The translations under genes were made by a program, and so were the position numbers. 64,000 bases of DNA from Bryopsis sp. KO-2023 (lineage: Eukaryota > Chlorophyta > Ulvophyceae > Bryopsidales > Bryopsidaceae): assembly GCA_030272585.1 (NCBI GenBank), contig BSYQ01000005.1, positions 2,542,001 through 2,606,000 of the forward strand, given 5' to 3'. Numbering within the stretch: the stretch's first letter is position 1; each line of letters begins with the position of its first letter. Under the pieces are notes generated by a model. The model was not told the DNA's origin, ran no database searches, and worked only from the letters and a program-made list of their open reading frames with translations. Positions 1 through 64,000 of the stretch are shown piece after piece.

Positions 1-600
1 CGTTCGCAATTCTCAAGACCATTTCTTGTTGGTGAGCAATTCTGACCTCTTGCTGATACTTGACATTTGGGATTCACAGCACAATTCCATTATACTTGCA
101 ACCGACTAACATCCAGTCAACCACAAGTATAGAAATAAGCACATTAACACATTCGAGAACATAAAACGTCTGTTTGATGTTGTCAAGTCCATTCTATCCT
201 GTGAGACTCAGCAGCTGCAACCCCCCCCCCCGCCCGCCCAACACACCAGTGTGGACTGTAAGCCAAGCCAACCAGAAAGCCTCCCATTTCGATACAACCT
301 CCCCTTGACTGAAGCAAGTCATGACTAACTCTGGACAGTACTGGGTCTGTCTCGACACTGTCGAGCTCCTATCAATTGTACAAAGTTCCGTCATCGAGAA
401 ACCAATCAAAGACAGGACAGCTTCCAGATGTCACGGTTGCATGGCTGTACGTGACTTTGTCAAAGCAAGCAACGAGAATATATGGTTCAGCGCCAGCAGT
501 CACAGTTCACCAAATCATTCGATCGCGCGAACCCTTCGTTTGACAATATTCTCGAGCAACCATGCACTCGACACTGAACGGAACCATTTGTTTCAGCGAG
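1..600. other. intergenic left edge, no gene seen
   Basis: No coding exon can be supported here. A C-rich run lies near 221-240. Open frames that cross into the first exon of the haemoglobin gene are in other frames and show no protein-like composition. Part of this stretch is presumably the promoter and 5' leader of that gene. Confidence 0.6.
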
Positions 601-1513
601 ATGGCTGCGCATCGCGCGCCGATCAGACTAGCGCGACCACCGCGCGCCACCATGCATGGTGGATTGAATCGCTGCGGGCCGTCGTATCGACCACTCTGGA
701 CGAACAATGCGATCTCCAAGGACAGGTGGGGTCAATGCCGCTGGCGCGGGGCGATATGGCGGATGGCCGTCCATTCAGTTGTCGCTTTGACAGGGTTCCT
801 GAAGCGTGCCTGCATCGGGCGCGGATGGTAATCGACATGTGGCGATGGACATTGATTTCTGAAACATGTATGTTTCTCGGACAGGGATGCGACTTCGTCT
901 GGCACTGAAATCGCGGAAACGGCGACGCTCTACGATCTCATCGGTGGCGCGGATGCCGTGGATGCGACGGTGGACTGCTTTTACGGCAAGGTCTACAGCG
1001 ACGATCGCGTCAATAAGTGGTTTGATGGGATCAGCCCGGTGAAACAGGGCCGAAAAATGAAGACGTTTTTGACCGCCAGTCTGCAGGGGCTCCCGTACAA
1101 GAGAGATATGACCAAGGCGCACGCCAAGCTCGTCAAGAACGGGATGGCGGATTTCGATTTCGATGTGATTGAAGAATTGATGGGGGCTGCACTGCAAGTG
1201 AGCGCTTCTCGTAATGCGGAGGGACGTGTTTCATCGACACAGTCAGCCCATCTCATACGTTTCGTGAAAAGTTTTCGATTTTGAGTTGCATCGTTGGGAA
1301 AGCAATTCCCTGACTAATGAAGGAATTGACCTCTTCTGCTATGACTAATGTTCATGTTACAGTATTTTCTCTGCATTTCTATCTTTGCTCCGCTCATGTG
1401 CATGTGTTGGTTTTCTGACCTCACAGGAAAATGGAGTCGAAGAGGAGCTGGCGTCCAAAGTGATTTCTGTTGTGGAATCCACTCGAGAGGCTGTTCTGGG
1501 ACGTGCGCATTAG
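601..1513 (+). CDS. group I truncated haemoglobin with N-terminal targeting leader
   Basis: Three exons: 601-725, 885-1197 and 1427-1513, all GT-AG, phases 2 and 0, giving 174 residues. The 2-on-2 globin domain starts near residue 55 with LYDLIGG. Tyr75 (B10), Phe88 (CD1) and His121, the proximal F8 haem ligand in MTKAHAK, are in the expected places. Family members bind haem and handle O2 or NO. The first 42 residues are Arg- and Ala-rich with few acidic residues, which suggests a mitochondrial or plastid leader. An in-frame ATG at 562 would add 13 residues. The last exon encodes the C-terminal helix and stops at 1511-1513. Group I truncated globins occur in bacteria, ciliates and green algae, which fits an algal host. 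Assignment is firm; start and location are inferred. Confidence 0.88.
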
Positions 1514-3271
1514 GCAAATCGGTCGATCGTTAGGGCAGCATTGAAAGCGTAACTATGCATATAAATTCGAGAATTCAGTTGGGAATTTTGTTTTTTAGGT
1601 TTTTAGGGCATAACAGGCCCTGCAATGTTTTTTTTATGAGAGAGTATTATGTATGATTATTTTTATTCCTCACTGACCTGTTGGATACATCATTCCCTGT
1701 TGGAAAAAGAATGATCCAGCATGTCTACATCAACGAATCCGTTACACCTCATGTCAAGCGGAATTAGTTTCTTTGTTTTTTGTGTTGGCTTTCTTGTTGG
1801 CTTTCTGCGGAGTGGAAGGAGGAGAGGGAGGTTCCTCTAGTCCCTAAATTTCCCTATTTTGGGTTGTGGTTTTTTGTGGTGAACATGACAATATTGGAGA
1901 TTAATTTTATAAATAAATATTTGATTAGATATAGTGATTCATATGTGATTAAATGAATAAATATAAATATATTTTGTTACATAGTTTGAACTTGTGCCAA
2001 ATTTGGGTTAGATATCTCTCGAAACTTGACGTTGTGGCAGAATGCATTGCTTGAAATCTGAAACAATAATCAATACTGGGTAACTATCTGCCTCGTTCAC
2101 CCAATCCAAAAACTGGATTCTGAAGAAAACAGGAATCTTAATCCAAGATTTGATAACACCACAAATCAATTTCTTCCCCATCCAAAATTCAAAAACACAC
2201 ATGCAGGATTCCATGTCATCACTGTCAGTTTTGGGATGAGGTCTCTTTTTGCATCTTTCTTGTGCTTTCAACAACTGACAGCTGTGGCCAGTTTTCTAAG
2301 TGGTTCCCTGACAAAATCAAAGGATTTCATGAAGAATTCGCAGTGTTTGCTTTCATGGCAGCGGTGTAGAAACATGAAGCACTGCAGAAAAGTGGCTCGT
2401 TCATTTTTAAAACCCATCCATCCCACCAAACGACTTGCGCTCCTGATCAGCCTTTCCAAAAGCCTTCAGCTGTCAAAAAGCCCAACCGAAATCCACAAAA
2501 AAAACAGAAACAAAAACCACTGCAGACACGCTGGGTGGGATGGGGCGATTTCCGAAACAACGGCCACCACCGACTAAAAACAGTCATCCACTCGCACTCG
2601 AAAAGCTAAAACTTGGTGTTGAAAAAACCACACGCTCATAACTCTCTCATATAACTGTATGCATGCAGAACAGATGCCCAAATCAAATCATGATGGGCGA
2701 CGGTGCTCCCTGGGAAACTGCACTTAAGCAGCCATCCACCGGTTACCAAACACTGATCAGCGGCATCCAGCCATCGCAGCAAGTCATTGAAAACTATATA
2801 TCTAATCTGGACTTCTCCGTTTTATTTGCTCCTTGGCGAAATAGCACATTTCCATATTTTTTTTTGGAAATAACCAAGAAATATGTATGGAAGCCCTGAT
2901 AGCAGCAGGGATGCTGCATCCCTTGGGCATCCATTGAAATCAGGCCTCCCCGATTAATCAGGGAGCAAAACTTCGACACCCCGTTCGTTTGAACCCTTGA
3001 ATAGGCGAGTTCATGGAACCCCCCCCCCCCCAAAAGAAAAAAACAAAAAAAAAAAACAAAAAGAAAAAACAGGGCATTCTTTTCGGTTCCATTTTTTGTG
3101 AGGAAGAAATTAAGTCGAGAAAAATAATTAGCAAAAAAATCCAGCCAAATAAGAATAAAAATAGAAATCTGCTGCTCTGCACGATAAAAAATATTCATGA
3201 ACCATATATCTTGATCATAAAATTCGACCCCCCTCCCCTCCCCCCCTAAAAAAATTAAAAATTACCATTGC
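1514..3271. other. intergenic, AT-rich, no gene seen
   Basis: Lies between the stops of two convergent genes. The first part is AT-rich with AATAAA-like words and probably holds both 3' UTRs. A C13 run followed by A-rich sequence occurs at 3019-3060. Frames of about 110 codons near 2236-2577 lack splice or family support. Confidence 0.6.
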
Positions 3272-6200
3272 TCAGTACCCAACCCATCGTTTCGTTGCTT
3301 CGGTGGTTCCTTCCCATTCTTGAAATTCTTTGATGTACAGTTGGGAGTTCCTGGCGGCGCTGATCATACTTCTTCTGGCCTCCGGAATAAGTTTGCTGGA
3401 AATGGCCGGACCAACCCCTTCAAAACCTCGCTGAAGAAACCAATCGGCTGTCCGAGTCGTCAGCAACACCAACCGGCGCACCCCCCGAGATCGTGCATCC
3501 TTTTTTTTTTTTTTTTCCCCCACCACAAAACACAAAAATCAGGCAATCGAACGCAAAAAAAAAAAAAAAAAGATACAATATGTTTGGATGCATAAAACTC
3601 ATTGGGACATTTAAGAGCGCCAAACTTGGGGTTCAGCCCCTAGATTTAACACACTTAAAAAAAAAGACAGGCAACCAACTACAGATTTTTGGGGTGATTT
3701 TCATATGCATCGACAGTGACTGTACTGACCCTGGTTCAAATCCCGACAGGTGCATGTTCCTCCCCAGTTACCCGAGATTTTTGCTCATGCAAACGAAACA
3801 TATCAGGTTCATGATCGAGCATTTCAATGTGACAAATCTCTCCCCTCACCCCACTTTCTTCTCCCCCCCCCCTCCAAAAAAAAAAAAAAAAAGGAAAAAA
3901 GAAAGAATTCCCACCTGTTCGATATACTCTAGCATGGAGTCCCCTTTCCCTTGGCCTCGCATAGAGGGATGTACACAAAACGCAGCCACTTCGATGACTC
4001 TACCACCCTCTGCACACAAACCGACCTCCTTCACCAAGGCACACCCCAGAACTTTACCTTCTTGCTCGAACACTTTGAAATTGTTCAAGTCCCCCGCAAG
4101 CTCCTCCGCCGACCTCCTGACGGTGGTGCCTTCCAGAGCCAGCGGCTCCAGCAGTTCTTGAATGTCTCTGAGGTCTGCTGGGACGGCGGGGCGGATGCCT
4201 TGATAAAAATCGGTGGAAATCATTGTCCCAATGCCATCACGAGTGTACAGCTCCAACAGGAGCCCTCCGTCGACCTGCAGGGGAGGGAGGTTTTTTTGAA
4301 AATCGACGTCGCTGGGAAGGATTCGCTTGATTTTGTGGTTAGTTTCGCATCAATTTTTGCTAATTGAACCATGTCGATTGATCCCAAGGAAGCGTGATTG
4401 AGAGTGTGTGGCTTTCTGTCAAATTATTGCAAGGGAATAAGAGAGTCTTGACTGTGAATGCTGAGTGTGGAACAGCAAGTTGGGATGAAGTTTGGTTTTG
4501 GAATATTGCTTTTCCATATATATGACATGTGGGAGGATATACCAAAAAAAGCACGCTTGATCTTCATTTTGGGAGGAGGGGGGGGGGGGGTTGAATCATG
4601 GTCGTTCCATTTTCCATACTAGAGCGTCAGCACCCTTATGAAATTTAGCAAGTGGCCTTACCTCAGCATTCACGAGATGAGCTCGCTTTACCCCTTGATC
4701 GCATGCCATCACTGACATGAGGACCGGTCGGGGGAGTGAATTTTGGGACAACCTATTCAGGTCCACCGATAAGCTGCCTCTCCCCTCGCTAGCGAAATCC
4801 CTGGAGCCGTTCAAGTCCAGTGCGGAGCCTATGCCGTTGATCTGAGGCAACATTCATGCAAAAACCCATAACGAAAACGGGATGAACAGGATTTCTCTCA
4901 AAAAATTTGATCTTGGAACGGGGGATTTCGCATCGGAAAACTGGTGTATCCATCAAATGCTAGATTGCTAGCTAGGTTGTGCTACGAAACTGGACCCTCC
5001 CTCTTCAACCTCCAATAATTTTCCAACGAACGATGGAAACTCACAGTTCTCCTCGGCTTCCCTCCGATCAGGTGGTAGGCTTCGCTCAATGGAATCCAGT
5101 GCTGCAAACCTAAATCTGTCACATCGTCCAGGTGCAAGCAGAAAACCTTGTCGGCCCTCATCTGACAGACACACAAAAACACACACACACATCAAAAACC
5201 ATGATTGACCATCAAAATGTTGTTTTTCTTCGAGGGGTTCCCCGAAAAATATGTTCAGGGGTGTCGATAGCATCACTCAATCGAAATTTAAAAATAATGC
5301 ATTGCAAACCGATACCATTTATTTATTTTTATTTATTTTTTTCTGCACATGCAAGACATCATACCTCGACAGCGGCATGCAAACCAACATCGTACACATT
5401 GCAATTCAGGACATTGCCGGTGGCACCGTAGCCTGCACCGCAACGCCACAATCGTTTCTTAAAACTTTTTTTTTCCACATCCGCGGAAAAAGCCAAGCTA
5501 ATTTTCAAAAGAATGAAAAAGAAAAAGGGAGAATGCATCGGTGTTTATTTTTCCCATTCATGGTCGGTTGATTGCTGACCTAAATTATTGAGGAGCACGA
5601 TGTTGCCCAGCTGAAGCTGACTGTCGATTGCATCTCGAAGTATGCACCTGACCTGAGGGAACACAGAAATCACTAAACAAACAAACAAAACCCCAGGAAA
5701 CTATCTGGTAGAATGGGGAAAAACCGAAAAACAAAAAAGGGGCAAAGAAAACAAACCCAGCACTGACCTCTCCTGTCAGTTGAAAATCGACGCCTTCGAC
5801 GATGCCCCTCCGTTTTGCCACGACGTAGTTCCCCCCCACCACACGGAGATGGGGTAAATGTCGAAACGCTCCTCCATATTTCTCATGCCTTCTGACCATG
5901 GGCATAGGTGGAGCCTACAAGTGTTCTGACAACCTTGTTTACTTTCCAATGTTTAATTTAAGAAAAAAATGGGGAAAAAAAGATGTTCCTAGGGAAACTG
6001 TCTTGGAAATCAGAATAAGAACAGGTGTGGCGATCAGTCAGCAGGAAATTATTATGAACTCTGGTGGATATAAATAAAATTGAAAAAACAATATCAAGTA
6101 CTACATCGATTTCCGTTTGGAATATATATATAGAAACCACTTCTAAATATGTGAAACTCATATATTTATGCGCTCTAAAACCACATTTCATTTTTCGTTT

Positions 6201-7458
6201 TTTTTTTTTTTTTTTTTTGCAGGGGGGGGGAAGGGATTCGATTCACACACATGTTCCCCCAGTCAGCAATTCCTCACCAGTGCAATACTGCTGGGGAGAG
6301 ATTCCTGCAGGTACCTTCGAAAAGAACCCCTCCACTTTGATCCTGGCTTGACCGGCCGCATCCACCGACGCTCGCAACGCAGCTTCGTCCGTTATTCTAT
6401 ATCCATCCACGAATTGAGGTTCTTGCCCCATGCTGCTAAGGGAAGAATTGATTTGACATTGGCTTCCCACCACGATCACCAGCTGGACACCCATGCCTGT
6501 GTGAAGACAAAAAAAAAGTGTATTACAAAGGATGGTTTCCAGCTTCTCGGCAGCTTCCATTCAACGTCTTGAAAGAAACGCATTCCCTTGAAAATTTGTG
6601 CAAAAGCAAATTACGAAGGAAAAGGAGGGGAAAAAAACACAGAAACATGGATTTCGTTGTGAAAGGTAGCTGGAGAAATATAGCTGGAGGAAAATTCGAA
6701 ACTGCAAAATGCGATTTTAGAAACCAGTTGCATACCATGAAGAAGAGTCAAATCCTCTAGTGCGGATGCCAACAAATCATCCCTTGCCACAACCTGAAAT
6801 TTGCACATGGAATCACCAACACCAAAAAAGAAATAAAAAAAGTCCCTTTGCACAGGAAAATATGGACATAGACGTTTATAACACATTCTTGCACAGAATA
6901 AATGTGCCTTTCTTTTGGGATAATTTTGCCTTACTGAAAATGATGATCAATCCCCCAAACTGAGACGTACTATATATTGCAAAGATGTTCTGTGAACAGA
7001 TATGGCGAAATTCACGGAATAAAGAAATGAAACAATGGTTAAGAAGAGTTGAAAAAAAATTGCAATTGAGCCCTCCATTCCATTCAATTTTTCTGGAGGT
7101 CTCTCTGACGTCCGGAGAAAAAACGAAATCACCACTGCTTTTCCTGTGAAAAAACCACTGACGCACCCACCTCCCCTGGAATCACCACCACGAACGTCTT
7201 TTCCCTGTGGCCGACTATGTACGGCGACGCCTGACGAAAGTGGTGCACGAACTCTTTGTATTTCCCGTTGTCCGCTTTGGCGTTGGCCTTCGCTGAAGAT
7301 CCCACGGCCACGTCGCGCAAGACAGCGGATCTCTCCCTTCGCCCGCCCGTCGAAAGGCATTGCGGTCGTCCCGCTGGGCGCTCGAGTCTTTTCACACGGT
7401 GTTTCACGTCGACAGGAGGCCGTCCCCTAACCGCTGGAGATCGATTAGCTGTAGGCAT
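3272..7458 (-). CDS. NAGS: N-acetylglutamate synthase (ArgA-type, plant-like)
   Basis: Catalyses the first step of ornithine/arginine synthesis, acetyl-CoA plus glutamate to N-acetylglutamate. Ten exons on the minus strand: 7171-7458, 6736-6793, 6315-6496, 5768-5914, 5580-5652, 5365-5432, 5045-5161, 4662-4841, 3915-4274, 3272-3499. All introns are GT-AG and phases join without a gap, giving 566 residues. After a basic leader of about 65 residues comes an amino-acid-kinase-like domain (FRQASPY, IPGEVVARDD, the VQLVIVVGSQCQIN strand, RRHEK, AKRRG, DFQLTGE). A GNAT domain follows (about 395-566), with acetyl-CoA loop VHPSMRGQGKG and LLTTRTADWFLQRGF. This kinase plus GNAT order is that of plant and bacterial synthases. 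The leader suggests plastid import, where plants make arginine. Start ATG at 7458 is the first in frame. Confidence 0.93.
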
Positions 7459-8410
7459 CGTTGTTGTTCAATTCGGTATCATATATCTTTTTGCGTGTTT
7501 CGTCGATTTCGAGTGCGAAACAAAAAAGATGCAGCTGTCTAGTACTCTTGCTGTGAATGTTCACGGTTCACTTCGAGGAAATTTGAACGGACTCAGTACT
7601 TGAGCAAGTCGCTCGTGACATTCCCTCTGCACATTTTTTTCGGGCGATCAAAGCTGTGTGTCTCGGAGCGTTACATGGCGGTTGCATAGCAAACGGCAGT
7701 AGTGGGCGTTACAGTGCAAATGAAAGACACTGAGCTGGTTGGGTCCAGTCCAGCATTAGTCATCACCTCTCAGAACAGAATGGACCACTGGATTCCACAC
7801 CCAAACCTTTGTTGAGGAAATTGGAATATCCCAGGGGAATTTAATGTGTGTAAAGGTCTAATTCAGTTGGGTGGGTGCTGTGCAGTTTGTAAAGTTAGGA
7901 CAAACTCTGCCTTGCGGTATTTGAAGGGACTTTGGTTGGAACATGGGTCGTCCTTTTTACGGCAAAAAAGGTGAATTCAACAAATGGAAATCCCCCTCGG
8001 CTGCTGGAAAAGGATTCGATCCATGTGGGTCCCTGTTTTAGGCTGTGAGGAAGGAGAATTGAAGCTTTTTATCGAACGAATTTACTATTAGTACAGACAC
8101 CATGAAAAACCCAAAAGGAACAGAGGCAAAAACATTTTCACACACACTCTCTAAAAGAATGATACAATTCCATTACATCCCATTACAAAGAGCACTCACA
8201 GAGACTCTTTCCACCTCCCCCCACAAACCAGGTCCTCAACTCCAGACCATGTCCCCCCACAATTTAAGAATAGAATAAGAATAGCTCAAAAAATATGTTC
8301 CCATCAAAATCCCGATACGCAGCAAAGGATTTTGAGTGGGGTGTGTTTTCGGTCTAACTTTTTTCCCGTCCTCTCCCTGGTCTTTTTTCGAAAGTTCCAT
8401 TTTTCCCACT
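7459..8410. other. intergenic, no gene seen
   Basis: Lies between the start of the N-acetylglutamate synthase and the stop of the next minus-strand gene. It presumably contains the synthase promoter and the neighbour's 3' UTR. No exon, repeat or RNA gene could be supported. Confidence 0.6.
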
Positions 8411-11009
8411 TCATGCCTTTCGGGATTTTTTCGAGAAAAAGCCACCGACTACAGAATTCACGATCAGCAACAATGCTGCCTCCACACCAACGACGACAGC
8501 TGCCTGCATTCATATAATCAAAAACACATTTAAAACAATTGGCTAAATTCGCACCCCTAATATGAACGTGCAATCGTATGTATTGTACAGACAACTGGAA
8601 TTTCAAATCGATCGCCACGTTCCTAGCCACTCTTGCCTTCATAAATCGGTTTCTCTACCAGGGTAAGTCTATCAAACCTTTGAAAATAAAAGATGAAAAT
8701 ATTAATCACCTGCTGGGCGTCACTGGCACCTCCTCCCACAGAGATCGAGGGTGCAGAAAAGGTAGGGGCCTGGAAACTCGGCAATTCAAAGCTGGGCACG
8801 GAAATGCCAGCACCTGCAGCACCTGCCGCAACTCCAGCAGCACCTGCACCTGCAGCACCTGCTGCAACTCCAGCGGCTCCAGCCGCCGCTGCTGTAGCAG
8901 CTGCCGCCGTCTTCTTTGAATCCTGTGGAGCTGCTGTTCAAAGCAACAGAAAAAAAAAAGTCTTCAGCTCTAAGATTGAAATGTAACCGAAACTGGGGCT
9001 AGTCCCAACTGGTAAGCAGCCCAAGCCACTTTTCCCAAGACGTAAGCTTCTGATTTCGAGTGTGAGACCACCAGCAGTCAGGATTTGAACCCCCGAATTA
9101 ACGCTGGTGGCTGGCTGTTGCAAACCATCCTTGCTGTGAATTCTGCTTTTATTTTCCCTGGAGCATAGTGCACTTTCACAAAGTGTACAGAGAAGAGATG
9201 CCGGGCAAAGGTTCCCTACGTGCAGCTGGCGACTTCACACTGGACTCAGCAGAACTCTTAATGGCTGCTGGTTTCTCAGCAGCTTTGGGCTTTGGTTTCA
9301 AAACCTGCATCCATAATGCACCCGAGGATCAATCAACACAAAAAAAATTCTTTCTCCGCATGGCAAAATATTTTAATACAGTCCCGCAATTTTCTGAATC
9401 GTCTCCCAAGCAGTTTTTCTTTTCTGGTGGGCTTGTCATTTGCAAACATTTTGTTTATTATGTTTTCAATTTACAGCACAGATACTTGCAGATACCTATT
9501 TTTTCTTTTTCAGGAAAATTCAAAATTTTTGACAGTTCTCTCTATTGTTCAGTGATTTCCGACAGGGGATCACAGTCACTGCAATGATTCATGCTTTTTC
9601 CCCACATAGTTACTCCCTAGCCAACACATGCAAAACTTTTATTAGACTTGGCTGGTTTTGGCTTCAGATTAAAAATTCCAACATCGATTTCCAAGCTGCG
9701 GATAAAATCAGCGGAACCCTTAAGACACACCTTCTTCTTTGCTGCAGGTTCAGCAGTGGACTCAACAACAGGGGCTGGTTCTGGGGCTGGAGGTGGAGCT
9801 GGGGTGGCGGCTGCAGCTGGAGCAGGGGCGTCCTTTTTCTCACCCTTGCCCGATTGAAATGACGACTTCCTCTCTTTGGATTTCAGAACCACCCCAGTCG
9901 AGCCCTGTAAAGACAGCCCATGAACCCTCTGCGTAACTACCAATTATTCGAAAGATATTCTTCAACCTGGTTTACGTTGCTGAATAAAATCCGAGGTGAA
10001 CCGTTTATCCAGCTGCACTGCATGTGATCAGAGACGAGCCCCTCCGGAAATTTTCCATAACACAAACTTTCTGCAGAATTATTTTCTTTTCAGCACCAGG
10101 TTATCTGGACTAAATGCTCCAGGAGCTTAATAAATGCTGACTAAGTTCTGCGGTGTCCTTGAATCGCTGAAGAATCTATGAGCTGTGCTGTCAAATATGA
10201 ACCGATGGATCGGAAAGTGATGAGGATTTACCGGAGCCGGGCGTTCGATTCCCAGCTTCTCATAGACATCCTGAAAAACCAAACACTTCTGGTCAGGGAC
10301 AGCTGTTTTACTTCTGGCAAAATCACTGGATTGCTGGCAGGGGGTGGCGAAAAATATATTCTGGATTTTGCTGAAAGTGAAAAAACCCTCTCAGTTTCGC
10401 TCGGTTATATTCTTGGTGAGTTTTCTTCTCAATCCCCAAATGAAATCTATGATTCGACAGCATTTCGAAACCATGTGATTTGCGGGTTTAAGATTTTTCA
10501 CAGATTCGGCAAGTCGAATTTGCCAGTCAGACACGAGTTACTGTCGCTGTGCTTCGTTCTGTCACCTGTTCAGCCAGGGCGGACCCGACGTTGGAGAAAC
10601 AGAGGGCGCCAGCGACGGCTCCCGCGAGCACAGCCGACAATACGGGGTTCTTCCTGTCAGACCCACACCCCCAAAAGTGCATCAAGAAAAACATCTTCTC
10701 TCTTTCCCAACATTTTCTAGCGACTCCAAACGAACCTCATTCCAGACAAAGAAACAGAAAAGGGCGGTGCAATATCGTCGAGCTCAATGTATATGGGAAC
10801 GGGAAGGGGGGTTGGGTGCGAAACATCCATATTCTTATTTCGTCAGTTACTGTCATACAGGGGCAGAATGCCGGCGCCCACCCGGAGTCCTCACGCTTGG
10901 AAGCGCGACAGACAGAACGACTCGCGCGTGCGGCTTTCTGGCCGCAAGCCCGATTAACACTCGGTCTAACGCAAGACGAAATGGTGCCTGCACTCATGCT
11001 AGTCGCCAT
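8411..11009 (-). CDS. plastid-targeted Ala/Pro-rich membrane protein, function unknown
   Basis: Seven exons: 10882-11009, 10566-10653, 10232-10270, 9731-9904, 9220-9304, 8710-8933, 8411-8503, joining in phase to 276 residues. The N-terminus looks like a green plastid transit peptide (Ser/Ala/Arg-rich, ending VCRASK). A hydrophobic stretch ending VGSALAEQ follows; it could be a thylakoid signal with AxA cleavage or a membrane anchor. The middle is low-complexity: Pro/Ala repeats and Lys-rich patches (about 85-175), then Ala/Gly repeats. The last exon encodes a clear membrane helix (VVVGVEAALLLIVNSVVGG) with a basic tail. Architecture recalls plant thylakoid Pro-rich proteins such as MPH1, but I see no diagnostic motif. 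The acceptor of exon 6 is a NAGNAG pair (8933 or 8930), both keeping frame. Existence is well supported by phase; function is not known. Confidence 0.68.
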
Positions 11010-11680
11010 TGGATCGTCGAGTGAACGTCTGGGGGAAAGGGGCAAAGAATGGATGGAATGCTAGGCGGTTGCGAAGCGAAAACAAACACGGTCGCCACTC
11101 GCCGAGACATAAAACTCCCGCGCGTGTCGTACGCAGATCCCAAGATTCGCTGTTCACACCCTGGAACGAAAAAGTTCGGTTTCTGTCTTTTGCCCCCTCT
11201 TTGTTGTCAGCAGCATTTCAGAAAAACAAACACAAACACAAACACTTGGGCTTGGGTTTCTTCATTTTTTCTTATCTGTTGGAAGGGGATACACCTAGTA
11301 TGGATGCATGATAATATGCTGAACAAAAAGACAGAACAAAAAGAAAGCTCTGCAAAGCAAGAAGAAAATAGGGAAAGCACCCTATCCTGATGTGTGTTTC
11401 AGTTCATGTTGAAGATTCTCAGCCAAGATCGTATCTATTTTCTTTTCCCTCGTGCCTTTTTCTTCGATTCTACACCCCTATGTCCGTCCGAACAGAATCA
11501 ACTTTTGGCTCGCAGCCCTCCGTCACCGTCACTCTGTCCCCCGTCTTGTTTTCCATCTTGCCACTCACGAAGGAGCGGTCCGATCTGTTGCGCTCCCCTG
11601 TAGAAAAAAACGCACGCACAAGACAAGGAATCGGGGGGTGAACAGCTCCGTATTCGGCGGTCAAGCTTCTCACCGCAGCC
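11010..11680. promoter_or_regulatory. divergent intergenic region between two plastid-protein genes
   Basis: About 670 bp separate two divergent start codons, both of genes with transit-like leaders. A shared or back-to-back promoter is inferred from layout only; no TATA box or named operator was recognised. Short frames here show no family features. Confidence 0.4.
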
Positions 11681-13467
11681 ATGAATTTTCCTATGAACGC
11701 TCCTTCATCCAGGTTGGGTAGCACTGGGATGCGACGCTGCGTTGGGCGCGTGGGCGCGCCCAGGGTCGTGCGAGTGGAAGCGGTGAACGGAAGCTCCAGA
11801 CCAGGCCCCTCTTCCGGAACTCGGGCTGCGAAGGATCACAGAAGACTGAGAAACCCTGCGCACCTTTGGGCGAAAGGGACGATGTCCACCACTGTCAAGG
11901 TCTGGATCAGGATTAGAGCAGGTCCACCAGCTTTCCAAAATCAAACAAAGGGAAGGGGGGGGGGAAGATATGTGTATTGATCTGGCATCAGTTGTAGAAC
12001 ATGAAATTCACCTCAACATATCTTTTCTCATTAATTCTGGAAGTGATTTTGCAACAACAATCAGGGAAATAGGATTTTGTTCTGGTTTGGTTAACATTAA
12101 ACTCAAATTTTCATTTGGGCAAGAAAGGGGGGAAGGTTTTGACCATGTACGAAGTTTTAAAAACTACAGCTTCTTTTATTTTCGTCTCAGAGAGTGGGGA
12201 ATTTCTGCAACCTAGTGAAACATGAAATCAGTTTTACCTGTCATAAAAAAACACCGAAAAAACAGGGGAAAAAAGAACAGGAGAGATATTTGTAGTGGCA
12301 AGCAATCATATATATATCTCACATGGTCGATCACTGTATTTTTTTTGCAAAAAATATAACCCTGGGAAAATGCCAAGCCAGTTTATTGTTCATTAGCTCA
12401 TGTTTTTTCCCTTTTTTCTCTTTTTTTTTCAAATATATTTTTGGCTGAGAGGGGTAGGGGCATCTCACAGATGAAACCAAAAAATATCGTTGCAAATGTG
12501 TGCTGGTGGTGTTTTTTCTTAGGATTATGGTGGAGCCAGCAGCTTGGAGAAATACATGAGACTGCCAGTGGAGCAGTATTCTGTTTTGGACCCAAAGCTG
12601 ATCACCATGTTGGACGATAACAAATTTCAACTCAGAGTGCCAAGGATCGATGTAAGTCTGACACACAGGTCCATCATTTTATTTTTTATTGCTGCTGGTG
12701 AACAAAAATGCACAGGATGCAAGAGAAAAAAAAAGAAGAAAAGAAAAAGAAAAGAAAGGAAATCAGGATGATATCGAAACTTCTGTGTGGCACTCCTTTC
12801 CACAGAAACTCGTTTATCGGCCGATTCGGCATGAAAGTACATAGCAAATGCCCTGCTGTGGTTTTTCGTTTTCTGTTTTAGTTATGTTTTCTTGATTGCT
12901 CGACAAAACTCTCCTTCTCGAATTGGAGAGTCGACTTCAAAAAACTGAAAAAAAGGAATGGAGGTTTGGGTTTTTTTCAATGAGATTGTCATGTTCTCCA
13001 TTTTTTTTTCCCCCACCCAACAGGTGATGAATGTCTGGATCGAGCCAACCGCCACCGTCAAAGTCACTCAACCCGAGAATCCCCCCCGAGTCAACCTCAA
13101 AACGGAAACCTGTGAAATCAACGGCTCCCGAGAGCTGTTGGACCTCCAGCTGGACGGCCGCTTCTACATGGTGTTCGAGGCCGAACTCCAATGGGACAAC
13201 GGCACCCCGACCAACGGAAATCGAGGCAAAATGATCGCGAATTCCAGCATCGATGTGTGGTGCGAAATCGAGCCGCCGTTCAATTTAATGCCGAAAGAGA
13301 TGCTGGAATCCACCTGCAACGTGGCTATGGATGGGCTGATGAAAACGCTGCTGCCTATTTTCATGTCCAATCTGAGCAACGATTATCGACAATGGGCTAC
13401 CAGCGAAACATACAGAACGGAGAGAGCGCAAACCACTTGGGCAACCCTGCCATCGCAGACTTACTGA
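11681..13467 (+). CDS. plastid DUF1997 family protein
   Basis: Three exons: 11681-11899, 12523-12651, 13024-13467, all phase 0, GT-AG, giving 263 residues. The first exon encodes a Ser/Arg/Val-rich leader typical of a transit peptide. The rest matches the DUF1997 fold known from cyanobacteria and plastids. Supporting segments are the PVEQYSVLDPKLITMLDDNKF region, VMNVWIEPTATV, a conserved central beta region with NGSRELLDLQLDGRFYMVF, and the EIEPPFNLMPKEMLESTCN-MDGLM helix near the C-terminus. Biochemical role is not known to me. The exon 1 donor (AAG|GTCTGG) is the weakest junction. Ends TAC TGA at 13465-13467. Confidence 0.85.
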
Positions 13468-15033
13468 GGAAAGAAAAGAAAAAACTGACATATGTATGAG
13501 GTCGATTGGTTGGTCGATGGATCGGTCGATTGTATGGGACTGTTGACACAGAACGCGTTTCGTCGTTTTCTGTTCGGAGAAAGAAAGTGGTTTCGCTCTT
13601 TCGTTCTATTTATATCTGCATTTTTTTTTTCCTTAAGTTCGATATCAGGAAACGTTCAGGGAAAAATCCCTATGCACAGAAGTGAGGAAGAAAATCGAAA
13701 AAAAAAGAAAAGGAAAAGAAATAGACCTGTAGGGATTTTTTTTTGTTGTTGTGAGATGTGCGGGGGGGGGTTTTCGCCTTTCGTTTGTGGTTTTTTTATT
13801 TGCTGTTTTAATCAGGGTGGGAAAAATGAGGAGAGTCGATGCATGTTGGTTCTATTTTGGGGTTTGTTTTTGTTGTTTCGGACTGTCGAGCTGCAGGGTT
13901 ATTTTCGTAGGGTCGATATTTCTCAACCTGCAGTTCCGGAGAAAATCAAAGAGACAGAAAAGGGTTATTGAATTTGATCCTATATCTCATTCTGTTTTTC
14001 TCCCTCCGGAAAAGCCTGCGAAAAAAATCAAAGAAACAGAGAAGAAGAACCCAAAAAAAAAAACAGGAGGAAGAGTGCGCATCTGTTTTTTTATTATTTT
14101 TTTTCCTTTAATTTCTGGCCTGCATAGGGGTGTTGGATCGGGCCTGAAGAATTGTGCGTAGGGATTGCGAGTGAGAAGATCGATTCTATTTTTGGACTAT
14201 ACTACGTATGACCCCTGTTTTTTTAGTGGTCTCTTTGTGACACTTGAACAATCTGTAACGTTAAAATTTGCGAACGAAGTTTTTGAGTTGTTTCTTTGGC
14301 TGACCCGTTTGTTTTTGTATGGAAGCTTACCACCCCAGCTCAGGGACATTGTTCTGCAGGGGGGGGGGGGTAAATCCATTTGTTTTACATCAGCATTCAA
14401 AGCAAATATCTGCAAGTGGAATAGTGGGATTCCAGCAGGGCGGACTTTGTTTTGCCTTATTTTTCTTTATTTTTCTTTTTTTGTTTTCTGGAGGTGGGAG
14501 GGGTATTTTAATTGAGATGTCAATGCAAAGCACTTTTGGGGAACAAGTTTAGAAGTAGGGTTCCAGCAGGAGGGTTAGGTTCTCTTTCTGTTTGAGATTG
14601 GCCTTGATCTTGGCTGAATGAGCACAGCTGTGTATCCATCACAGTAAATATGGAGAATGTGCCTGTATCCAGAGTAAAAAAAAACTGATGAACGATCAAG
14701 ACTGCATCTGAACTTCGTTCTACAAAATACTCCCAACCAAATCTCTGAACAGTCTAAGCCACCTCAAACACACCACTCACTGATCAGCTGTCCTAACTGC
14801 AAAAAGTACTTAGACAAAATCACCTGAACTTATATCTGTACATACCCAAAACTATATTCTGACGATGATGCTTCCCTATTCAAGAGCGCCTTGCATGTCC
14901 ACGGCGTCCGTGGAGCTGCATGTTCTTATTCTCTCGCGGGGTTTATTCCTCTCCACAAGAAAATCCCAGTATGTGGGGGAGACGGAAAACAATAAAAATC
15001 CAATGAAGCAAGTCGGGGGACCTCTTGCGCATT
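13468..15033. other. convergent intergenic, T-rich, no gene seen
   Basis: Lies between two convergent stops. The left part is T- and G-rich with long open plus-strand frames (13492-13971 and neighbours) of low-complexity, Phe/Cys/Lys-rich translation, more like a 3' UTR than a protein. A G-run lies near 14360. Confidence 0.55.
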
Positions 15034-17323
15034 CTATTCCCGAGGCGAAAAAGCTTTCCTCCAAGCGTGCGGTCCCTGGCTGTGAACGACGACTCTGTGG
15101 CGCTTCGAGCTCGGCTCACTCTCTGTACGATCCAGCACCCTCTTAACTTCCCTCACACAGGCGCCGCCGCCCTGCCTGGACTGACCCACGTTGTTCACCA
15201 CCATCTTCCCCACGCCCATACTCTGTAGCAAAAGTTGGAAGCAGTTCCGACTCTCCTCTGCGACGGCGGCTGCCACCGTCTGGGCAGTTTCCGTCTCCTT
15301 GATTTTCCGACGACACTCCTCGATCTCTCTCTTCAATTTTATGACCTAAGCAACACTCGTTCGAGTTGATATTCGCCACAAGACGTTTTAAAATCAAGAA
15401 GCTGTCACAACTCTGCTCGTTTTCTGTGCATCTAGAAGAAATGCCATCTCGACCGTTGTCTGTGCATCGTTTGGGGTCGAGCCAGAAGTTGCAAGGTCTG
15501 TGTATGAACTAGGAAAACACCCTCGACACCACCACCCACCTCCTTTGCGTGCGACGTTTTCATTTCTGTCAAATACCGTTGCATGACATCGTGCAACGGA
15601 GGAGGCGCCGCTTTAGGATCTCCTTGTTTCGCCCGCCTATTGGGAACAAGAATCGGCAACTACACGACGAACAAAAGCCAACAGCTTCAGTTGGGCTATC
15701 ACAAAGAACTCTGATCAAACATCTGTCCAGGTGCATTCTTCGAGCATTCCTTACCAGCTTCGCCTTCACCACTTGATCCGCCTCCGCAATAGAATCCGCC
15801 GCCAGGTGCGGTTTCAAGCCGTGCAGTTGTCCGGGCCTGTCCTCGACGCTGACTGTCGAAAGCACAGGAACTGGTCGACCTTCCTCGATGAAAACCTCTT
15901 TCGCTGCACTGCGTCTGCCTCTGGCGGAAACTGGAGAGTCTCGTTGCCTTTTCATAGCTTGAAGCTGCTCGGCTGCGATCAATTCCCTCTCGTCGGTTGG
16001 AGAGTCGCTGGGAGTCGTAAGACGGCCCTCCTCCTCGCTTGTTCCACCTCCATCGGTCGTTGCTCGAGGCTATAAGCAAAACGGCACGTTATTACCAAAC
16101 TCTTATTTTCTTTAGAAAGGAAACACCTCTCGGCAATTCCTCCATCCTCTTCCTAAACTCCTCAACTCCCGCGAAAAGAAAAGCAAAAGCAACAAACCAG
16201 ACGCACATATGGATATTCCAGACGATGGTGTATTCCCACCCTGCTCACCGCAGGCCCTTCTCCCTCCATATCGAGCTGGCTACTTCCGATGACCCTGGCC
16301 AACGTGGGAGGGTGTTGTATCACAGACGGGGGCGTCAATTCCAGCAGCGACTTGTTGAAGGATAGACCGCCAGCCGAGAAAACTTTCGGCGTGTCCATGG
16401 GAACGCTGTGCGCAATTCGGTGGAGTCGGTCAGTCAAACTGTGACAACATGATGCCAGTTGGTATTGAGCTGAGAATGCCACAGATGCGAGGGGCCTCAC
16501 CTTGTTGGAGGGGATCTTTGCGTCGGCGCGGAAACCCTTACAGGTTGCATCATTACCGGGTCGAACTGGTAGTAGTCGTCTCCAGGCGCTCGCCTGCGAC
16601 AGGCGTTGATTTGCTCGTTCTCCGTTGTCATCGCGCGCTCAGGGAATTTTGCCTGTCGAGAAAAAAAAACCATCCCATCCCATCTCAGCAAAAGCCAACG
16701 CCACTGCAACGACATTCAAAAGAGCGAGAATCGACCTGTCCTTACTCGTTCGAAGGGGAGGAGGTGTTTTTCGTAGAGCCGTTTGATGTGGAAAGATAGA
16801 TTCGTCATGTTTTTCGGCGGGTCGAAGAGTCTCCCTATCCCTGCCCAGCGCTTCTCATAGCAAACCTGCAAAAAACAGCACCCCACATCACATCAAGCCG
16901 AGCCAAACACGGGAGACATGCCGCTTCAATGATTCGACAGCCGAACACCGCCAGCACCCAGACCCAATCCCCCCCCCACCTTTTCTGAACCTCCGAATTC
17001 TTGGACCACACTCCACAACTGCGCCAAATCCAATTCCTTCTTGCTGAACACGGGGACCTGCTTCGCAAGAAGAGAACAAACTACGTCCAGTCCCATCAAC
17101 ACATAAAAGCCACCCATCCATGAACAAAATACGCCATCGCGTGTGCTATCTGTCGACAACGTCCCCTCACCCTCAATTTCTCGCCTGTCTCCTTCGTGTA
17201 CCACTTGTGCAACTCGTCCATGAAATCGGCCATCGTGGGCATAATAACGAGGGGGTCCCAGGTTGTGACCCTCCTTTGATCGACCGCCAACTTCCCCGCA
17301 AAGTTCAGCGGACCGATTTGCAT
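15034..17323 (-). CDS. ARID (AT-rich interaction) domain protein
   Basis: Eight exons: 17171-17323, 16980-17057, 16746-16865, 16501-16652, 16249-16438, 15755-16069, 15540-15659, 15034-15345, phases consistent, about 479 residues. The first three exons encode an ARID domain (about 30-117): FMDELHKWYTKE, then VPVFSKKELDLAQLWSVVQEFGG, a Lys/Trp segment YEKRWAGIGRLF, and the final helix LSFHIKRLYEKHLLPFE. ARID domains bind DNA and sit in transcription or chromatin factors. The middle is polar and probably disordered; the last exon begins with a charged, coiled-coil-like helix (IKLKREIEECRRKIKETE). The chosen ATG at 17323 lies just before the domain. The sequence up to 17820 keeps open frames and could hold an upstream exon, so the N-terminus is uncertain. 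A nuclear location is inferred. Confidence 0.82.
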
Positions 17324-18058
17324 GTTTGTCTCCGTGTCGGAATCCAGCGCGCTGCAATGCTACCCGCCGCCCTGTGCAACAACTTTCTTTTTCCCTTTTC
17401 GGAACGATCACGGAGGATGCACTGGTTCAAAATGTCAAAACACGACAAAAGTGTAGCTATCTCGGACGGTAGGCCCCTGTCGAGAATCAGACTGGTGTTC
17501 GAGGAAATGAATGTGAGTTGGAGGCCTGTTGGTGTCGACCTCAATCAACACCGAAGGGCCGATTCTGATGGGAATCGGATTAAGAGATGTGGAACGTCCA
17601 ATGAGGGACTGTTTCATTGATTTGGATTTCGCTTTGGATCCGTCCAAGAAAAGGTGTCATTAGCTGGATGGAAAGCACATCGCATTGTTGGAAACCGGGA
17701 ACCCCGTCTCCTTTCCCCGTTTTCGAAAGCGGCATCCGCCGAAAGCCCAGGAAATTCACTGAACGTCCCTCCATAGGATCAGAATAGGGCAAGACGGGAC
17801 AAGGAGACCGCAAACTGAAACCATACAGCTGGAGAAGGAAAAGGAAAACGGGAGACTCTCAGTACTTAACCCCCAAACATCCAAGAATCCACAAGCATGT
17901 TCATCGTTCTACAGCCCACAAAGCCCTGGAGCCAGTCTCTCTCTCAACATCCTTTCCTCCAAACAAAATAACAAATCCCAAAATCTAGGTTCTTTGCAAA
18001 AATCCCTGTGTGCACGCCCTTAAAAATGGAAAAGAATTATCAATTGTAGGTAAAAACA
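17324..18058. other. possible 5' leader of the ARID gene and intergenic spacer
   Basis: Minus-strand frames of 60-80 codons (for example starting near 17774) precede the ARID gene, but I could not join them to it in phase. They may be 5' UTR or a missed first exon. The left end is the 3' flank-to-promoter spacer towards the S1 gene. No repeat seen. Confidence 0.4.
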
Positions 18059-21000
18059 CTAGGGAGTCTTTTTCAGGAGATCCGCAAGCCTCGTTTTCAT
18101 TTCGTCCCTGGACATCGCGGTGGTGACGTGGACCTCTTGCAAACTCCGACCGGCTCGGCTTACGATTGTATAACCCTGGGAAACTTCCTCTCTAGACAGC
18201 CAGACCTCCAGATCCTGCAATGCAAATTCAACAGTGATTCACCTCATTCACACATTCAGGTCGAGTGTCAAGTGCTGCCCAGTTCTTGTTGAAGACTTTG
18301 AAAAAGTTATTCAGCAGGCCTGGAATTTGATAACACACAGGTGCACCATGAGACCTCACCTGTGATACAGCACGAGGGACTTCAGCATATCGACCGAATT
18401 CCACGCTGTCCACCTTTTCTTCGTGTCTCAATTGTTCCACGAGAAGCTCGAGTCCGGGCAGCGGGATGCCAGAGGTCTTCCACTGCAGGTCAGACACCGT
18501 TTCTGTGTCCAGAGGCATCAGAGTGTCCAGATTTTGCTCGATGGGGTCTGCCTGGGTTTGTCTCAGGGACAGTCTGAGTCGGCAGCTGCCCTTTTCAACC
18601 GCGGTGACCATGACCTTGACTTCGTCCCCTGAAAACAATCCAGAAAAAGACACGAAACGATATGAGTGCATGTCAGATGCCAACCTTTCCGAAGGCAAAT
18701 TTTCCACCAGTTTTCCAGCAGAATCAGGACATACATAACTGGTTTCGCAGGCACCCACCCCTCAGGTCTATCTGAGCACTCTTTAGAACCATAACCAGCT
18801 GCAACCCCCCCCCCCCCCCCCTTCCATATATGATTTTTGAGAAGTCGATTGTTCAAAGTTTTGCCATGAGGGCACAACAGCCACTGAAAAACAAAAAGAC
18901 CTCCCACCTGGCTGCATGACATCTTCCGGGCCGTCCCCTTGGTTCCATGAAACCTCCGATCGATGGATCATGCCATACACCCCGTGCTGCACCCCATCGG
19001 GGGAAATCACGCTCACGAAAGCTCCGTAATCCGTGATGTTGGTGATGACCCCCACCACGATGTTCCCCACTTTCAAGTCATCCAGGGAGTCCCGGAAAAT
19101 TTGGTCTGTCTCAGAGAGCACGCACTGGTACGTCGCTCGATTTACCTTTCATTCAGGGAAAGCCAGAAAAGGAAATTATTCTCAAGTTTCGTTTCATTTT
19201 GTTCGATCGAAAAATTAAAGATAGAGTCTGTGGCTTCATTTCTATTATCTTTTATTATTATTTTTTTTTTTTCCATGGGGGGGGGGGGGGGGAGGGAGGG
19301 GGTCCTGCCATTCGTGTTCCTTTTAAGTTTTTCAAATGTCATGCTGCTCTTGCTCTTGTAAAAACTCTGCTTTTTCTCTTTGTTGTTCCTTCTTGCACCT
19401 TTGCCTTTTCGCACAAGTTTCTTTTCTTTTTTTCCCTCTACCTTATCAATTTTTTATTTTTTGTTCTCTCTCTCTCTACTCGGAAAATAAAAATGAAATG
19501 GAAGCACCCTCTTTGGAGAGTACTCTTTTTTTAATCCCAAGTTATGACCTCCTTTCTGACCCACTTTCTATTTTTGGAACACAGCAGGACATAGGAACTT
19601 TGTAATAGCAATTGTAAATATGCTTGAACCATCCTCTTCCAAAAAAAAAAAAAAAAAAAAAATAGGCACCGTCCACATAAAGAAGCATGGACATCGATAC
19701 AACTACTCTTTATCACACTAAGGGATTTTCCATTCTAAAATAAATAAAATTTCATAATTTCAGTACAAATTATGACAGGGATGGAGGCCATATCATATCG
19801 GCAACGATACATAGCATTCTAAATTCGGCACCGTCCCCCCCGCCAGTTATTTCTCTATTTTGCAAAATTACAGGATAAAACACTGCATCTTACCTGTGCG
19901 ACTTTGGCCCTGATTTTTTCACCGACGAGGTAATCTTTTGATGCAGTCCTCTCCTTGGGGAGACGTGAGGGGTCCATTTCAACGAAAGGAATAAATCCTG
20001 AAAAACACCACATGGACCACAATTACCACAAAAAGTAATGTAAAAAATGCTGTTGAAGAAGCATTAACATTATCATGTGTTTTTTTTTCAAAATCAATGT
20101 TCGAAGGGGATCCACATCAGGCCAGATCGATTTTGAGCGGAGAATTATTGGGGGGAGGATTGTAGGGTTCAAAGCTATCAACAGAAACAACATTCTCAAA
20201 TGACCGGAATGTTATTTAAATGTGTCTTTCCATAATAATAATGATGGGAGAGAATGTCCCATGAATTTCCAACTCCATCTGCGGCACATTTCTGTGAGTA
20301 GGAAACACCAAACAATATTGTTTTGCCTTGTGTGTTAAAAAATATAAGAAAAACATATCAAAACGAGTGAAACTCACCTCTGATTCCCTCCACGGAGACT
20401 ACACATCCTCCCTGATTAACGGCTTCGATGGTGCCTTCCCAGGGAATCCTGTCCCACCTCATTTTCAAAACTTTCCCCCATCCCGGGACGTGAGGCTCCT
20501 CGCTCGAGGGACCCTCCGAAGTTCCGGCCGTATCGGCAGCACCGCTGGTTGCTGCATGTCTGTCATGGCAAAAGAGCAAATTTGAGAAGAAAAAAAAATA
20601 CCCATGCACTCATAATTTTGTAATGATCATAATTGTGGAAGACAGCCTCGAAATTGTTCAACCTGAAGAGAAATTGAATCAGGGGACCCTACTTTGGACA
20701 AGAGCAGAAAACAAAAAAGGAAAAGGGTGCAAAATACTACAAAATAAAAATAAAATAAAATGAGCTCCAGTAATGTTAGATTTCCTTTCTTCTTTGAAAG
20801 CAAAGTCACAACTGTGGGATTTTTTTTTCATCAGCCAGGTTAACTGAGATATTGTCTTCCTGTTAAATGATATTATTTTTTCATGTTTATTCCTCCCTAT
20901 GTTTTTTCCCCTTCTACTGCAAAAAACAAAAAAAATAAAAACACGACAAACGAACGCCAACTGTGATCTCTCTGCCTCTCTCTCTCCCCGCCTCCTGCCT

Positions 21001-21511
21001 TCGGTTTTCTTTTTAAAAACTGCCGTCGTGGTGGAATCTATTTCAGCCACCGCGACGTATCGGGATTCGTCATGACGCCTCGCACCTCGATTGAAGACGA
21101 CTTGCGCGAAGTGACTCGCGTCGACCGCGTCCACGTCCGACCTACGGCGCTACGCAATTTCAGCCAACAATGCAGACTCCAAGCAGATCTTCGAACGAGA
21201 AAAACCAAGTGAATCAAAGCACTCCTTCGGGGCCACCAAAGATCCCCCTCTATCCCACCCCCGAAGGAAAAGGAACTCGACAAGAGCGGTAACTGCCGTT
21301 GCATCCAATCGAAAATGACTGCGGGGCCCACAGAGAGGATGCGCAACACAGACAGGTGTTCCGACCGCTGGAGTTTCGCCAGAATTCTTTCTGACACGGA
21401 TATATTTCCAAACAGATTTTTATGGTTTGAAACACCCACCTGTGGGAGACGGGCTGGGCGAATGGATCCCACGCAAAGGGGGGTCGTTGGAATTTTTGCG
21501 TTCCCCAGCAT
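18059..21511 (-). CDS. chloroplast-type two-S1-domain RNA-binding protein
   Basis: Seven exons: 21440-21511, 21086-21141, 20378-20559, 19894-19997, 18908-19124, 18360-18628, 18059-18214, about 351 residues. A first S1-like repeat runs from WDRIPWEGTIEAVNQGG through FIPFVEMDP to KIRAKVAQ. A second, more canonical S1 repeat follows (VGNIVVGVITNITDYGAFVSV, GMIHRSEVSW, VKVMVTAVEKG-LRLSLRQ). The C-terminal block (PLPGLELLVEQL, SRAGRSLQEVHVTTAMS) matches the extra domain of plant plastid S1 proteins such as Arabidopsis At3g23700. Such proteins bind plastid RNA. The first two exons, which give a transit-like leader, were placed by phase alone; the 21142-21439 intron has a weak pyrimidine tract and could be wrong. 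The gene starts 206 bp from the divergent ABC ATPase. Confidence 0.85.
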
Positions 21512-21717
21512 CCCGTGCGCAAGAATAAGAAAGAAAGCGTCTCGATCTTCCTACGTCTGTTTAGCGAAAGCCTTCGCCGCCCACCATATAACCAATTCAC
21601 CAATTCTACTTCCATCGAAATCAGATGCTTCCATGTCTGACTTCCCTTTTTTGGCTATAAAACTGCGTGGCGATGGGCGCCTGACGAACATTTTTTTGCC
21701 ACACAGAATTTTTTGCG
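21512..21717. promoter_or_regulatory. short divergent promoter region
   Basis: Only 206 bp separate the start codons of the S1 gene (minus) and the ABC ATPase (plus). The two genes must share or abut promoters. No specific binding motif was recognised. If the S1 start is misplaced the interval would be longer. Confidence 0.45.
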
Positions 21718-24270
21718 ATGGCTGGCGGAAACGGAAACATGACGAGTGCTGATAAAAGCTCAGCAAAGGAGTGCTCCATAGAGGCGAAAAACTTGCACTT
21801 CAGTTATCCAGGCATCGGTGAGGGTGGCGAACGGGGCGTGTGTGCCGTGGACCTTAATAGTTAAGGGGAGCATCCCCAGACGCAGAATCCCACAAACAAA
21901 ATTCGGGCAGGAAATGCTACATACTCTTCACCCCCCAAAAAGATATTTTTTGAAAAAAGCAACGGCAATGATCATGGATATTTCCACCACAGAAGAATTG
22001 GAGAGGGTAGAAAATTTCGCTTCCTTTGAAGGAAGGAACTTGGCTTTTATGTTTTGTTGAGCCGTCAACCCAGTCTGCAATTCCTTTTTCGTTTATTTGC
22101 TGTCTCTGTGCATATGTGCTTTTTTTAGCTTTGTTTTTCAAAGCTTTTCCTGTAGCTTTTTTCAAGCTCTTCTTTAGCTTTTTTTCAAAAGCTTTTTTCC
22201 CTAAACTTGTGGATAGATGGACGACCTCTGCCAGGATTGCCTCCGGTTCTGGATGGTGTCAGTTTCGCATTACCCCCCGGATCTCGATGTTTGCTGATCG
22301 GACCGAACGGGGCCGGGAAAACCACGATGCTGAAAATCCTTGCGGGAAAGCACATGGTGGATGGGGATTCCATCAGAGTGCTGGGGAGGTCGCCTTTCCA
22401 CGACACCAAACTGACGTCCGACGGCGATCTGGCATATGTCGGGGGTGCCTGGGAAAGAGACGTGGCTTTCGCTGGATACAGAGTTCCATTGCAGGTGGTT
22501 AATCGATATTTTGATATATAGATATATAGATAGATAGATATGGACATATGGACCCCATATGTTTACTTATTATCGTTATTTTGGTCCGTTCCATACACAC
22601 ACGGACCATAATTTTTCTGCCCAAATTCCTACCATGGAAGAAATTTTTTATTGAACAAAAGTTGACGAAAACGAAATGGTTGAAACAAAATGACGACTCC
22701 GGTGTTAAAGATACACTGTGCAGCGTCACCCCATCCTTATTTTTTTTTCCTGTTTTTGTGTTGGTTCAAAAATTAAAAAAACATAAAATGTGTCATTTTG
22801 CAGGGTGATTTTCCAGCTTCTCAGATAATAAAGGGCATTCATGGAGTGGATCCCAAGAGGGCCGAACGTCTCATGGAAGTGATGGATGTGAATCCGGATT
22901 GGAAAATGCATCTGGTGTCTGACGGCCAGCGGAGAAGAGTGCAAATTTGCGTGGGGTTGTTGAAACCGTTCAAGGTATTGCAGTTCGACCGACGAGTTGC
23001 TAAGTTTGGAGCTTTTTTGAACTACCTTTGAATCAGACAGAAAGTTCTCGCATTCTTTACAGCTTATTTGTTTATTTATATGTTTATTTATTTACTTTTA
23101 TCTATTTATTTTAATTCATCCTGTTCCCCAACAGAACTGCAACTGTGCACCTTCATATATTCGCCAATTTCTATGCATGCGTTTTTTATTAATTTTTTAT
23201 CTTTTGTTTTGTTTTTTCTTTTGCACATGAGGTCATGAAAAAAAATATTTGCTGTTTTTTTGGGGGGGCCAAACAGGTTCTTTTGCTGGATGAAGTTACG
23301 GTGGATTTGGATGTTTTGGGGCGGGCTGATTTGATGCGTTTTCTCACGGAAGAGTGCGAACAAAGGGGGGCCTCCATCATTTACGTAAGACCACTCTTTT
23401 TTTCAGGATTTTTTTTTCAAACATTGTAACATTGTGTCGAGCAAAACATGGCAAGAATGCCAAATATCAAGGATGTATATGGAACATCCGACAACAATAT
23501 CTTCACACCAGTGTTATCGACATTCAGGAAAAACGAAGTTGATTAAAATATAAAATCTAAAAAAAGTTTGAAGCAAAAATGCAAAAACAATGTTCATGTT
23601 TCAATTTCACGAAATGTCGCAAATTTTAGGTTTGTTTCTATGGTGGTACGGTTTTGAGCTGGCTGTCGTCTCGGCCTTTTCTTTTTTGCATGGATTAGGC
23701 AACCCATATATTCGATGGATTGGAGGGCTGGCCCACTCACATGTCGTTTCTGGCCGGTGGACATCTCAAAGTGTTCGAAAAGGTTTCTGCCTTCCCCGAG
23801 GTTGCCGAAATGCGACTGCTCGATCTTGTTATCAGGTAAGGGCTCCCATTTTTTTTTCCAGAACAGAAGAATGACCTGAGTTTTTTTGAAACTTGGCTGA
23901 ACATCCCCTGCTTGTGGTGCCACGCGAAAAAAAAAAGGCCCATCGAGAATGCTTAGGGTTTTGGGGGGTTTGGCATATCCGACCTCACTATTTTACCAGT
24001 GTCCAAAAAATTTTTTGGATTTTACTTATTTCCTCTCTTTTTTACTGATCACTTCTGTTTTTCGTCCATCCTCCATTCAATTCCAAAGCACAATTTTTTT
24101 TCCTCCCCAGGTGGCTAAGGGAGGAAAAAGAAGTCGAGGAAAAGCAACGAAGCCTGAAATCCAGCAAAGACAAAGAGGCACCCGTCGAGCAGCCCTGGAA
24201 CAATGGCTGGGCTCCAGGACGGCTGGCCTCCTCTCTGGCCGGCAGCTCCAACACCGTCTTGCGGATGTGA
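21718..24270 (+). CDS. ABCI20/CAF16-type soluble ABC ATPase
   Basis: Six exons: 21718-21817, 22217-22494, 22804-22974, 23277-23384, 23699-23835, 24111-24270, 317 residues, all GT-AG and in phase. It is a single nucleotide-binding domain without membrane segments. Motifs: Walker A GPNGAGKT (62-69), the Q-loop region ending [10 protein letters not shown], signature [10 protein letters not shown] (164-173), Walker B VLLLDE (184-189) and H-loop ATHIFDGLE (His222). The motifs FSYPGIDGRP and [19 protein letters not shown] are those of plant ABCI19-21 and yeast CAF16. CAF16 associates with the CCR4-NOT complex; the plant proteins are reported as a soluble complex near the ER. Intron 1 ends in a string of AGCTTTT-like words (about 22125-22200). 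A retrotransposon sits about 300 bp past the stop. Confidence 0.93.
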
Positions 24271-24572
24271 TTTCCTTGCTTGTCCATTTTCTTTTTTTTT
24301 CTCGGAGGTTTTCCTTTCGCCTTGCTTGTGGAAACTATTATTTGGGATTTTTTTCAGGGTGTGCATGATTGTTACAGTGTGCAGGGATTCTTTTTCAGAT
24401 TTATTGGGGGATGATGTGACTTTTCGTCTATTTGCATTCTTTGGTTATTGGGGGCAGATAAGATTTGCGAGATGATTGGGGAAGGGCAACTTGAAGGGCA
24501 ACTTGTCGGGAATTTTTTTCTTGATTCTGGTTGCTGAAATGACTGAGGGTATGTCGTTGGGTTTTTTACTTG
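24271..24572. other. 3' flank of the ABC ATPase gene up to the retrotransposon
   Basis: About 300 bp, G/T-rich on the plus strand, probably the 3' UTR. It ends at the insertion site of the LTR element; the last four bases (24569-24572, CTTG) are the left copy of the target-site duplication. Confidence 0.6.
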
Positions 24573-24899
24573 TGTTGGACCGGGTAGAACACAAGTACTG
24601 AAAGACAGACATAAGAGCGTCACATCAACAAATCCACACAACGGACACTCATTTCTAATGAAAGTACTACCACACGATTTGACTCTGAGAGCGATGTCAA
24701 ATGTGTTGAATCGACTGGTCAGTGCGGGTGAGAGGCCCCATGGCAGTGGGGGTTTTACGTTAGAAGTACGAGGTATGAGTCAGTGGAGGAAGTGTGAGAG
24801 TTGAGTGAGTCGGGAAGGAACGTCTGTGAACGGGAGTTCGGGGTTGTCTTTTTGTTGTAAGACTTTTTTTGCGGAAGGCTCGTTCTTCCAGTAACAACA
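24573..24899 (+). repeat. 5' LTR
   Basis: 327 bp, identical to the 3' LTR except for one base at 24821. Its last base A is also the first base of the gag-pol ATG, so LTR, primer-binding site and coding start overlap. Confidence 0.95.
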
Positions 24900-27800
24900 T
24901 GGTTTCGGAGCGAACAGGGTGGATCCTGGCCTTTGGGGGCTTGGCTCTACTAGCCGGTATGTCGCTGCTGTTACAGCGACCACCGACGATATCAGATCAA
25001 AATGCGGCGCCGGCAACACCAGCCGGAAGGGCGCCAGCAACGTATCCCCCATCACCTCCTCCATTCTCTACGCCTCACACGCCCAGAACGTCTCCACACG
25101 AGCTCTGGCAGAGGCTGATGTGGTCGATCAGACATCGACACTCACAACGTGCCCTACCCTCCCCTTCACCGAACCCCGCTGCTGCGTGGGACACCCTGGA
25201 GCTGGTGCAGCTTGCAGACAGGATGCACAAGCTCTGGGGTGTCCTGCGGGGATCCAACGCCAACCTGGTCGGAGCAGGGATCGCCTCCTCGCTTCTGCTG
25301 GGGTACCTACTGAAGTTCCTCGACAAAGGTTCTGCATGGTTACGGCGGCGTAGAACAGAGACGGCGATGAGAAGGGAAGTCCTGGAGCTCGGGAGTGCGG
25401 CGCCTGCGGCTTCAGTTTCGACGGAGGGGTCAGCTACGTTGGACAGACTTCGGCGGCTGCAACAAACGGAGGAGGAGACAGAGTTGGAGTTTTTGCAGCG
25501 GTTTTTCCTGATGTTCTTAAACACGGGACAAGCGGCGGAGGTGGAAGAAGAGAAAAAAGCGGTCAAGCTACTCGTGGCCCGGTTACCGGGGAGGGTGTTG
25601 AGCCGCGTCGTGTTGGAAACAGAGTTCGAAAAACTTACCTTCAGCGGACTTCGGGAGCTTTTGGATCGAATGAAGAGGAGGACGGAATACAGGGAATCAG
25701 TTCTCGCGGAAGTAAAGAAGGAGGAGGAGGGAAAGGAAGAAGTGAAAGTGGATGCTAAAGCAGAACCTAAGGTGGGGACGAAAGTTTTGGTGGCGGACAG
25801 GCCACCTACTCGGACGGGAGAGATTCCGTACTGCCAGTTTTGCGGGCGGAAGGGGCACTGGGAAGCGCAGTGCCGGACGAAGAGGAGAGCGCAGGTGGCG
25901 AGTGTGGAAGAGGATGCTTTCGGCGAGCTGCTGGAGGCAATACAGCAAGAGCAGCCGTCGTCGTCGTGCCATTCGGTCGCAGCAGGAACGCCCGCCGGAG
26001 ATACGGTGCGAAAACAACTTCGGGTGAAACTCAGGCTGGAAGGAGAACAGGGAGGGAGTAACCACCTTTTCGAAGCGTTGGTCGACAGCGGAAGTGGATG
26101 CTCCATCATGCCATGGAAGGTATGTCAAAGGAACGGATGGGGAGTCGCTCCTCCGAAAGGAGTGCTAACGCTGACCGGGTTCAATGGAAGCAAGGAGAGC
26201 GTGCGAGGGACGGTGACGCTCGACGTCAAAGTAGGACCGTGGGAGGGGAAGGAAGTATTTTTGGTTTCGGAAAACACACCCCAGATTATTCTGGGCGTCC
26301 CCCTCCTCGCACACCTTTCCCTCACCGTCGACTGCGCTCGCAACTGCCTCTGGGGCAAGAACGGAACGTCCATCCCTTGCCACGCAGTCATGAAGGTAGG
26401 GGAGAAGTCGGGAGAGTTAGAGCGGGGTGTGGTTCGAGTGCTGCAAGACCCCCTCACGAAAAAAGGACGCAGGATTCGTTTAGTGGGAAAGGATGGGGAG
26501 TTTCGGTTACCCCTGGGTTCGTCGTTGGTTCTGGGACCCTACGCGATTAAAACGGTTGTTCTTCCTTTTCGAATTACTGGGCCTGGCCTGTTTTCGTTAA
26601 TGGCCATAGGACAACCCCACAACCTCCTTCACTCTGTGACGACGAACTCCGACGGAAGAGTTCGACTCACGCTGTATAACGCCCAGTTGGAGGCTAGGAT
26701 GCTTACTGCAAAACTGTGTTTGGTTAGCTTCAGGGTGGCTGAGGGAACGCCGGTGGTGATAGAGGAAGGAGGAGCAGAGGAGGAATGTGTCGAACAGGAG
26801 GAGGATGGTTTACTGCCCCATGGTTTGGATCTCAGAGAGAAGGAGGAAGTGGAACCTGAGGAGGAGGGGTGTTTTGGGATTGAAAAGAAGGGAGATGGAG
26901 GATGTCAAACAGTTTCTTTTCCACCACAGGAAGTGGAATCTGAGGAGGGGGGGTGTTCTGGAATAGAAAAACAGGGAGATGGAGGATGTAAAAAGGTTTC
27001 TTTTCCACCACCAAAGAATGACTGTGGGTCACTGGAAGTGTTTGACAGAACCAGTGGTTCGAAGGGCAGTTGGGGCACAATGCAGTCGAATCAGGACTGT
27101 GTTTCACAAACAGGCCAGCTTGCATCTGTTGGACAGCAGTTGAGCCCAGAGGGGGACAGTAGAGTACTATCGAATTCTGCCCAAAACAGGGGTATACCGA
27201 CCATCAGTTCTGACTCTGGCGAACAGCATCTCAGTTCAGGGGATGGGTGTGTGTTACGGAGTTTAACAACACAGAACAGTGAGGCTGTAGCTACTGAGAA
27301 TCCAACAAACAGTGCAACACTGAGGAAGAGCCAGAGCACAGCCTCTCTCACAGAACTGGATGTGAGTTCTGCTACGCACTATCCACTCAGGGACAGGATT
27401 GAGGGGAAGGACTCTGAGAATGAGGGGAGAACACAGACATCAAACACAGACTTTGAATGTCAGCCCAATAGCTCTAATGCTACTGGACAGTTCATCAGTT
27501 CAGATAGGGAGAAGGGAGAAAAGAATTTTGGCTTACACACCAGCAGTTCAGAGGCTGTACATCACTTACCCAAGTCAGATACTCAGGGAAGGGTACAGCA
27601 GTCGAAATTCCACACACCGGAGGAGAATGTAGCTTCTGAGAGTCCTGCAAACAGTGCTACACTGGGGACAAGCCAGGGTACATTCTCCACCCCCCAGCAG
27701 GATCAATGGAGGGACTTACCAAGGGGGAGAGAGGGACGGACATGTGGGGAAGACCAAGGCACCCAGAGTGTCCTCACACCTAACAGCCTGACTGCACACA

Positions 27801-30800
27801 GCACTCTGCTGCAAGAAAGCAAAGCTGTAGCTACTGAGAGTCCTACAGACAGGGAAACATTGGGACAGAGCCAGAGTACAGTTCAGAGTTCACAAAAGGA
27901 AACAGGGGGCTGCTTACCCAGGGGGGGGGTAGTCGGGGCAGTGGAACAAACACACAATGAGGGACAGACTGTAACTACTGAGAGTCCCACTAACAGTGAC
28001 ATACTGGGGAAAAACCAGAGTTCAGTCTCTCACCTTCAAGAGGAAAAATTACTCTGCTCACCCAGGGGGGGGGTAGGGGGGACAGTGGAACAGGAGCACC
28101 TTGATCTCTGGAAGTACTGGGAAGCCCTCAGAGGGAAACCACCAGGCAGAAGTTTTAGCGAACACACTACATCCCCTTTCTCTCACCTGACGACGATTTG
28201 GGAGGAGGTGGCTGACGACCTTCTCGACAACACCACAGCAGTAGGGACAGGGGAAAGACTCTGGAACGGACATACTGCTACGGTGCAAACCACTCAGGAA
28301 CAACCTGCAGGCACGACGGAAACGCCGTCAGCGATGGAGGACAAAAGCTCAGTGGAATACTGGCGACGCGAATTTCCGAATGTGATTTGTGACGACCTTA
28401 GCAGAGACGACAAGGCAACTACTGCCCCTCTTCGGGTTTGCCACAGGGAGGTGAAATGGCGCATACCTTTTCACAGAATTCCGCTGCACAACACGGGGAT
28501 CCGGTATTACGCCACTGACGTCGCGCCTAAGGAGATTCGGAAACTGCTTACCTCGTTGCAGGGGCAAGGCGTCATTCGTCCACTGGGCGTCGGCGAGCGG
28601 GCTCTGTTCTCCCCCGTACTTTTCCTAAGGAAGCCGAATGGAAAGGTCCGTAAGACGGTGGATTTTCGTCTGCTGAACTCGTACTCCGACGCCTGGAAGA
28701 CGTCCCTGCTCCACGTTCGGGACGTGCTGAAGTCGATTCCACCGGAGTGGGATTACTTTACCGTCCTGGACCTGGAGCAGGGCTTCTTCCAGGTGGACGT
28801 TTGCGATTCGCTCCAGCCCCTCTTCGCGTTTGAAACCGGAGAGGGGGATTACACTTACCTCCGCCTCCCACAGGGATGGAACTGCTCGCCGGGGTTGTTT
28901 CACTCACGCATCAGGAGCTCGATCCACGGATACCCCGGTCGTAACTTCGTCGACGACCTCATAATCGGCGGAGAAGGCGTCGAAGGCCATGACAGGAACC
29001 TGCGACGTGTTCTGACCAGGCTCGACGAAATGGGATTACGGATAAACAGGGAAAAGGCGGTCGTCAGACAAAAGGAGGTTACCTACTTGGGGTACACGGT
29101 CACGAAGGGGAGCTACGGCCTTCGACGCTACGTCGACGACCAAGTGCGTCAGTTGCCAGAAATGCGCGACGTCAGGGACGTCCGTCAATTCGTCGGCATG
29201 CTTAATGTCTGCAGGGGAGTTTGCCCGAATTTCCATAACATCATTCAACCTCTGCTGGAGCTTCCCAAGGGATCGAATCCGAAACTCATGCAACAGTTGG
29301 TGGCAGAAGCATGGAAATCCATACTGACTAATAATGTCAAGTTGGGTAATTCAGATTCTGGAGAGTATAATCTGTTTACAGACTGGTCATCCTCTGGGTG
29401 GGGGTATGTTCTGTTCAGAGGTACCCCCTCAGAGGGGTGTATCGTCAGCCTCAACAGTCGAAAGTGTGCGGATAAGGGAGGAGAAAAAGTCAGCTCCTAT
29501 TTGGGGGAGCTTCAAGCTCTAATATGGGCATTGAAATCGGTTTCACAGGTGGTGGCTGGGGGTCAGCTAACCCTGCACACTGATTCGAACTCAGCAGTGC
29601 AAAGGATTACGAAGTTAGCACCGAAAGAAGTCGTGGAGGACATCAGAGTGGTGCGTCTCTTGGCTTGGTTGGCAGAGAACTACCCCTCCCCTGGAAGGTT
29701 GAGGGTTCAATTCCTGCCAGGGACATCTAACCCTTGGGCTGATCTCCTGTCTAGATGGTACAGCAGGCCAACACAAACACAAGGGCAGGTGTGTGCACTT
29801 GAACCACAAGAGATGCCAATCAGTAAAAACACAAGCATGGAATCAGGAGGATCCAACAGATCAACAGAACAGGTGCTGGAGCAGGCTGAGGCAGTGGACT
29901 CTAAAGAGAGTGATTCAGGAAGGTCTGGCATGTCAGGAAACACAGAGTTGGGACATGCATATACAGGAGGCTCAAGAGGAGAGGAGTTGGGCAAGATAGC
30001 GGAAGGGAAAGAGCTGAGCAGAGATCAGCTGGAACGGTTGCACAAGGAGGGACACTGGAGCCCACAAAAATTGCTATGGCTGTGTGCACAACATGGATGG
30101 AAGGCTAATAGAGGAGATCTGGAGGAAATTCAGAGGTACTGCCAGACCTGCCAGAGGGTAGCCCCTAAGAAGGAAAAAGAACTTCTTAGGGGAGCTGGGC
30201 ATCTAACCCACCCTGGTCAAACAGTGGGCATGGACATCATCGGTCCACTACCCTCTGGTAGGTGTGGCCACAATCATATAGTAGTGGTGGTGGACCACCT
30301 CTCTCGTGATTCGATGGTTTGGAAGACAAAGGAGGTGAAGGGGAAACAGGTCAGAGAGTGTTTAGGTGAGTGGATAGCGACTCATGGATCTCCAGACAAC
30401 CTATTATGTGATGGAGCTGCCTACTTCCATTCGAAGGACATGAGAGCATGGTACAAAGACAACCACATTCAGGTTTGGAGGACACCCCCTTATCACCACA
30501 GAGCGAATGGAGTGGTGGAGAGGAGGAACAGAGCTCTGATTTCTAAAATCAGAGTACTGTTGTTGGATCATGGAGGGTATTGGGATGATTGGCTGCAGAA
30601 GGCCAACTGGATGGTCTGCAACATGGTGAATAGAACCACTGGATGGCCACCATGTAAAGTGTGGACACTATCAAGCAAGGAGTGGGATAGAATTCAACAG
30701 AGATTGAAGGAGAGCAGAGATAAGGTGAATGCACAGAAAAAATTGTCTGACTGGAATCATTTTCTGGGAGAGGAGGTCCTTTTATATGATTCAGCAAGGG

Positions 30801-30967
30801 CTGAAAAAAAGGATCAGAAATTCAGTGCAAGTTGGAAGGGACCATATAAAATAGTGGAACTGATTTCCCCCAGTCGAGTCAGGATTGAGGAAATCAATGG
30901 CAAACTCAGGAGGGGTAGGAAACCCTTCCTAGAAGTGCACAAATCACAGATCAGGCACTTCTTCTGA
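24899..30967 (+). CDS. Gag-Pol polyprotein of Ty3/gypsy element
   Basis: A single intact frame of 2022 residues without frameshift. In order: an N-terminal part with two hydrophobic stretches (about 9-31 and 122-141) and a charged capsid-like region; a CCHC zinc knuckle (C312, C315, H320, C325); an aspartic protease with DSGSG at 396; a long low-complexity region (about 617-1140); reverse transcriptase with LPQG and FVDD (1350-1353); RNase H with D1495 and E1537; integrase with an HHCC finger (HKEGH, CQTC) and catalytic D1779, D1838, E1874 (35 residues between the last two); and a GPY motif near 1978. The intact frame and near-identical LTRs suggest a potentially active copy. No separate gag is seen, so the Gag:Pol ratio may depend on processing or translation control. 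Confidence 0.93.
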   Translation: MVSERTGWILAFGGLALLAGMSLLLQRPPTISDQNAAPATPAGRAPATYPPSPPPFSTPHTPRTSPHELWQRLMWSIRHRHSQRALPSPSPNPAAAWDTLELVQLADRMHKLWGVLRGSNANLVGAGIASSLLLGYLLKFLDKGSAWLRRRRTETAMRREVLELGSAAPAASVSTEGSATLDRLRRLQQTEEETELEFLQRFFLMFLNTGQAAEVEEEKKAVKLLVARLPGRVLSRVVLETEFEKLTFSGLRELLDRMKRRTEYRESVLAEVKKEEEGKEEVKVDAKAEPKVGTKVLVADRPPTRTGEIPYCQFCGRKGHWEAQCRTKRRAQVASVEEDAFGELLEAIQQEQPSSSCHSVAAGTPAGDTVRKQLRVKLRLEGEQGGSNHLFEALVDSGSGCSIMPWKVCQRNGWGVAPPKGVLTLTGFNGSKESVRGTVTLDVKVGPWEGKEVFLVSENTPQIILGVPLLAHLSLTVDCARNCLWGKNGTSIPCHAVMKVGEKSGELERGVVRVLQDPLTKKGRRIRLVGKDGEFRLPLGSSLVLGPYAIKTVVLPFRITGPGLFSLMAIGQPHNLLHSVTTNSDGRVRLTLYNAQLEARMLTAKLCLVSFRVAEGTPVVIEEGGAEEECVEQEEDGLLPHGLDLREKEEVEPEEEGCFGIEKKGDGGCQTVSFPPQEVESEEGGCSGIEKQGDGGCKKVSFPPPKNDCGSLEVFDRTSGSKGSWGTMQSNQDCVSQTGQLASVGQQLSPEGDSRVLSNSAQNRGIPTISSDSGEQHLSSGDGCVLRSLTTQNSEAVATENPTNSATLRKSQSTASLTELDVSSATHYPLRDRIEGKDSENEGRTQTSNTDFECQPNSSNATGQFISSDREKGEKNFGLHTSSSEAVHHLPKSDTQGRVQQSKFHTPEENVASESPANSATLGTSQGTFSTPQQDQWRDLPRGREGRTCGEDQGTQSVLTPNSLTAHSTLLQESKAVATESPTDRETLGQSQSTVQSSQKETGGCLPRGGVVGAVEQTHNEGQTVTTESPTNSDILGKNQSSVSHLQEEKLLCSPRGGVGGTVEQEHLDLWKYWEALRGKPPGRSFSEHTTSPFSHLTTIWEEVADDLLDNTTAVGTGERLWNGHTATVQTTQEQPAGTTETPSAMEDKSSVEYWRREFPNVICDDLSRDDKATTAPLRVCHREVKWRIPFHRIPLHNTGIRYYATDVAPKEIRKLLTSLQGQGVIRPLGVGERALFSPVLFLRKPNGKVRKTVDFRLLNSYSDAWKTSLLHVRDVLKSIPPEWDYFTVLDLEQGFFQVDVCDSLQPLFAFETGEGDYTYLRLPQGWNCSPGLFHSRIRSSIHGYPGRNFVDDLIIGGEGVEGHDRNLRRVLTRLDEMGLRINREKAVVRQKEVTYLGYTVTKGSYGLRRYVDDQVRQLPEMRDVRDVRQFVGMLNVCRGVCPNFHNIIQPLLELPKGSNPKLMQQLVAEAWKSILTNNVKLGNSDSGEYNLFTDWSSSGWGYVLFRGTPSEGCIVSLNSRKCADKGGEKVSSYLGELQALIWALKSVSQVVAGGQLTLHTDSNSAVQRITKLAPKEVVEDIRVVRLLAWLAENYPSPGRLRVQFLPGTSNPWADLLSRWYSRPTQTQGQVCALEPQEMPISKNTSMESGGSNRSTEQVLEQAEAVDSKESDSGRSGMSGNTELGHAYTGGSRGEELGKIAEGKELSRDQLERLHKEGHWSPQKLLWLCAQHGWKANRGDLEEIQRYCQTCQRVAPKKEKELLRGAGHLTHPGQTVGMDIIGPLPSGRCGHNHIVVVVDHLSRDSMVWKTKEVKGKQVRECLGEWIATHGSPDNLLCDGAAYFHSKDMRAWYKDNHIQVWRTPPYHHRANGVVERRNRALISKIRVLLLDHGGYWDDWLQKANWMVCNMVNRTTGWPPCKVWTLSSKEWDRIQQRLKESRDKVNAQKKLSDWNHFLGEEVLLYDSARAEKKDQKFSASWKGPYKIVELISPSRVRIEEINGKLRRGRKPFLEVHKSQIRHFF
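24900..24918 (+). promoter_or_regulatory. candidate primer-binding site
   Basis: Directly after the 5' LTR the sequence reads TGGTTTCGGAGCG. Its first twelve bases differ at two positions from the TGGTATCAGAGC complementary to plant initiator tRNA-Met. Position and TGG start fit a primer-binding site; the tRNA identity is inferred. It lies inside the first codons of gag-pol. Confidence 0.55.
26846..27013 (+). repeat. two tandem 84-bp coding repeats in the gag-pol spacer
   Basis: Units at 26846-26929 and 26930-27013 encode near-identical 28-residue blocks (EVE-EEGC-GIEK-GDGGC-VSFPP). They lie between protease and RT of the retrotransposon. Downstream, four looser copies of a TESPTNSATLG-like block occur near 27284, 27631, 27826 and 27969. 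Confidence 0.8.
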
Positions 30968-31168
30968 GTAGAATGGTGGTGATGAGAGAATAGGTAGGAC
31001 CAGAAGACATAGTAAACGGAGGAGAGAAGGTTTCTTTTCCATCCGGTGAGGGATGTTTTTTTTCTGATGAAACACAGTGTAGGAGAAGGCTACACTGGTG
31101 TGGAAGTGAGGATATTAGTTTCTTCTACCACGAGTAGAACTTTTTCGGAGGTTTGAGGCAGTGAAGCG

Positions 31169-31495
31169 TGTTGGACCGGGTAGAACACAAGTACTGAAAG
31201 ACAGACATAAGAGCGTCACATCAACAAATCCACACAACGGACACTCATTTCTAATGAAAGTACTACCACACGATTTGACTCTGAGAGCGATGTCAAATGT
31301 GTTGAATCGACTGGTCAGTGCGGGTGAGAGGCCCCATGGCAGTGGGGGTTTTACGTTAGAAGTACGAGGTATGAGTCAGTGGAGGAAGTGTGAGAGTTGA
31401 GTGAGTCGGGAAGGAAAGTCTGTGAACGGGAGTTCGGGGTTGTCTTTTTGTTGTAAGACTTTTTTTGCGGAAGGCTCGTTCTTCCAGTAACAACA
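31169..31495 (+). repeat. 3' LTR
   Basis: 327 bp, one base different (31417) from the 5' LTR. The bases just before it (about 31155-31168) are moderately purine-rich and could serve as a weak polypurine tract. Confidence 0.95.
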
Positions 31496-33597
31496 CTTGT
31501 CGATATGCTGGAGTACCCATTGCTTAGTTAATCTGCTGAAATCTGAAATCTGTTAAAACTTTCTTGGGTTTTTTCGCGATTCTCCCCTTGAGGGAAGCAT
31601 GCAGCTTGAGTTCTTGGTAGATTGCAAAATTCAGCAAACTGATGTTACTGCACGGATTTGGATGAACAGAAAATATCACTCAGAGAGAGTGAGTCAGACC
31701 TGAACACCACACATTTCAAAATATAATTCTGTCAGCCCCCCCAATGTTCTCGATCACAACCCACGAAGTCTGTCAGACACAGAAAAGGTCTCCCTTCAGT
31801 AAACTTACACGCAAACTCATTCATTGTTACTTTTTTGTAGGTACGTCTCATGTCAGCAGGTGGTTGCGAAATATCCTTGCACGCAGCCGACTGTATCGCT
31901 GTGTACAAGCCGGAACCCCACACAAGCGCGAGCTTTTTTACTCTTTATTGCCTGCACGCTATCGGTTCCTTCTTCTTCTGTTAAAAGTCGTTTTTTCATA
32001 CAGGTTGTCTTGCAGCACACGCGCAACACAAGACTTGTGTGTTGTTTTTTTTGCTCCTGAAGTTGTCTCTTTCTGTTCTACCTGGGCATGTCGTCGTGAT
32101 TTCGAGCGTCCCGGGAATATTTGTTTCTGGGGTAAGTTCGCGACGCAAGACCTAACGACTGAGAACGGGCCGAAAGTTGTGTGTTTGTGTGTGTGCATCG
32201 TGTTTGATTCGCGTACATGTGGATTTGCTTAAAAATATCACGGGTGTATCCCACTACTACGTACGGTTCCGTGCACCTTGAGACTCCCTTGAGACACAGA
32301 GTTTCTTCCAAGCGTGAACAGTTTTCTGGCTACCAGGTTTTCGCCCCTGATTTGATGGTTTTTTAATCGTGCTGTTCTTGTTTGTGCGCAAGTCGGGCTG
32401 CTTGTTTTTTTATTTTTCTTTGTGGAGAGGGGTCAACTTTTACTAGTTTGGGGAGTACAAAACCATTGAAACAGATGGTTGGTTGTGAAAGCGACTTTTT
32501 AAATTTGTTTTTCTTGAGTTGATACCTTAGAGTGTGTGATTCTCATTCTGACACTTGAAAATATTCAAGTATTCCTGGCTCTAGAAGTGGTGACAAATCA
32601 AGTCGGCATCCCATGAGAGGATATGGTGGTTCAGAGTGAAATGAGTCATAGCCCAAGGGATCGGATGTGGGGTATTGAGACTGAACGTTGTGTAAGTAAC
32701 CTGGTTTTGGGGTGATCCGGCCCGTGTAGTTCTCGAACAACACCTAAGGCTCTTTCAATGGTCATCAAGGTGTCTTTATCTTTCTTAAGTCAGAGTTCCA
32801 CAGTAGGAATGTTACGAGCCGAGCTTGTTTTCAGAAACCTGCACTCCACTCTTGCACTAATCAAAAAGCAAGAATCAGCTTGCGTTTGCTGCAACAGTGA
32901 CAATTGATAACAAAACACTGCCACTGCCCCCCTGATTCTGGTCGCACCGACTCACTTCTTGAACCAAGTCAGCAATGGCTCTTTTGCAACTTCGTTTTCA
33001 TAATTACGAAAACTGGTCAACATGGACCATCCATTTTGATTCTCTTCCAAATTTCAATCTCAAGGCAATGATGACAGGTGGCTGAGATGTGATTTTGGCT
33101 GGCAGAGATAGTATTACAGTGAATAGGGTTCACAACAGATGTTTCCTCCATCCATGGAAGCCCAAGATCTAAATCGGTCGTAGCCGCTACTTAAATTTCA
33201 CGAGAAATCTATACATGCAGTCATGAACCCCCACCCACCCACAAAACAAACACTTACCTAAAAAGCCCATACAACATAGCTATGAATCCTAAAGATTCAC
33301 AGAGATAATGACAAGTAACACGCCCCCCCCCCCCCCTCCCCCTCTTTCCCAAAAAAAACCAAGACGCATCCCTTTTTTAATCCAACTTTTTTTGTTTTGT
33401 TTATCTTTCTTCCTCATCCCTGCTCACTTATCCGGCTATTGCGAGCTTTATATCAAGTCTCATTTCCCCTGCGAAACTAAAACAAAAAAATTGATCGCGA
33501 ACTAGCAGCAGGGTGTGCCTAACTTCCTTCAAACAGGGACATAAGAAGATGAAAAAAGGACAGAAACCTTTTTTTTTTCTCTTTTTTATGAACCAAG
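31496..33597. other. intergenic, no gene supported
   Basis: About 2.1 kb right of the retrotransposon. A 162-codon plus-strand frame (31744-32232) and a 63-codon minus-strand frame (31732-31923) have no recognisable motif and no phase-matched neighbours. A C-run followed by A-run lies near 33322-33358. The right end is the 3' flank of the Cys-rich gene. Confidence 0.5.
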
Positions 33598-36095
33598 TTA
33601 CTTAGGAATACAAGCTTCAATGGTGACCTCCTTGCACTCCTCCTCTTCTTCCTCCACAATGTTGCATTCGATTCCACACTTTTGGCCCAATTCACAGGTG
33701 TTCTTGCCACACTCGATACCTGATGAAGTCAGACATAGAGTTCGTTAGTCTCTAGTTTCCAAACCCTTCGCAGGATTGACTGAAAACCTCTACACCCACA
33801 CTCAACTCCCCTATCCTGTCCTATGTCAGTCATCTGTGAATGGAGAGTAACAAAGAGCTTGGTGGGACAGCATCTCAACTCGAGTGCATTCATTTTTTTT
33901 AATTTTTTCATATGCATTCATCCTTTTTCCAAGCCGATGTTATTCTGATGGTGACTGTTCTGGTGGTGGTTAGGATTGTATGTTACCTTCTGGTGGAGCA
34001 CACTTCTCGACTTCCTTGGTCTCACACTTCTGCACCCAGACCGGCCAGCACTGCTTGACATCAACAGTCTCACACCTTCGCTTGTACACGGTTTTGCACT
34101 TATCCTTCCAGACAAGATTGCACTCCTCCACGGGAACTTTATTGCACACATACTTGTCCACCAAGCTGCACACCGGCTTTGTGACCTACATTCGAAGCAA
34201 ACACAGCGGCAAATCACAATCGCATTATAACTTCCAGCTCCAATGCCTTGGTGCAATGCGCTGGGGTGCATAACTGTGGAGTAAGTGAGGGATTGTATGT
34301 ACTGCCAACTGTGTAGACACTCACCTCTTGGCACACTTTCTCGTAGGTGGTGGTGCAGCCGGGAGGAACATTGAGACAGATGTTCTTCACGAAAGAAGTA
34401 CAAGTAGCAAGTGGCTGGGCGGCACACTCGTTTCTAGCTGTTGGGAAAGCATCGAAGGCTCCACAAGCAGGTGCAGTCAAAGTCACACATTTCTCGACTT
34501 GCTCACATTTCCTTTCTGTGGGGCATGGTTCACATGACAGGAGCTGAGCAGCAGGTCTGCTGGCTCTGTCGGGGATTCTGTCGCACAACTTTTTTCGGCG
34601 CTCACAGTCAAAACTCGCTTTATCAGTGCACACTTCCTCGGTGGTGCACAGCTGGGCTCCGACAGGCTTGATTTCACATGCGTTCCGGTCCAAGCATTGC
34701 TCCCCACCTTGTGTGCAGGTCTGATGCACACCATTTTCTAATTCAGTGAATGTGTTTCCTAGATTCAAAGACCTCACTCACTCATAGCAGTACAGCACTT
34801 GCATGATGGCCGGTGGGTTGTGATGGGATTTACTCACCTCTTTGGGAACGTCTTTGCAGACCACCTCAGTCTTGTTCTCACACACTTCCTGCTTGATCCA
34901 TTCGCACTTCTCTTTCAGGACTGTCTGGCACACCTCCTCAGAAACCTTTTCGCATTTCCGCTCAGGGGAATCCCAGCACTCCTTGGTGGGTACAAGTTCG
35001 CATTTCTGCTCCTTCACCTTGTCACACACCTCCACATCGACAGTCTCGCACTCCTCCTCAAACTCTGTTGGACACACCCCAGTGGCACACCAGTCAGGCA
35101 GCATGTGTGAGAGGAGACACCATCTCTGCAAGTTTTCATGGGAATTTTTGGGAGGACCTTGTTAATCTTGACCCAAGGATTGGACCTAAAGCTCACCCAA
35201 AGGTTGGCAGGTGAAGCAGTCCGTCTCGAGAATCTCCTTCTTAGGCTTCTTCTCTGCAAGCGTACGGGAACACAATTTCGAGTTCAGAGACCGAGTGCTG
35301 CCCAGAGCGGCACTACACCAGGGGAGTTGCGACGAAACAGCTCAAGTCTGTCGATAACTGTCGATTAAGCAGTCTCCCACCTGCGGATACAAATTCCGTG
35401 TACTCCGCGTAACACTTGACATCCTTCACGCACTTCTCGTTGAATTTACAGAAGGCCTCGGGACCACACTCCTCGAGGTCCTCCAAGCATGCTTCCTCCT
35501 TGGTACACTTCTCCGTGGGCTTAGGGCCTGGCGTGATAGTTCAGATAAGTCAGGTGCGACATTGTTTATGCTACAACCTTCCAACTCCCGCGTTCGGATC
35601 AGGTGTCGGAGGGCAGTCATACTGTTCAAGCGACAAGAGCAGCAAAAGATGGTGCGCTTACTGGTGTAGCATTGCTTGGCCTTGAGAGTACCGCAAGAAT
35701 ACCCTTTTCGGCACTTTCCGTAAACTCCACAGCTTTCCACCCCAAGCAAATCTCGTCCTGCCAAAAAGACAAACAGACGGTTAACCTTTCGAAGCTGAAC
35801 GTGATGGTCGCCACTGTGATCCAGCTTGACGTCTTGACAAAACAACATATCTCGTCGTTGCGCAAGGAAATGCAGGAAAGCTTTTTCATGCGCAAGCACA
35901 AAGTTGTCGAGGGGGGTGCTTACCCGTATCACTTGAGGTTCCGCTAGCGCACGTGAGAACCACCTGTGTGCATACGCCAAGAGTCAGCTTCAGACATCAA
36001 ACTCCAGAAAGCGGTTTCTGCTGGGGGTGAAACAAAACGAGGGGTTCCCCAGGTCTTACCGCCAGAGCGGCGACGAAGGTAAGTTTCATGAACAT
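33598..36095 (-). CDS. secreted cysteine-rich repeat protein (about 52 Cys)
   Basis: Nine exons: 36060-36095, 35924-35963, 35662-35757, 35381-35527, 35197-35253, 34838-35064, 34325-34720, 33987-34185, 33598-33719, 439 residues, all phases consistent. A signal peptide (MFMKLTFVAALAVVLTCAS) is split over the first two exons. The mature part has about 52 cysteines, many in repeated KCExV, EECxxV or VCxxV words at intervals of roughly 8-12 residues, rich in Glu, Lys and Val. No named domain was recognised. This regular pattern suggests a disulfide-bonded extracellular or wall/scale matrix protein; that role is inferred. The join into exon 34838-35064 uses an acceptor with a poor pyrimidine tract (at 35064), chosen because it alone keeps frame and the Cys pattern. 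Confidence 0.8.
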
Positions 36096-36933
36096 CGTTG
36101 GACACAGTTTGGGAGCTAATCGATAAAGATGTCGGCAAAGGCGCACGGGCGGTTCTTTAAAACCTGGACGCGATGACTGGGACCTGATTTTGTCCCCATG
36201 CGGTAAAAAGCAGCCACAATCGTTCAGTAAAGAGCGGAGGTTCGCAGGGAACCTCTCCTTTTTTTCGCCTTAGCGTGACACATGTCCATGCCTGCGCCGC
36301 TTGTTTCGTAAGAGGTGTGCCTTTCCCCAAAGCCGCCAACCATGGGTCGCGAAATGTGCTTTTCCGCAAGCTGCTGCGGGGAGGACAGGACCACAATCAA
36401 CTGCAACGCTTGGTGTCGAAAACTACAGTTTGGAGGACCCGTGCCCTTCTTCGCTTGGTCGAAGCGTGGGCTCGCTCCAAAACGCGCCACAGTCTACACG
36501 CGGTCGCAGCGAATACGAGCTGAATTTCCTGGACCTGCTCCACCTCACATCAAGATGGGAAGGATATTCTTCTACAGTACTACAGCTTTTCTTGTGCAGT
36601 GCTTTCGAATCGGCGAGGAAACACCACACCAGGAAACATCCTGAACCAACTGATGGACAAAACACTACCCCCCGAAAAAAAAACAAAAAAAGAAAACAAT
36701 CCGCCCTCACAAAAATCACAGCACCTAGGAAAAGAGCCCACCACTCATAGGTTTGCAGAGTCTGGGCACCACCACTCGATTCCAGCTTCACAGCGCTTCC
36801 CATCCAAGTTCACCGACCAGTGGCGACCTCGTGTCTGAAAATAACTGACGTGACTCCGTAATACTATGACTGGTGTTTAAAAATCCTGATCTGGAGGGCG
36901 TCCAAAGTGCATTTTCGTTTTCCACTCTCCCCG
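36096..36933. promoter_or_regulatory. divergent intergenic region, Cys-rich gene / CDK gene
   Basis: About 840 bp between two divergent starts. Plus-strand frames up to 149 codons (36301-36750) have no motif and lack splice partners. Promoters of both genes are expected here; no specific element recognised. Confidence 0.45.
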
Positions 36934-39889
36934 ATGGAACAGGAGAAACTGCCCGTCTTGAGTTCGGTCACGGTTTACGAAAAAATTGCGCGAGTGGGTG
37001 AGGGTACTTATGGAGTGGTGTACAAGGCTCGCCATCGCACCACGGGGCAACTGGTGGCGTTGAAGCGGGTCAGGATGGACCGAGAGATGGATGGGCTGCC
37101 CGTGACTTTCCTGAGGGAGTTGAGACTGCTGCAAACTATGAGACACTCGAACATCGTTAAGCTCCTGGACGTGGCGACGGGAAGCAAGAAAGATAGGTGA
37201 GATGCCAGGGTTGCGTTGTTTTTCCTTTCTCCTGTTTTGGTAGGGGAAAAAAAGATCGAGGTCACGGACGAGAACGTCACTTATTGACGTCTTTGTGACG
37301 ACCTATGACGTGAAAAAATGGATCCTTAGGAAAGTGCTTTTTTTAAAGAGGGGGTCAAATTCTTCTTAGAAAATTTTCTGTTTGAAAGTCAAAGCCAGAG
37401 AGAGAGACCCTTCACATCATCCATCGAAGTGTTTTTTTTTTCAGACTTTCCACACTGTCAAGTGTTTCAACTGTATCGAGAGTTCGTCATGTATGAGCTG
37501 AGAATTCAGGAGCCAGTTGTAAATTTGATCGGTGCTTTTTTTGGGGGGGGGACTGTTTCTTGCAGCCTTTTTCTGGTGTTCGAGTTTTGCTCTCATGATT
37601 TGGCAAATCTGGACAACCATTTGCGCGAGCCTTTCAGCGTTTCCGAGATAAAATGCCTATTGAAACAGGTGGTGTTGGGAGTTATGTAATCAACAAATCG
37701 TATGCAAATTGAAAATAGGAGTTTGCACTTCCCAGGAAAAACTTGTTCGAAAACTGGTTTGTAACTTGCTTTACCAAAAAAAAAAAATGTGTTTGCTAAT
37801 GAGGCACAGAAAAAGAAAACGAAAACAGCCCATTGCACCCGAACAAGTAATTTAAAGTATTTAATTCAATCCAGAGCTCCTTTGCTCTTTTTTTCTTGGC
37901 TGGAAATTAAAAAGATGCACTCTCAATTGGAATTGAAGCCACTCCTCTTTCCATTTTCCGTATTTTGAAAATTGTATTGTGAACTGTGTTAGTTTTTTTG
38001 CAGATTCTTTCAGGTTTGGCCTACCTCCACAATCGAAAGATAATCCATCGGGATGTCAAACTGTCGAATTTACTCTACACAGACGATGGGGTGGTCAAGC
38101 TGTGCGATTTTGGACTGGCCAGGTTTCTGCCTTCGAAAGCCGCACCCCTCACACCCCAGGTACTTTTTTTTTTCTGTACCAAAAATTGACATTGATTTCT
38201 TTCCACGGAACTGAGGGGTTGGTGAAAACGAAGGGTGGAATTTTGCTGCTGTTTGGCTCATTGTAAAGAATTAAACGAAATTCAAGGTTGATTGTCCATA
38301 GATTTTCAGTGTTTTTTTGGGAAAAAAAATGCACTTCAATAATGAAAAACTGCAAATTCTTTTAGAATCGACATCGTTGAAATGGTGCACCCCCCCTCAA
38401 AAAAAAAAAATGAAAATGAAATAACTAAATGAAATAAATAAATGAGTGAATGTGATTTTGAGTGTGTTTAGAAGGTATGTTTTTTTTTTTTTTTCTAATT
38501 ACATGTCACCGTTCGATGTGACTTGATAGGTGTATGCGATGGCTCTTTCTTTAAGAAAAAAAATAGAAAAAAAATTCATTGTTTTTTTTGTATTTTTTTT
38601 GCAATTGCATTTTAGGTGTTTACTTTGTGGTATCGTGGCCCTGAGCTTTTGCTGGGCTGCTGTGAATATGGCACCGCCCTGGACATGTGGGCCGTGGGTT
38701 GCATTTTCGCGGAGCTGTTGAGAGGGAAGCCCTTGTTCCCTGGGAAAACAGAATTCGAGTGTTTGAGGATGATGTGCCAAAGGCTGGGGACCCCCACACC
38801 GGACATATGGAAGGTGAACTGAGGTGTGTCACATCCCACACAAGAGCATTTTTTTTTTTTCAAAGGAAAAATAGAAAAAAATACAGTTTTTTCGGCTTCA
38901 GAAACAAAAATATTTCAAAAAATTTGCCTTTTCGCATTTTTTTCCTTGATGTTTTTCGTGTTTTATATATTTCGTTTTTTTCTTCTTCCTGATGGGCAAA
39001 CGGGCCCATCGCTGGTAGGTTTTGTTTTTTTCTTTGTATTTTTTGCGGGTGTTGGATAAATGAGTGCACGATAGACAAGAAACCTGTCAAAAGAACATCT
39101 TGGATTTCTTCGAAAAATTCATGAGTGTCTAATGAGCAGCCATCAGATTGTTGTTTTTTGGATCGACCGTGCCTGTTTCAGTGCAGTTCCAAAAGTTTTT
39201 GCTTGCTCTTTCCACGATACTAATATAAAATTCAAAAAATTCATGGCTTCATTGAGGTTGATGACTTCATGTAGACCTTTCCACAATGCAAATAAATAAA
39301 ACGGGCCCTCAGATATTTTATTTCGAAAAACATGCCAGTGTCTTGCTCCTTTTTTGAGCAAAAAGAAGTGATGATATTGCCCAGGAGGTCCATGTCTCGA
39401 CTGATTCATTTCTTGTGGGGTTTTATTACAGGACATCGTGGATTTGCCTAATTATCAAAAAATTGTTCTGCCAGCTTACGATTCCAGGACTCTAAAAAAC
39501 GACGTCCCGAAAGCCTCCGAATGTGCCATCGATCTTTTGAGGGGGTTCTTGGCTTACGATCCAAAACAGAGGTTAACTGCTGAAGAGGCACTCCAACATC
39601 CATATTTCGAGGTGAGCTCCTGTAAAAATTCACTGCTTTTTTTTACAGTGTGTTAATCTGCACCTGGTGGAGCCCTCCCTGCTATGAATGGGTCGAAAGG
39701 TAGCTTTTCTTTTTGGTTCAACAGTGTTTCGTGGGTTTCTTGGAATTAGGAACACCCATTGCCGAAACCGCTGGGGAAAATGCCGAGATTTCCCTCTCTG
39801 CACGATCGCAGTGGAAAGCTGAGGGGGGTCCAAAGAGTGGAAAGAGATCGAGAAGCAGACAGCAGTTTCGGAGACCTATTTGGGGATAG
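36934..39889 (+). CDS. cyclin-dependent kinase, CDK10/CDK11-like
   Basis: Six exons: 36934-37196, 37566-37668, 38004-38159, 38616-38813, 39432-39611, 39725-39889, 354 residues. A full Ser/Thr kinase domain: Gly loop GEGTYGVV (22-29), Lys44 in VALK, a PSTAIRE-like helix [10 protein letters not shown], catalytic loop HRDVKLSN (137-144), DFG (157-159) and activation segment [15 protein letters not shown]. The [14 protein letters not shown] segment and the cyclin-helix variant place it with CDK10 or the PITSLRE (CDK11/CDKG) branch, which act in transcription and cell-cycle control. All catalytic residues are present, so it should be active with a cyclin partner. The C-terminal exon is basic and Ser/Arg-rich, as expected for a nuclear protein. 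Confidence 0.92.
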
Positions 39890-41261
39890 GCATCAGAAAA
39901 AGGCTCGACGGTGATTTCACTCACAAGGCAAAAAACCAAGGGGGGGCTCCCATAGCACACACGGCAAGATGTCCAGAGCCATATCGTATTTTTGCATGTT
40001 TTGGTGGGTGCTGTGTGTTTGATTGGGTGGAATTTTAAAAAGAAAAAAAGATAAGAGGGATGAAATCTTTAGTGTGCTTCGTGGTTCCGAAAGTTACATG
40101 TCACGGAATGCAGCCTTGGAAAAAGTGTCAAAAAACGATGATCGAAAAGGAAGCGCTTTTCGTTTTTGACGAGGTCGCACGGGATCTGAAAAACCTGCAT
40201 CAGGTTGTTACTGATTGAAAAAAAAAATGCCATGCAGGAAAGAAAAACGTATCGGTGTGGACTCAACAACAGAGCTGATCAACAGTGCAAAGTCACTGAA
40301 CCGTCAGACTTATGAACACGCTTGGTTATGGATGGCGGATGCATTCTTTTCAATTGGTTTTTAAGTAATGCACAACATATCGAATTATCGAATCAAAATA
40401 GTCAGAAGGAAACCCTGTTGCAGAATTTTACGAGAGAACTACAATACACAGTTCCACAGATTCTTACGTAAGGAAAAACAAACACACCAAACAAAACACA
40501 CACAAACACACGAGGTAAGCGCCCACACAAAAACTGTTGTGTCTGGCTGGGTTGTACAAGTACAACAATCCGTGCAAGCATGGATATTGCGCAATCGAAA
40601 TTAAGTGCTCTGTCACATCATCGAGCGCAAAAGGAGTCAGAGTAAGGAGGTTGTCAATTGATTTTCGAATCACGTATCTTTTTGAATTCATCAGAGGAAA
40701 AAAATTTGAACTGGTGTCAAATCATTTTCATTTTTTTTGAAATCAGTGGTCCTTGCTGCATGCACTCCATCTTTTCGAATCGAAAAATACAAAAACAAAT
40801 TTTTTTCGACAAACCCGACACCACAAATTCATCTGCACACAAATGTAAAACACATGCATTTTTTTTTGCATCTTCAGTCGAAAATTCCACTCTCAATGAA
40901 AGATTGAAAAAAAAAGGGAACATGAAACCCAACAATACCCCCTCTTTTTCTCCCTTGTCTATTTTTTTGCCTCGATTCCCTCCGCCTCATTTAAAAAATC
41001 AAATCGAATTCAATTCATTCTCCCATTTAAAAAAATATATATATTACGAGCGGATACAGAATGACTAATATCTCACTCTTTGGCATTTGAACCATGTGCA
41101 GCTTCCCCCCCCCCCTCCTTGTAACGTTAAGAAAAGAACCCCACCACCTAGCTATTCATATTCTTTCAACCCGTTTCGCCAGAAGAAAGTTCGTTTTTTT
41201 GCCAAATTTTGTTTTTTTTCCATCGTCCCCCCCTCCCCTTCCCTCCATCATGGATTTCCTG
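39890..41261. other. convergent intergenic, no gene seen
   Basis: Lies between the stops of the CDK gene and ZPR1. It is AT-rich with A-runs and a C-run near 41106. Small frames only, without motifs. Probably two 3' UTRs and spacer. Confidence 0.6.
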
Positions 41262-44200
41262 TTACGAAACCACCTCTCCGACTCCTTGATTGACTTTCAA
41301 ATGAGTGATTCCGAGGTCCTCCTCTGTTTCTGCGCTCCTTTCGAAATCTTCGAATTTGAGCCTCTCGTCCAACGAGAAATCCTCGTCGATCGGGGCGATG
41401 AAAGAATTGGCCAAAGGGTCGGAAAGAATCAACGTCCAGGGAAACTCGAGCGCAACACACTGATCGATTTTCTTGATGAAATCCGCAAAGGTGCCACGGG
41501 TGGTTTGCTCCGCGGAGTCTCCGAGTTTGAAACTCAGCAATCTACAGTGAATTTCAGAGGGTCAGATTCATACTATTTTCCGTTTTTCTTTTGTTTTTCT
41601 GAACTGTTTACCGTTATATTTATTACTAAACGGCCAGGGCTAACCCCCCCCCCCCCGACATGGTTTGGATGATTACCAGTGGAATTTCCATAATTTTATA
41701 CGTCGAGGGAAAAAAAAACAAAAAAAACAAGCTACCTTGCCACTTAACACAAAAGACAGGCATTTCTGCTCAGGAAAAAAAAAATAATAATTTAAAAAAA
41801 ATCGAGATAAACAGTGCAAATAAAAAAAATCAAGATAAACGTACCCTTCGAGTTCGGTTTTCACTCTCTCCACCATTCCTTCAACAGTAGTGATCAGCGA
41901 ACCCAGAGATCCAGTCGTAACTTCCAGCTCGATTTCTGGAACTATGATCGAGGCGGAGTCTGACTTGATGACGTCTCGTCTCAAATCCTCCGGCTCCTCC
42001 ACCTTGAGAATCACGCTCCTCCCCAACTCACTGACGCCCCCCCCAGGTCGAACCTCGGAGTTTTTGTAACCGCAGAAATCGCAAGCGTTGGCCATGATAA
42101 TGACCTAGAAAAAAAAAAAAGCGCCAGGGTTTGAATTTTTGAAGCTCTTTTTTCATTTTCAACTAATGAGTCTGACTAAGGGAAAAAAACAAAATCATGT
42201 GATGAATCCTGGTTTGGATTCATTTCGACCACCATATCGCCATCCCTTGAAAAAAAAATTAAAAAAGGGGTGCATAAGGAATTTTCCCACAATAAAAATG
42301 ATTTAAAACTGATATCATACAGCAGATCGATGAGATGGGGGACGGAAGTTCTTCTCTTTTTTAAATTAAAAAAAGACCTTTTGGAACAGGTTGAATGGAA
42401 GTATCCACAGCAGTCAGCTCAAAAAAAAATCACGATTATGCTTGCTTGCTTGCTTGCTTGGAATTTTTTCATTGGATCAATTAAAAAAAAAAAGAAAAAA
42501 ACGAGACTGAAACCATTGAAAATAAAAATAGATATAATTGTCTAAAAAGCTATATTTAGAGAGAATTTAAGTCGTACCTCCTTGAAAAACGGGATGGTCA
42601 TAGGAAACATTTTGGTGTCAGCCTCACGTCCACATGCCAGACACACCCCCGGCAATACCATTACCTTCAAAATCAACCACAAAACCAAAATATCAAATAG
42701 GATTCTTCTTCTTCCATTTCCCTTTGCACTTAGTATTATAATTATTTGTTTTTTTTTGTTTTTTTGCATTTTTTTGTTTTTTTGGGGGGGGGTGCAAACG
42801 TTATACCTACAGGTGCTCCTCCACCAAAAAAAAAGGGAGGAAAAAGAGACACCCCCCCCCCTAAAGCATATTCTAAAGATTTGTCTGGCAAAACGTGAAT
42901 GGTGGCCATACTTCTTCTGGAGCGGCGTATCGACTGAGCAAGGCAGAGTTGGAAACATCTCCTTCCAGCTTTGCAAAGGCCCTCCTCGTGGCACCGGTCC
43001 CCATGGCATTCACACCATGATAAGGATCGTCGGGTCTTATCTCAGGCTCTACAAAAGCAAAACAAGAAAAAAAAGGGAAAAAAAAACACTTTAAACCGTA
43101 CACAACTTGGTGAAAAAAAAACAATATCATCCATGAAGGGAGGGGGGGGGGGGGGAAGACCTATGAAGGTCAGCAGATCATTGAGAAGCCAGGCAAGCAA
43201 AACCAACCAATATCACTGAAATTCACTCAGAATTGACCCAAAAAAAAGACACAAAACTAAAAAATTGAATGATTCTGACCTATCGTCGATGATTAATTCC
43301 ATTCATCAAATCAAAACCAGACCCCCCCAAAAAAAACAAAAACAAAAACACATAGATAATACCTTCTTCGATGGTGTCAATTCTCTCCTCTTCTTCTTTT
43401 ACAGCCAGGCCCAGGGCTCTGCACTGCTCCACAGTTCTTTCATATCTTTTCACTTCCATGAGTGGGTCGTTTTCGACGGTGGAGCCATCCGTTTCGATGA
43501 AACTGTTCCCCGAAAAATCATCCAAGACCACGGTGAACCCCATTTCCCCCTCCGCACAGCGATTCAATTTCGAACAGAACTCCTCGATCTTTTCGGCCGC
43601 CTCCGGATCCATATGTCGGCGAACCTCTTGCAGAGCCATCAAATTTTCGGCAGATTGCCTGGCAAATTGATTTAAAAAAAAAAAAAAATCAACACAGATT
43701 CGAACAGGAGATATGTGCCCACCTTCCAAACATTCCAATTCGTGTTTGATTGCCTTTGCTGCGGGCAGCGCCCGCCTTTCAAATATTTAAAAAAAAAAAA
43801 CATGGATGCACTTGCTGCTGTCGGTGTCCACCTTTCAAATATTAAAAACAAAAATTTGGAAGCCCATGCTGCTGCCATACCTGAGAATACCTTCGACGGT
43901 GGAAAGCTGCCCTTTTTGTGTGTTTGCTGGAATCTCGAAATCCAGTTCGGGAACTCGCAGAGTTGCTGAGTCGGCTTTCACCACTTGTCTGGACAGCACA
44001 TCCAGGGCACCCTCGTCCACTTTCAAAGTCAATCGAACGCCCTTTTCCCCGATCTGCCCTGCCGACTGAATTTCGTTGTTCCTAGTTTGGACACAAGAGC
44101 ACAAACAGTAAAAAAACAAATTTTTTGCAAATCATAATAATAATAAATAATAGTGACCAGAGTTATGAAGAAAGCCCCAGATTTGACTGGAAAAAAAAAT

Positions 44201-45167
44201 ACAGATGATGATGGTGTTTCTTTTTATTGTGTGTGTGTGTGTGTGTGTGCCCTTCAAGTCTTGGCAAGATATTAAAAAAAAAAAAAAAAAAAAGAGTGAG
44301 AAATGCTTGTGTTGATCATCTATTTAAAAAATATATATATCCAAAAATTCTCAATTCGGATTTTTTTTGTTCTGGAGAAAAAACCCTGTGCTTGCAAAAT
44401 ATGTGTCCTAATATGTTTCTTTTCGACAGAAGGCCAATACAGCCTTCGTTTCGTTTCAGGAAAAAACAAGCAAACAAACATACAAAACCCAGCATCATGC
44501 AAACCCCTCCACTGCAAAAATGCACGGGCCATTCTCAAAACAAAAAAAACTTGGGATGTTACTGAATATTTTTGCAAATTGATTTTTTCTTTTTGGCTTC
44601 TGTTTTTTCTTCCTCAAGCTTTCGATTTTTGCTTTTTGGATTGGAGTTTATATCTCACCTGAAACCACAGTGGGGACATTCGAAGGCCATCAAAATCACT
44701 TCTTTGAAATGCGGAATAGAAGTGAACAGCATCGTCGTCGTTCCCTTTTCCAAAAAAAAATAATTAAAAAAAAAATTCAGAACACAATGAACTGGCACTT
44801 TTTGGACATCAAGATCCCAAAAATTCACAGAAATGAGTATTGTGTGTATATATTACTAAATTTGCATCCCCCAGAAAAAAAAAATTGAAAAAAACAAGAG
44901 AGAGACAAAATAAATAAACGAAATGGAAAGGAAAAGGAGATAGAAAAGAAAAACCCAAAAAAAGATCCACAAAAAAAAAAGAAAAGGTTTCAGGAACGAG
45001 GAGAAAAGTCCCCCCCCCCCTTTCCCGCACCACTGAAACTAAACATCCCTACGCACGTTTTCCTCGCAATTGACGCAGAGGCTCTCGACTTTCATCGGCC
45101 CTTCTGCATCTTCGCCTGATATCGGAGCGAAGACGATGGGGTCGTCTCCAGCTTCCTTTCCGTCCAT
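41262..45167 (-). CDS. ZPR1: zinc finger protein ZPR1
   Basis: Eight exons: 45057-45167, 44659-44744, 43881-44081, 43363-43658, 42912-43048, 42578-42664, 41845-42104, 41262-41541, 485 residues. Two ZPR1 modules, each a four-Cys zinc finger followed by an alpha/beta domain. Finger 1 uses C34, C37, C60 and C63; finger 2 uses C285, C288, C314 and C317. Family hallmarks are NNEIQSAGQIGEKGVR, VVKADSATLRVPELDFEIP and TVEGILR in module 1, and NSEVRPGGGVSELGR, VIKSDSASIIVPEIELE and TTVEGM in module 2. ZPR1 is conserved across eukaryotes, is a chaperone for eEF1A folding, and shuttles between cytoplasm and nucleus. The linker between modules matches the family length. Introns hold several homopolymer tracts (for example 42784-42792 and 43322-43336). 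Confidence 0.95.
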
Positions 45168-46445
45168 TTTGTTTACTCCTTTCTATGCTCCGGTTTTTTT
45201 TTAAGTTTCGTGTATTAATGGCGGCCTTGAGCGTTGGAAAGCTTTTTTTGGCGTGTCGATTTTTTTGTCGGCTGCGGAGAGCTCGTTCGAAGGGTTCAGG
45301 TGACAAAATGTGCAGGAAATTTTGTTCGCAGGCGATTTGAATTGTGCAGAAGGAAAGCAAATCGGCAGCTAATGAGAAATCGACACGAAGTCGATCCATC
45401 CTTTCTAATCACCAACACGTGAAATGACAGCAAAACTGTAACGAAAGAAGTTTAAAAATGTATTTTTTTTTATTATTTTTTTTTTTGCACACTGTGTGTT
45501 TGTGGTTTTTTCACATGCTCTCTTAGGGTGGTTTTTTATTTCGAGAGGCAGGATATTTGGGAAGAAACCACTCTGATTTCATGGGGTGGTCATGCGATTA
45601 GTCAGATATTGGGTAACCCAACAAGCAACCTGGTTGAAAGCTATAAATTTGTTTTTTTTTTTGGGGGGGGGGAGGTCTTAAACCTGTTGCTTGAAACGGT
45701 TGTGGTGTTGTTTGGTTAGCGAGGCCCTTTTCCAAATATTTCTTTAATTTTGTTAAAGATTCCAACTATTTTTCTAAGGAATCAGATATCAGTTTTTCTA
45801 AGGCTTCTATTTTGTGTGTCAACGTTCATAATATTTCACTGGAATTGAATGAACATGATCTAGTGCTACGAACTTTCGGGATTTCCTGTTCGTGTTTTGT
45901 TTGACATTTGGGGTCTGGGTGTATTTGTTTCCTCACCCTGATTTGGATGAAAAAATTTTGAGATTTGTTTTTGTCTGGGATGCCTAAATGGCGAATTTTT
46001 AATGATTAAAATGAAACGTGGGCAATTTCTGAACCTTTCTGATTAAGTTGAAGCAATTGTTTTCGAGGCTTCTGCTTGTTTTTGTTCTGCCCCCCCATCT
46101 CCTACAGCTTTTCACTGTTTGGTGCGATCTCCCTCCCATTGTTCAAAAGAAGAGAAGTTCTCTTCTCGATTTGAAAATCAACATATACAGTCTTGCACGG
46201 GACGGAATCTGCAAGGAAACTCTCTTTACACACACTCTCTCTCTCTGAAATCTCAAAAGGTGGTTACGAACCAATGCGTACATCCAACTGTATAATTGTA
46301 CAGCCTGAAATACAGACAACCCGCAAGGTTCACCATAAATACCAATTCTCTTGCGAAAACAATTGAAAGTAGGACGAGCGTGTGTTTTCTCAGTGTGTGC
46401 ACTTGTTATCAGCCAACTTACTACCTTACTATCTCTCCAGCAAAC
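45168..46445. promoter_or_regulatory. divergent intergenic region, ZPR1 / Ala-Cys-rich gene
   Basis: About 1.3 kb between divergent starts. It contains a T11G10 composite tract (45652-45672). No exon could be supported; promoters for both genes are expected. Confidence 0.5.
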
Positions 46446-47898
46446 ATGATGAACCCTGCGATCATTGTGGCTTTTCTTGTGCTTGCAGCACCGCGCACAG
46501 CATCGGCAGGTTTGAGCACCAAAGTTCTGTTTCTTTGTCCAGCCCCTGTTCTGCGTCCTTTCTTTTTTGTCACGATTTTCCCTCTGTTTGTTTCAGGCCG
46601 ACGACTCCACCAAACTTCAACCACCTCGTGTCAGGCATTCGGGTCCGTGAGCCTCATTGTGAAGTCCGGCTCGTGCAAGGGTTGGGCTGGAGCGAGCTGC
46701 ACTGTAAGCAACTTGACAGCTGTTTCCACTGTTCGTATCATTCTCCTCTCTCTCTGCAAGGAAAACTGAGTTACTTTGTGCCATGGTGCAGTCTCTTGCA
46801 GTCGCAGAAACAACACTGGAAACCGAGGTCAAAGAAATACTCACGAATGACCTGTGCAGCCCAGTATCAGCAGAAGCTGCAGCAGAAGCCACGGCCACCG
46901 CTGTGGCAACCGTTTATTTGGAGGCGCTCGCAAAGGTGGATTCGAATCGACTCAATTTTTGAAAACACTGTATTCTGTATAGAAAAACTGCAATATGATT
47001 TGCACCACTGGTTGCTTCTATGTTTTGCCTTGGGTTTACCCTCATCTTTTGTCCAGGTCTCCTGCGATGGCCAAGGTTTCGGATGCGGATTCAGTGTCGC
47101 CCGCGGTGATTCTTTCGCGACTGCGTATGCCGAAGCTTTCGCTCGAGCTGTCGCAGTTGCGGCCGGCAGCGATTCGAGCGCCGTATGCATGGGAGACCTG
47201 ACCGCAATTGCAGTGGGGTTTGCGCAAGCAGCCGCCGAAGGCAGTGCCAGAGCATGTGTTGAAGGCAGTGGAGTGGCTGAGGCTTTCCGCTCCGAATTTG
47301 TTATCTCCGCCACGACAGCGATCGCCGAGGCTCTGGCGATCGCAACTTCCGAAGTTTGCACAGGTTGGGTGGTTTCACGTTCAACTTTGTTCAAATTCGG
47401 CGCTAACCATCAGAGAAGAAAATTTGCTTCTCTCTGGTGCTTGTGAGTATCGAAATGTGAACTCATCGTGCGGCTCTTTACGGATGGCAGGTGAAGTGAG
47501 CTCGGACTCTGAATGCGGGGTTGACGTGGAGGGAAGCTCTAGTGCCACGAACGGCAGTTTCAATGGCGTCGGTGAACCAGCCCCAACGACAAGCGGCGAC
47601 GGAACTGCAGAGACAGACTCCTCCGCGACCACAACTGGAGCTCAGCTCCCAGTTTGCACAACCGTGGAAGAATACTCGTGCTGTTGGGACGCTCCAGGGT
47701 AAGAATCCTTCGATATGTGTTCTCTTGGAAGTAAAAAACGTGAAACGAAAACCTCTCGTCCTGTTTCGACTTTGCGTTTTGGTTTTTCTCCACAGGTGCG
47801 CCAAAAACGGATTGCGTAGCGGAGCCTCTTTCGACCCTAAGCACAATTTGCTGATTTTCCCATTGGGTTCGTCAGTGCCTCAGTGCTTCTGCTACTAG
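46446..47898 (+). CDS. secreted Ala/Cys-rich protein, copy 1
   Basis: Six exons: 46446-46509, 46597-46703, 46792-46935, 47057-47363, 47491-47698, 47796-47898, 310 residues. A signal peptide (MMNPAIIVAFLVLAAPRTASA) is followed by a Cys-containing segment. Then comes a long Ala-rich part with alternating small and charged residues (repeats such as AEAFARAVAVAA, AQAAAEGSARA) punctuated by Cys, a Ser/Thr/Gly-rich stretch, and a compact C-terminus ending LGSSVPQCFCY. No named family was recognised. Ala-rich silk- or matrix-like secreted proteins are the nearest comparison by composition only. A second copy with an equally long last exon lies inverted at 63863. The exon 2 donor and exon 3 acceptor were chosen by phase; NAG alternatives exist nearby. 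Confidence 0.75.
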
Positions 47899-48839
47899 CA
47901 CCTTTTCAGAGTGGCTCCACTCTGCTGTGTGGGGTCGTGGCTGGAACACAACAATGGAATACCAAACAGAGTATCTCGTATAATTTCGGGCGTAACACGG
48001 ATATACTTTTCCCTCATTTTATGAGAAGGAATCAGCAGACGAAAAATTCCACTTGAAAAGCGGTGGATAGTCTTGTGAACCATGCACAGGCATGGTGTCA
48101 AAGCACTGTGCATTTGGACCAGACCGTGGCGGGAGCTGTCTCCTTTATTGTCGGTTGGGAGGTGGCGATGCGGTTGGATTTATTGTGGATTTTGATAAAG
48201 GACTTCGGCCGCCGACGGTCCAGACAGATTGAATATGGCCAATGTAAACAGATGCTTCCTGCAATGTTGAAACTAGCATTCAGTGCAACGTGGTTTCTGG
48301 ATTTTGTGTGTGTCTGGACTGCCTTTTTTTGCATCTGCAAGGATTTTCGTTGTGAAATATATGGTTATACATATCAGTTTCAACTCAGGCAATGTGATCC
48401 TTAATCGATCGATCGGTTGATCTAATGTCTATTTTTTTGTATTTTTTGGTTCTTTTTTTGTTTTCAAACTGAAGGATTTGACGTAGCCGTCTATTTTTAC
48501 AAAAGGCACCGCACCGATCAGAATTTGGACATTTCCCACAAAACTGGTGGCATCCAATTAAAAATCATCATAAATCTGTGACCTTCCTGTACAGCACCTC
48601 TTCCCCCTTGATTATTCCAACCTAGAATTCCACGATGTCAAAATTGTATTTAAAAAAAAAAACTTATTCAGGAGTGAGTCAGCACTGATAAGAAAAACGA
48701 TTGGTTTTTCATACCGCTCCTGCGGTCAATCTCCCCCTCTCTTCCTGAATGATAAACTCCACGCTAACTCCGGTATTTCTTTCTTTTCTCTGTTCTTTTT
48801 TTCTTCTGAACTCGTGGAAAAGCGTCATCATGGTTCAAT
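47899..48839. repeat. 3' flank of copy 1, with inverted homologue near 63480-63862
   Basis: The first about 360 bp after the stop match, on the opposite strand, the flank of the second Ala/Cys-rich gene copy. For example the segment near 48105-48135 (GCATTTGGACC-GACCGTG-CGGGAGCTGT) is repeated near 63625-63655 reversed. Identity by eye is roughly three quarters. The right part of this interval, towards the pseudokinase stop, is AT-rich with no gene seen. Confidence 0.7.
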
Positions 48840-51800
48840 TCAATAAGAAACCAACTGAACCAAACGCTGGGTGCGAGAAATCGACTTCCTCACCCGTTGC
48901 ACCGCCGAAACACAGTAATTGTGTTTGTTTTCTTTCGACTGGAGCTGAGACATGAACCTGCATTTCAGCGAGCACCCCGAACGCTGAATCCATCGATACA
49001 GCCCGCTGTCTTCGTTCCTCCCACACTTGAAGCTCTCTGTGGGCTCCTTGCGGTTCGCCGACGCCCTCCGTATGACCGACCTGATCTCCGACTTGCTCTG
49101 CAGCCCGAACGCCGCCTCGATGACGTCTTCTCTGACGTCTTTCAAGCGCTCGTTGTATTCCTCCGTGCCTTCCGGCAGATCTTTTTGGAACCAGGGGCAT
49201 TGGATGATTTCGTCGACTGTGGGACGTTGCTGAGGGTCGGCATTGAGAATCCATGAAAGAAAGTTCGTGCAGTCTGGGGAGAGGTTCGTTTTCGACTCGG
49301 TGCGCTTCAGATGTTCAGGGGTTCTCAACATTCCTGGTTTGCCAATGGACGGAAATTGTCCGAATAACATGTAGTAGAGACACACCCCACAGCAGAAGAC
49401 GTCTCTTTTCTGAAGAAAAAAAAACATGAAAAAGGAGCTGAAAACGAGATGTAAAAAACGCTGTGCGAAGTTTTACAGATTCCATACATTTCCTTCATAA
49501 ACGGTACGATACTTTCTTATTCAGCAAGGAGTTTTCGCGTGTGTCACCATTGTCATTTCGAATTTTTTACTTTTTTTTAATTATTAATTTTCACGATTGT
49601 ATCCATTTTGTTCTTCTTCATATTTTTTCTTAATGAAAATTAAAACATGATCGGTTCTCAGTTCACTATATTTTTAGTTCTTTTTGACCGTGATAAAAAG
49701 AAATGGTGTTCAATGATTTCACCATAAACTAAACAAAAAACAACCATTTAAACAGAAAGAAAATGCGAAGAGGGGCCGAAACAGAGTCTGTTTGAGTAAG
49801 GTTTTCCATTTTTTTCAATTCTGACCTTGGTGTCGATAGGTTTGGGGTAACCTGGCTCAATCTCGGGTGGAGAATATGGATTCTTTGCGGAAAAAGCAGG
49901 AGGCGAATCGAACGCTCCCTGGAAATTTTCATAAGAAATCCAAAGTGTTGGAAAAGAAAGCAACAAAATAAAAAACGATGACAACAAAAATGGAATAAAT
50001 AATTTAATCGATAGAAAAATAATCTGAGTCTGTATTAGTGCACAGGATATCATCAAAAAGTCGATAGAAATAATTTACAGTTTTATTTTCTTGCTAACAA
50101 ATACATAAAAAATATTTTTGCATAATTACAACACGTATTATTTTTTGGGGTGTTTTTTGGGGGCGGAAAGAAAAAAATTAAAAAATTAAAATTAAAAAAC
50201 TGGAAACTGGGAAATTTCAAGTCGAGACATTTTCCTGTAGGATATACAGAGGAGGAAAAAAATATATATCCAAATTTATTCGATCGGCAGCATATTTTTT
50301 TACCTTGAGGTTCATATCACAAAGGGATATCATCTGTTGATTGCCGTTCAAAACCAGTTTGTCCAATCTGATGGCATTCATCGTTACGTCCTGCGGTCGA
50401 AAAAAGAAAAGAAATGAAATCAAAAATTGTGGGAAAGAGACACAGCTTTTGATGTGGCCATCACTCTCTTCTCACTTATGCCCCCCCCCCCCCCCCCAAG
50501 CAATTTTTAAATAAATAATAATAATACAAATATTAGACCATACAAATTTATAAAAAAATATAAAAAAATATAAAAAATTGTGAAGTCTAATAACTTATTT
50601 GCCCTTCAGGAATGGTGCATACCTCTCTCCTTCTCACCATATTTTATATTTTTCAAAAAAAAAAAACAAATTAAAACACCTGCCTGTGTTATTTGTCATT
50701 TATTTTTGGGGGTGTAGATTCTAGTGGTAGTGACCTCTTTTTGGTGTGTTTTTTCCCCACCCCACCCTCTTTCTGTTATTTCCGCATTGATTTTTTAATA
50801 CCCGATGCTGGTTGTATGCGACAGCAATAATCAGCTGTTGGAAAAACCTTCTTGCCCAATCTTCATTCAAATACCTATGTTGAGTAACAAAGTCTAACAG
50901 AGTCCCCCCCGGTGCATATCCCATCACAATGCACAGAGCATCTGGGCTCAAGAAGACCTGCACTAGGGAAGAAGGAAAAAAAAAATACAATTATGAAAAT
51001 TATGATGAACACATTGTACGGATTTTATAATTTTCATTAGTTATGTGTGGGTATCAGAAAACACAATGAGCGACATCTACATCAGGAATTGTTGATGGGT
51101 TATTTTTTATTTTTGAGGGGGGGGACACTTTTGGGTTTGAAGTTTTACATTCAGATGTAGAGGTATTCGTTTATTTTGCTTTTATTTTTTATTTTTTTTC
51201 TTCATTTATTTTTTTTTTTTTGGGGGGGGGATACTTCACAATGTAAATGAAAGGCTCAATTAAAGACAACAGTGAAAGGCATGGGGTATTTTTCCTTGTT
51301 GCTGTAATGTGGGTACCAGCCATCAGTCTGTCGAAAAAAGAAAAAAAAGAAAAAAAAGAAAAGAAAACAAGCGCACCTCATGGAATCTGATGATATGGTG
51401 ATGAAACAAAGCACGGCGGCTCAAAATTTCTCTCTGGATGTAGTCCAAGTTCTGCAGTGCACCATCCCAAGAAAGGATATTAAAAAAAACCCAAAAAAAC
51501 CTTGTTTCATACTTACGGAATGTTCAAAAAACAAAAGGAGAGCTAAAGCGAATCTAAGAAAGCACATATTCCAAAATTGGAATATTACTATTAAATCCTA
51601 GAAAACTGTACATTACTACTGGTTGGAAATGTGGTCTGTGACATAGACATTTTCTTCCCCCCCCCCTTCCCTCATCCCTCTTCCTCAATTTCGTTCGATG
51701 ACTAAAAAAAGGGTGAACTCAATCGCGTGCCGAAGAACGCCAGCATCCCCTCATTCATTCACTTCGCAACGGATATGGGTGATTTCAATTCCGGCGCAGG

Positions 51801-52423
51801 CGATCGAATCAGATCACTGTGCTTACTGTCTCGCTCTTCCTCTCAATGAATCGAATTGCCACAAGCTTCTTGTCCTTCCTGTCGTAAGCCATTTTCACAC
51901 GTCCATATCTGCCGAAAGCCCTGACCTGCAGAAACAATCGACCCACTTCACGTAAACTTCACCCTGTTCCTCTCCACGAACCAATCTGTGGATCTCCAGC
52001 CAGCCCACTTCAGACCATCCACCGCCTGAGCATCCGTGATCACAGTGACAGAACATGAACATCGGATGGCCAAGGGGCGAACCAGAGAAACCACGAGTAC
52101 GCACAGTGGGTGAGGATGAAGCGCTGGTAAGTTTCGATCACACACAAGGTTGTGTGGCCACGGGACCTCAACTCAACTCGACGGAGCCCCCGCAGCCAAA
52201 ACCACACGACTTTTCTTTGAAAACTTCGGGGGGGGGGGAGGAGGGAACACGCTCCACGTGAATGGCATGTCGCTCCAAAGCGTTATGCACCGAACTACGG
52301 AGCTCGAACACCAGCCACAATTCGACGGACAGAAGAGCAACACCGCCGTTTATATCTCATACGCACCACATGGTAGCGCCCGTCCTTCCCGATGTCGCTC
52401 GGTGCGTGCGAGAACTCGTCCAT
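48840..52423 (-). CDS. SnRK2-like pseudokinase
   Basis: Seven exons: 52367-52423, 51827-51925, 51377-51451, 50802-50957, 50304-50390, 49826-49918, 48840-49409, 378 residues, every junction phase 0. The line-up follows plant SnRK2 kinases closely: GRYHV at the domain start, QREILSRRALFHHHIIRF for helix C, VFLSPDALCIVMGYAPGGTL, EDWARRFFQQLI, RDVFCCGVCLYYMLFGQFP and PEIIQ-like PTVDEIIQCPWF. The catalytic machinery is degenerate: the Gly loop is shortened (AFGRYGRV), the ATP lysine is Arg44, HRDxKxxN reads H128-R-D-V-T-M-N-A, and DFG is DMN (154-156). Glu60 of helix C and an activation-segment SPPE remain. It is probably a catalytically dead scaffold or allosteric partner, though HRD Asp130 survives. 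The tail beyond residue 300 is basic. Confidence 0.84.
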
Positions 52424-53422
52424 GGGGGGAACAAGAGAACCTCAGTAGGGGGATGTCAAGAGCCCGTATTTGTGTGGATGTAACCGCGCAGAGGTCATGC
52501 TCAGGGATCACATGATGTGATCCTTCCCCGAAACTACAGTGTAGCCCGAGGGAACACGGGGTGCTCGTTGGGGGAAGCTTCGATTTTGGAGTTTTGGATC
52601 TTCTGATTGAACGTGCTGGTGAAACAAGTCGGAAGTTCTTGTAACTCGACGTCAGTTCTTGACTTGGCGTTCTCTTCTTCGTCCAATGGACGTCGATAGT
52701 CCCCATCAACACTGCACACAGTCCATTGGCTTTTCCTTTCTGTATATCACATGAACATGTTTGTTTGTTTCGTTGCTGATTGTGGGTCAATCTCCGTTCC
52801 GCTTCGGCAATCCAAGCCACCAGAGGTGAAATCCCTGGGAAAGGTTGGGAAAGTTCACAGTCGCTCAACAATGAAATTCTTGCGGTGAGATGCACCATCC
52901 GCGCGCAGTTTTCGTTCGCAGAAGCGAAAAGCCAGCCCAGCCCAGTTCGCCACTCTTTCAAATTTAAATCGATGTACCAAGCGATTGATATCAGCGTCTT
53001 CCTGGTGCTTGGGAACAGGGTGCGATGCACTGGGAAGACTGCCCTTTGCGCATACCGCTCACAAAAACGCGCAACCAACGCAGACGCGTCGTCTTTCCAG
53101 ATGGCGAGAAATAGAGCCGGCCATGACATGGATACACCCCACCACTCGACACACAAAACCGCAGATGCAACACCACGAAACGAAATGAGGTGATAAACAA
53201 TCAGGGGTGCCGCTCGAGACGAACGGCCGGGACATGGCAGCTCAAGCCAGAACGCTGAATTGGGTGTGGAGGGCCACAACGGGTCGAGGATCCGACGGCG
53301 CCTGGCGTCTTGGCATCTCATGTGTGGCGGTGTTGTTGGGCGCATGGCTCACACAAAATGCACGTGGTGTGATAAAGTAGTCACCACGTTCCACTCCTGG
53401 GAATTCGCTGTTTCCTTGCGGA
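52424..53422. promoter_or_regulatory. 1-kb divergent region with a long unexplained open frame
   Basis: Separates the start of the pseudokinase (minus) from that of the LysM-PLA2 gene (plus). A minus-strand frame is open from 53345 to 52350 (about 330 codons) and overlaps the pseudokinase first exon in another frame. A second minus frame (52534-52719) is acidic and protein-like. No family was recognised for either and they have no phase-matched partners. Promoter function is inferred from layout. Confidence 0.4.
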
Positions 53423-55813
53423 ATGGATCGCCTCGTGGCCCTCGTCGTTGTGGTGCTCGGCCATATCTGTTATAGTGCAGGTAGATATGCTGGAGGGTCC
53501 AGCTCGAACGCTCGAAACAGTTAATTCGCACCAGACTTTGGCAGCGCCGAACTCCTTCGAAGCAGAAAGGATAAAAAAAAGGGAATGCCTCAAGTGGGAA
53601 CGTACTTCTGCTTTACGATTTTTGCTTGTTTTCTTTGCAGCGTTGCCTGACCTCTGCCGCTGTGGGAGTGTCGGAATACCCAGTGGTGGTTTTGAGAGCG
53701 TCTCCGAGGTGACGAGCTTGATTTACCCCGGAACTAGTGGACACCATCGCGAAAATGTCGAGGAGGCGTTGTTGCTGTGCAACCCTGACCTCGGCTCCAC
53801 AGGAAGCTTAGAGCGGACGCATGTGGTCCTCCCCTGTTTGTTTCCCGAGGACGAACATTTTCGACCAAAATTTGAGGGTGGGTGGATGTGGCATTGGTGT
53901 GGTCCGAGACTACTAGGAGTTTAGTACGAAATTTTGAGGGGTTCTCAGGAAGGGGGTGCCTTGCATTACTTGTGTGTGTGTCTGCTGACAAAACAGCGAG
54001 AAGTTGCTGAACAGGGAATGAGGGCACAATCGTCCATAACCTAGACTGGCTGATAAATCCCCAGCATGAAGAAAACTGATAATTGAGAAACTCGCTGCCT
54101 GCATGACAGTTGATCACTGTCTTTGACTGGTTTTGTTTTGAGTGGAGAATTGCCGGTGGGCTGCCAGATTATGCCCACAGTTGTGGCTGTGATAGGACCC
54201 ACAGAGTTGCAGATGGACAAACGCTGTGGAGCATCGCCTCGGAAGCCTATCCCAGAGAGGATGCCATGGTGGCAGCCCATTTGATCATGGGGTGCAATCC
54301 TAGCATGAACCCCAACGCCCTCGTGGAAGGCCAAAACCTTCAAATGTATTGCTTTGATGGCCTTCTCGGATTGAAAGAAGCACAGCAAAGGGAAGCTTAC
54401 ACAGGTAGATGGCCGAATGGCCCGGGGGAACTGCTGAACATAATGTGGATTTATGTTTGCATGGTAATATTGCTCGATTCATGGCATGCACGTGGAATTA
54501 TGGGATGCTGGACTTAATCTGAAGCAATTTGGAGGAGAAGGATAGAGTTAGAGACGGATGGCAGAATTCTCGAGCTTCTTTGCAAAGAACATGCCAGTTT
54601 GGTTTGGCATGCAATATTGGGGGGATCATTCGGGCGACCAAAACGGTCAATTGGCTGACTTTGCTTCTATATTTCAGGGCGCGTCCTTCTCGCCGAGAAA
54701 TCGAAGCACAAGGATATCTACGTCAAAGAAGGGTGCCCCACTTGCGACGTCGCTCCTTTCGCGAAGAAAAAAAGGGGCGAAATCGCCGACAAATCGCTTC
54801 ATGAGTGCGGCTGCGACGACAAGTGCGCCGACTGCGCGGTTAATTTCGTCAACGGATGCACGAGCACTTTCGGCGCCAGGTTTGAGGGCGCTTTCGAAGA
54901 CACGGTTCGGCCCGCTTGTTTCATGCACGACGCTTGTTATTCGTGCGGCGACGTCGTGTTCAAGAAAGCGATCAAGAGTCGGGACGGGCGCAGGAAGAAG
55001 TGTGACGACCTTATGCGGGAAAAAATGTACGACAGATGCGACCAAATTTACGAAGATCAATCGAGGTTGAGGTCGTCATGTCGATTCGCAGCCTCGACGT
55101 ACCACAAAGCCGCACGGTGCGCAGAACTTGATACGTTACTGGACATGAACGGGGCTCTTTTTTCTGGCACCAGGATTCAGCATCTCTGTGAAAATGTGCC
55201 GCAAGGTTTTGTTGATATTGCTGCAACTGCAGAACAAATTCAAAAAATATTAATGAAAATGATCAACTTGGTGTAGCCCTGTTGCAAAAATGAAACCGCC
55301 ATTCATAATCAGCAACAAAAACAGCCGAACAAGCTCTGTTTTGACTGAAATAGTTTTGCACACCAAGACTGGAGATGCAAAAACACCCCTGCAAAGGTTT
55401 TTAGTATGACCTGCAGTGCCCAAAAAAGAAAGAAAGACTGAAGAGAGGCAGTACATATCACTTTCTTAAAAAAAAAAACCCAGAGAAAACCTTTTTTTTT
55501 GCAATATTAAGGTTTCATTTTGTTGCTTTCCTGGCTGTGTCACCACAGATTGCTCGGAGGCAGCTTCTTCAGGAAAAAGTGCAAGTGCCCCAAAGGATGG
55601 ACCCCCTATGTGAACAATCTATACCAGATGGATTTCTGTGTGCAGCCTGTCAGGGAAGGCTTCCGGCTGCCCAAACAAAGCATCACAGAGGCCGCGAAAA
55701 ACGCGGGAAAACAGCCAAAAAAGAAAAAAAATGGAAAAAAGCAGGAGGATGAAGAGGAGGATGATGGTCTGTTTGCCTCCATCAAGAAAAAAGCAGGAGA
55801 CCTCGTGGGATGA
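53423..55813 (+). CDS. secreted protein with two LysM-like modules and a phospholipase A2-like domain
   Basis: Five exons: 53423-53480, 53641-53881, 54148-54404, 54678-55116, 55549-55813, 419 residues. A signal peptide (residues 1-19) precedes two modules of similar shape, one per exon: CRCG-VSEVTSLIYP-CNPDL-VLPC, and CGCD-HRVADGQTLWSIA-CNPSMNPNALVEGQNL-MYC, the second a clear LysM. LysM binds chitin, peptidoglycan and related glycans. Next is a Cys-rich domain with C266-x2-H269-D270-x-C272-Y-x-C275, the active-site signature of secreted phospholipase A2 of the conodipine-like type. The C-terminus is Lys-rich with an acidic cluster (QEDEEEDD). The weakest join is exon 2 to 3: a stronger donor at 53877 breaks frame, so 53881 was used. 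An alternative is two adjacent genes, but phases across exons 3-5 argue for one. Confidence 0.75.
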
Positions 55814-57032
55814 AATCTCGGTCAGCCGTGTGGCTTCCGGTTTGTTTGCTCTTCGACCAGAGGAGTCGTTTTTGAGTTTTTGTTGTATTTTTCTGCACAA
55901 AATCAGTGGTAGATTTCTTATATTTGATCTTGACTTGTAGCATCATTGAGGGTTGGGGTTGGGATGAAGGTGGACTTGATAGGAAGGGACCTACCTCAAA
56001 GTTCTAAAAATTGGATTGTTTCAAGCAGAAAAGGTTCCCAGAAAGAAATTTGGTGCCTGACTGGAAGCAAGCCTAGTCTGTCAACCTAAAAACTCGTTTT
56101 TGCGATGTGATCAATCGCTGGAATAACAACAGCTGTGGCTGTTTTTTTGTTTTTTGTTTTTTGTTTTCCGGGACGAAGATGGGGGCTGGGGGAGGGGGCA
56201 GTGGCTGTGTAATGAGATTTTTTTTGTAGCAGTGTTACAATGGACACAGAAAAGAAAATGTCGGCTCTTTACACAGCATGATTTGGGTCGGTACAAACAT
56301 GTCTGTAAACAAAACTTAATTGGTCGATCAGCCAGCTGTTTATTCACTGGACCAGGTTGAGCTTCTTGTGTGGAAAATGTGTGCACTACATGCTTTCTTT
56401 GAAAAAGAATCATTTTCGTTTCCATCAACTGATCAACATATAAGCTGCTCGATCAATGATTAGTTGCAAGATGTCGTTGTGTTGATTGAGGGTCGGACCC
56501 CTACTTATCAATCAATCAATATTACATCAATATTACCCCTACTCATCAACAGAACAGTGTGTTGTAATCGATGCAGTCGCCACTCATTCCTGGCCCTGGC
56601 TCCTGCAGTAACTCATCAAAGCAATCAATCAGTGGGGAAAATGAATGGGTCCTTCATACCAGATGTTTTTCTTTCCCCAACACTCTGCAGCACAATCGGG
56701 GTCGTCGTCAGTACGGAATCGAAACGATCATTGAACGCACGACACGACGCACTGGAGGAAAAGCGCCTCACCACCGCCAGTTCCATTGATTGGGGTGGGC
56801 TCTGGAAAATGAATGATATGACCTTGACTGGCGCGCCTTTCACACAGTTATCGAGAATCACCTCCACTGGCGCCCGTCCCCTAGAAAAGGCCAACGACTG
56901 CACCTATTCGTTCATCCACCGAGCGCATTGGAAACGACCCCCCCCCGTGGTGTGCGAGAGAGGCAGAAAGAGCATCCGTTTTGACGACTCGAGCGACCGA
57001 CAGCGTTGGAACCGAAAAAAAAACCCACAGAA
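55814..57032. other. intergenic, no gene supported
   Basis: About 1.2 kb. A plus-strand frame from an ATG at 56641 runs 131 codons and its stop overlaps the next gene's ATG (57033-57036), which looks like chance in a genome of this kind. A minus-strand frame of similar length (56625-56903) also lacks motifs. Probably 3' UTR plus promoter. Confidence 0.45.
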
Positions 57033-57842
57033 ATGAACATGAAGGCGGCGTTGTGCATTGCTGTGGTTCTTTTTGCGCTTGTCGCATCTGTCCAGGGTGA
57101 GCGCGACACCTCACCTTTAGGCTTTTCTTTGCTAAATTGCAAGTTTGAACCTCCAGCGAATCGTGTTTAAGGCTTCCGGGGGGGTTGCTCGGTATTACCG
57201 AGTTAAAACTCCTTTCTGCAATTATAGAACGGGTGTTTCGATCATATGCCGGCTGAGACGATGGCGGCGATCCAGCAGTGTTTAGTTTATTATGGTTTGA
57301 AGCTGATGAGTTGGGTGTGTTACGGTTTCAGTGGAAGGCAAGGCTGTCGTTGCCCCGCCCCCGCCCACCAAGAAGGTCGTCCATGTGCCGGTACGTTTCC
57401 CCTCGATCATATTTATCTAATAGATAGCTTGTTTGTTATAGATAAACAACAAACGTTTCTTCCAACGTTGGAACTGCCTGGCTGCGACGGTCTATTGTGA
57501 AGCGTTTTCGTTAACAAATGTACCGCGAAGGCATATTTGACACTCCAGCAATTTCGCTCTTGGATAGATTTTTTTTCCTGTTGCATTGAGCGCTGGGGGC
57601 AACCCCACATGCACCTGGCATCTTCGCATGTAACCATGTTTGTTTGTTTTATTGCTTGTTTGCAGGTGGTGGCAGCCGGGAAGAAGTCTAAGCTCGTGAA
57701 ATTGCCCCCACCCTCTCCTCCCCCAGAGCCTGAGGCCAAGCCTGCGTCCAAGCCTGCTGCCAGAACGCCCAGGCACCCGTTGCTGGCTCTTAAGATGAAG
57801 AAGTTTGGCTTGGCCAGGAATGCCTTGACCGCGGGCAAGTAG
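57033..57842 (+). CDS. small secreted Pro/Lys-rich protein
   Basis: Three exons: 57033-57096, 57332-57390, 57666-57842, 99 residues, phases 1 and 0. A signal peptide (MNMKAALCIAVVLFALVASVQG) is followed by Pro-rich and basic sequence: APPPPTKK, then LPPPSPPPEPEAKPASKPAA, ending in a basic, partly amphipathic tail (LKMKKFGLARNALTAGK). No cysteine in the mature part and no named domain. Composition resembles cell-wall or matrix Pro-rich peptides; an antimicrobial-like cationic tail is another reading. It sits in a row of secretory genes. Signal peptide and phase-matched exons make the gene credible; function is unknown. Confidence 0.68.
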
Positions 57843-59232
57843 AAAAAAAACAACAGATGTCCGATCTGTTTTGGCTGCAGGATAAGGAAAATTTGAATAA
57901 GAAATTGGCCTTTGTGTTTCGGAGGTTTCGATGCATTTTGGTCGTTTCGCATGGCAGAAAGCAAATTTATCGGGGAAAAAAAATATAATGGGGGGAAGCT
58001 GTGGTGCTAGATATCTATTATATTATCTATAATATATGTGCTGCTGAAAATTCATGAATTTAGAGCTGTGTGGGAAAGAGAACTCTTTCTGCATGGGTAT
58101 ATGAGTAGTACGTTTTCTGGTGTGGCGTTTTCGCTTGGTTTTTCTTTTCGGCTGAAATTTCGTCGTGTTTATAAAGCGATGCGGAATTGGAGGCATTTTT
58201 TTTGTACTTTTGACAGAAAATATGGAGCATATAAAAGAAAGAACATGTATAGTCCTCGTTGATTATCGCTGACTATTATTATTGTAACAGAATGACCGGC
58301 TGTCGTTTAAAAATTCATCAGTGCACTTGGAGTGCAGTGCATGTGGAGGGTATTTAATATGGTGTGAAGCATCATACAGCCATATGTTTTTTTTTTCAAA
58401 ACATACTAATGTTTTTTCAATCATTCTAATACCTTGGGACCACTGCGGCAACGAAAGTTGGAAGCTTTGTATCAACTTGATGGTCGAATTTTTGTCAGGG
58501 GTTCAATACACTCCCAAAGCGGGTTGCATTTGGTACAAAACAGCCCTTTCAACTGTTATCACTGGCCTTACCACGAACCCTATGGTGGACATCTGAAATG
58601 CCAACACCACACTCAAAATCGTTTCCAAAACGATTCCATGACCTGCCTGCTACAGCCCCCACACTCCTTGCACCAACGGTGCCAAATCCCTGCTCATGAA
58701 CATTCAGTAAAACGTCCAGCCCGAAACCGCAGCTCGTGGAACCGTCCGTGCAGCCGCCCTTTACCCAGCATGGTTGTGATGAAAACGTTTTTACAAACAA
58801 CTCTCAACCATAAGTTGTCCATCGAACTCATGACGACCCAGGACGACCTTCGTAAGCTCAGCGCCACACATTTCTCACTTCCATTTCCCTCCGCCCATAA
58901 AATATCATTTTCACGCATTAGTACTCACACAAAATCGTCAATTCTTGTACAGGAGGGTTTCTCTTTCTGCTGCCCGAAATTAGACCACCTTGGAGCATCA
59001 CCTCTCAAGCCAGGCGAGTCGCAAGTTGCGTTGCTCGAGCTGGAAGGGCCGAACCAAGCAGGAATATTTCGCTGTGGAAAATCCGCACGGCGCTCCTAGG
59101 TTGTTTCTCGTCGCGTTCTGGCAGATCTCGACCTGCAGGGAAATCAAAAACATAAAGGAAAAAAAAAGGGGGGCCCAGAAAGGAACCAGAAAAAGAGGGG
59201 AGATCTCGTGAGGAGGATAAAGAATCAATAAT
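57843..59232. other. spacer with a possible decayed copy of the Ala/Cys-rich gene
   Basis: No intact gene. On the minus strand 58549-58800 reads as Gly/Val/Cys-rich sequence with C-DG-x4-CGF spacing, faintly like exon 4 of the Ala/Cys-rich gene (CDGQGFGCGF). A 221-codon plus-strand frame (58434-59099) opposite it has no motif. The left part is AT-rich. Confidence 0.3.
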
Positions 59233-60030
59233 ATGTTTGGGAATCGCCCCACGATGGAACTTCCGGGGGGGTATAGGTACCCCTCCCGCACTTCACCGAT
59301 AATGCACTCTCGCGGCGAAAAGGTCGACTGGAGTCGATTGATGTCTTTAGTTTTCGGGGCGACGAGTCTGTTGCTGCTGTTCGGGTTCCTTTCCAAGGCC
59401 CGGTCGCTCGGCACGGCCAACGACGACGTCGAATCTCTAAAACAACAGCTGTCCAGGGCGCAACAGGAGACATCCCAGTGTCGAACGAATCTGAACTACA
59501 TGGAACAAGACGTGGCCAACAAAGAAAACGCGGCTCGCTCCCTCAGACACGAAGTGGGTCAATACAGGGAGCAATCGGACAGACTGGACAACATGTTGCA
59601 AGGTTACAGGGGTCAGGTCCATGATTTGGAGGTGAAGCTGAGCAAAACAGAGGAGGAATGCAAGAAGAGGGAGGAGGAGTTGGAAGCGGTGGTGGCTGCC
59701 ACCAAAGCCGAGAAAAGGGGGGTGGAGCAGCAAGTGAGGGATCAGGTTGCAATCGTGCATCAGATAACTTTGGAGAAGGACAGCGTTACCCACACTTTGG
59801 CCGAAACAAATTCGAATCTGGACAAATGGAGGAGTGCCTATTTGGCTCTGAACCCTCCTGTGCCGGCGCCGGTACCGGTGGCTGTACCGGAAGCGGTACC
59901 GGTAGCTCACCATGTGGATGCTACTCCAGCTCCGGTCGTGCCACCCCCGGAACATGTCGAACAGCACGATCAACATGCCAGAAGAGAATTGCCTGAACCC
60001 ATTCCTAATCCTGTCCCCGCAGTTGCTTAG
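59233..60030 (+). CDS. type II membrane protein with coiled coil and Pro/Val-rich tail
   Basis: A single exon of 265 residues from ATG 59233. A short basic cytosolic N-terminus is followed by one membrane helix (LMSLVFGATSLLLLFGFL, about 36-53). A heptad-rich, highly charged coiled coil spans about 62-200 (ESLKQQLSRAQQET, KLSKTEEECKKREEELEA). The tail has repeated Pro-Val-Ala units (PVPAPVPVAVPEAVPVAHH) and is acidic/His-rich. The layout matches metazoan GOLM1/CASC4 and other Golgi type II coiled-coil proteins by architecture only. It is the longest intron-free cellular gene in a window where most genes are split, so recent retroposition or rapid origin is possible. Lumenal or extracellular exposure of the tail is inferred. 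Confidence 0.72.
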   Translation: MFGNRPTMELPGGYRYPSRTSPIMHSRGEKVDWSRLMSLVFGATSLLLLFGFLSKARSLGTANDDVESLKQQLSRAQQETSQCRTNLNYMEQDVANKENAARSLRHEVGQYREQSDRLDNMLQGYRGQVHDLEVKLSKTEEECKKREEELEAVVAATKAEKRGVEQQVRDQVAIVHQITLEKDSVTHTLAETNSNLDKWRSAYLALNPPVPAPVPVAVPEAVPVAHHVDATPAPVVPPPEHVEQHDQHARRELPEPIPNPVPAVA

Positions 60031-61272
60031 AGAAAACAGAATCGGGCGGAATTAGATGGGGGAAAAAACATAGGCGGAAAAAAACACAAAAACATTCGCT
60101 GCTTTCGTTTCGTTTCTCTTTTCTTTTTTTGGGGGGGGGAGTAGGAGAAAATTAGGGGGTTTTTTACGGTATTCGCTTTTTCTCCGTCCAGAAAGGAAAA
60201 GGCAACGCTGGCCAACGATCGAGGTTTGTTAAGCAGGTGCATTTTTTGGGATCGTGGTTTTTCGTGGAGCATTGAACGAAAGAAGGGGGGGGGGGATCTC
60301 AGAGATGAAAAAGAGTGAAATGTACGTCTTAGAATGAAAATTACCCCTCTGGAAATCGCTTTTCTTTCCTCCTCAGTGCAGGAAAAAACGAAGCCGAACA
60401 TGGAACCAAGCCAGAACTCTGTCGTGTCTTTTTCATTCTTCCCTCCTTCGCCCATGTTTCTCTCTGGTATATGTGTTTCTTTTGTTTCTTTTTCTTGTTT
60501 CTTTTTTTTTTTGGGGGGGGGGGGGAGGGGAGAGGGGTCTGTAGTGGTGAAGACTTGTAGTTTCTGTTGTCCAAAGAATTTGTTCTTTTTCAACTTCGTC
60601 AGTCGGGAGAGAAATTGAGTGCGACAAAAAAATTAAAAACGAGAAAAAAGAAGCTGTGGAAGGTGATTCAACGAAAGGAGAAAAGAATGATGTATGTTTT
60701 TTTGGGAGAAAAAAAGATGATAATTGGGTTTTTTTGTGGTTTCTGAAAAGCCGGAATTGGCATTGACAACTGAAGCTATTCCTTCCACCCTCCTCTTTGC
60801 TCACTTATTTTCTCTGGTTCGGGGCGTTTTCCAGACTGTTTGAATTCAACAGAAAATAATCATTTTGAACTTGGGAGAAAGTGTTAGTACATAAATTTTC
60901 TACACCCAGTCAAAATGTTAGGTTTGAATTCCTTTCGTGGCCCATTATGGATTCTATGGGTGAAAGACACAACCCCCCCGCAATAGAGCAAAGAGAAAAA
61001 AGAGTAGGAACCTAAAAGAAATAATGACATGAAAGGAAAAAAGAATTTCAGGATCAGCACTTTGTCCACCTTTGAGGTCGGGTTTGAGGTCCAGATAATT
61101 TTTTCCTGCATTTCATTCTGTCTTTGGGTTATTTTTTTCCCCAACATTGTTTCATTTTGGTAGCACGTGGAAAAGGTAGAATACATGGAAAAGGGGGTGA
61201 GGGGGGGGGGCAGGTGGGAGTTCCATCTGCCTGTGATCATGCAATTTAGCCAAAGTAAAATCTCCCAGGTTG
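60031..61272. other. intergenic with homopolymer tracts; possible downstream exons of the minus-strand gene
   Basis: Contains T7G9 (60124-60139), a G-run near 60285, T11G13 (60502-60525) and a G-run near 61200. Minus-strand stretches such as about 61070-61105 could be further exons of the gene starting at 61868, but I could not fix their joins. Confidence 0.4.
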
Positions 61273-61868
61273 TTAGAAGGAAAATGATACCTCCTGAGCT
61301 GTTGATGCTTCCCAATGAGTCAGGTCATTAGGCCGACCATCCAAAATTTTATTCGTCCAGTACTTTTGACAGGAGGGGGTGCTGTTCAGCGAAAGCGCTT
61401 GCCCATTTCGCGGTTCGATCGCCAGCGTTCCGAAGTCTACTCCCAAAACCACGAGTGAATCGCGGACACAACCCTGAAATGACACGGTTCCGTGCTTTCC
61501 TGCTCCGATTCCTGCGAGATGTGACAGCGAGAGATGTTTTTTGACATATAGTTTCACGTCGTCAGCTCTTTAAGCCGTGCGATCGGTAGGACCTGAATTT
61601 CCCACACCCCGCAGAAACACTCCGCAAAAAACTCCCCACCTCGATCGCAAGGTATGAACGCGCGTGTGTAACGCAGTAGGGGTGGATCGGGGTTTTCCGA
61701 CCTCTCCCGCCCTCTCTTCAGACGCTGCGTGTGTTTTCAAGTGTCATTTCGCGTACCTTCGAGGGACAAAATCCGCAGAAGTCTAAGTTTGTCTCGCAGG
61801 GAGGGAAAGCAAACGACCCCCTGGTTTTTTCTGCGGCGGAAAGTTGGGTTGAGTTCCAGTTTTCCCAT
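61273..61868 (-). CDS. partial minus-strand gene, function unknown
   Basis: Two exons fit in phase: 61757-61868 (ATG at 61868, 37 codons plus one base, donor GAAG|GTACGC) and about 61273-61526 (acceptor CTCGCAG|GA). The second has protein-like sequence VSFQGCVRDSLVVLGVDFG and QKYWTNKILDGRPNDLTHWE, and ends at a donor GAG|GTATCA. The combined 120 or so residues match no family I recognise. Later exons were not resolved, so the 3' end is unknown. The start codon is only 52 bp from the divergent small secreted gene. Because identification rests on splice phase and composition, the call is tentative. Confidence 0.35.
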
Positions 61869-61920
61869 TCCTCTTTCACTCTCGTGAAATTTCCACTCCC
61901 TTGCTTGTTTGTCGGACAGA

Positions 61921-62163
61921 ATGGCTCGCTACCTCCAGCTCCTGGTGCTCCTGGCCATCGGCCTTCTCTGTGTCACTCGTCCAACGGCGGCGGACGGTGG
62001 ATCCGACGACGGTGACGATGCGGTCGCGACTGCGAACGCCAACGCCGCCATCATCACGAACCAAAAGCAATTCAACAGGTTCAGAAGGAGGTACAACCGC
62101 GGCCTGCGCGCCGCCACCGTGACCGGGAGCAATTCATTCATCGTTTCTGAAACGATCGAGTGA
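61921..62163 (+). CDS. 80-residue secreted protein
   Basis: A single-exon gene with a strong signal peptide (MARYLQLLVLLAIGLLCVTRPTAA) and a short mature part. That part begins acidic (DGGSDDGDDA), then Ala/Asn-rich (TANANAAIITNQ), then strongly basic (FNRFRRRYNRGLRAATV). It has no cysteine beyond the signal and no named domain. The acidic-then-basic split resembles propeptide plus cationic peptide, but no processing site can be proved. GC-rich codons and the upstream C/T-rich leader support a real gene. It is another member of the secretory gene row. Confidence 0.65.
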   Translation: MARYLQLLVLLAIGLLCVTRPTAADGGSDDGDDAVATANANAAIITNQKQFNRFRRRYNRGLRAATVTGSNSFIVSETIE

Positions 62164-63479
62164 CCGGTTGGAAATAACGATGGAACCCTGGGGGTAGTTT
62201 TTTTGGTGGTGGTGGTGTGGTGGCGTTCGGGGACGTTGTGAATTCTTGCCTCCGATCGTGATCAATTGATGTGATCGAACGGGGTTAATGGAAACCCTGC
62301 TGAGGAGGAGAGAAATTAATAAAAATGCGATTTGGGGAAGGGAAAAAATAGAAGGAAAAAAACAAACAAAAAAGAACCGCAGTGTCATGGATTTTAAAAA
62401 GCTACTTTTCAAAATTGTCATGAAAAAAGAAAAGCATCGAGGAATGTTCCGATGGGAAATATGTTTTTTCTTTTTTTTTTGTCTACGAATATTTTCTACA
62501 GATATTTACCGAGTTTGGTTTGCTATGTATTGTTCTGCTTTTTTTTTTTTTGACTTTGGGAAATAATAGTCGTTGGGTGAAGGATGTGTTTTAACTGATA
62601 AAAAGAAAAAACACTTGAGGAGAAAAAACACACAGAAAAAACCAAAGAAAAAACCAAAAAACTCAACTGCAGGTTGATGATGGAGCGAGGGGGGTTGCTT
62701 GTTTGTTTCTTCTTTTCGGGGACGTTTTTTTCAGTTACAATGCATTCGTATTCCAGTGTTTTTGTTCGAGGGGTTGTTTCCCCCCTATTAGGCAATAAAG
62801 GAGTGTTGTGGGTGTGGGAATGTATTTCACCACACAAATGCTGGTCTTTTATGAATCTTTCCATATGTCAGAAATATATGTGTAAAGTGTATTTTTGACG
62901 GGGATGTGCGTTTGTTTGGTTTGGTGTGGATCTGGGATTGTAAATTAAAAAATTATGAAAAGGAAGGGTAAGTATCAATGAATCAGTATGTATCTGTCCA
63001 GATCCAGTTCCTTTATGTTTGGCTGTTGAACCTTGTGGTTAATTTGCGGCCCCAATCAGTTCGAAAAAATGAGAATGTGGCCCCAACTAATCACAAAGTT
63101 TTGAACACAAGATTAATTTCTCTGTGGAGTTCTATGAAATCCTCAATTGTTTTCAAGGATGTGGCCCTTTTGTTGGCCCCAAATCGTCTTTGAAAAAAAA
63201 AACGTTTTAACCCTTTTGTGGCTCAAAAAACTGCCATAAACACAACAAGACTCCTGGTGGCCAGCAATATAATTTAATAGCATTCATCAATAGAACATAC
63301 TATAGTGAGAAAGGTTGGCTCAAAAAAGTTAGGTGGTGGTATGTTTTTTCCTGTGAGAATCTGTGAAAGGGTATGCGACAACAGCAAGCGCCACCGCGAG
63401 GTTGTGAACGCAAAGCTTCAGCCAGCATGACATACTATGCATTACGTACATTGGCAATGCGATTCCAAAAACACAACTT
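62164..63479. other. intergenic, no gene seen
   Basis: About 1.3 kb of AT-rich sequence following the small secreted gene. Frames up to 113 codons are low-complexity. No repeat or RNA gene recognised. The adjoining 63480-63862 is the conserved flank of the second Ala/Cys-rich gene. Confidence 0.55.
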
Positions 63480-63862
63480 TCATTTTCAGGTTTCTGACTG
63501 AGCATCCTTTACATTGGCCATTGTTGTTTTTGTTGATGTTGGACCGTCGACGGCCGAAGCCCTTTTTGCAAATACCACAACATAATCCATCACGCTTGCC
63601 CCCGTCCAACACACATAAAAGAGAACAGCTCCCGTCACGGTCAGGTCCAAATGCAAGGTGCGTTGATACCACTCACAGACGTGGTTCAACAAATTGGCTT
63701 TCCACCGCTTTTCAAGTGGATTCCGCCCTCAGGTTCACTTCTCCACGAAGGAGGTGAACGATACTCGTGTGTGCCCGAAATTATACAAGATCCTCTGGTT
63801 GGTGTTCCATATGCTGCTGCCCCACCATCATGATATATGAGAATGGAGCCACGAAAGCTGTG
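63480..63862 (-). repeat. 3' flank of Ala/Cys-rich copy 2, homologous to 47899-48260
   Basis: Reads, on the minus strand, like the sequence after the stop of copy 1. Similarity extends through apparent non-coding sequence, so the duplication carried gene and flank together. Confidence 0.7.
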
Positions 63863-64000
63863 CTAGTAGCAGAAGCACTGCGGCACCGACGATCCCAAGG
63901 GGAAAATCAGCAGATTGTGGTTGGGGTCGAAAGAGGCCCCGCTTCGCAGCCCATTCTTTGCGCATCTATCCAAAACACGAACACAGTTCATAATCAACAC
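63863..64000 (-). CDS. secreted Ala/Cys-rich protein, copy 2 (last exon only)
   Basis: The exon 63863-63965 has the same length (103 bp), same phase and nearly the same 33 residues as the last exon of the gene at 46446: CAKNGLRSGASFDP, then Asn for Lys, ending LGSSVPQCFCY and a TAG stop. It is preceded by an acceptor (TTGGATAG). The rest of the gene lies beyond the window. It is in convergent orientation to copy 1, 16 kb away. The high conservation of coding residues against a more diverged flank suggests selection, so this is probably a working gene. Confidence 0.82.
   Translation of the reverse strand: MLIMNCVRVLDRCAKNGLRSGASFDPNHNLLIFPLGSSVPQCFCY

Follow-up and report, generated by a model that had tools for sequence, protein, structure and literature searches.

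Can LysM modules and a phospholipase A2 (PLA2) domain belong to one secreted protein, and to what use would an alga put the combination? The question is raised by a locus within 64,000 nucleotides of the Bryopsis sp. KO-2023 genome (91.09 Mb in 28 contigs); this whole stretch is called the window. An earlier note, made from the letters alone, had described the locus as a single gene in which two LysM modules precede a PLA2-like signature. The reading preferred here, with a probability of about 0.5, is that the gene encodes a secreted, disulfide-rich PLA2 that a LysM-type module would aim against microbes. The gene and its paralog are laid out as follows.

53423-55813, + strand: whole gene, five exons encoding 411 residues; ATG at 53423, stop codon ending at 55813
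53423-53480, + strand: exon 1, with the start codon and a hydrophobic N-terminus that resembles a signal (residues 1-19)
53641-53877, + strand: exon 2, 237 nt, phase 1-1; module 1, with CxC...CNP...C
54168-54404, + strand: exon 3, 237 nt, phase 1-1; a divergent LysM (module 2) that has CxC and CNP...C
54678-55116, + strand: exon 4, Cys-rich linker (CPTC...CxC...CADC) and PLA2 core
55549-55813, + strand: exon 5, end of the PLA2 domain, CxCP-x-GW...C segment, and Lys-rich tail ending GLFASIKKKAGDLVG, then stop
C12 391921-394937, - strand: paralog, six exons encoding 399 residues, with its parts in the order of the window gene

All four introns are bounded by GT...AG, and the five spliced exons form a single open frame that starts and stops exactly where the earlier note had placed the gene. 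Introns 1, 2, and 3 are phase 1 throughout. One concern had been that the exon 2-3 join might shift the LysM frame; with the donor at 53878 and the acceptor at 54168, the join is in phase and the two exons are equal in length and phase. Many alternative in-frame donor/acceptor pairs exist for this join, and this pair was chosen because both exons then are symmetric, a feature shared with the paralog. Read-through of intron 4, in which the frame continues to 55276, was considered and rejected: once this intron is spliced out, the protein again aligns with the paralog, and the PLA2 matches go on into exon 5.

The paralog emerged from a genome search with the PLA2 part, which found three pieces on contig C12 (E 1.4e-20, 1.0e-10, and a weak 0.065); a module 2 query matched one more C12 piece just upstream of these. 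The two proteins are 39.9% identical over 366 aligned positions (E 2e-101). The first three intron phases are common to both genes, exon 1 of the paralog (55 nt) likewise ends in phase 1, and the later introns differ. Across 390 codons, the copies differ at 169 first, 146 second, and 245 third positions, a third-position bias that is the pattern of coding sequence. Every post-signal cysteine is conserved (24/24), as expected for an extracellular protein. The best conserved part is the PLA2 core (51/100 identities); the linker has 22/47, module 1 30/78, module 2 29/78, and the two C-terminal parts 11/31 and 12/37. The signal region retains hydrophobic character alone (3/19), which is what signal peptides usually keep. 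The sole other place found in the genome, on contig C13, was not significant (E 0.8, with three stops) and was dismissed as a third copy.

The predicted protein almost certainly begins with a signal-like N-terminus, continues with two Cys-rich modules and then a PLA2 domain, and ends in a Lys-rich tail. The single open frame, the GT...AG introns, and a paralog with the identical order of parts bear out the original claim of one gene. The note had also called the protein secreted: the hydrophobic signal-like N-terminus is there, and from it we infer export. In the tail, a GL-x-x-x-I-K stretch is partly conserved. An amphipathic or antimicrobial C-terminal helix was considered and rejected, the hydrophobic moment being reached by 22% and 60% of 10,000 shuffles.

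The PLA2 assignment centers on four short elements of exon 4:

54851-54862, + strand: N-G-C-T codons, corresponding to the DxC[ST] loop motif, with Asn here in place of Asp
Residues 258-265, + strand: C-x2-H-D-x-C-Y signature, His codon at 54926-54928
54926-54931, + strand: codons of the His-Asp pair, by alignment with structures 4aup and 8k1w and with the bacterial sequence L020
55004-55009, + strand: Asp-Asp codons, the first of which (55004-55006) is the second catalytic Asp position

The His-Asp pair and the second Asp are kept in alignments with Phospholip_A2_3 (PF09056), the family of prokaryotic and fungal secreted enzymes that includes the group XIII structures 4aup and 8k1w; we take these to be the catalytic positions, as in the known family, and the DxC[ST] loop presumably has a calcium role. 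Pfam named no family for the whole 411-residue protein (neither LysM nor PLA2) or for its 234-residue PLA2 half. Trimmed domains scored 24.7 bits (E 3.6e-5) for the window gene and 27.9 bits (E 3.9e-6) for the paralog against PF09056, both just under its curated cut-off of 29.4 bits. The closest solved structure is the group XIII PLA2 4aup (E 5.5e-5 when both genes form the query profile, 9.6e-4 with the window gene alone). An hhalign comparison with 24 bacterial PLA2 sequences gave 97.8% and a score of 74.6, against 19.2 for the best of 100 shuffles. The C-x2-H-D-x-C-Y signature pointed out in the earlier note lies in a domain that is PF09056-like in profile comparison.

These 24 sequences comprise L020, an actinobacterial relative that was the one relative from 51 pattern matches in scanned genome contigs, and 23 of 25 PF09056 loci; the other two (L053 and L054) lack the pattern used and were dropped. 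A search of 396 genomes from a single bacterial phylum yielded the 25 loci, which are spread over 24 of the genomes. A parallel scan of viral contigs gave no relatives among 49 pattern matches. The PF09056 search of the Bryopsis genome gave no match although two gene copies exist, and it was insensitive here because it missed both.

Besides the C-x2-H-D signature, the algal domain has the second Asp, the xxRxxG end, and a distal Cys in common with PF09056, and its C[ST] loop can be aligned both with 4aup and with the bacterial profile. The algal domain differs in scoring below the Pfam cut-off, in its many extra cysteines, and in standing behind LysM-type modules. Two conserved Cys-rich stretches beside the PLA2 core are without family match: CPTC...CxC...CADC at 54734-54835 (residues 197-230) and CxCPxGW...C at 55580-55639 (residues 335-354). 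The net charge of the PLA2 part is +10 in the window gene and 0 in the paralog.

A further comparison is with the Tox-PLA2 domain of bacterial polymorphic toxins, a PLA2 with the fold of PDB 1kp4 that serves as a toxin domain and whose motifs are given in a survey as a DxC[ST] loop and CxxHxxxYxN (PMC3482391). The loop reads N-G-C-T in the window gene and D-G-C-S in the paralog; CxxHxxxY is kept, and the Asn that follows Y is replaced by Cys in both copies. These toxins are bacterial, whereas the algal gene has introns and keeps the DxC[ST] and YxN motifs in part. The predicted product is likely to be an active secreted lipase; our estimate was set lower because the loop Asp is Asn in the window copy.

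The modules present a less uniform picture. Module 2 scores 16.5 bits (E 0.0081) against the Pfam LysM family (PF01476), and its counterpart in the paralog 14.7 bits, both below the cut-off of 20.9 bits. At E up to 10, Pfam LysM was listed for two of the four modules of both copies, and there was a weak match to NFP LysM2 (PF23457; E 0.09). By hhalign, the two-gene profile of module 2 aligned with a LysM profile over 44 columns at 96%, with a score of 41.9, whereas none of 100 column shuffles scored above 18.1. The LysM profile held 15 sequences: seven of the eight LysM matches in the Bryopsis genome (a short one on contig C10 was left out), and eight segments from five PDB alignments. With a homemade LysM HMM, scores for the two proteins were weak (E 0.016 and 0.044), and a PDB search with a profile of all four modules found no LysM structure. 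Module 2 resembles LysM over these 44 columns, and differs from it in its sub-cut-off score and in a longer stretch before CNP.

Module 1 is barely recognizable as LysM. Against the same profile, its hhalign result (2.3%, score 13.9) lies inside the range of 100 shuffles. Its comparison with the module 2 profile gave a score of 22.8 with a probability of only 35%; this score was reached by none of 150 shuffles and by none of 150 Cys-preserving shuffles. Module 1 probably is a duplicated, diverged copy of module 2, a reading that draws on their equal exon length and phase, the common CxC...CNP...C pattern, and the resemblance to module 2. On these comparisons, the pair is one divergent LysM and one degenerate relative, rather than two LysM modules. 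Of the two LysM modules claimed earlier, therefore, module 2 stands by profile comparison and module 1 does not. Of the kinds of domain search that had been proposed, Pfam gives matches below its cut-offs for both module 2 and the PLA2 domain, and profile-profile comparison gives matches to both beyond the shuffles. Because each module sits on a short symmetric exon, exon duplication and shuffling are suggested as the origin of the protein.

LysM and PLA2 each are known, and their combination was not found in the accessible portions of the open-licence literature searched, in keeping with the claim that no LysM-PLA2 protein has been described. None appears in the parts of PMC3482391 and PMC11077975 that could be seen. 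The same portions of the polymorphic-toxin survey list LysM among the adhesion domains of toxins and mention Tox-PLA2 homologs in fungi and oomycetes, and they name no LysM-PLA2 pair (PMC3482391). Nothing pairing Bryopsis with LysM was found in the open-licence literature. Six-frame translations (at least 60 residues) of the 25 bacterial PF09056 loci and L020 gave no LysM with the homemade HMM, a weak test given loci of about 3 kb (8 kb for L020) and a crude model. By description only, we take the algal C-x2-H-D-x-C-Y to resemble the conodipine-like (group IX) PLA2 pattern. Conodipine is a two-chain venom protein that is not known to carry LysM. Two conodipine papers do not mention LysM (PMC11811501, PMC6635587).

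LysM joined to hydrolases is a theme of the Bryopsis genome, exemplified at two further loci:

L001 991-2355 (contig C6): GH19 chitinase, then four LysM modules
L002 1210-1764 (contig C11): end of a trypsin-like protease, then one LysM

What might the window protein do? The sequence itself shows the gene structure, the second copy, a LysM-type module, and a PLA2 domain in which most catalytic positions are kept; that the protein is exported, which sugar it binds, whether it is active as an enzyme, and what it acts on and to what end are inferred along the following lines. After export, module 2 would bind a GlcNAc-containing polymer (peptidoglycan or chitin) on a microbe, and the degenerate module 1 would help or flank it in binding. 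Docking would hold the PLA2 domain close to the microbe's membrane, whose phospholipids it would hydrolyze by means of calcium and the His-Asp pair. The most likely use would be to fend off or control microbes, whether at wounds or within the cell, in an alga that is without a membrane barrier when wounded and that houses bacteria.

Microbial defense or control is favored on the basis of the LysM-hydrolase theme, the wall requirement of a human PLA2, and the bacteria of Bryopsis. Human bactericidal PLA2 must penetrate the wall, for which it needs high positive charge, and loss of the GlcNAc side chain in group A streptococci delays this penetration (PMC6201954). By analogy, a LysM tag could meet the same need that charge meets in the human enzyme. 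Bryopsis cytoplasm holds bacteria (PMC3196581), and another study suggests that Bryopsis selects bacteria after wounding by intrinsic mechanisms (PMC3252328). Against an antimicrobial reading, the PLA2 charge of 0 in the paralog contrasts with the human enzyme's reliance on positive charge. Antimicrobial use by itself is, on balance, given slightly less than even odds. If it is correct, the protein would be a lipase carrying an address tag for GlcNAc polymers, unlike the human bactericidal PLA2 with its high positive charge, and it would offer a concrete candidate for what selects the bacteria within Bryopsis after wounding, a process so far without explanation.

A bolder version of the antimicrobial reading, which we hold to be quite improbable, is that the siphonous alga uses a LysM-guided PLA2 to sort bacteria entering the cytoplasm in its brief "life without a membrane." LysM would dock those whose peptidoglycan is exposed, and their membranes would then be cut; wall-less or shielded bacteria would survive as residents.

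Three other readings of the protein are each doubtful. It may act on the alga's own material, binding GlcNAc-bearing glycans at wounds or on extruded clumps of organelles and remodeling lipids during the re-formation of protoplasts, in partnership with the H-type lectins of the alga. H-type lectin matches occur at 12 places in the genome, nine of them on contig C4. Lectins of B. plumosa are reported to act in wound healing during protoplast regeneration, and one of these, BPL3, is GlcNAc/GalNAc-specific and described as similar to H-type lectins (PMC5793061). Lipid cutting seems at odds with the rebuilding of membranes, which counts against this role.

Alternatively, the protein may be a secreted weapon or digestive enzyme directed at chitin-walled eukaryotes (fungi, oomycete-like parasites, or grazers) and not at bacteria. 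Eukaryotic LysM modules often bind chitin oligomers, and the genome also encodes the GH19 chitinase with four LysM modules; the window modules are too divergent for a ligand preference to be read from them. It is similarly unlikely that the N-terminal modules no longer bind sugar and act, within a secreted PLA2, as protein-binding parts or as spacers rich in disulfides. Module 1, not recognizable as LysM, and module 2, with its sub-cut-off Pfam score, would suit such a role, which is difficult to square with a LysM-like profile kept over 44 columns in paralogs that are 40% identical. Finally, that two neighboring genes, or a frame artifact, were joined by eye at one of the many in-frame splice choices of the exon 2-3 join is very improbable, because the C12 paralog shares the order of parts, the first three intron phases, 40% identity, and the cysteines, and the PLA2 alignment continues across the exon 4-5 join.

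Several other features of the genome were observed. Chlorophyll a/b-binding proteins gave 107 matches, with exon pieces counted separately. A 91,672-base contig, 30.7% G+C in its first 10 kb, encodes what we take to be a plant-type RbcL. Another contig of 356,152 bases (55.7% G+C in its first 10 kb) has matches to bacterial-type 16S and 5S rRNA, and probably is the mitochondrion.

Within the window, an Rfam search of 52000-58000 gave no match. Just downstream of the PLA2 gene, at 57037-57842 on the + strand, is a small, secreted-looking Pro/Lys-rich gene with about three exons by eye; its last exon matched only itself in the genome. An LTR-type retrotransposon occupies 24830-30964 on the + strand, with an open frame of 2045 residues that matches reverse transcriptase, RNase H, and integrase, and protease weakly. 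An open frame at 48843-49472 on the - strand matches protein kinase (E 9.5e-10).
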